A stretch of 64,000 nucleotides of DNA from Thermogemmatispora tikiterensis. GTDB taxonomy: Bacteria; Chloroflexota; Ktedonobacteria; Ktedonobacterales; Ktedonobacteraceae. The position numbers and the translations under genes were made by a program. The stretch lies in contig NZ_MCIF01000002.1 in assembly GCF_003268475.1 (NCBI RefSeq), forward strand, positions 2,901,382 through 2,965,381, read 5' to 3'. Position 1 is the first letter of the stretch. Each line of letters starts with the position of its first letter. Shown here one piece after another: positions 1 through 64,000 of the stretch. Below the pieces are notes generated by a model. The model saw nothing but the letters and a program-made list of their open reading frames with translations. It was not told the DNA's origin and ran no database searches.

Positions 1-461
1 AGCCATTTCCAGCCCCAGGCATTGAGCTTGCGCATCCAGGTGTCCTGGCGCTTGATCCGATAGCCCAGGACCGCATCGAAGCGCTCAATGAGCGGGAAAA
101 ACTGCTCGATGTCGCGGATATCAAACTGGCCATCAGAGTCCATGAAAAAGGCAAGGTCTTTACTCGCTGCCTCAAAGCCACTGACCAGGGCCGCCCCATA
201 GCCGCGATTGACCGGATGGTTGATCAGCCGAATGCGTGGATCAGCGGCAGCCAGGCGCTCCACGATGACTTTGGTGTTGTCTTTGCTGCCGTCGTTGACT
301 ACTACGACCTCAAAGTCCTGCACCCAGGGGGTCAGGGTCTCCAGCACATTTTGGAGTGTACCGGCAATGGCTGCCTCTTCGTTATGGGCAGGCAGAATGA
401 CCGAAAGGCTGTACTTCGTCTTGACTCCTGTCTCAATGGTTTCTGATTGTAATTCGCTCAT
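1..461 (-). CDS. Glycosyltransferase family 2, dolichol-phosphate-mannose-synthase-like (3' part cut by window edge)
   Basis: About 153 codons are visible from an ATG at 461; the C-terminus lies beyond position 1. The reading begins with a short tail, then LSVILPAHNEE (the GT2 first strand and nucleotide-binding loop), VVVNDGSKDNT, and FFMDSDGQFD, which carries the DxD-type metal/sugar-nucleotide site. NRGYGAAL is typical of the DPM1/polyprenyl-phosphate glycosyltransferase group. The enzyme probably moves a sugar from a nucleotide donor to a polyprenyl phosphate or membrane acceptor; whether C-terminal membrane helices follow cannot be seen. A GGGAGC ribosome site precedes the ATG, and a possible stop codon of an upstream reading frame lies only 9 nt before it. 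Confidence 0.85.
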   Translation of the reverse strand, partial: MSELQSETIETGVKTKYSLSVILPAHNEEAAIAGTLQNVLETLTPWVQDFEVVVVNDGSKDNTKVIVERLAAADPRIRLINHPVNRGYGAALVSGFEAASKDLAFFMDSDGQFDIRDIEQFFPLIERFDAVLGYRIKRQDTWMRKLNAWGWKW

Positions 462-470
462 AGCTCCCTG

Positions 471-781
471 TTACTTGCCGTACGGCGGTTGAGATGAAGA
501 AGAAGAACCGGGCATTTCTTCTGGCTCGCACGGCCCAACGGAGATGTCAGTCGCATCCTTGCTCACGTGCAGACCTTGACCATTCTGGCCCATGCATAGC
601 CGGATGCCTGATGCCGACTGCCGGCGGAGGCGCGTGCAGGACCTACCATCCGATCGCGTGCGGACAGGCCCCATGGCATTCCAGCAAGCCTGATGGCAAC
701 TACAGAACGAGCCAGTTCCTCAGTTGTGTAATACCATTTCCCCGCCAGAATGTCCAGAGGACAGGCTGGCTCTTCGACCAT
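471..781 (-). pseudogene. Possible small gene interrupted by a frameshift, upstream of the glycosyltransferase
   Basis: I do not recognise a family. One frame starts at ATG 781 with GGGAGAGAGG about 9 nt upstream and begins MVEEPACPLDILAGKWYY, running to a stop at 563. A second frame covers 674-471, ends in PEEMPGSSSSSQPPYGK, and stops 9 nt before the glycosyltransferase ATG, as in an operon. The good start is in one frame and the operon-like end is in the other, which suggests one gene of about 100 codons broken by an indel. It could equally be non-coding spacer with chance ORFs. Confidence 0.25.
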
Positions 782-1028
782 AGGCCGCACCTCTCTCCCT
801 GCCGTGCTGAGGATCTTATACGTAGCTCATTCAGGCTCCCCACCGCTCACCTCCTGTGAGCACCTAACAGGCCAGCTGGTCCTCCCCTCAACTAACTATG
901 AGTGTAACGCCTGCTTTAGCTCAAGAGTAACAGCCCACCGCTTGCGGCTTAAATGCAGAAGTGGATGATAACCCTCTCTTCCCAGTCCTCTGGCTCACTC
1001 CTCCGGCCCTCCTCCTCTGGACATCATC

Positions 1029-1037
1029 TGCTATAAT
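1029..1037 (+). promoter_or_regulatory. Extended -10 promoter of hisS
   Basis: TGC-TATAAT (TATAAT at 1032-1037) is an extended -10 element. No convincing -35 box is present. Transcription would start near 1044, giving a leader of about 36 nt. GGAGG at 1058-1062 lies 17 nt before the ATG, farther than usual. Confidence 0.6.
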
Positions 1038-1079
1038 AGGCTGTGCATTTCCGATCTGGAGGCGCGAAAGAACCGGACT

Positions 1080-2378
1080 ATGTCAGCACAGCAGTACCGA
1101 GCCCTGCAGGGCTTCCGCGATATTTTGCCCGAGGAGCAGCCCTATTGGCGCTTCGTGGAGCAGACCGCCGCGGCTGTGGCCGAGTTGTATGGTTACCGCC
1201 GTATCGAGACCCCCATTCTGGAAGAGACAGGGGTCTTCCTCAAGACCTCTGGCGAAACGTCAGACGTGGTTGAGCACCAGATGTATACGTTCGAGGATCG
1301 CCCAGGAAAGGAGGGCCGCGGCCAGAGTCTGACCCTGCGCCCCGAGGGGACGGCGGGCGTGGTGCGGGCATACCTGGAGCATGGGATGTTCAAGCTGCCT
1401 CAGCCCGTCAAGCTCTACTATCTCAGCGAGCCAATGTTTCGCCACGAACGCCCCCAGGCCGGGCGCTATCGCCAGCACCACCAGTTCGGCTGCGAGGCCC
1501 TCGGCGAGAGTGATCCTGCGATCGATGCCGAGCTGATCGCCCTGCTCTATCAGGTCTACAGCCAGCTCGGGCTGCGAGGCATCCGCGTCCAGCTCAATAG
1601 CATTGGTGACTCAACTTGCCGCCCGCGCTACGTGGAGGCTCTGCGCGCTTACTATCGCCCTTTGCTTGACCAGTGCTGCTATAACTGCCAGTCTCGCTTC
1701 CAGAAGAACCCGCTTCGTCTCTTGGATTGCAAAGAGCCAGAAGATCAGGCCAAGATCGCCGCTGCCCCCCATAGTGTTGATTACCTCTGCGACGCGTGCC
1801 GCGAGCACTTCGAGCGTGTGCAGCGCTTCTTGCAGCTCTACGAGGTGCCTTTCGAGCTGAATCCGCTGCTTGTGCGTGGTCTGGATTATTATACGCGCAC
1901 GGTCTTCGAGTTCACTTCAGAGATGGACAATACGGCCCTCAACGGAGGGGGACGTTATGACGGACTGGCCGAGATCTTGGGCGGCCCTCCCACGCCCGGC
2001 ATCGGTTTTGGCATGGGTATCGAGCGCGTTATTCTAGAGCTGAAGCGCCAGGGAATCACCCCACCTCCTCCCGAGAGGCCGCGGGCTTTTGTGGTCTACA
2101 TGGGCAAGGAGCCGGCCCTTAAAGAGGCGGCTATCCGCTTGATTGCTGAGCTACGACATGCCGGCATCAAAGCAGAGATGAGCTACGGCGATCGCAGCCC
2201 TAAAGCTCAGATGAAGCAGGCCAACACCTCGGGCGCTGTCTATGCCCTGATCATAGGAGAGGAGGAGCTGGCCAGCGGGCTGGTGACTGTCCGCTCTCTG
2301 CGCGCCGAGGGCACTGAGGAGGAGGCACGTCAGATAGCCGTTCCTCGCGCAGAGATCCTGCGCCACCTCCAGCTCTGA
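1080..2378 (+). CDS. hisS: Histidine--tRNA ligase
   Basis: Class II aminoacyl-tRNA synthetase that charges tRNA-His in the cytoplasm. At 432 aa it has the normal bacterial length. The catalytic core shows TLRPEGTAGVVRAY and RHERPQAGRYRQHHQFG (motif 2 region), the HisS signature LVRGLDYYTRTVFEF near residue 263, GGGRYDGL, and motif 3 GFGMGIERV near residue 311. The last 100 residues are the HGTP anticodon-binding domain. The ATG at 1080 is used because the protein opens with YRALQGFRDILPEE, as in the family; shorter upstream starts in other frames are shadows. It is a single-gene unit facing away from the glycosyltransferase. Confidence 0.97.
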   Translation: MSAQQYRALQGFRDILPEEQPYWRFVEQTAAAVAELYGYRRIETPILEETGVFLKTSGETSDVVEHQMYTFEDRPGKEGRGQSLTLRPEGTAGVVRAYLEHGMFKLPQPVKLYYLSEPMFRHERPQAGRYRQHHQFGCEALGESDPAIDAELIALLYQVYSQLGLRGIRVQLNSIGDSTCRPRYVEALRAYYRPLLDQCCYNCQSRFQKNPLRLLDCKEPEDQAKIAAAPHSVDYLCDACREHFERVQRFLQLYEVPFELNPLLVRGLDYYTRTVFEFTSEMDNTALNGGGRYDGLAEILGGPPTPGIGFGMGIERVILELKRQGITPPPPERPRAFVVYMGKEPALKEAAIRLIAELRHAGIKAEMSYGDRSPKAQMKQANTSGAVYALIIGEEELASGLVTVRSLRAEGTEEEARQIAVPRAEILRHLQL

Positions 2379-2608
2379 GAGAAGCGGGGGGCAGAAGAGC
2401 GCCGCCGCATTTCCTACGGGCGGCCTTCTCTCCTCGCTCACTGTTGCTATTCCCTTCCTGACGGTGAGCAGTCTCCCCTGTCGATTCTTATCGAGAACTG
2501 CTCCGAGCGTTGTTGCTCACCCAGATCCACGCCCGGGGGAGCCATTCTGGCTGGCTACCTGGCCGGGCGAGGCAGAATCGATTTAGCAACTGGCGCCAGG
2601 CGCTGCCT

Positions 2609-3850
2609 TTAGCTGGCTAGCACGCTCCGATAGTTCGCTGGCAGCTGGCAGCCGCGATAGAGCGCCCCGAGCAAGGCTGGTTGTGTCTGGACCTGAACCG
2701 TCCCCTGCGGACAGCTGAGCGTCAGCGTACGCGCTCCCATTCCCAGATCTTGCCTTAAGGGCTTGGGATGGCCCCCAACATCTACCACGCCGATCGGCCA
2801 GAGCTGCCCATCGATGATAAAGTCCTGTCCGCTAAAGTAGAAGAAGGGGACACGATAGCTCATGGCCGTACGCACATCGCTAATCAGTGACAGAATATGG
2901 GCGACGGCGATCTCAGCCGGATTGTAGACGTTGAGGCCGCAGCCCTGAAAACAGCCAGTGCCCTCGACGATCCAGATGTGCTCTCCCAACTTGCCGCTAT
3001 TGAGATCAATGCCAAACTGTTGCGCCCAGAAGGCCAGCAGTCCGTAGAGGTTATTGACGTAATCGCCTGGATAACCATTGTGCCAGCTATCGATGAGACC
3101 CAGGGTCTGCGTGCGCCAGCTCCAGTGCCCTCCCGGATGGACGAGGGTATTCATGGCGGTCTGCATCTCGTTCAGATAGGCAACACGGACCATGAGCTTG
3201 CTGTAGTCGTCTGGCACGACCAGCGGATCGACCGAGCCGAGAATGACCTTGGCGCCGGGGTCATAGGTTTGCACGGCCTGGGCACAGAGATCATAGAAGC
3301 GCGCAAAGCGCTCAGGGGTGACATAGGTCGTCCAGGCGTCAAGCTTCATCTGCTCGTTGCCGCATTGCACGGCATCCGCCCCTGCCGAAGCCGCATCCTG
3401 GATAATGTTGGGATCGTAGAGACGCGGTGGTCCTGCACTTGGCTGACAGAGCGTCAGCAAGACATGGAAACCCGCCGCATGCATGCTGGCAATGGCATTT
3501 TTGAGCGCGCTGCCTTGCAGGCCAGCAGCACCACAACTGTGGTCTCCCAGACGAACCCAGCTAATGCCACCAGCAGCGGCGGCGGTACGCCCCTCAACGC
3601 CGAGGATGGTGGCCGGATCACGGGTCGGCGAAGGGGTTGGTGAAGGGGTCGGTGTCGGCGTAAAGGTCGGCGTTGGCGAGGGAGTCGGCGTCGGTCGCTG
3701 AGCAAGCGGCACCGGCGTCGGCGTGGCCTCTCCGCCTACAATACCCGCGAGCGCCACCCGGTAAGCCAGGGCGGTCAAGACGACACTGCTCAGGACAATG
3801 GCCACAGCGATAAGCAGCGTCGATCGCTTCATACTGCTCCTGAATATCAT
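2609..3850 (-). CDS. Secreted or membrane-anchored glycosidase-like protein (clan GH-A fold)
   Basis: A 413-aa protein with a basic N-terminus and a hydrophobic segment at residues 11-36 (signal anchor or signal peptide), then a Pro/Thr linker at about 43-76. The rest looks like a TIM-barrel glycosidase. AVQCGNEQ puts an Asn-Glu pair at 165-166, as in the acid/base site of clan GH-A, and WIVEGTG offers Glu296 as a possible nucleophile on a later strand. Several cysteines (106, 135, 163, 188, 300, 304) fit an extracytoplasmic location. The substrate is unknown and the catalytic role is inference. A second ATG at 3832 has its own AGGAG site and begins MKRSTLLIAV, so the protein may be 6 residues shorter. 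Confidence 0.75.
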   Translation of the reverse strand: MIFRSSMKRSTLLIAVAIVLSSVVLTALAYRVALAGIVGGEATPTPVPLAQRPTPTPSPTPTFTPTPTPSPTPSPTRDPATILGVEGRTAAAAGGISWVRLGDHSCGAAGLQGSALKNAIASMHAAGFHVLLTLCQPSAGPPRLYDPNIIQDAASAGADAVQCGNEQMKLDAWTTYVTPERFARFYDLCAQAVQTYDPGAKVILGSVDPLVVPDDYSKLMVRVAYLNEMQTAMNTLVHPGGHWSWRTQTLGLIDSWHNGYPGDYVNNLYGLLAFWAQQFGIDLNSGKLGEHIWIVEGTGCFQGCGLNVYNPAEIAVAHILSLISDVRTAMSYRVPFFYFSGQDFIIDGQLWPIGVVDVGGHPKPLRQDLGMGARTLTLSCPQGTVQVQTQPALLGALYRGCQLPANYRSVLAS

Positions 3851-3911
3851 TGTCTCCCTTTAGAGGATATTACAAATAAATCAATATATAAAGAACAAAA
3901 GAGCATCCTTT

Positions 3912-5351
3912 TTACTTGCCGATGCAGAATTCACTGAAGATGCGCTCCAGCAGATCGGCGCTGGCCGTCTCGCCAGTGATCTCGCCGAGGGCGTGGCAGG
4001 CAGCCTGTAGATCGATCGAGACGAAATCGAGGGGCAGGCCCTGCTCCAGCGTAGCCAGGGCAGCCTGCAGATGCTGAGAGGCCAGGCGCAGGGCTTCCTG
4101 GTGACGCAAGTTTGTCACCAGTACGCTATCGTCTTGCAACGCTTTGCCGGCCAGTACCAGGTTGGCGATCGTCTCCTCCAGCTGGCTCAAGCCCTCACCC
4201 GTCAGCGTTGAAGTCATGACCAGCGGCGCCTCTGGCCAGAAGCGGCGCACCTGCTCAAGCGGCAGTGAGCGCGGGCGATCGATCTTATTTAGTACCAGAA
4301 TCACCGGGCGTCCTGCCCGGCCATTGGCCGTCATCTTGTCCTGCTGACCAAAACCCAGACGCAGCAGTTCCTCACAGACCTGACGGTCCTGAGCAGTGAA
4401 GTCTTCAGCGCAGTCGAAGACCAGCAGCACCAGGTCGGCACTCTCGGCGGCAGCACGGCTGCGCTGAATGCCAATCTGTTCGACTGGGTCGTCCGTAGGA
4501 GTGATACCAGCGGTATCGATCAGGTACAGAGGGATACCTCGGAGATTGGCCACTTCCTCAACCGTATCGCGGGTTGTACCGGCGATCGGTGTGACGATAG
4601 CGCGCTCGCTGCGCAGCAGGGCATTCAGGAGGCTTGATTTGCCGACATTGGGGCGACCGATGATGACGGTGCGCAGGCCGTGACGATAGAGGCGCCCCTG
4701 CTCTGCTCCGGCCAGCAATTCATCTATCATGCGCCGGGCTGTCAGCATGTGGGGGCGCAACTCGTCGGCGTGAGGAGTCGGAATATCGTCTTCGGGGAAA
4801 TCAATGCTCGCCTCGATGCGCGCTAAGACGCCTAGAACAGTCTGCCGGGCCTCGCGCAAACGGGCCGACACGCGCCCCTGCAGCTGCTGCATGGCCAGCT
4901 GCAACCCCGCCTCGGTGCGGGCACTGATGACATCCATGACAGCCTCGGCCTGCGCCAGATCGAGACGTCCGTTGAGAAAGGCGCGTAGGGTAAACTCGCC
5001 CGGCTGCGCAAGCCGTGCCCCATGCTCCAGGACGAGGCGCAGAATACGCTGCAAGACGAGCGGCCCGCCATGTCCCTGGATCTCAACCACATCTTCGCGT
5101 GTATAGGTGTGGGGCCGACGCATGAAAGCCACTAGCACCTCGTCGAGCACCTCACCACTCCGCGGGTTAACAATCCGCCCATAGGTGAGCTGATGCGAGG
5201 GTGGGAGCGTCTGCTCCCCACCGGGACGGCGAAAGAGCGGGAGCACAATGGAGAAAGCTGCCTCCCCACTCACGCGCACAATGCCAATGCCACCCACACC
5301 AGGAGGGGTAGCGATCGCTGCTATGGTGTCACTCTGCATGGCTCCTCGCAT
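3912..5351 (-). CDS. mnmE: tRNA uridine-5-carboxymethylaminomethyl modification GTPase MnmE
   Basis: MnmE works with MnmG to modify U34 of certain tRNAs. The N-terminal folate-binding domain has DTIAAIATPPGVGGIGIVRVSG, followed by a helical domain and an inserted G domain. The G domain shows G1 GRPNVGKS (about 232-239), the G2 region AGTTRDTV, G3 DTAG (about 279), and G4 NKID (about 355). The protein ends in the conserved FCIGK, whose Cys is needed for modification. The longer frame from TTG 5387 is rejected because that codon is part of the -35 box. The start is either ATG 5351, which sits at the predicted transcript start, or ATG 5339, preceded by GAGGAG. It lies just downstream of fdhD but has its own promoter. 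Confidence 0.95.
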   Translation of the reverse strand: MRGAMQSDTIAAIATPPGVGGIGIVRVSGEAAFSIVLPLFRRPGGEQTLPPSHQLTYGRIVNPRSGEVLDEVLVAFMRRPHTYTREDVVEIQGHGGPLVLQRILRLVLEHGARLAQPGEFTLRAFLNGRLDLAQAEAVMDVISARTEAGLQLAMQQLQGRVSARLREARQTVLGVLARIEASIDFPEDDIPTPHADELRPHMLTARRMIDELLAGAEQGRLYRHGLRTVIIGRPNVGKSSLLNALLRSERAIVTPIAGTTRDTVEEVANLRGIPLYLIDTAGITPTDDPVEQIGIQRSRAAAESADLVLLVFDCAEDFTAQDRQVCEELLRLGFGQQDKMTANGRAGRPVILVLNKIDRPRSLPLEQVRRFWPEAPLVMTSTLTGEGLSQLEETIANLVLAGKALQDDSVLVTNLRHQEALRLASQHLQAALATLEQGLPLDFVSIDLQAACHALGEITGETASADLLERIFSEFCIGK

Positions 5352-5358
5352 AGTCCGC

Positions 5359-5387
5359 ATTATAGTCCCGTCCTCTCTGACGTGCAA
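5359..5387 (-). promoter_or_regulatory. Sigma-70-type promoter of mnmE
   Basis: On the minus strand TTGCAC (5387-5382), a 17-nt spacer, then TATAAT (5364-5359). The predicted start point is at about 5351, which is an in-frame ATG, so the mRNA may be leaderless or carry a 12-nt leader to ATG 5339. Confidence 0.75.
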
Positions 5388-5394
5388 GAGGACT

Positions 5395-6276
5395 TTAGCC
5401 AGCGGCTAGCAGACGCTCAGGGTGCGTGTAGACGTTCATTGAACGTCCCCGCAGGAAGCCAACAAGCGTGATGCCCGCTTGCTCGGCCAGCTCCACAGCC
5501 AGGCTCGATGGCGCCGAGATAGCGGCCACACAAGGGATACGGGCAGAGAGAGCTTTCTGTATAATTTCGAACGAGGTCCGCCCGCTGACCATGAGAATGT
5601 GCTCGCGATAGGGGAAGGTGCCCTGGAGCAGGCCACAGCCCACGAGCTTGTCCACCGCATTGTGCCGCCCGACGTCTTCGCGCAGGAGCAGCAAGTCCCC
5701 CTCGAGAGAGAAGAGAGCCGCCGCGTGCAGACCACCGGTATGGGAGAAAACAGCCTGGGCCGCCCGCAGCTGTTCAGGCAGCATGTAGAGCGTCTCAGCT
5801 CGCAAACGCAGCTTATCCGGCTCTAGCGGAGTAAGCGAGCTGAGCAGATCCGCAATACTGTTCTTGCCACACAATCCACAGCTAGAGGAGACCGCGAAGT
5901 GACGCTCAAAGGTAGCCTGGCAGGCAGCTCCACTACTGATCGGCTCCGCCTGGGCTTCGCTGCCGCGCAGGGTGACCTCTATGACGTTGGGCAGCGGCAG
6001 GCCATCGGCATCGATGGCCTCCTCAACACGCAGCACCTCCTGCGCCGAGCGCATGAGACCCTCATTGAAAAGGAAGCCCAGGGCCAGCTCGCGATCGTGG
6101 CCAGGGGTGCGCATAATTATCGCGAGACTGCGCTGGTTAAGCCGGACCTCCAGCGGCTCTTCGACGGCCAGCGCCTCTTCGCGCGGCTGAGAACGTTCTT
6201 CCTCCCAGTGCAGCACGCGCGCACTCATGACACGCAGCGGATCAACGATAGAGCGCCAAAAATGGGTAGCAGTCAT
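5395..6276 (-). CDS. fdhD: Formate dehydrogenase accessory sulfurtransferase FdhD
   Basis: FdhD passes sulfur from a cysteine desulfurase to the molybdenum/tungsten cofactor of formate dehydrogenase. The family cysteine pair is visible as SSCGLCG (Cys133 and Cys136 from this start). FSHTGGLHAAALF, EDVGRHNAVDKLVG and SGRTSFEI are the other conserved blocks. The length of 293 aa is normal. ATG 6276 is preferred over an in-frame ATG at 6294 because AAGGAGAA sits 7-8 nt before it, inside the longer reading. No formate dehydrogenase gene lies in the window, so the partner is encoded elsewhere. A Fur-family gene is transcribed divergently. Confidence 0.93.
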   Translation of the reverse strand: MTATHFWRSIVDPLRVMSARVLHWEEERSQPREEALAVEEPLEVRLNQRSLAIIMRTPGHDRELALGFLFNEGLMRSAQEVLRVEEAIDADGLPLPNVIEVTLRGSEAQAEPISSGAACQATFERHFAVSSSCGLCGKNSIADLLSSLTPLEPDKLRLRAETLYMLPEQLRAAQAVFSHTGGLHAAALFSLEGDLLLLREDVGRHNAVDKLVGCGLLQGTFPYREHILMVSGRTSFEIIQKALSARIPCVAAISAPSSLAVELAEQAGITLVGFLRGRSMNVYTHPERLLAAG

Positions 6277-6360
6277 GGTGCCGTTCTCCTTCATCGTACC
6301 GCGCCCTCACCAGGCACTCGCCAGATGAGCTGGCCCGCCATCGGCCTCCACCAGTCCTCA

Positions 6361-6390
6361 TTGACGCCTTGCATCTGGCCATGCTAGGAT
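6361..6390 (+). promoter_or_regulatory. Candidate promoter of the Fur-family gene
   Basis: TTGACG (6361-6366), an 18-nt spacer, TAGGAT (6385-6390). The leader of about 115 nt holds an inverted repeat, GAGCTGTC (6443-6450) and GACAGCTC (6472-6479), which could be a hairpin or an operator. Confidence 0.45.
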
Positions 6391-6512
6391 TCAGGCAAGG
6401 TCGCGCACCCGATCCGTCAAGGTATTTCTCACTCAGCGAAGAGAGCTGTCAGGCTGTCCCGGTGAGGAGAGGACAGCTCAGCTCAGGTCGATCCCACATC
6501 GAGGTTTGAGCA

Positions 6513-7010
6513 ATGCATCACTATGTCAAGTCGTCGAGCGAGCTTCTGCGCAAGCGTGGCTACCGTCTCACGCCGCAGCGCTCGATGATCTTGAACGTTA
6601 TTCACGAAGCAGACGCCCATCTAAGCATTGAACAGATCAGCGAGCGCGTTCAGCAGCAGAATCCCGCGGTCAGTCTCTCGACCATCTACCGCACGCTCGA
6701 ACTCCTCAAGGAGCTAGGGCTAGTGCGAGAGAACCGTCTTCCGGGGGAGCCACCACGCTACGAGCGTGCGCCAGGCAAGGCCCATCACCATTTGATCTGC
6801 CGTGGCTGCCACGTCATTATCCACCTCGACGAGAATCTGCTTGGCAATCTGCATGAAGACCTGCAGCAACAATACGGCTTTCACGGCCTGACACTGGACC
6901 TGGTGGCCAGCGGTTACTGTCAGGCCTGCTGGCAGAAAAGGCAGTCCTTCCCCTCAGCAGGCGAGTCGACCGCAGGGATGAAGAGCACCAGCACCCCAGA
7001 CGAGAGCTGA
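6513..7010 (+). CDS. Fur-family metal-responsive transcriptional regulator
   Basis: A 165-aa repressor with an N-terminal winged helix (GYRLTPQRSMIL, then SLSTIYRTLELL as recognition helix at about 54-66) and a C-terminal dimerisation/metal domain. Two CxxC pairs, Cys96/Cys99 and Cys136/Cys139, form the structural zinc site, and KAHHHLIC supplies His residues for the regulatory site. The subtype (Fur, PerR or Zur) cannot be decided from sequence alone. A GAGG site lies 8 nt before the ATG. The last 25 residues are Ser/Thr-rich and probably disordered. It is divergent from fdhD and convergent with aroC. Confidence 0.92.
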   Translation: MHHYVKSSSELLRKRGYRLTPQRSMILNVIHEADAHLSIEQISERVQQQNPAVSLSTIYRTLELLKELGLVRENRLPGEPPRYERAPGKAHHHLICRGCHVIIHLDENLLGNLHEDLQQQYGFHGLTLDLVASGYCQACWQKRQSFPSAGESTAGMKSTSTPDES

Positions 7011-7165
7011 ACGCAACAGCACCTGCTAGCTTGGGGCGAACCAGCAGCACAGTCATGGGCGCCGAGCGTCGAGGCTACCTTTTGGCCCGCTCCCTCGCTC
7101 ACACTGGTGGCGGGCGCTGGCGGCGCTTCCTCTCCATTCCCAGCCCAGCCTGGTCTGGTCCGGCT

Positions 7166-8329
7166 CTAAGCCGACTGGCTGGCCTGGAAATGACGCAGCA
7201 TCTCCTCAAGACTATCGCCTCCGTACTTTTCTAGCAGGGCTTCGGTCAAGACGATGGCCATCATCGCCTCACCGACGACGCCGCCGGCGGGCACTACACA
7301 GACATCGCTGCGCTCATAGCGGGTCTGATCAATATTTTCGCCACTGGCCAGATCGACGGCGGGTAGCGGATGAGCCAGAGAAGGGATGGGCTTGAGCGCT
7401 ACACGTACCACCAGTGGCTCGCCGTTAGTGATCCCTCCTTCGATGCCTCCGGCATTGTTAGTCACATGGTACCAGCTTCCGTCAGCCCCATGTCGCAGCA
7501 CGTCATGCACCTGAGAGCCAGTACGCCGCGCCGCTTCCAGTCCTGCACCAATCTCGACAGCCTTGGCCGAGGGAATGCTGAGCATAGCCAGACCGAGGCG
7601 CGCGCTCAAACGTCGATCCCACTGACTATAGCTCCCCAGCCCGATCGGGACCCCAAGCGCGACGACCTCGAAGACCCCGCCGCAGGTATCGCCAGCCCGC
7701 TTTGCTTCTAGAATACGAGCAATCATACGCTCGGTCAAGGCGGGATCAGCGCAGCGCATCGGTGAGGCTTCTACCTGCTCCCACAGGCTCGGGGGATAGG
7801 CGTCGCGCGTTAGGGGACGCGGCTCCTCATAACCTACGTCGGCAATGGCCAGGACATGGCTGTGAATGGAGATCCCAAAAGGCTGCAGCAGCTGGCGGCA
7901 GAGGGACCCTACAGCCACACGCGCCGCGGTCTCGCGCGAGCTGGCCCGTTCAATCACATTGCGCACATCGCGATGACCATACTTCATGGCTCCTGTAAAA
8001 TCGGCGTGACCGGGGCGTACGCGCGTCACCGGTTCGGGCAGCTCCTCTAGCGGTTCAGGACTCATCGCCTGCTGCCAGTTGACCCAGTCGCGGTTTTCAA
8101 TTTGCATGGTCACCGGTGAGCCAAGGGTCCGCCCATGCCGGATGCCAGAGAGAAAACGTACGCTGTCTTTCTCGATCTTCATACGTCCCCCACGCCCATA
8201 CCCTCCCTGGCGACGACGGAGATCACGATCAATAGCTTCACGGTCGATCTCCAGTCCAGCTGGTAACCCTTCGACGATGATGGTCAGACAGGGACCATGC
8301 GATTCACCCGCGGTGAGAAAGCGAAACAT
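7166..8329 (-). CDS. aroC: Chorismate synthase
   Basis: Last step of the shikimate pathway: removes phosphate from 5-enolpyruvylshikimate-3-phosphate to give chorismate, using reduced FMN. The family signatures are clear: FRFLTAGESHGPCL at the start, RRRQGGYGRGGRMKIE, GHADFTGAMKYG, RASSRETAARVA, and NNAGGIEGGITNG near residue 290. At 387 aa it is full length. GGGAGGGTGAG lies 6 nt before the ATG. The gene is single and converges with the Fur-family gene. Confidence 0.97.
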   Translation of the reverse strand: MFRFLTAGESHGPCLTIIVEGLPAGLEIDREAIDRDLRRRQGGYGRGGRMKIEKDSVRFLSGIRHGRTLGSPVTMQIENRDWVNWQQAMSPEPLEELPEPVTRVRPGHADFTGAMKYGHRDVRNVIERASSRETAARVAVGSLCRQLLQPFGISIHSHVLAIADVGYEEPRPLTRDAYPPSLWEQVEASPMRCADPALTERMIARILEAKRAGDTCGGVFEVVALGVPIGLGSYSQWDRRLSARLGLAMLSIPSAKAVEIGAGLEAARRTGSQVHDVLRHGADGSWYHVTNNAGGIEGGITNGEPLVVRVALKPIPSLAHPLPAVDLASGENIDQTRYERSDVCVVPAGGVVGEAMMAIVLTEALLEKYGGDSLEEMLRHFQASQSA

Positions 8330-8718
8330 GATAGACTCACCCTCCCAGAAGTCCAGATTGCCTTGATTATACAGGGAAAGGGGGCAGGCCGTCAGCAGGA
8401 GATGCCTCTCCTCCGGCCTTCATTCATTGAGAGCAGACAGCCAGGCCAGGATAGAGAAGCACGGGAAGATAGTACCAGCGAGGGAGAGCTTCTGCGCTCT
8501 CTTTCCATAGAGAGAGATTGATGAACAGTTCGGGCAGATCGGCTACCAGACAGCACCTCTAAAGCGGCGAGAAGCCCCTGCTTGAATCTCGATTGAACTG
8601 TGCATAGCATTGCGATGACTGCTGCAATACGCTGTTCATTCAGGAGATCATGAGCTTGAGACAGCTTTAGTTGTAACACAAGAAAGGGACTTTTTTGCGT
8701 GCTGATTTTTTCTTGCTA
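8330..8718. other. Non-coding stretch between aroC and the HTH-TPR gene
   Basis: No convincing gene. A 95-codon minus-strand ORF here lacks a ribosome site and family features. The base composition becomes AT-rich towards 8700, where the promoter of the next gene lies. Confidence 0.5.
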
Positions 8719-8747
8719 TTGACACAACAATAAAAAGAATTTACAAT
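8719..8747 (+). promoter_or_regulatory. Strong promoter of the HTH-TPR regulator gene
   Basis: TTGACA (8719-8724), 17-nt spacer, TACAAT (8742-8747), in an AT-rich stretch. The predicted leader is about 70 nt and ends with AGGAGG five nt before the ATG. Confidence 0.8.
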
Positions 8748-8822
8748 CTCTTTTATGAGGAAGTTATCTATTTATTGACTCCCCATTCATATTCACGAGT
8801 GTGCTGTACGTAGGAGGGTTCT

Positions 8823-10199
8823 ATGTCACCAAAGACGCCCAACCACCTCGGGTCTTCAGTAGGGGCAAGAGTGCGAGCAATCAGGCAAGCCAGGAAACTA
8901 ACTCAGAGCCAGCTGGCCGGTCACGATTTCTCCGTCAGTTATATCTCAGCCATTGAGCGCGGGCAGATTCAGCCTTCCATTCGGGCGCTGGAGATTCTGG
9001 CGAGCCGGCTGAACGTTTCCCCCGCTCAGCTTCTGGCCGAGACCGGAGGAGGACCCCTGAGTCAGCCAGCTGTAGCCGCTCGCGATGGACGGCACGCCCG
9101 CGCAGGCGAGAATGAAGTGCACCTGCGGCTGCTGGAGAGCGAGATCTGGATTCATGAGGGCGAGCTAGACCGGGCCACCGCCACCTTGCATGATTTGATC
9201 AGTGCCATGCTCCCGCGCCAGGATAAGGCGCGGGTCTATTATCTTCTCGCCCTTGCCTCCTTCTCCGTCGGGCGCCTTTCCGAGGCTGAGCGCTCCCTCG
9301 AAGAATGTCGCCAGCTTCTCGCAGATTATGAACCTTCTCCTTTAAAAGCTCGTATCTTCTATCTTTCTGGCCTTGTACATTTCTCTATGCAAAATTATTA
9401 TTTAGCAGAATTCTTCTATAATGAAAGCATCAATATTTCCGACAAAATCACGCCGAAAGACTATTTTCTTTTAATTCGATGCTATCTTGGCCTTGGACAG
9501 CATTATCTCAAGCGGGGCGACAGCGAACGCGCGATCACCGCTTTGAAACAGGCAGCAGCGCTGAGCGAGAGGGAGGCAGCGGTCCCCGCTCAACGTCCCG
9601 AACAGGCCTACACCGAGCTAAGCGCAGGCTATGCTCGCCAGGGCAACCATTCACTGGCCCTGCTCAGCGCCCACAAAGCCCTGGCGGTGCAGGCTCAGCG
9701 ACGTCTCAGTCGTTTACAAGGAGAGATGACCCATCTGCTTTACCACGTCCGCTTGCAGAGTGGCGATGAGGCCAGCCGACGCCAAGCACTCGCTACCTTA
9801 GAAGATCTGCAGCAACGGGCAAGAGAACCTCTGCAAGCTGCCAGCATTGCCTTTCACCTGGCACACTGGCATTTTCATCATGAGCACCGGCTGGCAGAAG
9901 CCAGACGTTACAGCGAGCAGGCCCTGGCTCTGGCGCGCACCTCTGGTGACAATCTCATTCAGGCCGAGGCCCTTTTTCTTCTTGGCCAGCTTGCTTACGA
10001 GGAGCGCCAATACGAGCGCGGTGATCAACTCTGTCGCGAGGCGCTTCTTCTTTTGGAGCGCCTCCATATTGACCGCGATCAGCTCGCTGAATACTACAGC
10101 ACGTATGCTCACCTGCTTGAGGGACGAGGGGACGCACGTGAAGCCTTTCTCTACTTCCGCCGTGCTTACGAGATCGCCCAGCACCGCACTCGTTCCTGA
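8823..10199 (+). CDS. XRE-type HTH regulator with C-terminal TPR repeats (copy 1)
   Basis: A 458-aa protein. Residues 12-66 are a Cro/cI-type helix-turn-helix (RVRAIRQARKLTQSQLAG, then FSVSYISAIERGQIQPS). From about residue 100 to the end it is helical with tetratricopeptide-like units, for example ARVYYLLALASFSVGRLSEA and AEALFLLGQLAYEERQYERG. The layout recalls peptide-sensing regulators of the RRNPP type, in which TPRs bind a signal peptide; that role is inference. It is paralogous to the protein at 12792-14174: similar length, and both have an FS(V/I)SYISAIERG helix. The two copies flank a sigma/anti-sigma-like pair. The base composition dips to AT-rich around 9350-9480. Confidence 0.88.
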   Translation: MSPKTPNHLGSSVGARVRAIRQARKLTQSQLAGHDFSVSYISAIERGQIQPSIRALEILASRLNVSPAQLLAETGGGPLSQPAVAARDGRHARAGENEVHLRLLESEIWIHEGELDRATATLHDLISAMLPRQDKARVYYLLALASFSVGRLSEAERSLEECRQLLADYEPSPLKARIFYLSGLVHFSMQNYYLAEFFYNESINISDKITPKDYFLLIRCYLGLGQHYLKRGDSERAITALKQAAALSEREAAVPAQRPEQAYTELSAGYARQGNHSLALLSAHKALAVQAQRRLSRLQGEMTHLLYHVRLQSGDEASRRQALATLEDLQQRAREPLQAASIAFHLAHWHFHHEHRLAEARRYSEQALALARTSGDNLIQAEALFLLGQLAYEERQYERGDQLCREALLLLERLHIDRDQLAEYYSTYAHLLEGRGDAREAFLYFRRAYEIAQHRTRS

Positions 10200-10254
10200 A
10201 CGGCGAGCCACTTTCTCCTCTCCTCTGCCTTTGCTCAGGGTCAGTGTTTACTCC

Positions 10255-11313
10255 TCACCAGGGCTGGCAGGGGCGCAATTCAAGGCGCATGAAAGCCACT
10301 TCAAGCATGTTGCGCTCCTCTGGCTTACTCAGCTGGAGTGACGTGCGCCCTAATGGGAAGCGCAGTTGGCCCTGGGAATCCACCGTCTCTGGAGAACGAA
10401 TTGCTTGCGGATTGCCGCCGAACCACTCCACAGCCTCAACAAGGGTACCTAGAGGCAGTGCTGCTTCCAGGTAGTGGCCATGCAGCTCCGCGGGTAATCC
10501 CTGAAGGAAGAGCACAAGGAGGTCACCCTCCTGCACTATTCTGCCTTCATAAGGACCAGCTTGCAAGAGGATCACCGCCGGCGTCGCCTGCTGGCCAGAT
10601 AAGCTCGCACTCGCCAAAGGAAGGACGCTCCTGCGTACAGAGCGCGTTACAGGACGGGGCTGGCGCAGCTCGTAGGCATAAAGCGGCGGTTCACGGGGTG
10701 GTCCCTCGCTCGTGGTTACCAGACTTGCCACGCGTACCAAATCGTGCAAGGCTTGCTCGCGCTGCTGAGTCAGGCCAGCGCTCAGGCGGATCGCCCGCTG
10801 CAAAAGCTGCCGGGCCGCGACGAGGGCATCTTCGCGCTTCGGCTCGTGTTCTGCCCGACGCAACAGCAGCTCTGCCTGGCGAATGAGGGCCTGACAGAGA
10901 TGCACCAGAGATCGCGCTGGCGCTGGCGGAACGGTCGCCGGAGGGCGCAAAAGGGCCTCCTGCTCAGGCGAGCGAGGCTGATTCCCCAGGGTTTTCTTCA
11001 GCGCAGCGTAGGTTTCCACGTAGGCGCTTCGGCAAAGCGAACAACCAATCAGATGATAGATGAGTCCGGCAAAACGAAGGTAAACATGATCATCATGTTT
11101 AATCAGCGATTCACAAAAATCAGGTATTTGCTGATAGAGGAGCAGATGATCGTCGTGGCTCTGGAGCAAAGTGAGCTGCTCGCCTGGAGATGAGGGGGAA
11201 GGAGCCGGCGCATTGGGGGGTAGCATCAACTCCTGCAACCAACGTGCCAGTCCCCCAGAAGAACCCGGATGTGGCTGGTTCATTTCGCTCTCATAGTTGC
11301 TGTGGTTGCTCAT
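10255..11313 (-). CDS. Putative anti-sigma factor-like protein with HxxxCxxC zinc-finger motif
   Basis: A 352-aa soluble protein without membrane segments. Residues 55-100 resemble a zinc-binding anti-sigma (ZAS/zf-HC2) domain: His87-x3-Cys91-x2-Cys94 in LIYHLIGCSLCRSAY, with more histidines upstream. The middle is helical and Arg/Leu-rich; the C-terminal third is predicted beta (QAGPYEGRIVQEGDLLVLFLQG). The gene follows the sigma-like gene 49 bp downstream with a strong AGGAGG site, the usual order of a sigma factor and its inhibitor. Most such inhibitors are membrane proteins, so a soluble form with a beta-rich tail is unusual. The function is inferred from motif and context. Confidence 0.6.
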   Translation of the reverse strand: MSNHSNYESEMNQPHPGSSGGLARWLQELMLPPNAPAPSPSSPGEQLTLLQSHDDHLLLYQQIPDFCESLIKHDDHVYLRFAGLIYHLIGCSLCRSAYVETYAALKKTLGNQPRSPEQEALLRPPATVPPAPARSLVHLCQALIRQAELLLRRAEHEPKREDALVAARQLLQRAIRLSAGLTQQREQALHDLVRVASLVTTSEGPPREPPLYAYELRQPRPVTRSVRRSVLPLASASLSGQQATPAVILLQAGPYEGRIVQEGDLLVLFLQGLPAELHGHYLEAALPLGTLVEAVEWFGGNPQAIRSPETVDSQGQLRFPLGRTSLQLSKPEERNMLEVAFMRLELRPCQPW

Positions 11314-11362
11314 TCACAACCTCCTTCCTTCCTCTTGATCGGGGGGAAACCACGATTTGCTG

Positions 11363-12295
11363 CTATTCGACCCGATAGTAACGAGCTAACCGGCGGAGGC
11401 GAGCAGCATCAAGATGCACGACCTCATCTCCCTCGTGCCAGTTCAGCAAGCCCTCGAAAGTCAGTTGTCTCAGTCCTCGCTGGACCTCAGCCAGCGTCAG
11501 CCCCTGGCGCACCAGATCCTGTATCGGCACCGCTAGCTCGCCAGTAGCTTCAGTGCTACGAGACGAGAGCAAAGCCTCATACTCTGTTAGACGCAGAGCA
11601 ACAACAACCGCCAAATTGGAACTCTGGGACTGCAGGCAGGTGCGGAGCTTCTTATAAGCGTGGTCGCGATGCTGACTCAGGTGAGCCAGGGGGGTCTCAG
11701 CAGGAAGGGGGGTGATAGAGATCGCCTGGAGTTCCTCTACCACCTGGCGAGCCAGATCCACAGCCCCTAACGTTTCCAGTTCCTGCAACACTGCCCGCAG
11801 CTGGCGTGGAGCACTGGCGAGCGCTTTAATACAGTGCTTCAACAAGATGCGCAGCTCCTGTTGGGTCACAGCAGCCAGGGCCGCTTCTTCAGGATGAGCA
11901 AAGGGAGGCACGCCCCACAGCGATGTAGTGATCTCGCCCAAAGGATCAGCCTCGCCCTGGGAGTCTTCACTCTCTTGCAGGACCGAAAAGGGGAGCATCT
12001 GCCGATGTTGACGGCGCAAGCGATCGATCGCCTTATGATGAACGCAGTTATTGAGGAAAGCATAGAATTGGGCTTCGCTCAGGCGGTCCAGCACCGTCTC
12101 AGGCTGCCGGTCTCCTCCCCCCAGCAGGCCCAAGGCAACCAGGCGCTCAACCACGTGGTTGACCACCAGGTCGACCTCCTCAGCATCGTACTGCAGCGGC
12201 CCCAGGTAGCGCTGAGCCCGCTGCCGGAGGAAAGCTTCCAGCGCTGGAAAGCTTTTTTCCGGCTCATATCTTAGGTCACGGGCCGTGAATGACAT
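11363..12295 (-). CDS. Divergent ECF-like RNA polymerase sigma factor
   Basis: A 310-aa protein. Residues about 75-96 read FYAFLNNCVHHKAIDRLRRQ, matching the end of sigma region 2, where ECF factors contact the -10 element. Residues about 165-235 have SAPRQLRAVLQELE and HAYKKLRTCLQ, which could be a degenerate region 4. A further C-terminal part (LTLAEVQRGLRQLTFEGLL) looks like an added winged-helix segment; typical ECF factors are about 190 aa. ATG 12295 is chosen over TTG 12301 because AGGGGAA lies 8 nt upstream of it. It probably forms an operon with the zinc-finger protein that follows. Sigma function is likely but not certain. Confidence 0.6.
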   Translation of the reverse strand: MSFTARDLRYEPEKSFPALEAFLRQRAQRYLGPLQYDAEEVDLVVNHVVERLVALGLLGGGDRQPETVLDRLSEAQFYAFLNNCVHHKAIDRLRRQHRQMLPFSVLQESEDSQGEADPLGEITTSLWGVPPFAHPEEAALAAVTQQELRILLKHCIKALASAPRQLRAVLQELETLGAVDLARQVVEELQAISITPLPAETPLAHLSQHRDHAYKKLRTCLQSQSSNLAVVVALRLTEYEALLSSRSTEATGELAVPIQDLVRQGLTLAEVQRGLRQLTFEGLLNWHEGDEVVHLDAARLRRLARYYRVE

Positions 12296-12736
12296 GCTCA
12301 AGATTCCCCTTTAAAGACTTTAAGATCAGGCGGAGCCTCTCTCCCGAAGGCAGCGTGAGCGTGGGCAGGATCTCACAGCAGTATATCTGCTTTTGCGCCA
12401 TCAAGCAAGGAGACAGAGCGCGGGGAAGCGTTTCACAATGCTATGGAGGACGATGCCCCTTATCTTCTCTCATGTCAGGCGAAGAGTGCACCAGGGGCAA
12501 CGATAAAAGAAAGGGGAGAGAGAGGACCACCGTGGCGCGCAGGAGCAGCGCCGCGGTGGGGGCGCCTCGGACGCGAAGGCCAGGGCCAGGGCCAGGGTCA
12601 CAACAGGCAGCAGCCGACCAGCTCTTCAGGCGACTGGCAGCGCTGCCAGCCGACGGCAACGTTGAACGTTGGGCAGGTCAGCCGGGCCAGCAGCCAGGGT
12701 CTCCACCAGGGCTATAAGATCCGCCAAGGCGGCAGA
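12296..12736. other. Non-coding stretch between two divergent-end genes
   Basis: About 440 bp with overlapping chance ORFs on both strands, none with a ribosome site or family features. It probably holds the promoter of the sigma-like gene, but no clear -35/-10 pair is visible. Confidence 0.45.
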
Positions 12737-12798
12737 AGAGTAGCCCCGGTTCCACTACCCGCCTCGCGCGGGCGGTAGCGGGCCGGGCAGGCTACTCT
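12737..12798 (-). terminator. Large hairpin overlapping the stop codon of HTH-TPR copy 2
   Basis: Perfect 9-bp arms AGAGTAGCC (12737-12745) and GGCTACTCT (12790-12798) enclose a GC-rich inner stem with one bulge. The minus-strand transcript has only CTCTTCT after the stem, so termination efficiency is uncertain. Confidence 0.5.
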
Positions 12799-14174
12799 AG
12801 ATCACCTAATTTCCCCTGGCGCTGGTGCTCATACGCCTTCTTAATGGCATTGAGACTACGCTGCACCTCACCTCGCTGCTCCAAAAGATTCGCATAGCGG
12901 AAGTAGGCACTGGCAGCCAGCTCATGGGCATTGGCCCGATCAAGGAGGTCCAGGGCCTGATGGAACAGCTCGTCAGCGCCAGAGAAATCGCTCTCCTGAT
13001 GACGGATCTGAGCCAGAGCAATCAGGGCCTGCCCCTGTGTGCGCGGGTCCTGACTGGCACGAGCCAGGGTGAGAGCCTCCTGGGCCTCACGCTCGGCTTC
13101 GGCCCGTTTTCCTTCCTTCAGCAGCAGCTCCGCCAAACTGGTATGACAGAGCGAGGCAGCCACCTCATCACTCAATCCGCGCTCGATCTCAATAGCGCGA
13201 CGATATTCCTGCTCGGCCCCGGCCAGATCGTTTTGCTTCTCCAGAGCCTTGCCAAGCTGCTGATGGGTCAGGCCTATCAGACGCTGCTCATCGCGCATCT
13301 CGTAGATGGCCAGGCTGCGCATCGCATAGTCGCGAGCCATCGCCAGTTTGCCAGCGCTACGATACTGCTGACTGATCTCCATATAACGACGAGCGAAGGC
13401 CCGACTGTCGCGATAGACCTCATCAAGGGTCTCCAAGGCACGATGATAGAAGGTCACCGCCTTCTCCAGCTCGCCAAGGCGGAAGTAGTCATTCGCAAGA
13501 TTGCTAAAGACTTCCAGCGCAAAGATCGGGTCCTTGATCTGGCCAGCCTCGATGATCTCCAGGCAACGCTGATGATTCTCCAAGGCAAGCGTGTAGTTAT
13601 AGAGGAGAAAGTAAGCTTTGCCGAGGTAGTTGCGCGCACGCTCGCTGTATTCGATTTCATTCATGCCCTCGCCCTGGTTAACTGCGGCCCGTAGATCCAC
13701 GACAGCCTCCTGATATTCCCCAGCCCCAAGATGGATCAGGCCCCGCAACAGATAGAGACGGAAAGCCTGATCGGTAGTAAGACGCTCGGGCTGGAGGGGC
13801 GCCAGCAACTGCGTTGCCTCCTCATAGGCTTGCTGCTGGATGAGGATGCCAGCATGCAAGAGATCGACCTCAACCCGCTGATCAGGACCGGAGTCCGCCG
13901 GCGAGTAGCCAACAGCTCGCGCCTCAGCCGCTCCCGCAGGCGAACCTTCCAACAAGAAGGTAAGCGGGACATCGAGCCGCCGGGCGAGAATAGACAGAGC
14001 CTTGAGCGAAGGACGGATCTTGCCCCGCTCGATCGCAGAGATATATGAAATTGAGAACTCGGGCGACGCCAGTTGCGCCTGGGTGAGGCCCAACCGCGTG
14101 CGCACCTCACGGATATTGGTGCCCACTCGGGCAGCAACCGCTTTACCCACGTTCGCAGTTTCTGTCGACGGCAT
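12792..14174 (-). CDS. XRE-type HTH regulator with C-terminal TPR repeats (copy 2)
   Basis: A 460-aa paralogue of the protein at 8823-10199. The N-terminal HTH spans about residues 14-68 (VGTNIREVRTRLGLTQAQLA, FSISYISAIERGKIRPS). The rest consists of TPR units such as ARNYLGKAYFLLYNYTLALE and EVFSNLANDYFRLGELEKA. It is probably a signal-binding transcription factor; no ligand can be named. The start at ATG 14174 is set by AAGGAAAG and by matching the paralogue; an in-frame extension to 14384 would translate a tetranucleotide repeat and is rejected. A promoter near 14470-14498 would give a long leader that includes that repeat. Confidence 0.88.
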   Translation of the reverse strand: MPSTETANVGKAVAARVGTNIREVRTRLGLTQAQLASPEFSISYISAIERGKIRPSLKALSILARRLDVPLTFLLEGSPAGAAEARAVGYSPADSGPDQRVEVDLLHAGILIQQQAYEEATQLLAPLQPERLTTDQAFRLYLLRGLIHLGAGEYQEAVVDLRAAVNQGEGMNEIEYSERARNYLGKAYFLLYNYTLALENHQRCLEIIEAGQIKDPIFALEVFSNLANDYFRLGELEKAVTFYHRALETLDEVYRDSRAFARRYMEISQQYRSAGKLAMARDYAMRSLAIYEMRDEQRLIGLTHQQLGKALEKQNDLAGAEQEYRRAIEIERGLSDEVAASLCHTSLAELLLKEGKRAEAEREAQEALTLARASQDPRTQGQALIALAQIRHQESDFSGADELFHQALDLLDRANAHELAASAYFRYANLLEQRGEVQRSLNAIKKAYEHQRQGKLGDLE

Positions 14175-14322
14175 AAGGACTTTCCTTTCCGAGATTCCGC
14201 TTGCTCTCTCGAAAGTATGCTTGCTTGTCTGGCTGGCACATGCAGGGCAGCACCGCCTTGCCTGCCGATGGCCGCCCCGGGCCATGCACCAGGTCCGTTG
14301 GATGCTGTTGCACTGCCATCCC

Positions 14323-14366
14323 TGGCTGGTTGGTTGGTTAGTTAGTTGGTTGGTTGGTCGGTCGGC
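14323..14366. repeat. Tetranucleotide tract (GGTT-like), about 11 units
   Basis: GGTT units, varied as GGCT, AGTT and GGTC, run without interruption. The tract lies in the predicted 5' leader of HTH-TPR copy 2, where the transcript would read as AACC units. Confidence 0.75.
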
Positions 14367-14469
14367 TGAGCAGCAGGTCTTCAACAGGCTTGTACAAGCT
14401 GCAGCGAATTAGTAAGCAAGGGATGTATCAACATCCAGGGATGAGCAGTCTAAGCAAAACATCAAGTCT

Positions 14470-14498
14470 ACTCTATCATACTTAGGGCACGAGGTCAA
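14470..14498 (-). promoter_or_regulatory. Candidate promoter of HTH-TPR copy 2
   Basis: Minus strand TTGACC (14498-14493), 17-nt spacer, TAGAGT (14475-14470). The leader to ATG 14174 would be about 290 nt. The same hexamers and spacing occur before the CHAP gene at 18405-18433. Confidence 0.5.
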
Positions 14499-15290
14499 TA
14501 TATCGTGCATTATTAGTTTAAGGAGTAGCCAGATAGGTTCTCTCTGTATGGGTACTTCTCTCTAGCCTGATTGTCCCTAGGAGGTTAATTTTTTAGCCTG
14601 ATTCAGGAGCAGCAAAAATACGGCCTGTTCCCTTCTGATTTGAATACAAAATTCATATATTTGAGATGCAACTACGCTGCCAGCAAAGCTTAGCTCTTCT
14701 ATCATTATACAACAATAGCTAAATGCTTTGCGAGTGCCAGCGTCTTGATCTTCAGAGGGGGTAGCCTTCCCACATTCAGACCTGGAATAAGTCCAACGAT
14801 TACAGTGCTAGCGAAACAGTCTCTCTCTCGATTATAATCTCTCTGGCCGGCCAGCATTTCAGCACACTTTTGAGCAGTTAGGAATCGGTTCCGAGTCAGA
14901 GTTATGAGCAATGCTCGTTTTATTTTTCCCTTGCAATCAGAGTGAGATTGGATCTCTCCCTCCACCTTTCCACCGTTGCCCCCAGTCACTGCGCCAGCGC
15001 CGGCAGTGATCATTAGCGTTCTGCCGTATCCCCCACGGCAAGTAAACAGCCGACCATATTTCCGCCGCTCCAGCCCTTTGGCATGGTCACAAGACTGTCA
15101 TTTACTACAACGCTTCAGGTTGGTCAGCTCCTGTCTGACCCTCCCAATATTACTAATGGGGTTTTGCCGCCAGTGCGTCTGATTGCTCCTGGCCCGGTCT
15201 GGCCCGGGCAGCCGCGGCTCTGGTACACTGGTGCTAGCCTGGCTGCAGCCTCCAACCTTCTGCCAGTTTCATAACAGGTGGACATGTTGC
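14499..15290. other. Long AT-richer intergenic region upstream of rsmI
   Basis: Nearly 800 bp with no convincing gene. A 102-codon minus-strand ORF (15013-14705) lacks a ribosome site. The stretch 14500-14700 is distinctly AT-rich compared with the surroundings. I see no repeat pair, tRNA or integrase remnant. Confidence 0.45.
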
Positions 15291-16055
15291 ATGAGTACAC
15301 TCTATCTCGTCGCGACTCCGATCGGCAATCTCGGCGATATTACCTTGCGGGCCTTAGAGGTTCTGCGCAGCGTTGATCTGATTGCCGCCGAAGATACCCG
15401 TAAGACCTCTATCCTTCTGAGGCATTACGATATTCACAAGCCGCTGCTCGCTTTTTATGAGCACAACGAGGAGCGAGCAGGACGGCAGATCGAGGCCCTT
15501 CTCAAGCAGGGGAAGTCAGTGGCTCTGGTGACCAGTGCTGGCACGCCTGGCATCTCCGACCCGGGCTACACTCTGGTCCAGCGGGCCATCCAGGCCGGTA
15601 TTCCGGTGACGATGATTCCTGGTCCAGCCGCTTTTGTCATGGCCCTTGTTCTTTCCGGCCTCCCGGTTCACAGCTTTACTTTCCGAGGCTTCCCCCCCCG
15701 CAAGGCGGGTCGGCGGCGACGCTTTCTGGAGGCTGATCGGCACTCGCCTTACACGCTCATCTACTACGAAAGCCCATATCGGCTTAGTGATCTCCTCCGC
15801 GATGCTCTGGAGGTCTTCGGTGATCGTCCGGCAGCTCTCGCCAATGAGTTAACCAAAATGTTCGAAAAGGTCTATCGTGGGACGCTCTCTTCTCTGCTAG
15901 AGACCATCGCTCAGGAGAAGCTGCGAGGCGAGTACGTTCTAGTGGTTGCTGGTGCCTCAGGTGAGCAAGAAGTGGCCCATCAGGAAGATGCCACCTGGGC
16001 GGAGCCTCCTTCGGCAGAGGTGGATGAACCAGACAGCGAAGTGGATGAGGATTAG
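15291..16055 (+). CDS. rsmI: 16S rRNA (cytidine1402-2'-O)-methyltransferase
   Basis: SAM-dependent methyltransferase of the tetrapyrrole methylase fold that methylates C1402 in the ribosomal decoding centre. It begins [21 protein letters not shown], followed by [31 protein letters not shown] and [17 protein letters not shown], all family signatures. The true start is ATG 15291, with AGGTGGA 9 nt upstream; the in-frame extension to 15183 has no family homology. The 254-aa product ends in an acidic tail ([12 protein letters not shown]) beyond the usual domain. It converges on mdh with a shared terminator. Confidence 0.95.
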
Positions 16056-16091
16056 CGCCTGCACACTGGTTCAGGTCTGCCTTACCAATAA

Positions 16092-16139
16092 GGCAGGGCC
16101 GCCCGTCTCTGCGCTGATGGAGACACAGACGGCCCTGCC
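16092..16139. terminator. Hairpin between convergent rsmI and mdh
   Basis: GGCAGGGCCG (16092-16101) and CGGCCCTGCC (16130-16139) are perfect 10-bp arms; the inner sequence extends the pairing imperfectly (CCGTCTC with GAGACAC). It can serve both strands, though neither side has a long T run. Confidence 0.65.
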
Positions 16140-16176
16140 GCCCTCTGGCAGGTCGTCCCTCTTGTCTGGAGGGCAG

Positions 16177-17103
16177 CTAAATGCCCATCACCTTAACGAG
16201 CTCCTGTACAGCCGCTGCCGACTTCTGCAGGAGGGCCCGCTCGTCTTCTGTCAGCTCTAGCTCGATGATCTGCTCCACGCCGTTGGCTCCCAGCTTCACA
16301 GGGACGCCGACAAAGAGATTCTGAATACCATATTCGCCCTGGAGGTAGGCTGAGCAGGGCATGATCATCTTCTTGTCCAGGACAATCGAGTCGATCATCT
16401 GCAGCACTGCCGCCGACGGAGCAAAATAGGCGCTGCCGGTCCCGAGCAAGTTGACAATCTCCGCTCCGCCGTCACGTGTGCGCTGAATAATCTGCTCGAT
16501 CCGCTCGGCAGGCAGCAGCTGCGAGATGGGCACACCCGCAACCGTACACATGCGAGCCAGAGGGACCATTGTGTCACCGTGGCCCCCGAGGACGTACGCC
16601 TGGACATCGCGCACGGAGACGTTTAGCTCCTGGGCGATGAAAGTGCGGAAACGCGCGGTGTCGAGGACTCCCGCCATCCCTACGACGCGATTACGGGGGA
16701 AGCCGCTAACATGGTAGGCCAGTTGGGCCATGGCATCCAGCGGGTTGGTGACGACGATGAGCATGCAGTTGGGCGAGTACTTGATGATTTCCTGCACAAC
16801 CTGGGTGACAATCTCCTGATTCTTGCGCAGCAGATCATCGCGCGACATGCCAGGCTTGCGCGGGAAGCCAGAGGTGATTACGACCAGGTCGGAGTTGGCG
16901 GTGTCGGCATAATCGTTGGTGCCAACGATGAGGCTATCATAGCCGAGAACGGGGCCGGCTTGGAGCATGTCCAGTGCTTTACCCTGCGGCATATTGGGCA
17001 CAATATCATACATCACTACGTCGGCATAGTCGCGCTCTGCCAGACGCTGCGCAAGCGTGCTTCCAACAAAACCGGCGCCAACAATGGTTATCTTGGTGCG
17101 CAT
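16177..17103 (-). CDS. mdh: Malate dehydrogenase (LDH-like type)
   Basis: NAD-dependent oxidation of malate to oxaloacetate in the TCA cycle. The Rossmann motif GAGFVG begins at residue 9, and Asp33 in YDIVP indicates NAD preference. The substrate loop [13 protein letters not shown] has the arginines expected for malate. TNPLD and the catalytic GGHGD follow. At 308 aa it matches the lactate-dehydrogenase-like MDHs of Chloroflexi and Bacilli. GAGAGGAAAG lies 4 nt before the ATG. It appears to be a single gene. Confidence 0.96.
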
Positions 17104-17423
17104 CGGGCTTTCCTCTCCAGATCAGTTTTTTTGCGAGTTCAGGATGCCGCCGACTGTAGGCAGCATCGCCAGGCAGGCGGCATCGCCAGCTGGCTCGCTC
17201 GCCTGACCCTCTGTCTGCGCCCGCCTGATAACAGCGGACCCAGCCATATTGTATGTCTCTCTCGCAAGGGTGCGCAATGTTCCTGGCTGGCAAACAGGGG
17301 ACGTTGACGAGCGCGGCCCACTCCTGGCCGCCCCGCGCGCTTCGCCCGGCTGGCAGTGGCTGGCAGAGCCGAGCGGAGAGAGGGAGAGTCAGTCTCTGAG
17401 CAGCTCGGCTGGCTCCCTGAGCA
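17104..17423. other. Intergenic region upstream of mdh
   Basis: About 320 bp between mdh and the CHAP gene, both on the minus strand. It should hold the mdh promoter; I see no clear hexamer pair and no terminator with a T run. Confidence 0.4.
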
Positions 17424-18350
17424 TCATGGGTGCCAGACGAAGGCTACGCCAGGACCAGGATAGAAGGTAGCATAGGAAAGACGATTCCAGCCACCATTGG
17501 CATACCAGTTGTAGTTACTGGTATAGACGCTGCCATCAGGATTGATCCGTTCTACTACAGCTACATGCCCATAGGCACTTGCTCCCTGGACACCTGGCTG
17601 CAAGACGATAATTGAGGGAACATGGGGCTGTGAAGAGACCACCCAACCGTATTGCTCAGCTCCCGCTACCCACTGGTAGGCATCTCCTTGCCAGGGCACC
17701 CAGTAGCCGGTCAGCTCGTGATAGCGGAGGTTGGCCCAGTAGGTGCACTGTCCATAGGCAAAACGGTTCAAATCCCCCTCTGTCGGCTGCAAGGGCAGCC
17801 CGGGATAGTGCAGTGGCCCGCTGTCGTAGCCATCTTGCGTGACAGCTGTAGCCGTGGCCGCCTGGGGCCCGATCTGATAGGTGTTGTCCTGGCCATTGCG
17901 AATGAAGCTGATGACCGAGCGCAGCGGGTTGAAACCTTTGCCACTGTCTCCCGGCCCTACCGGCAAAACATTTATTAGCGTTATCAGAAGCATCAATATG
18001 ACCAGACTCAGGGTAACAAGCTGGAACCACCAACGTCGGCGCGGTGCCGGCGGCCCTCCTCCTGTTCCCCCCGCTGGTGAGCCGTGAATGACCAGCGGGG
18101 GACGTCCCGGACTGTGCACCACTGGCAAAACTGCTGACGGCCTCTCTCTTTCCGTCGACGGCTTTAGCGGCGCTTTTTCCACCGTCTGGGTCAGCGGCGG
18201 GCAGCCATCAGCCGCTGCAGAGGCCGACAGGGAAGACTGTCGGTCGGCAAGCATCGCTGGACCTCCACTCACTCCGATCCGCTCGCCAGCCTGTTGCTGC
18301 TCTATTCCCGCTCCGCCGGTCCTGTCTCGACTACCCTTCAACCATGACAT
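17424..18350 (-). CDS. Membrane-anchored CHAP-domain protein (copy 1)
   Basis: A 308-aa protein with a long, probably disordered cytoplasmic head (1-105, Pro/Ser-rich), one membrane helix (about 108-130) and an outer C-terminal CHAP domain. CHAP domains are cysteine amidases or endopeptidases acting on peptidoglycan. The catalytic Cys202 lies in YGQCTYWA and His262 in YGHVAVVE; SNYNWYANGGW follows as in surface-antigen-type CHAP domains. The juxtamembrane motif RPPLVIHG recurs in the paralogue at 18961. GGGGAG lies 5 nt before the ATG. The likely role is cell-wall remodelling; the substrate bond is not known. Confidence 0.87.
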   Translation of the reverse strand: MSWLKGSRDRTGGAGIEQQQAGERIGVSGGPAMLADRQSSLSASAAADGCPPLTQTVEKAPLKPSTERERPSAVLPVVHSPGRPPLVIHGSPAGGTGGGPPAPRRRWWFQLVTLSLVILMLLITLINVLPVGPGDSGKGFNPLRSVISFIRNGQDNTYQIGPQAATATAVTQDGYDSGPLHYPGLPLQPTEGDLNRFAYGQCTYWANLRYHELTGYWVPWQGDAYQWVAGAEQYGWVVSSQPHVPSIIVLQPGVQGASAYGHVAVVERINPDGSVYTSNYNWYANGGWNRLSYATFYPGPGVAFVWHP

Positions 18351-18404
18351 ACACGCTCCCCGATCTGGCTAGAGTAAAAACCTGTTGCCTTCGGTATGTG
18401 TCTG

Positions 18405-18433
18405 ACTCTACTCAGTAGGCCGCTGACGGTCAA
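18405..18433 (-). promoter_or_regulatory. Candidate promoter of CHAP gene copy 1
   Basis: Minus strand TTGACC (18433-18428), 17-nt spacer, TAGAGT (18410-18405); identical hexamers and spacing to the candidate promoter before HTH-TPR copy 2. Confidence 0.5.
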
Positions 18434-18844
18434 GTCACTCTCGCTGCTAAGTAGGAATATTGTACTAAAAACATCTCCAATAGCAAGCAGACAGTAATTA
18501 ACTCTTTTCCTCAGTCTTTGCGGAGAAGTCCAGCGAGCGCCAGCGTCGTCAGACAGTCAGCAGGACTGGCAAGCGCGAAGAGAGAGTGGGGCAGCACGGC
18601 CAGAGAGAGTCGACGCTCAGCGAGGTCTGGCGAGGGGAGAAAGGTGCAGGGGAGTGGAGTTCTAGAAAGAACAAGCGGCTTGTCAACGCCCCCTGGCTCA
18701 AGCCAGGCCAGGGGCTTGCCCGCAGCCGCAGCGGCCCGGGCTTCGGGGCTGGTTGACGGCAGCCCACCGCCCCGTAGGACAATGGGACCGATGTACATGG
18801 AGCAAGAGGCGCTGAAAACTGCAGCAAGTCAGGAGAGCACAAAG
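18434..18844. other. Non-coding stretch between the two CHAP genes
   Basis: About 400 bp, with an AT-rich part near 18450-18510 and GC-rich sequence after it. The overlapping ORFs here have no ribosome site or recognisable content. Confidence 0.45.
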
Positions 18845-18880
18845 GGAGAGGCTGGTCTATCTGGTTTGACCAGCCTCTCC
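18845..18880 (-). terminator. Terminator of CHAP gene copy 2
   Basis: Perfect 13-bp arms GGAGAGGCTGGTC (18845-18857) and GACCAGCCTCTCC (18868-18880) with a 10-nt loop, about 80 bp past the stop codon. The minus-strand transcript continues CTTTGTG, a weak U tract. Confidence 0.75.
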
Positions 18881-18960
18881 TCCTGCTATCGTCTGAGCTG
18901 AATCGAATCTAGGTGGAGCGCCCGCTCACGCGGCCAGGCCAGCCACATCAAGCCTGGCGC

Positions 18961-20013
18961 CTAGATCCAGACAAAATAGACACCGCTGCCGGGGTAGAAC
19001 GTATAGTAGGAGACGATTCCCCAGCCGCCGCCATTGGCGTACCAGTTCATATTACTGGTGTAGACACCGCCGTCAGAAGTCAGACTCTCGGCGATGGCCA
19101 CATGGCCATAGTAGATATTCGCGCCCTGGACGCCAGGCATCAAGACAACAATGGAGGGGATATGCGGCTGAGTTGAGACAATCCAGCCATTGGCCCTGGC
19201 TCCTGCCACCCACTCATCAGCATTGCCGCCCCAGGGCACCCACACTCCCGTCAGCTGGTGATAACGGTAATCGGCCCAATAGGTGCACTGGCCGTATGGG
19301 AAAGGGTCACCCGAGCTGCTGCCAACAACCGGCCCCGACTGCACACCAGTCGGATTGCTCGGACCGGGATCGTAACCAACCCCACTGCGCACAATGGCTG
19401 TCGCCGTGGCGGCGCGCATCGCGGCCAGATCCAGCGTGCTGGAACTGCCGCTGTTGCTTGGGATCATATTCATAATGGACTGGAATAGCCCGCCCCCACT
19501 CCGCGCTCCTACAGGACTCTCGGGCAGCACCGTGAGCAGGGTACCAGTGAGAATCAGCGCAACCAGGACCAGGACCGCCGCATGGACATGCCAGCGCTTG
19601 CGTGGAAGCAGCTGCGCCCCATCCTGACGCCTGAGCGCTTTTTTGCCATCGCCACGAATGATAAGCGGGGGACGCGCCGTGCTCGCGCTGGCGGAGCTGA
19701 CCAACGGCAGCAGGGCCGTCTGCAGTTCCGGCAATTGCCCTGTCTCGGGCGTAGCGTACTCCGCCCCTTCCCCAGCCCTGGCTACCGGCAGTAAGGCCGT
19801 TTGCTTTTCTTCCTCCTCGCCCGCTACCTCTGGGAGAGGCGTCTGCCGGCCATCGCTCAGGTCAGTCGCACCGGGTAGGGAGACCGACTGAGCCGGAAAG
19901 GCGAGTTGCTCAACCGGCGACAACTGGGTGACTAACCCAGGGATACGAATCGGCTCCTCAGCTCGTTCTTGCGTTTCTGCGACTCTGTCTTGACGGTCCT
20001 TAAATGATAGCAT
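18961..20013 (-). CDS. Membrane-anchored CHAP-domain protein (copy 2)
   Basis: A 350-aa paralogue of the protein at 17424-18350. The cytoplasmic head (1-140) carries a repeated QTALLPV/QTALLPL motif and RPPLIIRG just before the membrane helix (about 142-164). The outer CHAP domain has Cys243 in YGQCTYWA and His304 in YYGHVAIAE, then SNMNWYANGGGW. It is probably a peptidoglycan hydrolase at the cell surface. AGGAAAG lies before the ATG, and the gene has its own promoter and a strong terminator, so it is not cotranscribed with copy 1. The pair looks like a tandem duplication with diverged cytoplasmic heads. Confidence 0.87.
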   Translation of the reverse strand: MLSFKDRQDRVAETQERAEEPIRIPGLVTQLSPVEQLAFPAQSVSLPGATDLSDGRQTPLPEVAGEEEEKQTALLPVARAGEGAEYATPETGQLPELQTALLPLVSSASASTARPPLIIRGDGKKALRRQDGAQLLPRKRWHVHAAVLVLVALILTGTLLTVLPESPVGARSGGGLFQSIMNMIPSNSGSSSTLDLAAMRAATATAIVRSGVGYDPGPSNPTGVQSGPVVGSSSGDPFPYGQCTYWADYRYHQLTGVWVPWGGNADEWVAGARANGWIVSTQPHIPSIVVLMPGVQGANIYYGHVAIAESLTSDGGVYTSNMNWYANGGGWGIVSYYTFYPGSGVYFVWI

Positions 20014-20092
20014 GCTGCTTTCCTATCGTTGAAAATATGAGCCGCGTTGTTGCGCGCCTTCTTATTGATATCTTTCTATGTCATCATGCCTG

Positions 20093-20122
20093 AATGTACT
20101 CTGAAAAGAGGATAGCGGTCAA
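20093..20122 (-). promoter_or_regulatory. Candidate promoter of CHAP gene copy 2
   Basis: Minus strand TTGACC (20122-20117), 18-nt spacer, TACATT (20098-20093), about 75 nt before the ATG. Confidence 0.5.
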
Positions 20123-20285
20123 GCGCGCCTTGCTACTGTTAGGACCATAGTACCGCACGGTAGGTCTCTTCTTAACCGCCTGCTCCTCGTCAGTTTCCCA
20201 CCGCTACCAGGCTGTCCGATCAGCTGCTGCTTTCTGTCAGGCGGATGGCATCCTCTGAGAGAGGAGGAACTACTATGAAGAAGAA

Positions 20286-20314
20286 TTGACCTTTTTGGCT
20301 CATCGGGATATACT
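20286..20314 (+). promoter_or_regulatory. Promoter of the sedolisin gene
   Basis: TTGACC (20286-20291), 17-nt spacer, TATACT (20309-20314). The leader is about 98 nt, ending in AAGGAG six nt before ATG 20419. Confidence 0.65.
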
Positions 20315-20418
20315 GCTTTCGCATTGGGCTGCAGTGAGCCGCTATGGAATGCTGTGCTGTTTGCGTCCACTCATGGCACGGCACGGCAGACAGGGATATT
20401 TTTCAGAAGGAGAGCTGG

Positions 20419-21780
20419 ATGCAAGGCCACGGCCAACAAAAGCCTTTCCTCAAGCTGTTGATACTGATATCCTTCACCCTCGCGCTTGCCTTCAGTGGTT
20501 GCACGGGTCTACCTGGGATCAGTGGCGGTCCACAGATAACCTCCACGACGACCGCTACGCCGCGCACGCCCACTCCCAGCGCAGCAGCCGAGAGCTGCCC
20601 TCCTATCCTCTTCAGCTCCGAAGTAACCTGTTATACTCCCCTCCAGCTTCGCCAATATTACGGCATCGAGCCGTTAATCCAGCGCGGCTATACCGGTAAG
20701 GGCCAGACCATTATCGATATCGTCTCGTTCGGCAGTCCCACCCTGCAACGGGACCTTGATGTCTTCAGCCGTCGCTTTCAGCTGCCGCTCACCAAGGTGC
20801 AAGTGATCCAGCCAATCCAGAAGCCAGAGTACGATCCCCACCACGATAAGAGCGGCTGGGCTGGTGAAACCGAACTCGACGTAGAGATCATCCATGCCCT
20901 GGCCCCCGAGGCTAATATTGTGGTATTGGTCAGCCCGGTTGCTGAAACGGAAGGCACAGTTGGGCTGCCCGAGTTCCGCCAGCTGATCCAGTATGCCATC
21001 GACCACCACCTGGGCACGATTGTCTCCCAAAGCTGGGGGGCTTCCGAGGTAACCCTGGAGGATGCTGCAGGTCGGCAGGAGGTGCAAAAGTGGAACATCC
21101 TGCTCCAGAAGGCAACGTTAGAGGAGCATATGACTTTCTTTAGCTCATCGGGAGATCAAGGCGCCACTGACTACGCCGATTTAAATATGTCGCGGCTTTC
21201 ACCCAAGGCCACGACCAGTTTCGCCGCCGATGTGCCCTGGGTGACCAGCGTTGGAGGGACAACGTTGCTGCGCCAGGGGACCCAGATCCACGAGATTGGC
21301 TGGAGCCAGAGCGGCGGCGGCTTCAGCGCCTTCTTCTCGGAGCCATCCTATCAGAAGTTGCTGCCCTCCTACACCCAGGCAGCGTTCCAGGGCCGGCGTG
21401 GGGTTCCCGACGTAGCCGCTGCTGCCGATCCGAGCACTAATCTGGCTTTTTACTTCAACGGCGTCTGGGAGACAGTTGGTGGGACCAGCGCCTCCGCTCC
21501 AATGTGGGCCGCGCTGGCGGCCATTGCCAATCAGATGGCCGGTCACCCGCTCGGTTTTCTGAACCCAGCCCTGTATACGCTGGCAACTACGGCGAACTAT
21601 CAGCGCGATTTCCACGATATTACTGTGGGGGATAACAGTGTTCATCAGGGGGTGAATGTCCCTGGCTACCTTGCTGGAACCGGTTGGGACGCTGTGACCG
21701 GGCTAGGCAGCCCCAATGCTCAATACCTGATTCCCGATCTGATTCGCACCCAGGCCACACTGGCAGCGGCAGGTCAATAA
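20419..21780 (+). CDS. Sedolisin-family (S53) serine-carboxyl peptidase, lipoprotein
   Basis: A 453-aa secreted acid peptidase related to sedolisin and kumamolisin. The N-terminus has a hydrophobic segment ending in AFSGCTG, a plausible lipobox with Cys28, then a Thr/Pro-rich linker. Catalytic residues are visible: Glu150 and Asp154 in WAGETELDVE, Asp246 in SSSGDQGA, and Ser357 in GGTSASAP. The C-terminal calcium site is DITVGDNS with GTGWDAVTGLG. There is no large N-terminal propeptide (only about 60 residues before the catalytic fold), so activation may differ from secreted relatives. ATG 20419 is set by AAGGAG. S53 enzymes usually work at low pH, which fits an acid-tolerant organism (inference). 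Confidence 0.93.
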   Translation: MQGHGQQKPFLKLLILISFTLALAFSGCTGLPGISGGPQITSTTTATPRTPTPSAAAESCPPILFSSEVTCYTPLQLRQYYGIEPLIQRGYTGKGQTIIDIVSFGSPTLQRDLDVFSRRFQLPLTKVQVIQPIQKPEYDPHHDKSGWAGETELDVEIIHALAPEANIVVLVSPVAETEGTVGLPEFRQLIQYAIDHHLGTIVSQSWGASEVTLEDAAGRQEVQKWNILLQKATLEEHMTFFSSSGDQGATDYADLNMSRLSPKATTSFAADVPWVTSVGGTTLLRQGTQIHEIGWSQSGGGFSAFFSEPSYQKLLPSYTQAAFQGRRGVPDVAAAADPSTNLAFYFNGVWETVGGTSASAPMWAALAAIANQMAGHPLGFLNPALYTLATTANYQRDFHDITVGDNSVHQGVNVPGYLAGTGWDAVTGLGSPNAQYLIPDLIRTQATLAAAGQ

Positions 21781-21894
21781 TCCCCGGCCTGCCGCTGGCC
21801 AGAGGCAGAGGCGGGCTGAAGCGCAAGGCCGGCGAACCCGGAAATACTTAATTCCAGACTCGCTCTCTGCCTGCTCAGTCAAAGCCAGACGCTC

Positions 21895-22962
21895 TCAAAG
21901 CAGGCCCTTGCTGACACATAGCTCCGCATTTAAAAGGGAGCCACCCGCCGCACCGCGGATGGTATTATGGCCCAGCACGACAAATTTATAGCTCAAGACG
22001 GGACAGGGACGCAGGCGCCCCAGAGTGACCGCCATTCCTCGACCCGCATCGCGATCAGGCAGTGTCTGTGGACGATCTTCCTCACGACGATAGATCAGCG
22101 GCGGCACGGGAGCGCTCGGCAGCTGCAGACGTTGAGGTTCAGGCAGGAAATGCTCCCAAGCTGCGATCACCTCTTCAGGCGAGGCCTGACGCTCCAGCTC
22201 GACACTCACGCATTCCAGATGGCCCTCGCGCGTGGCGATACGATTGCAATGCGCGCTCACGACCAATGGCGCCATGCTGAAACCACTCGCTTCGCGCCAC
22301 TCGCCCAGCATCTTGAGTGTCTCGCTCTCAACCTTCGGCTCTTCACCGGAGATGAAGGGAATGGCATTGTCGAGAATATCGTAGGAGGGTAGACCCGGAT
22401 AGCCAGCCCCCGAGATCGCCTGCAGCGTCGTCACCAGAACTTTGCGGATGCCAAAGGTTTGCTGCAAGGGCTTGAGCGCCATCACCAACGGGGTGGCCGA
22501 ACAATTGGGATTGGTCACAATGCAGCCGCTCCAGCCTCGGCGCTTGCGCTGCTCTTGGATGGCCAGGGCATGCTCAGCATTGACCTCGGGAACCAACAGC
22601 GGCACATCGGGCTCCATGCGATAGGTCTTGGCATTGCTAAAGACGGCCACGCCAGCCTGTGCAAAAGCGGCCTCGACCTCGCCGGCGACCTCAGCTGGCA
22701 GGGCCGAGAAGGCAATCTTGACCTCGGGTAGAGCTTCCGGGCGGCAAGGCAAGACCGGCAGGCGGGCCACCTGCTCGGGCAGGCTGCCACCAAGACGCCA
22801 GCGCGCTACCTCGCCATAGGGACGACCCCCGTGCACGTCAGAGGCCGCCAGGGCTACCAGCTCAAACCAGGGATGGCCTTGTAACAGCTCGATAAAGCGC
22901 TGACCTACCATGCCAGTCGCCCCGAGCACCGCCACCGGAAGACGTTGTTGTATCTGTTGCAT
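21895..22962 (-). CDS. asd: Aspartate-semialdehyde dehydrogenase
   Basis: Reduces aspartyl-4-phosphate to aspartate-4-semialdehyde with NADPH, the branch point to lysine, threonine and methionine. The N-terminal GATGMVGQRF binds cofactor; the catalytic Cys154 is in TNPNCSAT; SAHCNRIATREGH holds the active-site His. The motif GHNTIRGAAGGSLLNAEL places it in the archaeal/fungal-type ASADH group. AGGAGG lies 5 nt before a TTG at 22968 and 11 nt before ATG 22962, so the start is ambiguous by two codons. It is the last gene of the met operon, 57 bp after lysC. Confidence 0.95.
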   Translation of the reverse strand: MQQIQQRLPVAVLGATGMVGQRFIELLQGHPWFELVALAASDVHGGRPYGEVARWRLGGSLPEQVARLPVLPCRPEALPEVKIAFSALPAEVAGEVEAAFAQAGVAVFSNAKTYRMEPDVPLLVPEVNAEHALAIQEQRKRRGWSGCIVTNPNCSATPLVMALKPLQQTFGIRKVLVTTLQAISGAGYPGLPSYDILDNAIPFISGEEPKVESETLKMLGEWREASGFSMAPLVVSAHCNRIATREGHLECVSVELERQASPEEVIAAWEHFLPEPQRLQLPSAPVPPLIYRREEDRPQTLPDRDAGRGMAVTLGRLRPCPVLSYKFVVLGHNTIRGAAGGSLLNAELCVSKGLL

Positions 22963-23019
22963 TGTCAAGGCATCCTCCTTTGCCCACGCCTTCTACTCGT
23001 GCATCCTCTCTATCCCAGC

Positions 23020-24495
23020 CTAGCGGACCTTCAGCGCTTCCAGACGCTTTCCATGAGCTGGAGGGCGCACTAGAGGAATCACCGGCGCGATCAAATCGCG
23101 ATGGAGGCAGCGCAGAGCACGCTCGCTGTCGCCATCCTCAATGATGAGAATAATGCCCTGCTCGGAAGCGCCCTGGGAGATAATCGGAATGCGCTCGCGC
23201 GCGAGCGCGCTAATGGCGCGGGCTGGACTCATCGGATCGCTCGTGAAGCCGGAGCCGAGACAGGCACAGGCAGCCAGGCCTGGACGACAGCTGACACGCC
23301 AGTGCCCCAGGTCGTGCTGAAGCAAGGAGACGACCGAGGCCGCGGCCTGCTCTTCGACCATGAACGAGAGATGGTGGCCGGAAGAGGAGCAGATGGCCAC
23401 GGGGGCAGCTCCGACACGAGCCGCCAGGGCAAAGACCTGACCGGCGTTCTCGGGCGCACCAAACATGTTGGTACTCTCGACAGTCACCAGAGCCAGGCGT
23501 CGCCGAACGGTGATGGCCGTCGCGCCGCTGTGATACTTGCCCTCTGGTCCAATGAGTGTGCCCTGCATCTGGGGGCGGAAGGTGTTACGCACGCGCACGG
23601 GGATATTGCGCTGAGCTACCGGGATCAGAGTGCGCGGATGCAAGACTTTCGCGCCAAACCAGGAGAGACGCGCCGCCTCCGCATAGGTCAAGGCCGGCAG
23701 CAGACGCGCATTGGCGACGATACGCGGGTCGGCAGACATAACTCCGTCCACATCGGTATAGATAGCCACCTCGCCACAGTCAATGGCGGCCCCGATGACG
23801 GTCGCTGAATAGTCGGAGCCGTTGCGCCCCAGAGTTGTGACCAGCCCGGCACGCGTGCGACCGATGAAGCCCGGCACCACCGGTACCGTCCGTTCCTGGA
23901 GCAGTGGCTGGAGCAACAGCTGCGCATGCGCTCGCGTTTCCTCTTCCAGAGGCTCTGCACCAATGACAGCGCCCGGCTCGCTCGGCGCGCTGCCCTGCGG
24001 CTCTCCCGTTACAATGACCTCTTCCCGCACCGGGGCCGCTGTTACTCCCGGCAGGCCGAGGTCATTGATGGCGGCAGCCAGCAAGAGCACCGACAGGCGC
24101 TCCCCCCAGGCAGCCACTGCGTCAACATAGTCCTCGCAGCTAGCGGCTTCACGCTCCAGCCCGGCCAGTGCCTGCTCTAGAGCAGCCTTGAGCTCCGCCA
24201 GGCGCTTTCCATCATGGACAGCCTTCTCAGCGGCCTGAAGGTGTCGCTCACGTAGCGCCGCCAACTCGCGACGCCACTCGAGGCTCTCGCCCCGCCGGGC
24301 AAAATGGGCGATGCGCAGCAGCTGATCTGTAATGCCTGACATCGCTGAGACTACAACGACGGGAAAAGGTGCAGCCTCGTTGAGAGCTTTACTGGCTGTC
24401 TGAGCCACAATCTGAGCAACGCGGAGAATACGATCGCCACTGCCAACAGAGGTACCACCGAACTTTAGCACACAGAGCGAACACTCAACATCCAT
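23020..24495 (-). CDS. lysC: Aspartate kinase
   Basis: Phosphorylates aspartate, the first step towards lysine, threonine and methionine. The kinase core has VLKFGGTSVGSGDRI at the start (Lys11), GFIGRTRAGLVTTLGRNGSDYSA split over about residues 218-240, and YTDVDGVMSADPRI. Two ACT-type regulatory domains fill the C-terminal 170 residues, so feedback inhibition is likely. The 491-aa length is that of monofunctional enzymes with a long linker. ATG 24495 (GGGTGA 6 nt upstream) is preferred over TTG 24501. Its place in an operon with metX and metY and under a methionine-sensing leader suggests it supplies methionine precursor. Confidence 0.95.
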   Translation of the reverse strand: MDVECSLCVLKFGGTSVGSGDRILRVAQIVAQTASKALNEAAPFPVVVVSAMSGITDQLLRIAHFARRGESLEWRRELAALRERHLQAAEKAVHDGKRLAELKAALEQALAGLEREAASCEDYVDAVAAWGERLSVLLLAAAINDLGLPGVTAAPVREEVIVTGEPQGSAPSEPGAVIGAEPLEEETRAHAQLLLQPLLQERTVPVVPGFIGRTRAGLVTTLGRNGSDYSATVIGAAIDCGEVAIYTDVDGVMSADPRIVANARLLPALTYAEAARLSWFGAKVLHPRTLIPVAQRNIPVRVRNTFRPQMQGTLIGPEGKYHSGATAITVRRRLALVTVESTNMFGAPENAGQVFALAARVGAAPVAICSSSGHHLSFMVEEQAAASVVSLLQHDLGHWRVSCRPGLAACACLGSGFTSDPMSPARAISALARERIPIISQGASEQGIILIIEDGDSERALRCLHRDLIAPVIPLVRPPAHGKRLEALKVR

Positions 24496-24550
24496 TGACA
24501 ATCACCCTTTATCTCCCAGGCGAGACACCTCTTGCTTGTCTCGCTTCATT

Positions 24551-25906
<1,356 letters not shown>

Positions 25907-25997
25907 CTAACGACAGGCCGCCACCATAGAGGCGGACAGGGAAACCAACGGCGCATCGGGCAAGGAAATGGGCGTGTCCCGGCAAGGCGGAACGTGC

Positions 25998-27146
25998 TCA
26001 GGTTTCCAGCCAGCGCAGAGCAGCGTTCATCTGCTCCCACTCTTTCAAGAAAGCATCATGGCCATGAGGAGAATCCAACTCGACATAGGTCGCCTCTCCC
26101 CCAAGCGCGCGAACACGCTCGGCCAGCCAGCGGACCCGCGCCGCCGGAAAGAGAAAATCGGAGCGAATGCCGATAAAGAGCGCGCGGCTGCGAATACGAG
26201 CAAGAGCCGTATCAAGAGAAGGGTAGCCCTCGCTGACATCGTAGAGATCCATCGCGCGGCTCAGATATAGATACGTATTGGCGTCGAAGCGCCGCACCAG
26301 GGAATTACCCTGATAATACAGATAATTCTCTACATCGAAGCGCTTCCCCAGACTTGGAGTGCGGGTCGGTGAAGGCACTTCACCAGCGCGAGCCGGGCGA
26401 CGGGAGAAGCGCAGCTCCATTGCCTCTTCACTCTGGTAGGTGATCATGCCAAGCATACGTGCGATGGCCAGACCGGCATCGGGTCCCTGACCGGGTGGAT
26501 AATCGCCGCCCTGCCAGCGCGGGTCCAGCATAATGGCCTGGCGCCCCACCTCGCTGAAAGCAATAGCCTGCGCTGTCAACGCCGCCGTCGCGGCCACCAC
26601 GATGACCTTCTCCACCAGCTCCGGGTAGCAAACTGCCCACTCCAGCGCCTGCTGTCCTCCGATCGAGCCGCCAGCCACAATCAAGCGCCGAATGCCCAGG
26701 TGCTCTATCAGGCGTCGCTGGGCATGGACCATATCACGGATCGTGACCAGCGGGAAACGCATGCCGTAGGGTCGCCCCGTGCTCGGATCGATCGACGAAG
26801 GACCAGTACTGCCATAGCAGCCGCCGAGCACGTTCGAGCAGACGACAAAGTAGCGCGATGTATCGAAGGGCCGGCCCGGGCCGATCAGCGGGTTCCACCA
26901 GGCGGCCTTCGGGTCGTCCGGGTGCTCAGGATCATGAGCATGCGAGCTGCCCGTCAGAGCATGGGTAATCAGGATGGCATTGTCGCCTGCCGCGTTGAGG
27001 CGCCCCCAGGTTTCGTACGCCAGCGTCACGGGGCCAAAACGGCCACCGTACTGAAGCGGCAACGAGTCAAAGGTATAGCTTTGCAAGTGATTCACAGGAG
27101 CAGGCTGTGTACCTGTCACCACGCTGTGCTCGACGCGAGCCACCAT
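25998..27146 (-). CDS. metX: Homoserine O-acetyltransferase
   Basis: Alpha/beta-hydrolase-fold enzyme that acetylates homoserine with acetyl-CoA, first committed step of methionine synthesis. The family blocks ILITHALTGSSHA, CSNVLGGCYGSTGPSS and RFPLVTIRDMV are present. The nucleophile Ser161 is in VAGGSIGGQQ, the Asp in IRSDFLFP, the His in SPHGHDAFL. Substrate choice (acetyl rather than succinyl) follows from pairing with metY. ATG 27146 has AAGGAG 7 nt upstream; a GTG two codons earlier is too close to that site. It is the first gene of the operon and is preceded by a tandem riboswitch leader. Confidence 0.95.
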   Translation of the reverse strand: MVARVEHSVVTGTQPAPVNHLQSYTFDSLPLQYGGRFGPVTLAYETWGRLNAAGDNAILITHALTGSSHAHDPEHPDDPKAAWWNPLIGPGRPFDTSRYFVVCSNVLGGCYGSTGPSSIDPSTGRPYGMRFPLVTIRDMVHAQRRLIEHLGIRRLIVAGGSIGGQQALEWAVCYPELVEKVIVVAATAALTAQAIAFSEVGRQAIMLDPRWQGGDYPPGQGPDAGLAIARMLGMITYQSEEAMELRFSRRPARAGEVPSPTRTPSLGKRFDVENYLYYQGNSLVRRFDANTYLYLSRAMDLYDVSEGYPSLDTALARIRSRALFIGIRSDFLFPAARVRWLAERVRALGGEATYVELDSPHGHDAFLKEWEQMNAALRWLET

Positions 27147-27174
27147 GTGCACACTCCTTGCAACGAAAAGGGAA

Positions 27175-27207
27175 CAAAAAAACCCTCACCCTACCCAGGG
27201 GCGAGGG
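27175..27207 (-). terminator. T-box-controlled intrinsic terminator before metX
   Basis: On the minus strand CCCTCGCCC (27207-27199) pairs with GGGTGAGGG (27191-27183, one G-U pair), followed by seven T (27182-27176). It lies directly after the T-box sequence and 29 nt before the metX start. Confidence 0.93.
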
Positions 27208-27610
27208 ACAGTCTCTTCGCGGTACCACCCTGTTTTGCCAGCGCCTCACGACGCTGACCTTGGAGTGTTGCCAAGCCGCAGGTCCCCAGGCTCAACCATG
27301 ACCTTGTATCAGAGCGCAGCCCAACTCAGGCGGCTTCCTTTCTCTGGCTGCTCTTGGCCCGGCTCAGATCTCAGCCGTCTGGCTGACCGACCGAACCATC
27401 TGAGGCAGGGTCTTGCCCAGGATGCAGCTCGCTCGCAACACTGCAGCCTGTAACGGAGCCACCCGGCACAGTCTACTCGCCCGCCTGCCCAAGGCGGACC
27501 TTCAACCTGCAACTCGGAGGGCATTTTCAACGCCGCCGCAGCGCCGGCATCTCAGCGCCGCCGACTCTCTGTAGCCGCACACGACGTCTACTCGTCCTCG
27601 TCAACGTTAT
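27175..27610 (-). promoter_or_regulatory. T-box leader with AUG (methionine) specifier
   Basis: T-box RNAs bind uncharged tRNA and switch a terminator to an antiterminator. Read 5' to 3' on the minus strand: stem I with GAGTAGACG (27592-27584) and CAGAGAGTCGG, then GAAAATGCCC, in which ATG at 27524-27522 sits where the specifier codon belongs. The conserved GAGTAG...CCGG...CCGTTAC middle segment follows (27478-27450), then AGGGTGGTACCGCG (27231-27218) and the terminator. The bulge UGGU would pair with an ACCA tRNA end, so discriminator base A, as expected for tRNA-Met. The exact 5' limit of stem I is an estimate. Confidence 0.92.
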
Positions 27611-27675
27611 TCTCGATTCGATTGACCGCTAGACGACTGGTGAGCACACTCGTACCCGCCCGGTACGCGGGGCAA

Positions 27676-27703
27676 GAAAAAACCCCTTTTCGTGAAAAGG
27701 GGT
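27676..27703 (-). terminator. SAM-I riboswitch terminator
   Basis: Minus-strand ACCCCTTTT (27703-27695) pairs with AAAAGGGGT (27690-27682) around a 4-nt loop, followed by a run of six T. It lies 25 nt past the SAM-I aptamer and upstream of the T-box. Confidence 0.93.
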
Positions 27704-27840
27704 CTTTAGCATCATTGCCAGGTTCCCCTCATCTTGCGGAACAGTGTTCCGCCGGAATTGGCACCTTGCCAGCAGCTCTGCTGGCGGGTTGCCGGGCTTC
27801 ACAGGGCCGTCTCCCTCCACCCGTCTTGATGAGAGCGCTA
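27676..27840 (-). promoter_or_regulatory. SAM-I (S-box) riboswitch
   Basis: The aptamer (27833-27728, minus strand) shows every core block of the class: CTCATCAAGA (P1 and kink-turn), GGTGGAGGGA, GGCCCTGTGAAGCCCGGCAA, a P3 stem CCAGCAG/CTGCTGG, AAGGTGCCAATTCC, a P4 stem GGCGGAAC/GTTCCGC, and AAGATGAG closing P1. A terminator follows at 27703-27676. S-adenosylmethionine binding should stabilise P1 and allow that terminator to form, shutting off the met operon. Confidence 0.95.
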
Positions 27841-27883
27841 ACCGCGTCGGTTCAATTGTTCGGGTACATTATAGTTGTTAGTT

Positions 27884-27912
27884 AGTATAGCGGAGATGGC
27901 TGGAGCTGTCAA
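27884..27912 (-). promoter_or_regulatory. Promoter of the metX-metY-lysC-asd operon
   Basis: Minus strand TTGACA (27912-27907), 17-nt spacer, TATACT (27889-27884). The start point should lie near 27877, about 44 nt before the SAM-I aptamer, so the leader is about 730 nt. A second TATAAT at 27873-27868 has no good -35. Confidence 0.85.
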
Positions 27913-28007
27913 GGGTCAGCATGGCAATGGTTGTTCCACGGCCTGGTCGCTTCTCAACTACGTCAGGCTGCTTGCCACCTGGACGGAGGAGAGCAGGCCA
28001 GGTCAGC

Positions 28008-28694
28008 ATGAACAAGAAGAAAGAGATGGACGAAAGAAAGGCTATGAGTCGATCGAGCTCTGAACCAGTGCTGTTATCTGCAGAAAAGGCTGCCGAGGCT
28101 TGCCAGGTTCTGGCACGAGCTTTCCAGCGTGATCCGTTGATGGTTTTTGTGCTTCCCGAGGAGAAGCGCCGCGCTGTTGTGCTGCCCGGCCTTTTTGCCA
28201 TGACGGTCCACTATTGCCTGCGCTACGGCCAGGTCTATGCCTCACCGGGCCTGGAAGGGATCGCCTGCTGGCTACCACCTGGGGAGACAACCCCTACTCT
28301 GGAGCGCCTCTTGAGCATCGGCCTGCGCTTTCCTCCCTTGCGCGTCGGCCTGGGCAGTCTTTGGCGGATCGGCCAGGCCGAGCGCTATGCCGCCCGTCAG
28401 CATGCGCTGCACACACATGGGCCACACTGGTACCTCTGGGCCTTGGGTGTTGATCCCCCTTACCAGGGCCAGGGAATCGGCAGCGCCTTGCTGAAGGTTG
28501 TTTTCCAGCAGGCCGACGCCCGCCACCTCCCTTGCTACCTGGAAACCCAGAATCCGCGTAACGTCGGCTTTTACGAGAGGCATGGCTTCCGCGTGGTCAG
28601 CGAGACGCCGATTCCCCACGGCCAGGGCCTGCGCTTGTGGGCCATGCTGCGCGAGGCCCCATCCACCACGCCCTCGTTCTCCTCTCAGTCTTAG
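28008..28694 (+). CDS. GNAT-family N-acetyltransferase
   Basis: A 228-aa acetyltransferase. The acetyl-CoA site is LGVDPPYQGQGIGSALL (motif A, Q/RxxGxG form), followed by PCYLETQNPRNVGFYERHGF (motif B). The N-terminal half (LARAFQRDPLMVFVLPEE and GIACWLPPG) matches the subgroup of GNATs with a hydrophobic N-terminal lobe. The acceptor is unknown. Three in-frame ATGs (28008, 28026, 28044) are close together with purine-rich sequence before each, so the start is uncertain by a dozen residues. It is divergent from the met operon and shares its promoter region. Confidence 0.87.
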   Translation: MNKKKEMDERKAMSRSSSEPVLLSAEKAAEACQVLARAFQRDPLMVFVLPEEKRRAVVLPGLFAMTVHYCLRYGQVYASPGLEGIACWLPPGETTPTLERLLSIGLRFPPLRVGLGSLWRIGQAERYAARQHALHTHGPHWYLWALGVDPPYQGQGIGSALLKVVFQQADARHLPCYLETQNPRNVGFYERHGFRVVSETPIPHGQGLRLWAMLREAPSTTPSFSSQS

Positions 28695-28933
28695 CGCGTC
28701 CCATAGCTCGGCTGGCCAAAGGCAACATGATGACGCCGCTGACCAAAGAGCAGGTAGAGAAACGGTCCAAGGAACGGGATGAACCAGATGACCGCCAGCC
28801 AGAGGAGCTTGCCAGCAGTTGAATGATCATCCTCTAAAATCATGAATGTCTCGATAATGTGTCCAACAATTGGCACAAAGACGATTATGAGAAAGAGCAG
28901 TGAATTGAATAAACATCCACGCTCGCCGGACAT
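28691..28933 (-). CDS. Small PLDc_N-domain membrane protein
   Basis: An 80-aa protein with two membrane helices (about 9-31 and 41-63). The second half, WLAVIWFIPFLGPFLYLLFG followed by QRR, matches the phospholipase-D N-terminal (PLDc_N) domain, here without any catalytic part. AAGGAGGCGAC precedes the ATG. The role is unknown. It overlaps the GNAT stop codon by 4 bp on the opposite strand. Confidence 0.82.
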   Translation of the reverse strand: MSGERGCLFNSLLFLIIVFVPIVGHIIETFMILEDDHSTAGKLLWLAVIWFIPFLGPFLYLLFGQRRHHVAFGQPSYGTR

Positions 28934-29261
28934 GTCGCCTCCTTAGGTAAAACCGCTTATGCAGGCCAACAGGGCGGAGCAGGTCTCGCTAGCGATTAAC
29001 CTGCTCTTGCCTTCCACGCCACTTTCGAAAGACTCGCATCTCTCTGAGAGAGAAGTCCAGGGAGGGAGAACATGTCTGATACGCCTCACCAGCAGCCTAC
29101 TCATCAAGAGCATGTTCTCTTGGCCTGGTTCTCTCCTCCAAAGACACGGATCAGCCAGCCACAAGGTGACAGATCGGAGAGAGGCGAGGCCAGAAGAAGC
29201 GGCAATGGAACCGAGGGGAAGGACAATACAGGGAAGAGCGTGAGAAAGAGCGGGTGTCTGC
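28934..29261. other. Intergenic region with no assigned gene
   Basis: A 79-codon plus-strand ORF (29072-29311) has a strong GGGAGGGAGAAC site but no recognisable family, and it overlaps the end of the FemAB-like gene. TCTCTCTGAGAGAGA near 29040 is a short palindrome. Nothing else is supported. Confidence 0.4.
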
Positions 29262-30308
29262 CTAGAGGGCAAGGCGCTTGCCAAGGAGGCGCCGCGTCAG
29301 GTTCATGCTGAGCGGGCGATACACGTACTCGTAGCCGCCGAGGAAGCGCACTACCTCGCCACCCCAGCCGCGCTTGAAGCGGTAGACACCCGCTAGCGGC
29401 TCGTGCTCGTCTTCGGTTTCAGGAATACCCCACAAGTCGTAACGGACAGCTCCAGCAGCGCGGGACCGACGCATCGCCTCCCACTGGAGCAAATAATTGG
29501 GCATCAGCTGGCGCAGCTCGTTGCTGGAGGCCCCATAGAGATAGAGCGCCTCACGCCCCATGCGTCCCACAAAGATCCCAGCTAAGAGCTGTCCCTCATA
29601 CTCGGCAAGCAGTAAATCAAGCTGATTGCGGGGAGCGAGAATCAGCCAGGCATGCTCATAGTACTCGTAGTGATGGATACCGAAGCCATCGCGCGCTGCC
29701 GTGATCTTCAATAGATCATACCAGGCACGCACATCCTCAAGGGTCTGAGCCTCGCGCACCCTGACGCCTCGTCGGGCAGCCAGACGCAGATTATAGCGCC
29801 ACTTCTCCTTCATACGTGCCAGGAGTGTCTCCTCGTCAGCGTCGAGATCAACTATGATTGTGCGCAGCGGCTGAATAGTGCGCACAGGGCGGAAGCCGGA
29901 GGTCAGCAGGCGGTGTGCCACTCGCTCTCCCAGCTCAGTGCCCGCCAGCAGGGGTGGCTCCAGACGCAGGGCTAAGGCTCCACGCCGGCGCAGCAGACGA
30001 TGGAGAGCTGTCCAGAAAGCGTTGCAGCTTTCCTCATGAGACCAGTCGAGCACAGGGCCGCGAGGAATGTAGGCCAGATGCCCACACCAGTATGGCATCT
30101 GGGGAGCGCCGCGGCAGAGCACCTGAGCGGCAGCCACTATGCGTCCCGTCGACCGCTCGCAGAGCGCCAGACGCAGAGGTTGCCAGCCAGCCTCGGCCTT
30201 TAGCTCACCCCAGCCCCAGCTTTGCAGCAGGTGGCCGTCGTGTTTCTCCAGAAAGCTATCCCAGACCCGGCGCTCGTCAATCTTCTTCAAGAGATAACCT
30301 TGCTTCAT
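29262..30308 (-). CDS. FemAB/FemX-like peptidyltransferase
   Basis: A 348-aa protein of the double-GNAT Fem family, which adds amino acids from aminoacyl-tRNA to peptidoglycan precursors. HLLQSWGWGELKAEAGW opens the first GNAT lobe. ARMKEKWRYNLRLAARRGV is the lipid-II-side signature of the family, and the C-terminus has LYLYGASSNELRQLMPNYLLQWEAM and YDLWGIPETEDE. ATG 30308 lies exactly 8 nt from the -10 box, so the mRNA is predicted to be leaderless; an in-frame upstream start at 30383 would lie ahead of the promoter. It probably builds peptide cross-bridges; some relatives act on other peptides. Confidence 0.88.
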   Translation of the reverse strand: MKQGYLLKKIDERRVWDSFLEKHDGHLLQSWGWGELKAEAGWQPLRLALCERSTGRIVAAAQVLCRGAPQMPYWCGHLAYIPRGPVLDWSHEESCNAFWTALHRLLRRRGALALRLEPPLLAGTELGERVAHRLLTSGFRPVRTIQPLRTIIVDLDADEETLLARMKEKWRYNLRLAARRGVRVREAQTLEDVRAWYDLLKITAARDGFGIHHYEYYEHAWLILAPRNQLDLLLAEYEGQLLAGIFVGRMGREALYLYGASSNELRQLMPNYLLQWEAMRRSRAAGAVRYDLWGIPETEDEHEPLAGVYRFKRGWGGEVVRFLGGYEYVYRPLSMNLTRRLLGKRLAL

Positions 30309-30315
30309 GAGCTTT

Positions 30316-30343
30316 ATTGTATCATGCTCAGCGCTCTCGACAA
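30316..30343 (-). promoter_or_regulatory. Promoter of the FemAB-like gene (leaderless)
   Basis: Minus strand TTGTCG (30343-30338), 16-nt spacer, TACAAT (30321-30316). Seven nt separate the -10 box from ATG 30308, which would be the transcript start. No Shine-Dalgarno sequence is present. Confidence 0.6.
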
Positions 30344-30425
30344 GAGAGAGCAGTTCGTCCCGGGAGAGGGAGGAGCCTGGCAACAGGAGGCTCGGTCAGG
30401 GAGAGCGTACAGGCTGGCACAGCAA

Positions 30426-30434
30426 TGATATAAT
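30426..30434 (+). promoter_or_regulatory. Extended -10 promoter of the trkA pair
   Basis: TGA-TATAAT (TATAAT at 30429-30434). The leader of about 130 nt before GTG 30571 has no riboswitch motif that I recognise. Confidence 0.55.
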
Positions 30435-30570
30435 ATCGTCTGGTGGGTTTCCCCGCTATGCACACCTGTCCACGAGCGGAGAGGTGCGGCATTGGTCAGT
30501 CAGCGAGCCAAGGCTGATATATTACTGGCGGGAGGGACACCAACCCTCACCGCAAATCAGGAGGCAACAG

Positions 30571-31011
30571 GTGAAAATAGTGATCCTCGGCTGTGGCCGC
30601 GTTGGCGCAACGCTGGCCAATATGATGGATCGCGCGGGTCACCAGGTCTCGGTCATCGACTACAGCAGCGAAGCCTTTCAGCGTCTTGATCCCGACTTCA
30701 AGGGCGAGACCATCCTGGGCAACGGGGTCGATGAGGACATCCTGATCCGCGCCGGTATCAAGGAAGCCGACGCCTTCGCGGCGGTCACGAATGGCGATAA
30801 TCGCAACATCATGGCGAGCCAGATCGCCAAGGAGATCTTCCACGTTAAAAAAGTCGTCTGCCGTATTTACGACCCGATTCGGGAGCGCACCTATCATGAG
30901 CTGGGATTGGAGACCTTCTGTCCTACCACGATAGGGGCGCAGATGCTGGCTGAGGTCCTCCTCAGCGAGCCTACAGCGGCAAAAGCAGCGCGACAAGACG
31001 AGAAACAATAG
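30571..31011 (+). CDS. TrkA-type NAD-binding K+ channel/transporter regulatory subunit (N domain only)
   Basis: A 146-aa protein consisting of one RCK/TrkA-N domain: VKIVILGCGRVGATLANMM (GxGxxG), Asp32 in VSVIDYSSEAF for nucleotide binding, GNGVDEDILIRAGI and AFAAVTNGDNRNIMA. Such subunits gate potassium uptake channels in response to NAD(H) or ATP/ADP. No TrkA-C domain follows. GTG is the start, with AGGAGG 6 nt before it; upstream in-frame codons lack a site. It lies 11 bp before a second TrkA gene, so the two are cotranscribed. No channel gene (TrkH/KtrB) is in the window. Confidence 0.9.
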   Translation: MKIVILGCGRVGATLANMMDRAGHQVSVIDYSSEAFQRLDPDFKGETILGNGVDEDILIRAGIKEADAFAAVTNGDNRNIMASQIAKEIFHVKKVVCRIYDPIRERTYHELGLETFCPTTIGAQMLAEVLLSEPTAAKAARQDEKQ

Positions 31012-31022
31012 AGGATAGCTCT

Positions 31023-31685
31023 ATGTATATCATCATCGGAGGCGGTGGCGACATCGGCTACTACCTCACCAAAACGCTCCTGAACCAGGGACATGAGGTT
31101 CTGCTCCTTGAGAAGGACGCCACGCGCTACCAGGCACTGAGTGAAGAGCTGGGGGAGGCCGTCGTGCGTGGCGATGCCTGCGAAGCGCGCGTCATGGAAG
31201 ATGCCGGTGCCAAGCGTGCGGATGTGGTCATCGCCGTCACCGGCGAAGACGATGACAACCTGGTCATCTGCCAGATGGCCAAGCGACGTTTTAACGTCAA
31301 CCGCACTATAGCCCGGCTCAACAATCCAAAGCACGAAAAGATCTTTCAGAAGCTTGGCATCGATATCACCGTCAGCCCAACTAAAGCCATTCTCTCGCTC
31401 ATCGAGGCGGAGATACCTACCACACGCTTTGTGCCGCTCATGAAGCTACGCAGGGCGGGCCTTGACTTTGTCGAACTGCGCATACCTGCGGAGTCGCCCA
31501 CGATCGGCAAGACCCTACGCGAGATCAACCTGCCGCGCAATAGCAACCTGGCTTTGATCGTGCGGAATAACCAGCCTATTATCCCCAACGCCGACACCAT
31601 GATCCAGGAGGATGACGAGATCTTCGCGCTGGTGAGTCCAGAAGGCGAGGACGCCATTCGCAAAGCTTTTGGGGCGCTTGGCTAA
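31023..31685 (+). CDS. trkA: TrkA K+ uptake regulatory subunit (N and C domains)
   Basis: A 220-aa protein with a TrkA-N Rossmann domain (MYIIIGGGGDIGYYLTKTL, VLLLEKDATRY, GDACEARVMEDAGAKRADV) and a TrkA-C domain from about residue 135 (FVELRIPAESPTIGKTLREI, ending in DDEIFALVSPEGEDAI). AGAGGAT precedes the ATG. With the N-only subunit just upstream it probably forms a hetero-octameric ring on a potassium channel. The last base is only 20 bp from the end of the convergent AI-2E-family gene. Confidence 0.92.
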   Translation: MYIIIGGGGDIGYYLTKTLLNQGHEVLLLEKDATRYQALSEELGEAVVRGDACEARVMEDAGAKRADVVIAVTGEDDDNLVICQMAKRRFNVNRTIARLNNPKHEKIFQKLGIDITVSPTKAILSLIEAEIPTTRFVPLMKLRRAGLDFVELRIPAESPTIGKTLREINLPRNSNLALIVRNNQPIIPNADTMIQEDDEIFALVSPEGEDAIRKAFGALG

Positions 31686-31704
31686 AGCGGTCCGCTTGCC
31701 CCTG

Positions 31705-33075
31705 TTAGCGTTCGACAGGTTCATCCTGTTCCTGTTGCTCACCCTGAACAACCGTGTGGCGCTGTTCCTGCGGCTCAGGGAAGGAGCGCAGAAGGTCGAG
31801 CTGTTCGATCTTCTCCTCCAGGTCGATTCCCTTCTTGATAGCCGGAGCGGCGCTGACACGGTTTATCCCTTGATCAAGGATCACCTCACTTGTAGTACGC
31901 AGACCATGAGCTACCTTGGCTTCGCCGGTCAGGCCCGGCTGCTGCTGAGCGCGGCGCCGACGCAAGACCCAGGGCTGACGGCGTGGGGTCAAGATCTGCT
32001 CAGCGCTCTCCCCCTTCACCAGGGAGCGATAGATGCTGGTAACCACCACCCAGGCGGCGGCTACAATTGGAGTCGCGATCAGGGCGCCGAAGGCTCCGAA
32101 GAGCTGGGCGCCGATGATTAAGGCCAGGATCGAGGCCACTGGATGCAGCCCTACAGCATGACCCACAATGCGCGGACCCAGGACATTACTTTCGACGATT
32201 TGGATGATCACGAAGTAGCCGATGACCACGAAGGTGCGAGGAAATGGCTCGGGTAAGAGAAGGGAGATGGCCACGGCAGGCAGAGAGGCCAGAGCCGGAC
32301 CGACCATCGGGATGGTCTCAAAGAGGAAGGCCAGGGCCCCCACAATCAAGGCATAGTCTTTGAGTCCCAACCAGGGACTGGCGCAGCCCAGCCCCGCCAG
32401 TACCCCAATGATGACCGCCAGCGTCAACTGACCGCGGATATAGTTGCCTACGACGCGATTGAGGGCATCTTCGAAGAGGAGAAAGTGAGGCAGTGAACGC
32501 CGCGGCACCACCTTGAAAAGACTGTCGCGGATACGTTTGCCATCCAGGGTCAGGTAAAAGCTGAGGACCGTCACCAGGACAACATTGACAATGAGGTCAG
32601 TCAGGGTGAAGAGGAAGCCCACAATGTTGTTGACAAGCGAACGTGCAAAGTCGGTCGCCTGCATCTCGATCTGCGTTAAGACGCTGTCGATCTTTTCCTG
32701 CGGAATGCCCTGGTCAACAAGAAATTTCTGCAGCTTCGCCGACAGCTCAGGCAGCTGATAGGCATAATTCTGGATGGTCACTGAGAAGGTCTGGGCCTGA
32801 CGGATAAGGGCAAACAGCAAGGCGTAGAAGAGACTTCCGACCACTACTAATACTACAACGTAGACGAGCAGCGTGGCCAGCGAGCGCGGCAGACCAAAGC
32901 GCTGGAGCTTGTCGACCAGTGGTGAGACAAGAAAAGCTATGGCCATGGCTAGCAGGAGCAGCACCAGGGCATGTAGAAAGAGGCCAGAAATGCTCCATCC
33001 TAACCAGCCTAGAATAGAGATGCAGACAATGCTAATGAGAATATCTCGAACACGTTGCCAGTCAACACGCTCCAT
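31705..33075 (-). CDS. AI-2E-family transporter
   Basis: A 456-aa integral membrane protein of the AI-2E (YdbL/TqsA-like) family. About eight helices are visible, including VLLLLAMAIAFLVSPLVDKL near the start and the conserved YIRGQLTLAVIIGVLAGLG, then FLFETIPMVGPALASLPAV and LGPRIVGHAVGLHPVASILAL. Members export small molecules or act as Na+/H+ antiporters; the substrate here is open. A charged cytoplasmic tail of about 90 residues, rich in Gln/Glu, extends the C-terminus. ATG 33075 with AAGGAGGGAG is preferred over the in-frame start at 33120. Confidence 0.9.
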   Translation of the reverse strand: MERVDWQRVRDILISIVCISILGWLGWSISGLFLHALVLLLLAMAIAFLVSPLVDKLQRFGLPRSLATLLVYVVVLVVVGSLFYALLFALIRQAQTFSVTIQNYAYQLPELSAKLQKFLVDQGIPQEKIDSVLTQIEMQATDFARSLVNNIVGFLFTLTDLIVNVVLVTVLSFYLTLDGKRIRDSLFKVVPRRSLPHFLLFEDALNRVVGNYIRGQLTLAVIIGVLAGLGCASPWLGLKDYALIVGALAFLFETIPMVGPALASLPAVAISLLLPEPFPRTFVVIGYFVIIQIVESNVLGPRIVGHAVGLHPVASILALIIGAQLFGAFGALIATPIVAAAWVVVTSIYRSLVKGESAEQILTPRRQPWVLRRRRAQQQPGLTGEAKVAHGLRTTSEVILDQGINRVSAAPAIKKGIDLEEKIEQLDLLRSFPEPQEQRHTVVQGEQQEQDEPVER

Positions 33076-33669
33076 GCACTCCCTCCTTACCAGGCACGGG
33101 CGACCCCTCACCGGAATCATCCGCTTCTATTATGCTCCTCTCCCGATGGGAAGACAAGCAGGGACGGGGCGCTCAATTAAGCTTGATTGAGCGTTGTCGG
33201 TCAAAGCAGTGCTTTTCTCCAGGTCTATCTTACTAGAGAGATCATGCCTGCTTGTCAGACAGCGGGTGCTGAGGCATGCAGGGCCACGACTTTCTCCACA
33301 GGCCAGGCGCAGGCAGACCTATTCCTCGCCATCAGGAGCAGCGGTCTGACTTTTCCACGCGCTGGTCTCGCCGCCCATCGAGGGGAGAAAAATCCTCTCC
33401 TCCTACGTAACTTTTGAGAGCAGGATACGTTTGTAAACCTTGGGGAGTCTGTACGGTCGGTTGCTTCTCTAAAGTCTATCAGCACAGGAGGGAGAAGAAG
33501 GCACGGCGCTCGACAGAGCGAGGCCAGCTCGCCTCTGTCCTTTTGAAGCCCTCGACACCTACCCGCAGCCAACAACTACGGCGGTACCTTGGTCTAGCCA
33601 TCGTTAAGCTGTCGTCTGGTTATCGTCTACGACAATGTCAGCGTATCCAAATCTCTAAGGGATGTGCCC
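33076..33669. other. Non-coding stretch of about 590 bp
   Basis: Several ORFs of 70-130 codons overlap here on both strands, none with a good ribosome site or family content. It probably carries the promoters of the AI-2E-family gene and the small membrane protein, but no strong hexamer pair is visible. Confidence 0.4.
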
Positions 33670-33936
33670 ATGAGCGGTCTCGCTATTCTGCTAAGCCAAA
33701 CTATTATATATTGGACACTTCTGATACTACTCATTTCATGGATAATCATTTTCGCTATTCTCGCATTACGTCCAGAACCGTCCAACAAGGAAAGCGCTGA
33801 AGGGCGTGTCTATCACGTCCCAGCTGCCGCAGAAGTCAGTGTTGTGCCCGAATTTCAGCTCCCAGGTCACCAGCATCGGCAGCCACCAGTGCTGCAGGCA
33901 GTGGGAGCAGCCGCTCCATCGGAGCGCGATAGCTGA
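33670..33936 (+). CDS. Small single-span membrane protein, unknown function
   Basis: An 88-aa ORF beginning MSGLAILLSQTIIYWTLL with one membrane helix at about residues 10-34, then a polar tail rich in Pro, Gln and Ala. AAGGGA lies 7 nt before the ATG, better than an in-frame ATG two codons earlier. I recognise no family. The hydrophobic stretch followed by a stop-transfer-like Arg-Pro sequence suggests a real anchor protein with a cytoplasmic tail. Confidence 0.55.
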   Translation: MSGLAILLSQTIIYWTLLILLISWIIIFAILALRPEPSNKESAEGRVYHVPAAAEVSVVPEFQLPGHQHRQPPVLQAVGAAAPSERDS

Positions 33937-34103
33937 GTCTGGTCAGGCTTGCTCGCCTTGTGATAGGGGAAGCAAGTGGTAAGATAGCGCCGGCAGGCGG
34001 CCCCTTGCCTCCCTGGCCGGGGGAGAGGATGTTGGCCTTGACCAGCTCTCTCCCGGTGAGAGGCGCTGGACCCTGCCCCGGGGCCGAGAAAGCACTGCCC
34101 ACC

Positions 34104-34952
34104 TCAGGAAGAGGTGAATCTGAGCGGCTCGCCAGGTCGAGCGGGGCGGAAGGAACCGTCCTCATTGATGAAGAAGAAGTGGCTCCCTTCGATGGTCACA
34201 ACCATATCGGGCTTGCCATCGCCGTTGACATCCTGGAAGCTGAGAGTCACTGGTGCCAGGTCCTGCCCAGGCCCAACCAGTACTGGCCCTAGATAGATAC
34301 GGGCTTTGGTGGCATCGCCGCCAGGAAATTCGATAATCTCGACGTGGCGGTTGAGATTCAAGGCAATAAAATGGCTCGGGTTTGTGGGGGAATCGTTATG
34401 CCCCACCACGGCATCGATCTGGAAGGTGCGTGGGCGCCCATAACGCCAGTCATCGAGAGTGGTCTGCCACCAGCCGGTCAGGGCGGTCAGGACGACCCAG
34501 CCGACAACCATCGCCAGCCAAAAGAGGCCCAGCCACAGCAGCCAGTGATAGCGCCTCCCGGCTTGCTGGGGTGACGGTGCTGACCGTAGCGGCTCCTCGG
34601 TGCGCCGCTCCCGCGCCCGCTCCCGCGCAGCGACTGCCGGGTTCGCTGCAGGCTGACGCTCGCTGGCCCGACGGCGCACTGGCGCGGCTGTTCTTGTTTC
34701 ATTCTGACGTTGAGCAGCGCTACGCCGTGTACTGACAAGACTACTCTCCGGTAGGGCATCGGCACGAACCCGCCCGACCTCAGTCTTCACATCGGCTAAC
34801 ACCTGATAGCGTCGCACGACGCTGGTGGGACGCGCTTCCTTCCAGGAAGCTTCATCTTCCTCGTGAACTGTGCTCACTCGTTCGACATCGCTGGGCGGGA
34901 GCTGACGCAGAGGGAGGGACTCTGCAGCTCGCCGAAGATGGTTCGGGTTCAA
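34104..34952 (-). CDS. Single-span membrane protein with VCBS/FG-GAP-like C-terminus
   Basis: A 282-aa protein with a basic, Ala/Arg-rich cytoplasmic region (1-133), a membrane helix at about 135-160 (WLLWLGLFWLAMVVGWVVL) and an outer domain. The outer part contains FQDVNGDGKPDMVVTI, the calcium-binding DxNxDGxxD repeat of FG-GAP/VCBS domains, so it probably forms part of a beta-propeller or blade. The start is a TTG with AGGTGA 4 nt upstream; no early ATG exists in frame. The function is unknown. It is followed by the receptor-kinase gene on the same strand but upstream in coordinates, and a joint operon is not clear. Confidence 0.75.
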   Translation of the reverse strand: MNPNHLRRAAESLPLRQLPPSDVERVSTVHEEDEASWKEARPTSVVRRYQVLADVKTEVGRVRADALPESSLVSTRRSAAQRQNETRTAAPVRRRASERQPAANPAVAARERARERRTEEPLRSAPSPQQAGRRYHWLLWLGLFWLAMVVGWVVLTALTGWWQTTLDDWRYGRPRTFQIDAVVGHNDSPTNPSHFIALNLNRHVEIIEFPGGDATKARIYLGPVLVGPGQDLAPVTLSFQDVNGDGKPDMVVTIEGSHFFFINEDGSFRPARPGEPLRFTSS

Positions 34953-35132
34953 ACTGTCACCTGCTTCCTTTCTTGCGCTCAGGCTTTGGGGACGATCTAG
35001 AAAATTTGTTCTAGTTTTGAGGGACAGTATATCCTATAGGGCCGTCTCCGTCAAGCCAGGCTTGTCAATGTTGAGAGCCTGATCTCCTGGCACTCAGCAG
35101 AGACTGGGCTACCCCCACCAGCCCAGTCAGTC

Positions 35133-37097
35133 TTAGTGGCTGTGCGGGGTCAGGCGCAGGTAGAGATAGGCATCGAGCAAGCCGCGTAGGGAGCCGATCA
35201 GGGCCAGCAGACCTGCCCAGAGGAGCAGGGCTATCCAGGGAGGATTAAACTGGGCAAAGAACCAGCTCTGTCTCGCGACGAGTAATCCCCAGGCGGAGGC
35301 GAACAGGAAGGCAGCGAGAAACATGAAGAGGCCTGCACAGGCGCTGGTGCGTATGAAGGAGGCCGTGGAGAGCCTGCGCGTCTCGATAGAGACTACTGCG
35401 CCTGGCGTTGGAGCAGCTACAAGGGCAATCAGCAATAAACCAAGCATATTGAGCAAATGGGGGGCAAAGAGGTGCTGAGCCGAGGTGGCTAAGATCAGGA
35501 TCAGGATGATAGTAAGAGGCAAGAGTCCGGTGAGAGCCGCCTCAGCTGCGGCGCGCCAATGGACTGGAGCAACCTCGACCTGATCATGGGCCACATCGAC
35601 CTGCCCCAGCTGACGCACGGCATAGATGTTGCTACCTAAAAGCAGGATATAGGCCAGCAGCGGCAGCCAGGGAGCGGCGGCATCAGCCAGGCTGACCAGG
35701 AGCGTGGCGCCTGCCAGGGCAACCAGCGAGACCGCACAGCTGCGGTAGATGGCTCCTTTGACGTTGCGCAGAGAGGAGCGCGTAACGCCGCAGAATCCAA
35801 GGGCGGCGAGGGCCAGCAGATTGATACCCGTGGCCAGCAAGACGCCAAGATCAGCCAGCAGCACGCCCTTGCCGCTGCTGAGGGCGTAGAGCAGAGCCAG
35901 AATCGGGAATTGGGCCACCAGGGCGATGAGGATCAGACTATAGTAAAAGAGACGCCGCCCCTCGTGGAAGATCGGGGCTGGCTCAGTCTCTTCATCCGGC
36001 AAAACAGGCGGCGTGAGCTGCTCCTGCGCCTGGTGTTGCGAAGGCCATTCCCAGGGTCGCGGCCCTTGCTGCCAGGGAGCGCGCCCCGCTGGGGAGGCGC
36101 CTCCCTCCCAGCCTTTTTGCCTCGCCCCTACGGCCTCGCTCACGGCCTCTCTCACCGGCTCGGCAACGGTCAGATCGCTGTTGTCAGCATTGCCGCTGAT
36201 ACGCAATACGCCTGAAGCTGGGGCGGGGAAGGCCCCGAGTACAGCGCTGCGCAGGGCGGCAGCCAGCTCTAACGCACTCTGATAGCGATCTTCGGGACGC
36301 TTGGCCAGGGCTTTGAGAACGACCTCTTCAACCGCTGGTGGCAGGTCGGAACGCTTCTGGCTCGGCAAAGGCACAGGCTCACTCAGATGCTTGTTCATGA
36401 CGATAAAGGGTGTGGTACCGGTGAAGGGCACTTCACCAGTCAAGAGTTCGTAGAGCACGACCCCCATCGAATAGATGTCAGAGCGATGATCAACTTCGCT
36501 GGTGCTGACCTGCTCGGGAGAGGCGTATTCAACGGTCCCCAGGAAGTCACCAATGGCAGTCAAGGCCGGTAAGGTCTCCAGGCGCACAATGCCAAAGTCG
36601 CTCAAAAGCAAGCGCCCGTCCAGATGGAAGAGCAGGTTCGCTGGTTTGACATCGCGGTGGACGATGCCAAAGTTGTGAGCATAGTTAAGGGCATCAGCCA
36701 GTTGGCTCATGTAGCTGACGATGATGCGCAGATCGAAGTGCCGCCCCTCGCGTTTCATTTCATCGATGCGGTCGCGCAGCGTTCCCCCACGCATGTAGGG
36801 CATAACCAGATAGGCCAGTCGTTCGTTACCAACGAGCGCTTCATCATATTCATAGATAGGAAGAATATTTTTATGCTCCAGACGAGCAACAGTGTCGGCT
36901 TCACGCCGAAAGCGCTCTAAGAAATTCCGTTGCTCTTCAGGGTCGTAGCTGAGGGACGGAATCAGCACCTTGACGGCGACTGTGCGTACAGGCCGCGATT
37001 GCTGTGCCAGAAAAACAGCTCCCATACCGCCACGTCCAATGATCCGCTCTAGTGTACATGTGCCAAGCGTCACGCCTAGAAGCTCATTGACGTCCAT
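35133..37097 (-). CDS. Receptor-like Ser/Thr protein kinase with multi-span membrane domain
   Basis: A 654-aa PknB-type (Hanks) kinase. All catalytic residues are present: GRGGMGAVF loop (21-29), Lys43 in VAVK, alpha-C Glu66 in FRREAD, His147-Arg-Asp149 in IVHRDVKPANLL, Asp167 in DFG, and ASPEQ. A Pro/Glu-rich linker (about 290-385) joins it to seven or eight membrane helices (about 390-645). No extracellular sensor domain of size is visible, so it probably senses a membrane signal or partner. AAGGATAGAG precedes the ATG. The paralogue at 56772-59112 shares the first 30 residues almost exactly. Confidence 0.93.
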   Translation of the reverse strand: MDVNELLGVTLGTCTLERIIGRGGMGAVFLAQQSRPVRTVAVKVLIPSLSYDPEEQRNFLERFRREADTVARLEHKNILPIYEYDEALVGNERLAYLVMPYMRGGTLRDRIDEMKREGRHFDLRIIVSYMSQLADALNYAHNFGIVHRDVKPANLLFHLDGRLLLSDFGIVRLETLPALTAIGDFLGTVEYASPEQVSTSEVDHRSDIYSMGVVLYELLTGEVPFTGTTPFIVMNKHLSEPVPLPSQKRSDLPPAVEEVVLKALAKRPEDRYQSALELAAALRSAVLGAFPAPASGVLRISGNADNSDLTVAEPVREAVSEAVGARQKGWEGGASPAGRAPWQQGPRPWEWPSQHQAQEQLTPPVLPDEETEPAPIFHEGRRLFYYSLILIALVAQFPILALLYALSSGKGVLLADLGVLLATGINLLALAALGFCGVTRSSLRNVKGAIYRSCAVSLVALAGATLLVSLADAAAPWLPLLAYILLLGSNIYAVRQLGQVDVAHDQVEVAPVHWRAAAEAALTGLLPLTIILILILATSAQHLFAPHLLNMLGLLLIALVAAPTPGAVVSIETRRLSTASFIRTSACAGLFMFLAAFLFASAWGLLVARQSWFFAQFNPPWIALLLWAGLLALIGSLRGLLDAYLYLRLTPHSH

Positions 37098-37180
37098 TCT
37101 CTATCCTTAAGAAGCAATTCCCTTGTTATTCTGACTACCCAGCAAGCAGAGAACAGAGATGGTGGCATGTTATGCCCTGC

Positions 37181-39217
37181 TCAGGCCCAGAGATCAGGCT
37201 GCGCCAGATCCTGAGAGGCGCGCGAGCGACGCTCTTTTTCGCTCGCGCTTCCCGCGCCAGAACGCGGTTTGCGCTCACGCGCAGGCCGCCCTGCCGGCGG
37301 GATGACGACCGACAGTGGCTCGCTGCTGGCGCTGGTGGCCTCAGTTGTGGTTGTGCTCTCCACGCCTCTATAGGTGATCTGTGTCTCAAAGATGGAGCTG
37401 TGCTCGATGCTTACGCCTTCAAGCTGCTCAAGCAGGGACTCCAGGGCCGCATCATCACAGTTCGCCAGGCATGGCCATCGCAGACGCAGCTCAGCCGCTA
37501 CAGCGCTCCAGGCCGTTGTGCCACGTTCTTCTACCCACTTTACGAATGAGGCGGCAAAGCGTTCAAACCACTCACACGTATAGAGACCAACGCCAGGAAG
37601 AAAGCGAATACACTGATCACTGATGGTCGCTGCGGCCTGTTCCAGCTCAGTCCGCCGATAGCAGCGCAGCAAGGTATAGCAGTCACGCTCAGCAATGAAG
37701 TTCTCCCGACGAATCTGCTGCCGTATCGCCTCGCGATCGAGGAGGGCCAGGCGCCTGGCGAAGTCATCGTAACGGCTGCGGAGCAGGTGTAGGAGATCGC
37801 TGAGGGCCACCTGGCCATCGTAGCTCACGATGGGAAAGGCTCCTTCCAGGGAGGCGAAGGCTGCCCGCGCCTCGCGAGGTACGAGAAGAATAATATCGCT
37901 ACGTCCTTGCAACTGCTGCAATTTCTGTATTTTACGTTCTCTATAAGCAGATGTCCAGAAACCAAGGATTTCGACATAAAGACGCTGCTGTCCTCGTGAA
38001 AGAGCAAAATCAGGAATAAAGATCCCTTCTCGCAGCAGCAGTGGCTCAGGCTCACGCTCCAGGGACCAGCCCTCCAGCCCTTGACCTGGGCCGCGTTCGA
38101 GCGCCTGGAAGGCAGCGGCGAAGGTACTTTCCAGCTCGCTGTCAAAGAGAGCTTCGCCTGCCTCAGCTGGCCGTCCCGCCTGGTCCTCCTCTGGCAAGGT
38201 CAGCAGGGAAAGCAGATCGGGGTCCAGGGGCAGATGATAGGCTCGTTCGCCCAGATAAACCAGGGCCTCGGCAGCCACAATGGCTTTGCGCAGTCGTTCA
38301 GCGCTGCGCCGGCGCCGACGGGCACTTGTGCCCGTCGCGGGCCAGGGCGCGTACTCCAGGAGCAAGCGGCAGAGACGGGCCAGCCGCTGCCCATACTGCT
38401 GAGGAAGGCCCGTCATCTCCTGGGGACCATAGCAGGTCAGGCGCAGACGGGTGGGCTGATCTCTCTCGGAGAGCGGCAAAGGATCACCCTCCAGCTCAGC
38501 GGCGTAATCTAGATCATAATAGATGCCCAGGCGGCGCGCCAGGTAGCAGAAGCGTTTGATCACTGCACCCAGACCGACCGGCTCGACAGCGCGTAACACC
38601 TGAGAGTCAAGGAGAAAGGTCACCCGAGCCGCGCTGCTCAAGGCTGCCTCAAAGATAGCCTGGTTGTAATAGGCGACGATCAGCGCCGGCTGGGGAACAC
38701 TTTCGCTCACTCGCACCAGGCAGGCTTCGTCCTCATTGTCGAGGATGAGCAGCCGCTCTAGCTCGGCGAGCGAGAGAGAGAAACGGGCCGCAAAGGCTGT
38801 GAGGGCCGCCGTGCGTTCGCTGCCGGCTAGAAAACCATCGTAGCTGCTGTTGACATAGTCGAAGAGCGCAAGACGGAGCTGAACGGAGGAGGAAATGCCC
38901 ATTTGTTGGAGGGCCATCAGCGCTTGCTCACCAGCGGCGAGGTGCTTGAGCTCGTCGGTCCAGGCCGGCTGCTGCCAGGTGTACCAGGTTCCAAGAACGG
39001 CAATCAGACCATCGGCAAGACGATAGTCACCAATACAGGCACGCGCTTCATCTAGAGAAAAGGCCCGTCGCGGTTGCCCGAGCAGCCCTTCATAGTAGGC
39101 GAGGAGCTGCGCGATCTCGGCACTTAGCTCTCCTGGCTGCAGCCAGCGCAGCGTTAGATAGCGCTCGCCACCGCGACGGTAGACCTGCTTTTTGACATCT
39201 TGTAGACTGAGACGCAC
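37181..39217 (-). CDS. Bax1-like nuclease (DUF790), partner of XPB helicase
   Basis: A 678-aa protein of the DUF790 family, whose archaeal member Bax1 binds the XPB helicase and cuts DNA near bubbles. The nuclease core is around residues 355-420: LFDSELESTFAAAF, then GIFIPDFALSRG and VEILGFWTSAYRERK give the acidic PD-(D/E)xK-type pattern with Lys/Arg following. The N-terminal 330 residues (LQDVKKQVYRRGGERYLTLRWL) are also family-typical. An extra basic Ser/Arg tail of about 60 residues is added. The start is GTG with GGGAGA 6 nt before it. An XPB-like helicase is encoded at 42104-43519, separated by one kinase gene. Confidence 0.82.
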   Translation of the reverse strand: MRLSLQDVKKQVYRRGGERYLTLRWLQPGELSAEIAQLLAYYEGLLGQPRRAFSLDEARACIGDYRLADGLIAVLGTWYTWQQPAWTDELKHLAAGEQALMALQQMGISSSVQLRLALFDYVNSSYDGFLAGSERTAALTAFAARFSLSLAELERLLILDNEDEACLVRVSESVPQPALIVAYYNQAIFEAALSSAARVTFLLDSQVLRAVEPVGLGAVIKRFCYLARRLGIYYDLDYAAELEGDPLPLSERDQPTRLRLTCYGPQEMTGLPQQYGQRLARLCRLLLEYAPWPATGTSARRRRRSAERLRKAIVAAEALVYLGERAYHLPLDPDLLSLLTLPEEDQAGRPAEAGEALFDSELESTFAAAFQALERGPGQGLEGWSLEREPEPLLLREGIFIPDFALSRGQQRLYVEILGFWTSAYRERKIQKLQQLQGRSDIILLVPREARAAFASLEGAFPIVSYDGQVALSDLLHLLRSRYDDFARRLALLDREAIRQQIRRENFIAERDCYTLLRCYRRTELEQAAATISDQCIRFLPGVGLYTCEWFERFAASFVKWVEERGTTAWSAVAAELRLRWPCLANCDDAALESLLEQLEGVSIEHSSIFETQITYRGVESTTTTEATSASSEPLSVVIPPAGRPARERKPRSGAGSASEKERRSRASQDLAQPDLWA

Positions 39218-39503
39218 ACACGATCTCCCTGACTTCTCGCCCCCGTCGTTCTCTAACGGACAGAGGCATTATATCGCAAACAAGCGGCACTGCCTAGCAG
39301 TGACCTCTCGGCCATGAGCAGGCCAGCAGACGGGCCAGCGGTGGGACCTTTCTCCCATCCCATGAGGGTATGACGTACATAGGGGGTTCTCCGGCGTAAA
39401 GGCAACAAAAATATTATTATGATCTATAAAATCATTCCTCTCCAAAAGAATTTTGTCGTGAAGGTTGTAAAGAAGCTGACCCAGAGACATTGGTATGATC
39501 TCA
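39218..39503. other. Intergenic region between Bax1-like gene and kinase gene
   Basis: Divergent promoter region. The segment 39390-39470 is AT-rich. A 122-codon minus-strand ORF here has no ribosome site. Only the promoter at 39504-39532 is well supported. Confidence 0.45.
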
Positions 39504-39532
39504 TTGCATGGTTGTCCCGTATCTGGTATAGT
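39504..39532 (+). promoter_or_regulatory. Promoter of the predicted pseudokinase gene
   Basis: TTGCAT (39504-39509), 17-nt spacer, TATAGT (39527-39532). The leader would be about 190 nt. Confidence 0.6.
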
Positions 39533-39726
39533 ACTCACGGGAAGGCAATGGATGGGCATTGGGCTGGTTAACGGCCACTCTCGCCCTCGGGCGCGCCGCT
39601 TGAGCAGGGAGGCAGTGCAGCGCAGCGCTATCCTCACAAAAATGGGCGCTTGCGACCGTGTTCTATTTCAGGGAGAGAGCATACACACTGTAGGACAACC
39701 ACCATCCTGAACAGAGGGGGGTTGCT

Positions 39727-41943
39727 ATGAGCACCATCCCGCGCCGCATTGGCAGATATGGATTACAGCAGCAACTGGGCAGTGGCAGCCTGGGCGAGGT
39801 CTGGATGGCCTACGACCTTGAGCGCAACCAGGTGGTAGCGCTCAAGCTGTTCCACAGCGATTTGCAGGCCGACCCCAACTTCCTGGCACGCTTCCACCAA
39901 GCTGGCCAGATGCTGAGCGCCCTGCATCACCCCAATATTGTGTCGTTGCTCGGCTTTGAGGTGCTCCGCGTACCGGAGACCAACAGCACGATGGCCTGTA
40001 TGGCGATGGAGTACGTGGAGGGGGAGACGCTGGCCCATTATATTCAGCACACGCTGCGCAAGGGTCTCTTTCCTCCTATTTCCGCCCTCGTCTACCTTTT
40101 TAAGGCTCTTGGAGCTGCCCTGGACTATGCTCATCAGCAGGGCATTATTCATGGCGGTTTGAAGCCTTCCAATATCCTGCTGGACCAGCGCCATGCCTTG
40201 CACAGCAAGATTGGCGAGCCGCGCATTGCTGATTTTGGCCTGGCCACGCTTTTCAAAGGGACGAGCAGCTTGCAGAGCGCCCTCTATATCTCACCTGAGC
40301 AAGCTCGTGGCCAGCCCCCTACTGAGCGGAGCGATATTTACTCGCTCGGCGTCATCCTGTATGAGCTGTGCACCGGAGTCCAGCCTTTCCGCAGTGAGAG
40401 CGCCGTCGCGCTGATGATGCAGCATATTAACGTGCTGCCGACCCCTCCGATCCTGATTAATTCGAGCATCCCGCCAGGCCTTTCAGAGGTGATTCTCCGC
40501 GCCATCGCCAAGGACCCGGCGACGCGCTTCCGCAGCGCTTCAGCCCTGGCCGATGCGGTAGCAGAAGCCTGCGCGGCGCTACCTACGGGCCAGCTTTCGC
40601 TGGGTGACGAGTTTCTCCGCGATGGCCACGGTTCCGCAGAGGAGCCCAGCGCTCTCTCTGGCCCGCTGCCCGCTGCCACCGCCCAGACGACACGACGCAT
40701 CCCGGTGGTTACCCCGGAGAGCGGAGCGGCGCCAAGTACACCTTTGCCGGCTCCCATGCCCGCTCGTGTTCCCCAGCCTCTCCCGCCCGCTCCTCCTGCG
40801 CCTGCTCTGCCTCCAGCGACTACAGCAGTACTGCCTGCCGTCCCAGCCCGAGGACGTGGGAAGGAGTTTCCTCTCAGCTACGCCATCATCAGCGGGGTTG
40901 TTCTCTGTATCATTATTTTGGGTGCCAGTTTCGCCAGTCTCTGGCCCCACCAAAGTCAGCCGAGTAGTCAACCAGCGACGCCCGGCATTCCCGGCTACGT
41001 CTTTTTCCAGGATGACGCTCTGGGTCACGCCGATGTGCTCCGTATCGAGATCTCCGGCTTGCCCGCTCCGGCAGCGAACCAGGCCTATTATGCCTGGATG
41101 CAGGCCAGCGGTTCTCGCATTATCCCCCTCGGGAAGTTACTGATCTCCAACGGCAAGGCAAGCCTCGTCTATCCAGGCGATGTCCAGCATACCAATCTGC
41201 TCTCAGTAGCTACCGGTTTCTTTGTGACCCTGGAAGATGGCCAGCAGCAGCCGCAAGCTCCTGCAGGACCCAAGGTCTATGCTGGTAATCTGAACGGGGC
41301 CGCTCTTCCCTACCTGCAGCATCTGCTCTACCTCGCCCCGGGCCTGCCCGAGAAGGTCGGCATCGCTGTAGAGATGTTCGAGACAATTAAGTCCATCAAT
41401 GATAAGGCCAGCAGTATCGTTGATGATCTGCAAGGCCCCCACGACTACGGTCTGGCCTGGCGCCAGGCGAACCGCATTATTACCATGATCGACAGTACCA
41501 GCTACGCTCACAGCAGCGGCGACCTTCCCGCTAATCAGCCTGCGCTCCTACAGATCCCGATCGGCCTCATTTCTTCGCCATCTACCCCAGGGTATCTGGA
41601 CATGATGGCCAGCGAGATCAGCCACTTGCAAGAGGTCGCTGGTCAGAATAGCACAATGCTGCAGCATATCCAGCATATCAATAATGCCTTGAGCGATCTA
41701 CGACAGTGGGTGGCCAACATGCGTACCTACAGCGCTAAACTGGCTCAGACTCCTTTGGACCAGATGGGAAGTCAGAACGCACTCGATCTGGCACTGCAGT
41801 TGAAGAAGGCTGCAGCAGACTCCTATACCGGACGCGTGATTCCACCCAACGACCAGCCCACGATGGACCAGGGTTCGGCAGGGATGTATCAAGCCTACGT
41901 CGAGTGTCAGTATCTGGCCGCGGTACCCCTGCAAAAAGTCTGA
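39727..41943 (+). CDS. Membrane-anchored Ser/Thr kinase-like protein, predicted pseudokinase
   Basis: A 738-aa protein with a Hanks-type kinase domain (1-285), a Pro/Ala-rich linker, one membrane helix (about 388-410) and an outer region. The Gly-rich loop (GSGSLGEVW) and Lys40 are kept, as is Asp169 in DFG, but the catalytic loop reads IIHGGLKPSN: His142-Gly143-Gly144 replaces HRD, so the catalytic Asp is lost. In the alpha-C helix RFHQAGQ has Ala59 where the Glu should be. Catalysis is therefore unlikely, though ATP binding may persist. The outer domain (VLRIEISGLPAPAANQAYYAWM) resembles the C-terminal domain of RskA-type anti-sigma factors. GAGG lies close before the ATG. Confidence 0.88.
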   Translation: MSTIPRRIGRYGLQQQLGSGSLGEVWMAYDLERNQVVALKLFHSDLQADPNFLARFHQAGQMLSALHHPNIVSLLGFEVLRVPETNSTMACMAMEYVEGETLAHYIQHTLRKGLFPPISALVYLFKALGAALDYAHQQGIIHGGLKPSNILLDQRHALHSKIGEPRIADFGLATLFKGTSSLQSALYISPEQARGQPPTERSDIYSLGVILYELCTGVQPFRSESAVALMMQHINVLPTPPILINSSIPPGLSEVILRAIAKDPATRFRSASALADAVAEACAALPTGQLSLGDEFLRDGHGSAEEPSALSGPLPAATAQTTRRIPVVTPESGAAPSTPLPAPMPARVPQPLPPAPPAPALPPATTAVLPAVPARGRGKEFPLSYAIISGVVLCIIILGASFASLWPHQSQPSSQPATPGIPGYVFFQDDALGHADVLRIEISGLPAPAANQAYYAWMQASGSRIIPLGKLLISNGKASLVYPGDVQHTNLLSVATGFFVTLEDGQQQPQAPAGPKVYAGNLNGAALPYLQHLLYLAPGLPEKVGIAVEMFETIKSINDKASSIVDDLQGPHDYGLAWRQANRIITMIDSTSYAHSSGDLPANQPALLQIPIGLISSPSTPGYLDMMASEISHLQEVAGQNSTMLQHIQHINNALSDLRQWVANMRTYSAKLAQTPLDQMGSQNALDLALQLKKAAADSYTGRVIPPNDQPTMDQGSAGMYQAYVECQYLAAVPLQKV

Positions 41944-42103
41944 GCAGTAATGAGCAGAAGCGAGAACAGCAGGTCGCTTCGTCTGGGTTCGAGGCAGGCC
42001 GTTCTCTGCAGGCAGGAAGCCCCTTCCCCTCACGTCCACCTTAGCCTAGGCTTAGTGAGTAAGGAAGAGAGGCCGAGAGGCATAAAAGCCTGATTTGTGG
42101 CAC

Positions 42104-43519
42104 TCAAGATGACTGGCGCCGCCGACGAGCGATCTCCTCTTCGGTCGTGCCGCTGCTGACCAGCTCGTAGAGGGTGGCTTCTCCCTCTTTGGGTCGCAGA
42201 ACCCGCCCCAGACGCTGAATATATTCACGTCTGGTGCTGTTCCCGCTGACAATGATAGCCACGCGACAGTCGGGAAGGTCAACTCCCTCGTTCAGGACAC
42301 GCCCAGTGACGAGCTTGCTGTATTGCCCTCGGCGGAAGCGCTCTAGAATAAGCTGACGCTCCTCGGCAGCCGTCTTGTAGGTGACGCTTGGCAGACAGAA
42401 GCGCCGGCTGATCTCTTCAACAACCTGGTTATATTCGGAGAAGAGGATCACCTGGTCACAGGCGTGGCGTTTGAGCAATTGCTCGATCTGCTCATATTTG
42501 GCAGCTGCGTTGAGAGCAATGCGACGCGCTTCTCTCCAGGCACGCATGGCTGCTCGGGCTTCTTTGTCACGCGCACTGAGAAAGATCAGCTTCTGCTGGA
42601 AATCTTCTGGCGAGCGAATAGCGATCCGGCGACGACGGAGGAAGGAACGATAGATGGCCCGCTGCTCGGCATAGTGCTGCTGGTCTTCGGGAGGAAGCGT
42701 GACCTCAATACGGATTTCCCGATACTGGGCCAGATAGCGACCTTCGGTTAGCTCCTCTGGGCCGCGCCGGTAGACCTCGGGACCAATGAGTTCTTCCAGA
42801 TCCAGGTGAGCCATATCGCTGCGCTCAGGAGTGGCACTGAGGCCAAGGCGGCGGGGTGTAAAAGCACTGAGCGCAATCTGACGATAGGTCGGAGCCGGGA
42901 GGTGGTGACATTCGTCAAAGATGAGCAAGCCAAAGCGTCGCAGCTCTAGGGGATAGAGGGCTGCAGAATCGTAGGTGATGACGGTGATCGGCTGCAGGTT
43001 CTTGTCGCCACCCCCAAAGAGGCCGATCTGCTCTGGCGCCAGTTGCAGCATGGAGGCCAGGGCCAGTCGCCATTGCTGCAGCAGGTCAATAGTGGGGACC
43101 ACCACCACTGTCCAGAGCTGCAGGGAGTGGATAGCCAGGGCCGCCACCACTGTTTTGCCCGCACCAGTCGGCAGGACGATGACTCCCGCTCCTTCCGCAG
43201 CCAGCCAGCGCTCCAGAGCCTCCTGCTGGTACGGACGCGCTTCCACAGCGGGCACCGGAACGAAGGGCAGAGCCGGGCGCTCGTCAAAGGCAACCTGAAA
43301 AGGGGTTCCCTGCTGACTCAAGGCCTGTTTGACAGCGGCGAGATGGATGGGCAACGTGCGCAAGAAGCCACGACGACGATCACGCCCAAGTTGGGCCGCT
43401 ACCCGCTTCGGCAGGTGCGGCCCAAAGAGGCGCTGCAGCAGCTCCTCCGTCGGCAAAGCGCCCCACTCAGCAGGCGGCAACAACACAAGATCACGTCCGC
43501 GTAGATCGATCACAATCAT
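42104..43519 (-). CDS. XPB-like SF2 DNA helicase
   Basis: A 471-aa helicase of the XPB/Ssl2 type. The N-terminal damage-recognition-like region (1-90) precedes RPYQQEALERWL and Walker A in LPTGAGKT (116-123), DECH (202-205), SATPERSD (228-235) and motif VI QRLGRVLRP near the C-terminus. XPB proteins open DNA in nucleotide excision repair or transcription; in archaea they act with Bax1. ATG 43519 (AGGAG 7 nt upstream) is used because the longer frame to 43690 overlaps unrelated sequence. The RED motif of archaeal and eukaryotic XPB is RSD here. It is encoded 2.9 kb from the Bax1-like gene on the same strand. Confidence 0.85.
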   Translation of the reverse strand: MIVIDLRGRDLVLLPPAEWGALPTEELLQRLFGPHLPKRVAAQLGRDRRRGFLRTLPIHLAAVKQALSQQGTPFQVAFDERPALPFVPVPAVEARPYQQEALERWLAAEGAGVIVLPTGAGKTVVAALAIHSLQLWTVVVVPTIDLLQQWRLALASMLQLAPEQIGLFGGGDKNLQPITVITYDSAALYPLELRRFGLLIFDECHHLPAPTYRQIALSAFTPRRLGLSATPERSDMAHLDLEELIGPEVYRRGPEELTEGRYLAQYREIRIEVTLPPEDQQHYAEQRAIYRSFLRRRRIAIRSPEDFQQKLIFLSARDKEARAAMRAWREARRIALNAAAKYEQIEQLLKRHACDQVILFSEYNQVVEEISRRFCLPSVTYKTAAEERQLILERFRRGQYSKLVTGRVLNEGVDLPDCRVAIIVSGNSTRREYIQRLGRVLRPKEGEATLYELVSSGTTEEEIARRRRQSS

Positions 43520-43634
43520 GCCTGCTCTCCTCACTCTCCCGGCTGCAGCTTTGTCCAACCTGACCTGACGCCTTACCTCTCCCGGCTGCAGCTGCTCGAT
43601 CGCCTGACCGGAGCGGAGCGGGATGGGATGGCGC

Positions 43635-44597
43635 TCAGCGAGGCAGGCCAAGGCGCTCCTCCAGCTCACGTGCGACGCTATAGGGATCACGCGCTCGCTC
43701 GCTGATCTCGCTCAGCAGGCGCTGCCACTCGCCGGGGCTGACCTCCTCTTCAAGGTGCTGAAGCACCTTCTGTACGATCAGCGCTTCGATTTCACTACGG
43801 ATCTGACGCTGAGCACGCTGCCGGAGCAGGCCGCTGTCTTCCAGAAAGCGACGATGACGCTCCAGAGCTTCCACAAGCTGATCAATCCCCTCGCCTTTGA
43901 GGGCGCTGGTCAGGACGATCGGAATGCGCCAGGCCGCAGTACGCCGGTCGGGGGCCAGACTCAAGAGCATGGCCAGCTCGGCAGCAGTCTGGTTAGCGCC
44001 CGGCTTATCTTTCTTGCTGACAACAAAGAGGTCCGCGATCTCCAGAATACCGGCCTTGAGGGCCTGAACCTCATCGCCGAGGCCGGGAGCACAAACCACC
44101 ATTACGCTATGCGCGGCACGCATGATTTCGACCTCGGCCTGCCCGGTGCCGACGGTCTCAATGAGAATCGGGTCGTAACCGGCAGCATCCATAGCACGCA
44201 CGACATCGCGCGTAGCGGCGGAGAGGCCACCCAGGCTTCCGCGGCTGGCCATGCTCCGAATGAAGACGCCCGGGTCACCAGCCAGCTCCATCATGCGAAT
44301 GCGGTCGCCAAGCAACGCCCCGCCTGAGAAAGGACTGGTGGGATCAACGGCGATCACCGCTACACGTCGCTCGCGCTGGCGAAATTCGCGCGTGAGCCGG
44401 GTCACCAGGGTGCTCTTGCCTACGCCTGGAGATCCCGTGATGCCTATGATGTGAGCGCGCCCAGCGTGTCGATGCAACTCAGCCAGGCAATCGCGGATAC
44501 CAGGTACCCCATTTTCGATAAGGGTCACCATACGAGCCAGCGCGCGCCGGTCGCCGCTCAGAAGACGCTCGATCAGATTCTGATTCTGGTTTTGCAA
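43635..44597 (-). CDS. meaB: Methylmalonyl-CoA mutase-associated GTPase MeaB
   Basis: G3E-family P-loop GTPase that protects and reloads adenosylcobalamin-dependent acyl-CoA mutases. Walker A is GSPGVGKS (55-62); VAVDPTSPFSGGALLGDR, IRSMASRG, ETVGTGQAEVE and SKKDKPGA are MeaB/ArgK signatures. The length of 320 aa is typical. The start is a TTG (44597) with AGGTG four nt before it; no ATG lies near. It follows the B12-binding subunit by 7 bp and is surely cotranscribed. The large mutase subunit is not in the window. Confidence 0.93.
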   Translation of the reverse strand: MQNQNQNLIERLLSGDRRALARMVTLIENGVPGIRDCLAELHRHAGRAHIIGITGSPGVGKSTLVTRLTREFRQRERRVAVIAVDPTSPFSGGALLGDRIRMMELAGDPGVFIRSMASRGSLGGLSAATRDVVRAMDAAGYDPILIETVGTGQAEVEIMRAAHSVMVVCAPGLGDEVQALKAGILEIADLFVVSKKDKPGANQTAAELAMLLSLAPDRRTAAWRIPIVLTSALKGEGIDQLVEALERHRRFLEDSGLLRQRAQRQIRSEIEALIVQKVLQHLEEEVSPGEWQRLLSEISERARDPYSVARELEERLGLPR

Positions 44598-44604
44598 GCC
44601 GCAC

Positions 44605-45027
44605 CTACACCTCTACCTGGAGACGCTCAGGGTGAATATTCTCACGCACGAACTGAATGATCTGCTCAACGGGGGTTCCCGGGCCAAAGCACCCTTTGAT
44701 GCCCATCGCTTTGATAGCGGGAATATCCTCATCGGGCAAGATACCCCCAGCGGCTACGAGGACATCGGTGACGCCGTTCTGCTTCAGCAACTCCATAATG
44801 CGAGGGAAGAGAGCCATGTGCGCGCCGGAGAGGATGCTCAGGAGAATGGCATCAACATCTTCCTGAATGGCGGCTTCCACAATCATCTCTGGTGTTTGAC
44901 GAATGCCCGTATAGATAACCTCCATGCCTGCATCACGCAGGGCACGGGCGATGACTTTCGCGCCACGGTCATGCCCATCCAGTCCTGGTTTGGCAACCAA
45001 CACGCGAATGGGACGAGTTGCAGCCAT
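44605..45027 (-). CDS. B12-binding small subunit of an acyl-CoA mutase
   Basis: A 140-aa cobalamin-binding domain matching the C-terminal domain of methylmalonyl-CoA mutase. It has [12 protein letters not shown], where Asp17-x-His19-x2-Gly22 is the DxHxxG motif that supplies the lower axial His to B12; [10 protein letters not shown] and [14 protein letters not shown] also match. As a separate chain it should pair with a catalytic large subunit (methylmalonyl-, isobutyryl- or related mutase) encoded elsewhere. ATG 45027 is set by AAGGAG 7 nt upstream; the in-frame extension to 45072 has no homology. Confidence 0.93.
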
Positions 45028-45508
45028 AAGGTGACTCCTTTGTCCAACCTCGCTGAAACCTGCGCCTGACATGGCCAGGCTGAACGTCAGGCCAGCTCCT
45101 TAGCCAGCCGGTTTCTGTATGCGTCGCGGTCGCGCCAGCCTGCCGCCCTGCTCGGCCCTGCTCGGCGCAAGGCAGTCTCCTCCTCCGACTCTCATTGACG
45201 CTGCTGGGCCGCTAAGCAAAGACCAGAGGCAGCAGGCCAGGTTGCTTGCGCTCAGTTTGCCGCAGCGTAGCCCGAGGAAGAAGCCCCCGCACTGCCGCAG
45301 AGGCCGCCCAGGACCAGGCTCCAGGTACGCTACTCACGCATCTCCAATTGAGCACTACCATTCTACATCGGCCAATCAGTCCCTGCAAGCCGCCGCTTCG
45401 CTTCCACCCACCAGACTGAGAGAAAGCAAGAGGCAGACAGTCAGGCAGCCGGCCAACCATGCGAGCCAGGGATAAGCACGAGTTACAAGGGCAAGAGAAA
45501 GGCTCGCT
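45028..45508. other. Non-coding stretch between the B12 subunit gene and rnc
   Basis: About 480 bp. ORFs on both strands are shadows with no ribosome site. I see no terminator hairpin with a T run and no clear promoter. Confidence 0.4.
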
Positions 45509-46231
45509 TCAGGATGGGGTCTCGGGAAACCCCTCCGGCTGGAGCGAGCGGAGAGCGTCAAGGGCCGCCAGGCGCCCTGCTTCCTTGATGCTGGAAGCCG
45601 TGCCAACGCCAAGCAGCAGGTCATGTTCGAAGACACCAACAGTGAAGGTACGGTCATTGCGGCTGCCACCTTCCTCCAGGACACGATAGCGGGGAAGGCA
45701 ACCGGAGCGACGGAGGAGGATGTTTTGCAGGCGTCCTTTGGGATTGCTGTTGAAGAGTTGCCTGTGCACCTCGTTGACGACCGGAAAAATCCACCGTGCC
45801 ACGAACTCACGAGCGACTTCTGGCCCCTGATCAATGTGAATGGCGCCGACCAGAGCCTCTAGAACATCGGTGCACAGAGAATCACGCGAGCGTTCATTGA
45901 AGGTGCGCAAACTGGCGGTATCAACACGTACGAAATCAAAGAGACCGAGCTGGCGCCCGATGCGCGAGAGCACCCGCCGGCTGACTACCTCCGACTTGAG
46001 CGAGGTCATTTCTCCTTCGGAGGCCTCCGGGAAGTTGCGATAAATATACTCCACGACGTGAGCGCTGATGATCGCATCACCGAGAAATTCTAGCGTGTCG
46101 TACGAGTCACGGATGGCCGTCTCAGGACAGCAGGAATGATGCGTCAGCGCGCGCTCCAGCAATCGTCGATCGTGAAAGGTAATCTGTAATCGGGCTTCCA
46201 GTTCTGCAAGATCGCTGGTGCTCTCCGTCAT
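45509..46231 (-). CDS. rnc: Ribonuclease III
   Basis: Cuts double-stranded RNA in rRNA maturation and mRNA turnover. The signature is YDTLEFLGDAII, with Glu and Asp of the metal site; the second acidic pair is in CTDVLEALVGAIHID. The C-terminal 70 residues are a double-stranded-RNA-binding domain (NPKGRLQNILL, then a short alpha-beta fold with SIKEAGRLAALDAL). At 240 aa it is full length. There is no Shine-Dalgarno sequence: the -10 box ends 8 nt before the ATG, so the mRNA is probably leaderless. Confidence 0.94.
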   Translation of the reverse strand: MTESTSDLAELEARLQITFHDRRLLERALTHHSCCPETAIRDSYDTLEFLGDAIISAHVVEYIYRNFPEASEGEMTSLKSEVVSRRVLSRIGRQLGLFDFVRVDTASLRTFNERSRDSLCTDVLEALVGAIHIDQGPEVAREFVARWIFPVVNEVHRQLFNSNPKGRLQNILLRRSGCLPRYRVLEEGGSRNDRTFTVGVFEHDLLLGVGTASSIKEAGRLAALDALRSLQPEGFPETPS

Positions 46232-46239
46232 ACAGTATT

Positions 46240-46269
46240 ATTATAGCCTACCTGAGCCGCAAGCGTCGA
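46240..46269 (-). promoter_or_regulatory. Promoter of rnc (leaderless)
   Basis: Minus-strand TATAAT (46245-46240) with a weak TCGACG (46269-46264) 18 nt upstream. Eight nt separate the -10 box from ATG 46231. Confidence 0.6.
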
Positions 46270-46332
46270 GTCTCTCTCATCAGCTCTGGGTCGCCGGGGC
46301 GCATCTGACGCCGCAGCGACGCCCCCCGTCTC

Positions 46333-46361
46333 TTGACACCCTGTGGTAATCATCGGACAAT
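46333..46361 (+). promoter_or_regulatory. Candidate promoter of the copCD operon
   Basis: TTGACA (46333-46338), 17-nt spacer, GACAAT (46356-46361). The -35 is perfect and the -10 is weak, which could mean activator control. The leader is about 135 nt. Confidence 0.4.
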
Positions 46362-46504
46362 GGGAACTGACCAGGGGTAGTGAAGAATCTGTTTTCTGCT
46401 TCTGACCACGATCTTTCCCGCCATGTCTGCGTATCCATAGAGTAGATAAGTAAGGAGAGGCCAAGCAAGGCCATGATCAGGCCTATGCAGCTGAGGACAG
46501 GACA

Positions 46505-48520
46505 ATGCTGATGCACAAGGATTTACGTCGCTCGGCCTGCTGGCAGCTGACGATCGGAGCGGCACTCGTGGCTCTGGCCCTGTTCCTGCTCTTTCCCGGA
46601 ACGGCAGAAGCCCATGCGGTGCTCTTACGCTCCGATCCCTCCCAGGATGCCCTCCTGCGGACCGCCCCGACAGAGGTTCGCCTCTGGTTCAGCGAGGATC
46701 TGAATCCGGCGCTGAGCAGTGCTGTCGTGGTCAATAGCCACAATCAGCGTGTCGATACAGGGAATGCTCACGTCTCGTCCCGTGACCCCACTGAGCTTGA
46801 TCTCGGCTTAAAAGCGAACCTGCCTCCCGACGTGTATGTGGTCGTCTGGCGCAGTGTCTCCAACGTCGATGGGCACGTCCTTCGTGGCTCCTTCCTGTTC
46901 ACGATTGCCGAACCTAACGGCACGGTACCCCACCTGAATGCCAGCGCGCCCCCGCCCGGCCAGGACCTGCTCGGCGGTGGCAATACGAGCAGCCTCTACA
47001 CAGGGCAAATCGATGCCGTTGGCCTTTTCAACCTGGTGGCCGTGACCCTGAGCGAGCTGGGGGCCATTTTCTGGGTGGGAGCCCAACTGTGGCGCTTTTT
47101 CGTCCTGGAGGCTGTCCCTACCGGCGAGGGCAGCGATCACTCCGAGACGGAGGCCATTGTGCAGGCCATGCCTTCGCGCTTCATTCACCGCTTTGCTGTC
47201 CCCACCTTGCTGGCGCTGCTGGTGGCTAATCTGGGCGTGCTTGTCGGCCAGGCCCTCTTTCTGAGCAATGGCCAATGGAGCGGCGCCCTGGCTCCCTCTC
47301 TCTTGCTGAGTATGGTCACAAGTAGCCGCTTTGGAACCTTCTGGCTGGGACGCGAAGCGATAATCTTGCTGGCTCTGGCAGTGGCATTCTACCAGCTCCT
47401 GGCCCGCCGGCACCCTGCTCCTTTCGAGCGGGCCTGCGCCTGGCTGAATCTGCTTCTTGGCCTGGCCCTCTTCGGCACCATGACACTTTCCAGCCATGCC
47501 GCCGCGGTGAGTAGCAATCTCTTTCTCTTTTCAGTCCTGATTGACTGGCTACACTTACTCGGCTCGGCTTTCTGGATTGGTGGCATGTTCTATATCGTTA
47601 CATGCTATCTGCCTCTGCTAGAGCAGCACGCTCCTCCACTGCGCGCGCAATCCTTAACAACAGTCCTGCCCTACTATTCTCCCTGGGCGATCGCCGGCGT
47701 GCTTTTGCTGACCATTACTGGCCCTTTCAGCGCTTCGTTCCATCTGACCAGCCCCGCGGAGCTGATTACGACGGCCTATGGGCGCGCGCTGCTGATCAAA
47801 ATTGTGCTGGTGGCCGCTCTGCTCGCGACCAGCGCTTTCCATGTACTGCTGCTGCGCCCGCGTTTGAAAAAGGAGTATGGCAAATATGCCTACTGCCTTG
47901 AACACCTGGAACAAAGCCAGACAAACCCAACAGCGCAACAGACAGAAAAGGCCTCAGAGGAGCCTGAAACGGGAATCCAGCAGAGACGCTGGGCACGTCA
48001 GCTGAAGCTGCGAGAGAAGCGCCTGACCAGGCTGACTACCCGTCTGACGACCGTGCTGCGCTGGGAGCCGCTGCTCGGCGTGGGAGTACTGATCTGCGTC
48101 GGCCTGATGAATATCTTCGCCGGGACTTTGGCTCCCACTACAGCCCAGAATCAGACAGCTCCCACCGCTAGCTCGACCGCTACTCCGAAACCATTGACGA
48201 CCAGCGCCACTACCAGCGACGGTCTCTTTACGGTAACGCTGACAGTCTCACCGAACCGTTTCGGCACCAATACCTTTACCGTCAAAGTCAGCGATCGCCA
48301 AACGCAGCGCCCAGTGACCCAGGTCGGCGTGACGCTGTACCTGAATATGCTCGATATGGATATGGGCACGGAGGTACTAAACCTGCAGCCAGCCGCCGAC
48401 GGAAGCTTCAGTGCCCAGGGCGACCTGACCATGAGTGGCAATTGGTCGGCTCGCGTGCAAATAAGAACTCTAGACAATAAGCTTCATGAGATGCAAGTCA
48501 AGTTTTTCACTCCTTTCTAG
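46505..48520 (+). CDS. CopC-CopD copper-handling fusion protein with YtkA-like C-terminal domain
   Basis: A 671-aa membrane protein. A signal segment (about 13-36) ends in TAEA before HAVLLRSDPSQDALL, the start of a CopC domain whose first mature residue, His37, is a copper ligand; NVDGHVLRGSFLF gives another His. Eight or so membrane helices (about 175-545) form a CopD domain, interrupted by a charged loop (about 455-510). The last 110 residues (LFTVTLTVSPNRFGTNTFTV) resemble the FixH/YtkA domain. It probably moves copper across the membrane for cuproenzymes. GAGGA lies 7 nt before the ATG. It leads a three-gene operon. Confidence 0.9.
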   Translation: MLMHKDLRRSACWQLTIGAALVALALFLLFPGTAEAHAVLLRSDPSQDALLRTAPTEVRLWFSEDLNPALSSAVVVNSHNQRVDTGNAHVSSRDPTELDLGLKANLPPDVYVVVWRSVSNVDGHVLRGSFLFTIAEPNGTVPHLNASAPPPGQDLLGGGNTSSLYTGQIDAVGLFNLVAVTLSELGAIFWVGAQLWRFFVLEAVPTGEGSDHSETEAIVQAMPSRFIHRFAVPTLLALLVANLGVLVGQALFLSNGQWSGALAPSLLLSMVTSSRFGTFWLGREAIILLALAVAFYQLLARRHPAPFERACAWLNLLLGLALFGTMTLSSHAAAVSSNLFLFSVLIDWLHLLGSAFWIGGMFYIVTCYLPLLEQHAPPLRAQSLTTVLPYYSPWAIAGVLLLTITGPFSASFHLTSPAELITTAYGRALLIKIVLVAALLATSAFHVLLLRPRLKKEYGKYAYCLEHLEQSQTNPTAQQTEKASEEPETGIQQRRWARQLKLREKRLTRLTTRLTTVLRWEPLLGVGVLICVGLMNIFAGTLAPTTAQNQTAPTASSTATPKPLTTSATTSDGLFTVTLTVSPNRFGTNTFTVKVSDRQTQRPVTQVGVTLYLNMLDMDMGTEVLNLQPAADGSFSAQGDLTMSGNWSARVQIRTLDNKLHEMQVKFFTPF

Positions 48521-48537
48521 CGAGGAAACAGAATAGC

Positions 48538-49698
48538 ATGGCTGCTGTATTGGCTAGATGGCATCGAGGCCGCTGTGGGCGGCCCCTGAGGGGGAACATT
48601 GGACCAACGGCGCTGCTCATTGTACTCTTCGTGCTCCTGCCAGCGAGCATGCTGGCCTGCAGCCTGCCAGGCAGCGGCCAGGGTTCGGCGCTGTCGACCC
48701 CCACGGCAGTCACAGAGGGCAACGGTTTCGGAAGCGCCGCTAACCATGTGCATTCCTTGCTTGCCCTCCCTCCTCATGTCCTACTCCTGGCCACGCATTA
48801 TGGCCTTTTCCGCTCGGAGGATGGAGGCCAGCATTGGCAGGAGGTCGCTGGCGGTCAAGGGCAACTCATGGAAGACCTTATGACCTACTCGCTCACAGTT
48901 AGCCCGCTTGATTCCCAGCGCCTCTACGTGCTGACCTACCCCAACGTGAGCAACGCCCGTGGCACACCGGGCCTCTATATGAGCAAGGACCAGGGAAGGA
49001 CCTGGCAGCTGATGGCAAGCAGCGCCAGTTTGACGCGAACCACTATTTTCCTGGCCGTCGCTGGCAACGACAGCCCCAACGAGGTCTATATCTATCTCTC
49101 AGAGCGTCAGGAGTACGGTTTGCTTGTCAGCCACGACGGAGGAAGCCATTTCCGCGAGACCGGGAAGCTGCCTTTCTCTGTGATCAGCGGCCTGCTACCG
49201 CTACCGGGAGCACCAGGCCATCTGCTGGTCTATAGCAGCGCCGGAATGGCGCTGAGTAGTGATGGTGGCCTCCACTGGCAGCTGATTGCTGGCATTCATG
49301 GCGGCATCTTCGATGCTACCACAGCCGGCCCCAACCAGCCAATCTACGCCAGTGGTGATGCCGGCATGTATATCTCACGCGACGGTGGCCGCACCTTCAC
49401 ACCCAGCACGCCCGGCACGAGCGCACGCTCCTTTTTTCTCTTGACGTCCCTGGTCGCTGCACCCAGCAACCCACACATTCTATACGGCAAAACGGCTACC
49501 ACCATCTACCGCAGCACTGACGGTGGCCAGAGCTGGGTCAGCCTGCCAATGATCAGTGGCAACTTGAGCGAGCTGGCGGTCGATCCTCTCAATCCTTTCC
49601 AGCTCTATCTGTCGCTCTCTTACCCAACAGAGGTCTATGTGCTCAGCGGTCAAGGGAACGGAGCGCACTGGCAGTCGCTGACCCCAGCCAGCACATGA
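48538..49698 (+). CDS. Secreted BNR/Asp-box beta-propeller lipoprotein
   Basis: A 386-aa protein with an N-terminal membrane-targeting segment ending in SMLACSLPG; Cys41 is a likely lipidation site. At least six Asp-box repeats are visible: SEDGGQHWQ, SKDQGRTWQ, SHDGGSHFR, SSDGGLHWQ, SRDGGRTFT and STDGGQSWV, which form a beta-propeller like those of sialidases and the Ycf48/HCF136 assembly factors. No sialidase catalytic residues are evident. Lying 17 bp after copCD it may assist metal delivery or assembly outside the cell; that is inference. The GAGGAAA site is 12 nt from the ATG. Confidence 0.85.
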   Translation: MAAVLARWHRGRCGRPLRGNIGPTALLIVLFVLLPASMLACSLPGSGQGSALSTPTAVTEGNGFGSAANHVHSLLALPPHVLLLATHYGLFRSEDGGQHWQEVAGGQGQLMEDLMTYSLTVSPLDSQRLYVLTYPNVSNARGTPGLYMSKDQGRTWQLMASSASLTRTTIFLAVAGNDSPNEVYIYLSERQEYGLLVSHDGGSHFRETGKLPFSVISGLLPLPGAPGHLLVYSSAGMALSSDGGLHWQLIAGIHGGIFDATTAGPNQPIYASGDAGMYISRDGGRTFTPSTPGTSARSFFLLTSLVAAPSNPHILYGKTATTIYRSTDGGQSWVSLPMISGNLSELAVDPLNPFQLYLSLSYPTEVYVLSGQGNGAHWQSLTPAST

Positions 49699-49794
49699 TG
49701 AGCCTGACAACCAATGAGCGAGCAATGGCTCAACTTCCACCGGCTATCGCTGCCATCTCAGGCCAAAACAAGCCAGCAAGCAAGGATAGGCATT

Positions 49795-51006
49795 ATGCGG
49801 ATGTCATTTGTCGGACGAGGATTGGCTTTTTTGACGTCTCTGTCGCTGTCACTGCTGATGGTCCTGAGCCTCGTTGCCCCTCCAGGCTTGGGTGCTCCGC
49901 AGCCGGCTCGAGCTGACGGGGGAGCACCCAACCTGGCCTATGTAGTAGGCGGAGGCAACGGCATCGGCGTGATCGACATTGTCAAGCAACAGGTCCAGCC
50001 CTCCATTCGCCTGGCAGGCGATCCCCACATGGCCTACCTCAGCCTGGACGGACGCTTCCTCTATGTGGCCCAGCCTACTCTCGGTACCGTTAGCATGGTT
50101 TCGGCTCGCACGGGACAGGTGCTTTGTTCAGCTCATGTACCCGGTGCTCCCTCCTTCGTGGCTTTTGATCCAGGGGCGAATCTACTCTATGCCGCCGGCC
50201 CCGAAGCCTCCCTCATCAGCGTGCTCGACCCCGCAAACTGTGCCCTGCAGAGAACGATACGCGCGGCGAGCAACGTCGCTGGCCTGGCTGTAGCCGTGGT
50301 CGGAAGCGGTATCTCGGGAGGAAAAGGCAACCAGCTCTGGGTCTCAGAGAGCCAGGCCCTGGCAGTCTATAATTCCTCTGGCCAGCGTCTGGCCACCGTC
50401 CCTGTTCCCCAGGGACCGCTCTCGATCACCATTCCTCTTGGCTCCATCGCCTACGTCAGCACGCGCCAGCATAGCATCATTGCGGTCAACCTGGGAACGC
50501 GCGAAATCTATCCAACGCTCTTTCGCGGTGGAGACTTCGGCGCCATGGATTACGATGCCATCACAGGCGATATCTACGTGCCAGACAAGGCGAGCCGGCA
50601 GCTCTACGTGTTGGCCCCTATCGTCCCAGGTAGCCCCCCGCCGGCGGAGCCAGACCACAGCTTCACCCTCAGCGCCGCCCCCCAGGCGGTGGCCATCACC
50701 AGCGATGGCGAGTTTGGCTTTGCCGCCCTGGCCAACGGCGATGTAGCCATGCTCGATGTGCCGGCGCGTCAGATCATCAAGGTTTTCCATGTAGGCGGCT
50801 CACCACATTTCATCATCACCGGCCTCTATCCCCCCGCCCTGGGGACCACTTCCGCGACAACAGCATCAAGCGACCGTTTCATCACCGTAGCTCTCTACAC
50901 CCTGATTGGCCTGGTGATCATCGTACCTGTACTCTTCTTCTGGCTGCGTCAGCGCCTGGGACGGAGCCAGCCGCCAAAGGCAGAGTCCCAGCATGGCAAA
51001 GGTTGA
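49795..51006 (+). CDS. Secreted YVTN-type beta-propeller protein with C-terminal membrane anchor
   Basis: A 403-aa protein with a signal peptide (MRMSFVGRGLAFLTSLSLSL, cleavage near ARA-DGG), then repeated blades of the YVTN/cytochrome-D1-like type: NLAYVVGGGNGIGVIDI, DGRFLYVAQPTLGTVSMV, NLLYAAGPEASLISVLD and others. A helix at about 358-380 anchors the C-terminus, with a short basic tail inside. ATG 49795 is set by AAGGAT and the signal peptide; the longer frame from 49714 lacks a ribosome site. It follows the BNR gene and ends the operon before a strong hairpin. The binding partner is unknown. Confidence 0.85.
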   Translation: MRMSFVGRGLAFLTSLSLSLLMVLSLVAPPGLGAPQPARADGGAPNLAYVVGGGNGIGVIDIVKQQVQPSIRLAGDPHMAYLSLDGRFLYVAQPTLGTVSMVSARTGQVLCSAHVPGAPSFVAFDPGANLLYAAGPEASLISVLDPANCALQRTIRAASNVAGLAVAVVGSGISGGKGNQLWVSESQALAVYNSSGQRLATVPVPQGPLSITIPLGSIAYVSTRQHSIIAVNLGTREIYPTLFRGGDFGAMDYDAITGDIYVPDKASRQLYVLAPIVPGSPPPAEPDHSFTLSAAPQAVAITSDGEFGFAALANGDVAMLDVPARQIIKVFHVGGSPHFIITGLYPPALGTTSATTASSDRFITVALYTLIGLVIIVPVLFFWLRQRLGRSQPPKAESQHGKG

Positions 51007-51025
51007 GACAAGAGACGGCAAGCAG

Positions 51026-51071
51026 GGGCCGTCTCCCCTCCCGTCAGGAGAGGGGGGAGGGGAGACGGCCC
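51026..51071. terminator. Strong bidirectional hairpin after the copCD operon
   Basis: Two perfect 17-bp arms, 51026-51042 and 51055-51071 (GGGCCGTCTCCCCTCCC and its complement), with a 12-nt loop. It separates the copCD operon from the convergent ABC exporter. There is no T run. Confidence 0.75.
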
Positions 51072-51129
51072 GCTCGCTCGAGCAGGGACTCTCCTGCCTG
51101 ACCTGTGGTTCGCTAGCGGTTCCTTGCCC

Positions 51130-52899
51130 CTAATCGCGAACCACGGCCTCCAGGATCTCCGGTCCGCGGCGCAGCAGAGCCGGCGCGGCGACAAAGCGCG
51201 TGAGAAGAAGGTAAAACGCGAGACCATAGGCCAGAGAGACAGGAACACTGACGATCCAGAGCCAGGTCATGTTGAACCAGACTGGCAGGATCATGGCCAG
51301 AATGACTGGCGTCAGCGAGATCAGCGAGATGGCCAGGATCAGTAGCTGGAACAAGCCTCGCGTACAACCAGCGCCGCTGTAGCTGGCGGAGCCAGCAAGA
51401 AGCATGCCCCGCCTCTGGATCACAGGCTGAGGGAAGAAGACAGAGGTAAGGTTTCCCCAACCCAGCACAATACCTATGCTCGCCAGCCCGGCAACCAGGA
51501 ACGGCAGCACGAGGTGCCAGAGACCCAGAAAGAGACTTTCAAAGGCGAGCATGGCCAGCAAAAGCACCAGGCCAGGCACGAGCACCGCCAGGTTTTTGCC
51601 AAAGAAGAGGCGCTCGGGCTTGATCGGATAGAGGAGCAGGACCGTCAGCGGCTTGCGCTCCAGTCCCAGGGCGTTGATCGAGAGCATGGAGAGGTAGAGG
51701 AAGACAATGAAGGGGGGATAGAAGAGAAAGAACCAGCTATCTTCTGCTACGCGCCCGGCGTTCCTGCCAAGGAAGGGAGCCACCAAAGCCACACAGGCCA
51801 CGACCAGGGGCATGATCAATTGTCCGAGCAGTTGAGGATCACGCCGGAAGTAGCGCAGATCCTTGGCGGCAATGGCAAGCGTCTGAGAAGAGAGGAAACG
51901 GGCGAACCAGGAGGTCCTGACTTGGCCCTGGGCAAGGACTGGAGTAGCAGCCACTTCGGCAGCAGATGCGGCAGACGGCATCGTGCCAGAGACAACGGGC
52001 ACCGCTCGCTGCGATACACGTCCGGCCTGGCTCCGTCCCCCGACTTCCGGCTGCGTGACCACCCGCTCTAGCACCCGCAGCCAGAGGTAGAGCAAGATCA
52101 GTGTGAGGAGCAGCGCCAGCAGCAGCCAGCCCAGACTGGCCAACCAGTTGCCATTTAGCCCGGCCTCGATCGCCTGCGCAATCCAGCCGGGTGGGAGCCA
52201 GGCAAGATAGTGGGAATACTGACGCTGCATCAATCCTTTGGTGAAGTTCTCGAGAAAGATGCCGCGCAGCAAAAGCTGCTGCGCAATGTAAAAGAGAGCG
52301 AAGCCGAGGATAATCACTACGTAGCTCAGATCACGGAATCGCCGGTTCTGCAAGAGGCCCGAGAGAAGAGCCATCACCAGCTGGCTGCAGCTCACGACAA
52401 ATCCTAAAAAGATGAGCGTGGCCACGATATTTAAAAGCAGCAATCCAGGAGAGAGAGTGAAGCCCAGGATAATTGTGATCAGCCATAGCATCAACCCAAA
52501 GCTCAACAAATCGATTAATTGAGCGATGAGGAGGCCAACCATCATTTCTCCCCGCGTTAGGGGAAATTGGAGCAGCTTGGAGATATCCAGGCCCTCATTT
52601 TGAGCATACTGGAAAACCGGCAAAAGAATCCAGAGCAATGTGATGCTGGTCAAGACTACATAGAGCAGCTCTACATTCCCCGGCGGAGCTATCATACGAT
52701 AGGCCACAGTCAGAGCAAAGGCCGTGCTGCCGCAACAGGCAGCCAGGAAAAGGGCGCCAACAGCAAATGAAACGATATTTTGCCGACTACGCGTCAAGCC
52801 GCGCACAAAGAGACGCCAACGCAGCCAAAGCAGCCAGCGGAGCTTGTGAGGATCGAGCCTGAAGCTACTAAGGCCACCAGACGGGAAACTCGATGGCAT
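51130..52899 (-). CDS. ABC exporter permease subunit
   Basis: A 589-aa membrane protein with about twelve helices, resembling the large ABC-2/YthQ-type permeases (RGLTRSRQNIVSFAVGALFL, EGLDISKLLQFPLTRGEM). A loop of about 70 residues near residue 300 is polar. It forms a transporter with the ATPase encoded just upstream; the stop of that gene is 13 bp before this ATG, with GAGGAG 6 nt upstream. The start is ATG 52899, not the in-frame TTG at 52920. The substrate is unknown; relatives export antibiotics, lipids or bacteriocins. Confidence 0.85.
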   Translation of the reverse strand: MPSSFPSGGLSSFRLDPHKLRWLLWLRWRLFVRGLTRSRQNIVSFAVGALFLAACCGSTAFALTVAYRMIAPPGNVELLYVVLTSITLLWILLPVFQYAQNEGLDISKLLQFPLTRGEMMVGLLIAQLIDLLSFGLMLWLITIILGFTLSPGLLLLNIVATLIFLGFVVSCSQLVMALLSGLLQNRRFRDLSYVVIILGFALFYIAQQLLLRGIFLENFTKGLMQRQYSHYLAWLPPGWIAQAIEAGLNGNWLASLGWLLLALLLTLILLYLWLRVLERVVTQPEVGGRSQAGRVSQRAVPVVSGTMPSAASAAEVAATPVLAQGQVRTSWFARFLSSQTLAIAAKDLRYFRRDPQLLGQLIMPLVVACVALVAPFLGRNAGRVAEDSWFFLFYPPFIVFLYLSMLSINALGLERKPLTVLLLYPIKPERLFFGKNLAVLVPGLVLLLAMLAFESLFLGLWHLVLPFLVAGLASIGIVLGWGNLTSVFFPQPVIQRRGMLLAGSASYSGAGCTRGLFQLLILAISLISLTPVILAMILPVWFNMTWLWIVSVPVSLAYGLAFYLLLTRFVAAPALLRRGPEILEAVVRD

Positions 52900-52912
52900 A
52901 CCAATCTCCTCT

Positions 52913-53758
52913 TTATTCAAGCCAGCTCAAGTTGTGCTCCTCGTTGCGCACCCCGATCACATTCAAGAAAATGTCTTCCAGAGTGGCGTCACGCGGCATA
53001 TCACCGGTGCCGCTAGCCCGCGCTCGCAGCTCCTGAAGGGTCCCTTCTGCTACAAGCACCCCCTGGTTGATAATCCCTACGCGCGAGCAGAGACGCTCGA
53101 CCAGCTCCATAATATGGGAGGAGAAGAAGATCGTTGTCCCGCGCCTCGTCAGGTCTTGCAGGATATCGCGGATCACTCGCGAGCTGACTGGATCGATCCC
53201 CTCAAATGGCTCGTCCAGGAAAAGCACCTGCGGATTATGGATCAGGGCCGCCGCCAGGGCAATTTTCTTGCGCATCCCCACCGAATAGTCAATGATGAGC
53301 TTATTGGCGTCCTCCTCCAGCGCCAGTAAGCGCAGCAGCTCGGACGAGCGTCGTTCGATCTCGCCTTTCGCTAACTCATACATATGACCGGTGAAGGTCA
53401 AGAATTCACGCCCGGTTAAGCGCTCGTAGAGATTGAGCTGCTCTGGTAGCACGCCCATCAGGCGACGGGCTTGCAGCGGCTCTCGCCAGACATCAACGCC
53501 AGCCACCCAGACCCGGCCCGCCGTCGGACGTAGCAAACCAACCATCATTTTGATGGTGGTGGATTTACCGGCACCATTGGGACCCAGAAACCCGAAGAAT
53601 TCGCCGCGCCTCACCACCAGGTTGAGGTGATTGACCGCTACCTTCTGGCCAAAGACACGCACCAGATCACGAGTGACAATTGCGGCTTCCTGTTGCCATT
53701 CCTCCACCTCTTGCGTAAATGGATTGGCTACGGCAAACTGCCGAGGATCAGAGTGCAT
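52913..53758 (-). CDS. ABC exporter ATPase subunit
   Basis: A 281-aa ABC ATPase of the CcmA/ABC-2 group. Walker A GPNGAGKST (59-67), the signature motif as YSVGMRKK (weak form of LSGGQ), Walker B VLFLDEPFEG and the switch His in FSSHIME are present. The non-canonical signature (SVGMR) is common in exporters of this group. GGGAGG lies 7 nt before ATG 53758. It pairs with the permease that follows. Confidence 0.93.
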   Translation of the reverse strand: MHSDPRQFAVANPFTQEVEEWQQEAAIVTRDLVRVFGQKVAVNHLNLVVRRGEFFGFLGPNGAGKSTTIKMMVGLLRPTAGRVWVAGVDVWREPLQARRLMGVLPEQLNLYERLTGREFLTFTGHMYELAKGEIERRSSELLRLLALEEDANKLIIDYSVGMRKKIALAAALIHNPQVLFLDEPFEGIDPVSSRVIRDILQDLTRRGTTIFFSSHIMELVERLCSRVGIINQGVLVAEGTLQELRARASGTGDMPRDATLEDIFLNVIGVRNEEHNLSWLE

Positions 53759-53794
53759 CCGTTTACCTCCCATTATTATAACTAATTGCTATAT

Positions 53795-53824
53795 TGTATA
53801 ACACGCAAAGGGTCCCTTTGTCAA
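53795..53824 (-). promoter_or_regulatory. Promoter of the ABC exporter operon
   Basis: Minus strand TTGACA (53824-53819), 18-nt spacer, TATACA (53800-53795). An AT-rich stretch with a second TATAAT (minus-strand TTATAATAATGGG) lies closer to the start. Confidence 0.7.
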
Positions 53825-54168
53825 GGACAGCTACAATTGGAAGACGAACCGAGCTATTTGCTATAGAAAAACGCAGATAGAGCAGCCACATCCAAAGCGA
53901 TAGAGGAAGCAGGGAGGAGAGAAGAGTGGAGAGATAGAAAAGCAGGCTTGCTGCAGATCGGTCTTAAGTGAGGCTGGGCAGGCAGGCTGATAGTCTGCGG
54001 TGCGGGGAAAGACCTCGGCGAGAGGGTAGTAGTTGGTAACAAGGAGCGAGTCTGAGTTACAGGCGATCGGCGAGCAACAGAGCAGCTCGCTCAGAGCCTC
54101 AGTGACGGCGGGCGTTCAGACGAGCAAGATTGGCAGAGCAAAAGGTGGCATAGAAGCCACCGCCCTGC
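53825..54168. other. Intergenic region upstream of the ABC exporter operon
   Basis: About 340 bp with only short ORFs lacking ribosome sites. No repeats or RNA motifs recognised. Confidence 0.45.
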
Positions 54169-54564
54169 TCAGGTCATCCACTCCTCGGGGGTCTTGATCC
54201 GCACACCCCCGTCGCTGCGCATCTTCATCAATCGGGCATCTTGCTCCATGCGAGCGCGCAGCTGGGCCATAGATACCCGGTGCCAATAGGCTGCTGGGAA
54301 AAGGCCGATTCCCAGGGCCAGAGCTGCAGCGATCTCCGCGCGATTGAAGCTCAGGCCCGGCGGCAGATGAAAGGGGATAGAGGTCAGCACGCCCAGGTGG
54401 AAGAGGAGCACTACGCAGAAGACAGCCAGCTCAATCAAACCAGCCCCGATATAGGATAGCACCTCTGTCTTCTTGCGCTTCCTAAAGACAATCACAAGCC
54501 CAAGATTGAGCAGGAACAGAAATGCCGTGATAATCAGTGTCAGCCAGACAAAGATCGCTCTCAA
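54169..54564 (-). CDS. Small membrane protein of unknown function
   Basis: A 131-aa protein with three predicted helices (about 2-27, 36-58 and 75-95) and a charged C-terminal tail (ARMEQDARLMKMRSDGG). The start is probably a TTG at 54564, because GGAGG lies exactly 7 nt upstream; the longer frame from 54600 has no ribosome site. I recognise no family. It is followed upstream by the receptor-like protein gene on the same strand. Confidence 0.65.
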   Translation of the reverse strand: MRAIFVWLTLIITAFLFLLNLGLVIVFRKRKKTEVLSYIGAGLIELAVFCVVLLFHLGVLTSIPFHLPPGLSFNRAEIAAALALGIGLFPAAYWHRVSMAQLRARMEQDARLMKMRSDGGVRIKTPEEWMT

Positions 54565-54651
54565 AATACTGCCTCCAGCCACAGGCCCACAAGTGGGCAA
54601 ATTTCGATGAGGAAAAACGACTACCGTTCCCCGTTACTGAAAACGATCAGC

Positions 54652-56379
54652 TCAAGGAGTTGTCACGAGCAGATTGGAGAAAGCCACCTCCGTTCCCTTC
54701 AGGTTCACAAGCAGCCCCAGAGAGCCAGAAGGAATCGAGCCATCTTGAGCTGTTCCCACCTTCTTGCCGTTCACATAGAAAGTAAAGTTCTTGCCACTCG
54801 CCACGATTTTGATGGTATTGGCGGCCTTTGAGCCATGCCCCTGGTGGTACTCCTTACCAAAGCCCTTCGACCAGATCTTTGTCCAGCGACTATCTTCGGG
54901 GGCAGAGCTATTAAACTTCCAGAACTGATATTCGCCATCGCTGGTGTTGCGCACCTCGAAGGCATAAAACTGAGTTGTTACCTTGCCCCCCTTGGACTGC
55001 TGGCTGTAACGGATAATCATGCCAAACTGGTTATTGATCGAGCCATCGTCACCTTTAATCTCCTGCATTGTCAGGGTATAGGCCAGCGAGGTGCTCAGCA
55101 ACGGCCCAGGAGCGTCGGGCAAGATAGCCACGGCCATATTATTGTCGTCGTTGTTAATGATGTGATAGGCCCCATCCTTGAAGACAAAGAGGCGTGAGCC
55201 GGTGGTGACAACGGGCCAGTTGTGGATATTCTCCTCCAGCGGGTCCTCCATGATAACGGTGGGCGTTGGAGTTCCGTTGACCGCCGCGGTCCCCGTTGCC
55301 ACTGCCGCAGTGACAGATCCCTTCCTCGCCTGTGGGGCCGGGTTGGCATGCAGGCGGGCGAACATCAGCAAGCCGGACCCGGTGAGCACTACGAGTAAGA
55401 CGCACAACAAGATGAGCAGATTCCGCTTCTCTTTCCAGAGCGACGCTGGCGAGAAGCCCCTCTGGGCCGAGTCACCCTGTGCAGGAGGCGGCTGCATTGG
55501 CTCAGTCAAGACAGGCAACATGCTGGTCACGTAGCGTCCCGGCTGGCCAGCAACAGGAATCTGCACCAGGCGCAGCGCTCCGGTCAGAGCAGCCGTATTC
55601 TTGCTGCCCCCAGCCTCGATAAAAGGAGAGGGGCCTAGGGCACCAGTTGTTGTTCTGGGAAGGGTGCTTGTAGCGCCAGGAAGTGGGCCAGTGAACGGGG
55701 CCAGGACGCGTGTGACATTAGGAGAGAAGCCCGTAAGGGAGGTTGGGGTCGGTGTGGGAAAAGGCAGCTGGATCTCGGTCGCATCCGTAGCAGCCGCCGA
55801 GGTTATCTGCGAGACTCCCTGCTGAGCGAGCGGCGCCTGTGAACCCTCGCCAAAGGCGGAAGCATCAGTTATCTGCCGATTCTGGAAGAGAGCGCTTTGA
55901 TTCAGGGCCATCGTTGACGCCTCAGCGCTCGCATCCGCCATAGTACCTGCGCCAGCGGAGGGTGAAGAGAAGGTAGCAGGAGCAAAGGGAGATGGAGACC
56001 CTACATTGGCCGCAGGCATTTGCGTTTGCGACAGTTGCCCTTCGCCCGGGAAAGGCATCTGGGTTACCTGCATCTCACCTGCCGCAGGGCCAGTCAGTAT
56101 ATTAGTCTCGGCCTGGAGGCGAGCAGCGCTCAGCAAACCAAGCTTGCGCACCGGACGAGAGCCGAGTGTCCCCGGGCCAGCGGCAGTCTCTCCTCCCCCG
56201 GGCAGAGCGTTACCTGCAGCCGCCTCCTCCCCAAGTCCATGCTGGGGAGCAGCATTCGTGGCGGCATTAGCCGCTGACGAGTCCGCAGCATTCTGCGCGC
56301 TTTGGCTTTGCAGCTGCCAGATAGGATCAAAGAGACTCCGTCGCGGGCGTGATTGATCTGGACTCTGAGATGGATGCAT
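54652..56379 (-). CDS. Membrane protein with outer LamG-like domain; kinase-less paralogue of a receptor kinase
   Basis: A 575-aa protein. Residues 1-300 are low-complexity (Ala, Ser, Pro, Gln, Thr) and probably disordered in the cytoplasm. The juxtamembrane part has VAGQPGRYVT, then a membrane helix (about 330-352) and an outer domain of about 210 residues ending FTFYVNGKKVGTAQDG and GLLVNLKGTEVAFSNLLV, which looks like a jelly-roll lectin (LamG/DUF1080 type). The same juxtamembrane motif, helix and outer domain are found in the frameshifted kinase at 56772-59112, so this is a duplicate without a kinase domain. ATG 56379 follows GGGAGG by 10 nt; a TTG at 56406 is less likely. Confidence 0.8.
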   Translation of the reverse strand: MHPSQSPDQSRPRRSLFDPIWQLQSQSAQNAADSSAANAATNAAPQHGLGEEAAAGNALPGGGETAAGPGTLGSRPVRKLGLLSAARLQAETNILTGPAAGEMQVTQMPFPGEGQLSQTQMPAANVGSPSPFAPATFSSPSAGAGTMADASAEASTMALNQSALFQNRQITDASAFGEGSQAPLAQQGVSQITSAAATDATEIQLPFPTPTPTSLTGFSPNVTRVLAPFTGPLPGATSTLPRTTTGALGPSPFIEAGGSKNTAALTGALRLVQIPVAGQPGRYVTSMLPVLTEPMQPPPAQGDSAQRGFSPASLWKEKRNLLILLCVLLVVLTGSGLLMFARLHANPAPQARKGSVTAAVATGTAAVNGTPTPTVIMEDPLEENIHNWPVVTTGSRLFVFKDGAYHIINNDDNNMAVAILPDAPGPLLSTSLAYTLTMQEIKGDDGSINNQFGMIIRYSQQSKGGKVTTQFYAFEVRNTSDGEYQFWKFNSSAPEDSRWTKIWSKGFGKEYHQGHGSKAANTIKIVASGKNFTFYVNGKKVGTAQDGSIPSGSLGLLVNLKGTEVAFSNLLVTTP

Positions 56380-56771
56380 CCCCTGCTGTCCTCCCTCTCG
56401 TGACAAAGTGCCTGCTAGCTACGTCAACGCCTGGCGGAAGGCGGCCACTGGTTCCAGGGCAAGCCAGCGCCGCCAGCAGATCCAGGCTCAGGGCAGTTTG
56501 TAATGAAAGGCAGCGAGTGCCCCCTCGTGTTCTGGCTATTCATCCTGCCGCAAGCCCTCCAGGAACGCCGGAAGCAGCACGGGAGTAAGAAAAGCTAGAG
56601 GAAGAAAGAGCAGCTCCACCACCACTATCCCCCCTCCCTACCTACCTGCCACGACCAACAGCTCTGTTCCGCCCCACCAACGGCCTCTCTCCCTCTCTGA
56701 CAAAGCCAGCTCACAGGGTGCCGTTTCCAGGACCATCCCACGCAGTGCTTCAGCGTCCATCGCATGCTCTG
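56380..56771. other. Intergenic region downstream of the frameshifted kinase
   Basis: About 390 bp, C/T-rich on the plus strand at 56600-56700. No gene, hairpin or promoter stands out. Confidence 0.4.
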
Positions 56772-59112
56772 TCAATTGCGCGTAATCAGCAGATCCTTAA
56801 AAGCGACCTCCGTCCCGTTCAGATTTACCAGCATGCCCACGGTACCCGAAGGGAGCGAGTTATCCTTGGTTTGGCCCACTATGGTGCCGTTGACAATGAA
56901 GGTAAAGCTAGAGCCATTAGCAAAGACCTTCAAGGTATTGACGTTCTTGGGTCCCTGCCCCTGGTGGAACTCGCTGCCAAACTTCTTGCGCCAGATCGGT
57001 GTACCCCAGGCGTTATTGGGGCCGCGACTATCGTCATACTTATAGAAGCGGTACTCACCGCCTTTGATATTCTGCACCTCGAAGCTATAGAAGGTTGTCA
57101 CCGTTTTGCCACCGCGTGTCTGCTGACTGAAACGCAGAATCAGGCCGAAGGAATTGTTAACATTGGTGTCGTCGCCCTTAACCTCCTGCATGGTCAGGCT
57201 GTACCCTATCGGGCCCGTAAAAGGCGCCGACTGCAGGACAACGGCGATTCCCTTCTGGCTATGGTTCGTGATGTGATACGCGCCATCCTTAAAGGCGTAG
57301 GTATCCGCCGGAGTCGTCGGCCAATCATGCACATTCTGCGACAGCGGATCAGAGAAGAGCACATCGCTGGCGTTGGCCGCGGTTGCCATCGGCGAGGCCG
57401 TTGATTGCAGTGCGGGGGTCGCCGTTCCCTGGGGTCCCATCTTCTGGCCGCTATGGACATGGCCCAACAGCAGGAGACCGGAGCCAACCACCAGGATGAG
57501 CGCAGCCACAATCAAGGTCACCACCATGCGCGCCCGGCGACGTTCACCCCTGGAGGCGCCTTTCGCCTGCCCCGTACTGGGAGCAGTCAGGGGTAACAGA
57601 CCGGTGACATAGCGACCTGGCTGGCCAGCCACGGGGACCTTGACCACCTTGACGGGACCAGTCAATTTCACTAGAGGCGAGGTGGCTGTTTGCTGGGCCA
57701 CCGGAGCGAGCGTCCCCGTCGTTGTCGACAAGGCGGGCGAAAGCTGCTGGACTCCCTGATCACCCGCAGGCGCGGCCACAGAAGGCAGAGGATCGGTGAA
57801 ATTGGGCTGCTGCTCTTCAGTCGACCAGAGCACAGCAGGCTGTTCATTGGTGACCGGACCGACCTGACCAGTCGCGCTTTCCGGCATCACGCCGGCGCCC
57901 ACTCGCGGGAACATCCCAGTGCGCGAGAGTAGGCCACCGCGGCGACTGGCGCTGCTGGCTGCTGGGAGCTTTGCCGTAGGCCGAGGAGGCTCAGCTGCGG
58001 GCAGCTTCAGCGAAGGAGCAGGGAAGGCTGTCGCTGTCGCTGGCAGATCGCCAGCGGGCGCGCCATGCATGGGAGGGGCCGCCTGGACAGCCTGCGCTTG
58101 GGGCACAGAAGCCATATTGACGGCAGGCTGGGGCGCACTGGCCGTTTGCCAGCGCGGGTCAAGCAGGCCACCGGCACTGCCAGGCACGGCGAACTTACCC
58201 GAGAGACCAAGCGCCGCAATGGCAGGATTTTGACCTGTATCGACATTGATGCCGGCGGAAGTCAGGGCCAGACGAAAGGCTAGAGCCATTTCCTGACCAC
58301 TGAAGTAGCGATCTGCCGGATTTTTGGCGAGCGCGCGCAGGATCACCTGCTCCGCAGCCACCGGAAGATCAGGGCGAAAAACACGCGGTGACGTGGGCGG
58401 AGTCTGCAGATGCTGGGCGGCAATCTGCATCGGGGCCTCACCCCGGAAGGGCGCCACGCCGGTCACCATCTGATAGAGAATAACCCCGAGCGAGTAGAGA
58501 TCGGCCCGCCCATCAACTGGCTGCCCCAGCACCTGCTCGGGCGACATATAATCGGGCGTGCCCACCGGCGCCCCAGGCCCCGTCAAACGCACCTGACTCG
58601 CCCGCTCCTCAGAGATAATCTTCACCAGACCGAAATCGGTCAGCAGCAAGCGGCCATCGGGCGTCTTCAAGATGTTGGCCGGTTTGACATCGCGGTGAAT
58701 GACGCCCCGCTCATGGGCAAAATCAAGGGCAGCGGCCAGCTGCTCAAGATAGTTGAGCACCTTGGGCAGGGCCATTGCCCCCTCACGCTCCATCTCATCG
58801 CGCAGTGTCCCCCCCGCTGATATAGGGCATGACCAGGTAGGCCAGGCCTTGCTGCTCCCCATACTCGTAGACTGGCATAATATTGGGATGCTCCAGAGAG
58901 GCGGCGGCATCCGTCTCGCGCCGGAAGCGCTCCAGAAAGGCTGCCAGCTGATGAGGTGTCAGCGAGGCCATCGGGAAGAGCACCTTCACAGCCACCTGAC
59001 GGCGCGGTCGCGACTGCTGCGCCAGGAATACCGCGCCCATACCACCCTGCCCGATCAAGCGCTGGAGCGTGCAGGTCCCCAGCTTCATTCCAATCAAAGC
59101 TTCAGGATTCAT
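56772..59112 (-). pseudogene. Receptor Ser/Thr kinase with LamG-like outer domain, frameshifted at a G7 tract
   Basis: Two overlapping frames make one PknB-type kinase of about 779 aa. The first (ATG 59112, GAGGAT 5 nt upstream) gives GQGGMGAVF, VAVKVLF (Lys43), Glu66 and ends at YLVMPYISGGDTAR. The second continues with TLRDEMEREG, HRDVKPANIL, DFGLVK and SPEQ, then a linker, a membrane helix and an outer domain like that of 54652-56379. The switch is in seven G at 58815-58809 (minus strand); six G would restore GGTLRDE. All catalytic residues are intact on either side. So this is a fresh mutation, a sequencing error, or slippage-controlled expression. Counting an error, the gene would be functional. 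Confidence 0.85.
58809..58815 (-). repeat. Homopolymeric G7 tract at the kinase frameshift
   Basis: Seven C on the plus strand interrupt the kinase reading frame just after ISGG. A second tract, eight G on the plus strand at 59199-59206, lies in the 5' leader of the same gene. Confidence 0.9.
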
Positions 59113-59245
59113 GCAACATCCTCTTTTGTTTCAATCGCCCAGCCGCGATTGTTCTTCGGCAACGACGTGCAACCCAGACTTCAGCGCGCAGGCACGTCGG
59201 GGGGGGTACACCACAGTGTATCGTGAAATATTTTTTCGCTTGTAC

Positions 59246-59274
59246 ATCTTAGTTAATTTACACAGCTCTGACAA
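59246..59274 (-). promoter_or_regulatory. Promoter of the frameshifted kinase gene
   Basis: Minus strand TTGTCA (59274-59269), 17-nt spacer, TAAGAT (59251-59246). The leader of about 130 nt includes the minus-strand C8 tract. Confidence 0.55.
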
Positions 59275-59477
59275 TGAATCCGCCTGGCAGGCATGACCAA
59301 AGTAATGGTTGTGGGTAATGGCTCTTAGCCAGCTGCGACGAGGATGAAGCCCTCCCTGGCTGCGACTCACCGCATTCTCTTGGGCTGCCTTGCGCTCTCA
59401 ACGACTTCCCAGAGAGAGGGAAGACTCCCCATCACCACTTCAGGGGTCCTCACCAGCAACGTGCCCTCATAGAAAGA

Positions 59478-59518
59478 GAGCAGGCCCTCCTCCTTTTGAG
59501 GAGAAGGAGAGCCTGCTC
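59478..59518 (-). terminator. Terminator after pyrC
   Basis: GAGCAGGC (59478-59485) and GCCTGCTC (59511-59518) are perfect arms; inside, CCTCCT and AGGAGG-like bases pair further. The minus-strand transcript continues TCTTTCT. It lies about 30 bp past the pyrC stop. Confidence 0.75.
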
Positions 59519-59549
59519 AGCGGGTCTGCACTGGCACCTTGCCAGGATC

Positions 59550-60911
59550 TCAGCAGCGAGCGGTGCGCCTCAGCAGCTGGCCCTGGGGCTCACCAATAAT
59601 CTGGCCATCGCGGTAAACGAGCTGACCACGCAAAAAGGTCGCTACCGGGCGTCCGATCAGTTCCAGGCCCTCGTAGACCGACCATTGGTTTTTGGTATAG
59701 AGGTCTTCCTTCCTCACCTTCCAGGGTTGCTCAGTATCAATCACCACAATATCGGCGTCCTTACCGACGGCCAGGGTCCCTTTCTGCCCAAAGCCAAAGA
59801 TGCGCGCGATATTACCCGAGGTGACCTGAGCGATACGGATCAGCCCCTCTTCCAGCGTCCCTCTCCCAAAACGCTTGACCCAGTTGCTTACCAGGACAGG
59901 GACCGCCTCCTGCAGTCCAGGCATCCCCGAGGCAACCTCCCATACGCTGGCCTTCTGCTTCTCGGCCAGCGTATGAGGTGCATGATCAGTCACCACCGTG
60001 TCAATCCTCCCCGCGCGCAGCAGCTGCCAGAGCTGATCTTGCGCCTCCGGAGAGCGCAGGGCTGGCGCAATGTTGATCAGGTTGCCATAGTGGGCATAAT
60101 CAGCGCTGCTTAAGGCGAGATGGGCTGTCGTGACCTCACCATAGACCTCCACTCCAATGCGGCGACCAAAGTCGACTGCTGCCAGCTCCTCGGGCGTCGA
60201 GAGATGCAGCAAGTAGAGCTTCACGCCGAAGTACCTGGCCAGCGAGATCATCTCCAGCACTGAGGTCAGCACCACGGCGAGGTTGCGCACCTCTCCCCAG
60301 GCCGCGGGATCATGCCGACCTGCGATGTCACGGTACTGATGCAGAAAGTAATCGATCAGCTCCTGATTTTCGGCATGGACGATGGCCATCAGGCCCCGCT
60401 CGCCCAGAATGGCAAAGATGCGAGCCAGGTCGCTCAGGCGCGGAATGGTCGTCGGCGCGCTTTGGTGACCGGCAGCGAAAATCTTGACACCGGTAATCTT
60501 CGTGGGATCGACCGCCCTTAGTTCATCAATCTCCTCGCGCGAGACCCCCATATTGATGGCAAAGTCGCAGTAGGAGCGCGCTGTATACCGCTGGATCTGC
60601 TCGTCAACCCGGGCCGCGGTCGTCGTCGGCGGCCTGGTGTTGGGCATATCCAGGATCGTGGTATAGCCCCCAGCCAGGCCCGCCCGCGTCCCATGAGCGA
60701 TATCCTCTTTGTACTCCAGCCCCGGCTCACGCATGTGGCCATGCACTTCGATCAAGCCGGGCAGGAGGTACTTCCCCCGGAAATCAAAGGTCTCTCCAGC
60801 TTGGACGGAGAAGCCTTCTTCTATGCGCGCGATTCTCCCATCGACCACGGTGATCGTTCCGTTGATAATACGATCGGGCAGTACGAGCGCGCCCATGAGG
60901 GTTGTCGGCAT
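59550..60911 (-). CDS. pyrC: Dihydroorotase
   Basis: Closes carbamoyl aspartate to dihydroorotate in pyrimidine synthesis. Metal ligands are in VHGHMREPG (His57, His59), the carbamylated Lys is in TGVKIF (about 142), further His residues are in IVHAENQE and LLHLSTPEE, and the catalytic Asp is in VVTDHAPHT (about 307). At 453 aa it belongs to the larger class I dihydroorotases. GAGGAG precedes the ATG, which lies 11 bp after the carB stop, so the two genes are cotranscribed in the order carB-pyrC. Confidence 0.94.
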   Translation of the reverse strand: MPTTLMGALVLPDRIINGTITVVDGRIARIEEGFSVQAGETFDFRGKYLLPGLIEVHGHMREPGLEYKEDIAHGTRAGLAGGYTTILDMPNTRPPTTTAARVDEQIQRYTARSYCDFAINMGVSREEIDELRAVDPTKITGVKIFAAGHQSAPTTIPRLSDLARIFAILGERGLMAIVHAENQELIDYFLHQYRDIAGRHDPAAWGEVRNLAVVLTSVLEMISLARYFGVKLYLLHLSTPEELAAVDFGRRIGVEVYGEVTTAHLALSSADYAHYGNLINIAPALRSPEAQDQLWQLLRAGRIDTVVTDHAPHTLAEKQKASVWEVASGMPGLQEAVPVLVSNWVKRFGRGTLEEGLIRIAQVTSGNIARIFGFGQKGTLAVGKDADIVVIDTEQPWKVRKEDLYTKNQWSVYEGLELIGRPVATFLRGQLVYRDGQIIGEPQGQLLRRTARC

Positions 60912-60922
60912 AGCACAGCTCC

Positions 60923-63900
60923 TCAGTACTCATTCCAGGCCTTAATGGGAATCGTCCGCAGATCCTTGTTGACGATGGCCCGCGCGAACAGACGCACCTG
61001 CTTCACCTTGGTCAGCAGAGGAATATTATAATCAACTGCCGCACGACGTATTGTATAATTATCATCAACCTCCTTCATCACATAGTTGTCAACCACATTG
61101 ATAGCCAGATCAATCTTGCGCTCTCGAAAGTAAGAGAGAACATTAGGCTCTCTTTGCTCGTGAATCTTGAAGAGCATCTCCGCCTCGATGCCATGCTGAC
61201 GCAGGAAAGCGCAGGTTTTCTCGGTGGCATAGAGCGGCAGACCCAGAGAAGCCAGCAACCTGGCCGTCTCCAGGAACTTCTGCTTCTTCTCTTCGCTGCC
61301 GATGCTGATTAAGATGCCCTTCTGAGGAATATGCCCACCGGTAGCAATCACCGCTTTGAGGTAGGCCTCTTCCAGGTCCTCGCCGAAGCAGGCCACCTCA
61401 CCCGTCGAGGCCATCTCAACGCGCAGCAAGGGATCAGCGCCTGTGAGACGTGAGAAGGAGAACTGTGGGGCCTTCACCGCCGTAAAGGTGAGGGAGGGCA
61501 TGGTGACGGGCGCGATCTCCTTTTGGAAGAGCGCATCGACAAACAACTCGATCAGATTGATGCCTGTGACCTTCGAGATGAAAGGGAAGGTCCGCGAGGC
61601 ACGCAGGTTGGCTTCGATCACGTAGACCTGGTTATCCTTGGCCAGGAACTGGACGTTGAATGGTCCAGTGATCTCCAGTGCGCGTGCAATAGCCCGCCCC
61701 GCTTCTTCGATGCGCTGCAATGTTTCAGCATTAATAGTCTGGGGAGGCAGCACAATCGTCGCATCGCCGGAGTGCACCCCAGCGTTTTCCACATGCTCCG
61801 AGATTACAAAGGCTTTGATCTCGCCTCGTTGGGCGACGGCATCCAGCTCGACCTCCTTGACTTTCTGGAAGAACTTGGTGACGGTTACCGGATGGTCGGG
61901 CGAGACAGCAGCCGCATACCTGGTGTAGCGCTCCAGTTGCTCAGGAGTGTAGCAGACATTCATGGCACTGCCAGAGAGCACGTACGAAGGGCGTACCAGG
62001 ACCGGATAGCCAACGCGCTCGGCGAAGCTGAGGATATCTTCGATGGTCTCGAAGGTATCCCAGGCCGGCTGACGAATGCCCAGCTCATCCAGCAATTGCG
62101 AGAATTTCGAGCGATTCTCAGCCTGGTCGATGTGCCCGGCAGAGGTGCCCAGGATGGGAATGCCGTAGTCATGCAGCGCCTTGACCCGGTTATTGGGAGT
62201 CTGGCCACCTACTGAGACAATGACCCCATAAGGGTCCTCAAAGTCGCAGATGTCGGCGATGCGCTCAAAGGTTAGCTCTTCAAAGTAGAGACGGTCCGAC
62301 ATGTCGTAATCGGTAGAGACTGTCTCGGGGTTGCAGTTGATGACGATGGAGCGCTTGTCGTACTTCTTGAGGGCCTGTACCGTGTTGACGCTGCTCCAGT
62401 CAAATTCTACGGAGGAGCCAATGCGATAGGGGCCGGAGCCAAGCACTACCACGCCTTCCTGGCCCAGCGGCTCGACGTCGTGATGCTGCCCATTATAGGT
62501 CATATACAGATAGTTTGTGTCCGACGGGAACTCGCCCGCCAGGGTATCAATCTGAAAAACCGAGGGCAGGACCCCGTAGCGCTGGCGCAGCGCCCGGATC
62601 TCCAGCTCCGTCTTGCCAGTTAGTTCGCCAATGCGCTTATCAGACAGGCCAGCCTGCTTCAAGAGAAGCAGACGAGCCGCGGTCAGCTCGTGATCGCGCT
62701 CCAGTTCCTCCTCCAGCTTTACAATGTGTTGAATGCGGTACAGGAACCAGGGATCGATGCCCGTAATATCGCTGATCTTCTCGATCGAGAAGCCGTTGCG
62801 CATCGCCACTGGCAGAGCGAAAATGCGCTTGGGAGTGGGCGTATAGAGATACTTATCGATAATCGCGGCCTCGCTCTCCTCCCCCAGAAAGACCCGCTTT
62901 GAGGTCGCCCCCTCAAGCCCGAGGTCCAGCATGCGGATGGCCTTCTGATAGGCCTCCTCAAAGGTGCGCCCAATCCCCATCACTTCGCCAACGGACTTCA
63001 TGCTGGTACCGATGGTCTGGTCGGCACCCTTAAACTTATCGAGGTCCCAACGAGGGATCTTGACCACCACATAGTCCAGGCTCGGCTCAAAGCAGGCTTG
63101 CGTCACACCTGTAACCTTATTGGTCAGCTCGGGGAGCGCATAGCCCAGAGCCAGCTTGGCAGCGACGTAGGCCAGCGGATAGCCGGTTGCTTTGCTGGCC
63201 AGAGCCGAGCTGCGCGAGAGGCGCGCGTTGACCTCAATGACGTAGTACTCGGACGTGCGCGGATTGAGGGCAAACTGGACATTGCATTCCCCAACGATGC
63301 CCAGGCTCCTGACAATGGCAATTGCCGCCGAACGCAGGGTATGGTACTCGCTATTCGTGAGCGTCTGGCTGGGGGCGAGCACTACCGACTCGCCAGTGTG
63401 GATGCCCAGCGGGTCCATGTTCTCCATGTTGCAGACCGTGATGCAATTATCATAGGCATCACGGACAACTTCATACTCGACCTCTTTATAGTGGTGCAGA
63501 TATTGCTCGACCAGTACCTGCGGAGAGAAGGCCAGGGCACTGGTCACGATGCGCCGCAACTCTTCCATATTGTGAGCAATCCCTGACCCCTGGCCACCCA
63601 GAGCGAAGCCAGCCCGCAGCATGACCGGGAAGCCAATGGTTTGAGCAATTTCCTGCGCCTCTTCCAGTGATTCTGCACTTTTACTAATCGGCGTCGGGAT
63701 ATTGATCTTATGCAGGTGTTCGGCAAATTCCTGGCGATCTTCTGTCAGAATAATGGCCGTGACGGGCGTGCCCAGAATCTCGACCTGATACTTCTCCAAA
63801 ACACCGCTCTTGAAGAGTTCGACACCGCAGTTGAGCGCCGTCTGTCCTCCGAAAGAGAGGAGGATACCGTCGGGGCGCTCCTTCTCGATGATGCGCTCTA

Positions 63901-64000
63901 CAAAGAAGGGTGTGACTGGCAGAAAGTAGATCTGGTCGGCCAGCTCTTTGGAGGTCTGAATGGTCGCAATGTTGGGATTGACCAGAATCGTTGAGATCCC
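60923..64000 (-). CDS. carB: Carbamoyl-phosphate synthase large subunit (start beyond the window)
   Basis: About 1,025 codons are visible; the first 40-50 lie past position 64000. Two ATP-grasp halves and a C-terminal methylglyoxal-synthase-like allosteric domain (LPLYATEKTCAFLRQHGIE) are present. The sequence is notably close to the eukaryotic CAD/CPS II enzymes: TIQTSKELADQIYFLPVTPFF, EYEVVRDAYDNCITVCNMEN, LGIHTGESVVLAPSQTL and CFEPSLDYVVVKIPRWDLDKF. These differ from the E. coli forms at the same sites. It works with a CarA glutaminase, not seen here, to make carbamoyl phosphate from glutamine, bicarbonate and ATP. pyrC follows 11 bp downstream. Confidence 0.96.
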   Translation of the reverse strand, partial: GISTILVNPNIATIQTSKELADQIYFLPVTPFFVERIIEKERPDGILLSFGGQTALNCGVELFKSGVLEKYQVEILGTPVTAIILTEDRQEFAEHLHKINIPTPISKSAESLEEAQEIAQTIGFPVMLRAGFALGGQGSGIAHNMEELRRIVTSALAFSPQVLVEQYLHHYKEVEYEVVRDAYDNCITVCNMENMDPLGIHTGESVVLAPSQTLTNSEYHTLRSAAIAIVRSLGIVGECNVQFALNPRTSEYYVIEVNARLSRSSALASKATGYPLAYVAAKLALGYALPELTNKVTGVTQACFEPSLDYVVVKIPRWDLDKFKGADQTIGTSMKSVGEVMGIGRTFEEAYQKAIRMLDLGLEGATSKRVFLGEESEAAIIDKYLYTPTPKRIFALPVAMRNGFSIEKISDITGIDPWFLYRIQHIVKLEEELERDHELTAARLLLLKQAGLSDKRIGELTGKTELEIRALRQRYGVLPSVFQIDTLAGEFPSDTNYLYMTYNGQHHDVEPLGQEGVVVLGSGPYRIGSSVEFDWSSVNTVQALKKYDKRSIVINCNPETVSTDYDMSDRLYFEELTFERIADICDFEDPYGVIVSVGGQTPNNRVKALHDYGIPILGTSAGHIDQAENRSKFSQLLDELGIRQPAWDTFETIEDILSFAERVGYPVLVRPSYVLSGSAMNVCYTPEQLERYTRYAAAVSPDHPVTVTKFFQKVKEVELDAVAQRGEIKAFVISEHVENAGVHSGDATIVLPPQTINAETLQRIEEAGRAIARALEITGPFNVQFLAKDNQVYVIEANLRASRTFPFISKVTGINLIELFVDALFQKEIAPVTMPSLTFTAVKAPQFSFSRLTGADPLLRVEMASTGEVACFGEDLEEAYLKAVIATGGHIPQKGILISIGSEEKKQKFLETARLLASLGLPLYATEKTCAFLRQHGIEAEMLFKIHEQREPNVLSYFRERKIDLAINVVDNYVMKEVDDNYTIRRAAVDYNIPLLTKVKQVRLFARAIVNKDLRTIPIKAWNEY

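Follow-up and report, generated by a model that had tools for sequence, protein, structure and literature searches.

Among the described systems, the closest to the metX leader of the heat-loving Chloroflexota bacterium Thermogemmatispora tikiterensis is the set of SAM-I/T box-Met tandems reported by Sherlock et al. (2022, RNA Biol, PMC9481103), which precede "specifically metX and metY" and are called NOT A AND B gates, the mechanism there being a prediction. Seven examples are given in a table and two in the text, and the main text leaves the organisms unnamed. The first-pass annotation of our window (the whole stretch of 64,000 nucleotides that was analysed) had suspected that the tandem before metX was novel; this part of its reading has to be given up, since the published account, in its main text, already holds the same two elements in the same order, the same genes metX and metY, and the same predicted logic. 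Therefore, we present the finding as a confirmed, well-conserved case of a published tandem. Compared with the tandems as that main text describes them, the operon studied here extends to lysC and asd as well, and our comparison follows the arrangement throughout a class. Our literature search found no experiment on a SAM-I/T box-Met tandem.

Other known leaders share some of these features. One other known tandem takes the same two inputs as the metX leader, but in the reverse order. In Xanthomonas campestris, the expression platform of a SAM-I riboswitch also binds uncharged initiator tRNA (PMC7270179), and SAM and uncharged tRNA-Met are likewise integrated ahead of met genes; however, this is a single element acting by translational control, with no T-box, and tRNA binding relieves repression instead of forming a second gate in series. 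The met leader of S. aureus also places a tRNA-Met T-box ahead of methionine genes, but there the T-box replaces the S-box and is not combined with one (PMC3771891). In Bacillota, contiguous T-box and SAM riboswitches occur in mixed arrangements, e.g., before ssuABC in 8% of the contiguous cases, yet they concern other genes in another phylum, and metX is absent from the main text of that report (PMC12452182). What our analysis adds is the class-wide conservation of the tandem, the repeated loss of its T-box with terminator relics left behind, and a second occurrence, in another Chloroflexota class, before a threonine-synthase-like gene.

The metX leader and its two RNA elements

The leader lies on the minus strand and runs from a promoter-like site through a SAM-I aptamer, a terminator, a T-box, and a second terminator to metX. 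This gene (homoserine O-acetyltransferase; 25998-27146, minus strand; NCBIfam NF001209, 454 bits against a cut-off of 331) starts with an ATG at 27146, with AAGGAG at 27159-27154. On the same strand stand metY, coding for O-acetylhomoserine sulfhydrylase, i.e., homocysteine synthase (24551-25876; NCBIfam NF006096, 753.6 bits, cut-off 726), lysC for aspartate kinase (23020-24501; TIGR00657, 339.2 bits, cut-off 208.7), and asd for aspartate-semialdehyde dehydrogenase (21895-22968; NF006416, 464.9 bits, cut-off 232). A scan for terminator-like sites between these genes found none, and all four are presumably co-transcribed. Upstream of both RNA elements, the promoter-like site TTGACA-N17-TATACT (27884-27912, minus strand) matches the consensus at 11 of 12 positions and is the sole sigma-70-type match in 27100-28000, where the consensus scan expected 0.2. 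The consensus scan also gave two terminator-like sites, 27701-27683 and 27207-27183 (0.7 expected), both of which are present in most relatives.

The SAM-I aptamer (27726-27835, minus strand) matched all 108 positions of the Rfam model RF00162, whose gathering score is 44.4, at 81.3 bits and with an E value of 1.4e-17 over the whole window, and the SAM region folds 3.9 standard deviations below shuffled sequences. Its expression platform (27683-27730, minus strand) was delimited by the terminator scan, the fold, and the like layout in related leaders, most of which are arranged in this way. GAGGGG (27730-27725), the 3' strand of P1, is complementary to CCCCUUUU (27702-27695), which forms the 5' arm of the terminator at 27701-27683, and a T run follows the terminator. 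Judged by this complementarity, P1 strand, antiterminator, and terminator can pair in exchange with one another.

Elsewhere in the genome, a second SAM-I aptamer (L017:1501-1623; G000:C2:1791130-1791252) stands ahead of metK and downstream of an ahcY-like gene, both genes being named by eye. It stands alone, without a T-box, as would be expected if the T-box were reserved for methionine synthesis rather than SAM synthesis. This agrees with a division of tasks, metK answering to SAM alone and the methionine pathway to SAM and tRNA-Met together.

The T-box leader (27194-27613, minus strand), with Stem I, Stem III, and antiterminator, was matched full length by RF00230 (all 219 model positions, 1-219) at 75.3 bits, with E values of 2.5e-16 in a 901-base stretch and 3.8e-16 in the whole genome, though it stays below the Rfam cut-off of 93, which is a curation threshold and not a biological feature. 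Only two of the 13 substantial T-box matches in the genome reach that value, the T-boxes ahead of proS, trpS, valS, and argG also falling short of it, and relatives of the metX T-box reach 97-106 bits. Because most T-boxes of the genome fall below the cut-off, we consider it too strict for this lineage. A chance match is ruled out by the genome-wide E value together with the conservation of the T-box in 28 other leaders; in addition, the T-box region folds 2.7 standard deviations below shuffled sequences.

The specifier loop reads GAA-A-AUG-C-CC (27528-27519), and the AUG (Met) codon itself (27522-27524, minus strand) was located from its position in the Rfam alignment, from 29 leaders, and from the genome's other T-boxes. 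In these, the corresponding loop position holds CUC (leuS), UCC (serS), CCC (proS), UGG (trpS), GUC (valS), and CGC (argG), these genes being named by eye from their translations; since the other T-boxes give the expected codons there, AUG is the codon expected for a methionine gene. The specifier reading AAU was also considered and is ruled out, for AUG is constant while its flanking bases vary, and its position agrees with that of the codon in the other T-boxes.

Rfam pairing gives the antiterminator as AGGG-UGGUACC-GCGA ... UCGC-CCCU (27197-27231, minus strand), with the T-box bulge UGGU (27224-27227, minus strand) complementary to the 3'-ACCA of tRNA; in the tRNA-Met genes detected here the discriminator base is A, which fits the pairing of bulge and ACCA end. 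The antiterminator, AGGGUGGUACCGCGA...UCGCCCCU, overlaps the second terminator hairpin (27183-27207, minus strand), which was found by the terminator scan and is followed by seven T, and UCGCCCCU is common to both structures. The leader thus has the UGGN bulge of a T-box, set in an antiterminator that cannot form together with the terminator. The arms of this terminator show compensated changes in relatives, e.g., CCCUC/GAGGG here and CCUCUCG/CGAGAGG in G014. A GC-rich insertion lies between Stem III and the antiterminator (27250-27400 of the window) and is long in Thermogemmatispora, where the bulge stands about 520-640 nucleotides from the SAM-I start, as against about 415 in G045 and G046.

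Among the other T-boxes of this genome, the one ahead of leuS, outside the window, merits a separate study. The most surprising sight was a complete tRNA-Ala(GGC) gene (2714549-2714622) within the leuS T-box (G000:C2:2714317-2714700; L001:1501-1884), between Stem III and antiterminator. According to a DNA search the genome has no other tRNA-Ala(GGC), and tRNA-Ala(CGC) lies just upstream of the same T-box. Within the family 26 loci share this nested order, as does one genome of a sister family (L134-L159, L161); 13 of the nested loci were tested with Rfam, and in each of them the T-box enclosed the tRNA. When the leader is transcribed, the tRNA would be produced with it, and tRNA processing would cut the leuS T-box in two; our literature search found no description of a tRNA gene nested in a leuS T-box. 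There are, furthermore, two tandem T-boxes (L003 and L004; G000:C2:2681735-2682510) whose specifiers both read AAG (Lys); the gene after them was named by eye as a RimK/LysX-like ATP-grasp gene. Among L010/L014 and L013/L015, again by eye, there is one case of a T-box, apparently with the specifier AUC (Ile), ahead of an AlaX-like tRNA-editing gene, and a second case of a T-box before argC with the specifier CCC, not an Arg codon.

Conservation and loss of the T-box

Our sample comprised 47 genomes of Ktedonobacteria, with relatives from Thermogemmatispora (close), Ktedonosporobacter, and further members of the class; SAM-I was present in 43 of them, and 75 SAM-I loci were inspected for their downstream content. 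SAM-I stands ahead of metX in 34 genomes of the class, this one included, and a T-box follows it, in the same order, in 29 of the 34 metX leaders, which represent 14 genera and two families (26 T-boxes confirmed by Rfam and three by motif and specifier alone). The AUG specifier is found in every one of the 29 (28 match GAA-N-AUG by pattern, and G009 was read by eye), and the bases on either side of it vary.

In five SAM-I metX leaders the T-box has been lost wholly or in part, and most of these keep the T-box terminator as a relic. The whole sensing part is gone and the terminator still present in G020, G029, and G030 (L058, L092, and L090); G013 (L087) shows a partial T-box relic with a partial terminator, and G011 (L095) has kept antiterminator and terminator without Stem I. 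The Rfam T-box search gave no match in any of these five leaders. Terminators of the relatives were parsed automatically, except for a few (e.g., G009, G013, and G030) that were read by eye. On the MetX protein tree, the presence or absence of the T-box needs four changes, at least three of them forced by well-supported branches, and the count of losses is approximate as the tree is poorly resolved in places. The simplest reading would be an ancestral tandem in the class, followed by repeated loss of the T-box.

No SAM-T-box-metX leader occurred among 40 SAM-I loci sampled from other Chloroflexota. The same sample contained two SAM-T-box-thrC-like loci, and a follow-up search added a third. 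The series of SAM-I, a T-box with AUG, and a threonine synthase gene was seen in G140, G182, and G225, all from one family of another Chloroflexota class (loci of the series: L186, L187, L215, L232, and L233); the threonine synthase was named by NCBIfam, and the T-box was confirmed by Rfam in G140 and G182 and recognised by motif in G225. In other members of that class SAM-I stands ahead of the same kind of gene without the T-box motif. The methionine-type control by SAM-I and T-box suggests a possible role of the threonine-synthase-like enzyme in the methionine branch.

A predicted two-input gate

We consider it highly probable that the leader attenuates transcription in two serial steps and lets the polymerase through only at low SAM and with tRNA-Met uncharged. 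RNA polymerase would start just past the promoter, at about 27880. When SAM is plentiful, it would bind the aptamer, P1 would hold GAGGGG, and the first terminator would form; when SAM is scarce, GAGGGG would pair with the terminator's 5' arm, and the polymerase would go on into the T-box. There, uncharged tRNA-Met would pair at two places, through its CAU anticodon with the specifier AUG and through its ACCA end with UGGU in the bulge, which would stabilise the antiterminator and allow metX-metY-lysC-asd to be transcribed, and with charged tRNA-Met the second terminator would form. With two attenuators in series, high output would be expected only for NOT SAM AND uncharged tRNA-Met. Ligand binding by the two elements, and the switching itself, we infer from sequence.

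Novelty apart, the first-pass annotation has held up well. The leader it had outlined was borne out on the minus strand in its position and in all its parts: both covariance models found their element, the order SAM-I before T-box is backed by these models and by a comparison with leaders from 33 relatives, and the methionine specificity agrees with the internal check on the other T-boxes as well as with 28 other leaders. A single promoter ahead of both elements also accords with our scan, and the AND logic of low SAM and high uncharged tRNA-Met stands as a prediction, the same one as in PMC9481103.

One refinement of this reading, not an alternative to it, is that the T-box senses initiator tRNA only and would report the capacity for translation initiation rather than methionine in general. 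The met T-box of S. aureus does prefer initiator tRNA (PMC3771891), and of the three tRNA-Met genes detected here, two look by eye like initiators, given their C1-A72 mismatch and GGG/CCC anticodon stem; however, initiator and elongator tRNA-Met both carry CAU and the discriminator A, and no sequence test here separates the two. Sensing as narrow as this seems to us somewhat unlikely.

An unseen internal promoter, on the other hand, would produce a T-box-only message, placing the elements on different transcripts and rendering the logic conditional. Internal promoters are reported, in the main text of PMC9481103, for adenine/T box-Tyr tandems of clostridia. However, a consensus scan of this leader and 33 others, using a sigma-70-type model in a class that may use others, found one weak promoter-like site between SAM-I and T-box, in G019, and none in 28 of the 29 tandem leaders, this one among them, and a promoter-like site lies upstream, at the equivalent place, ahead of nearly all related metX leaders, all of which makes such a message very improbable. 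Weaker still is the view that the T-box is a decaying remnant and the SAM-I riboswitch the sole regulator, which can draw on the several losses in relatives and on the score below the Rfam cut-off, but which we hardly credit given that the T-box has its specifier, bulge, antiterminator, and terminator intact, that these parts are conserved in the leaders of two families, that relatives score up to 106 bits, and that clear remnants look quite unlike this T-box.

Serial attenuation by SAM-I and T-box is, then, our reading of the leader. The T-box input is nevertheless dispensable, since four relatives have SAM-I without a recognisable T-box. Where a handful of predicted cases had made this tandem RNA gate known, it is seen here to be a stable, class-wide trait, and with intact, partly lost, and lost versions standing before the same gene, the worth of the second input becomes directly measurable. 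More tentatively, and as a scenario that is possible without being the one we would expect, the SAM-then-tRNA-Met gate may be ancestral to Ktedonobacteria and either of second origin or far older before the thrC-like gene of another Chloroflexota class, several lineages may have dropped the tRNA sensor and kept the terminator as a fixed brake, and the thrC-like enzyme may belong to the methionine branch. If true, this would provide a natural series showing how tandem RNA gates get built and dismantled.
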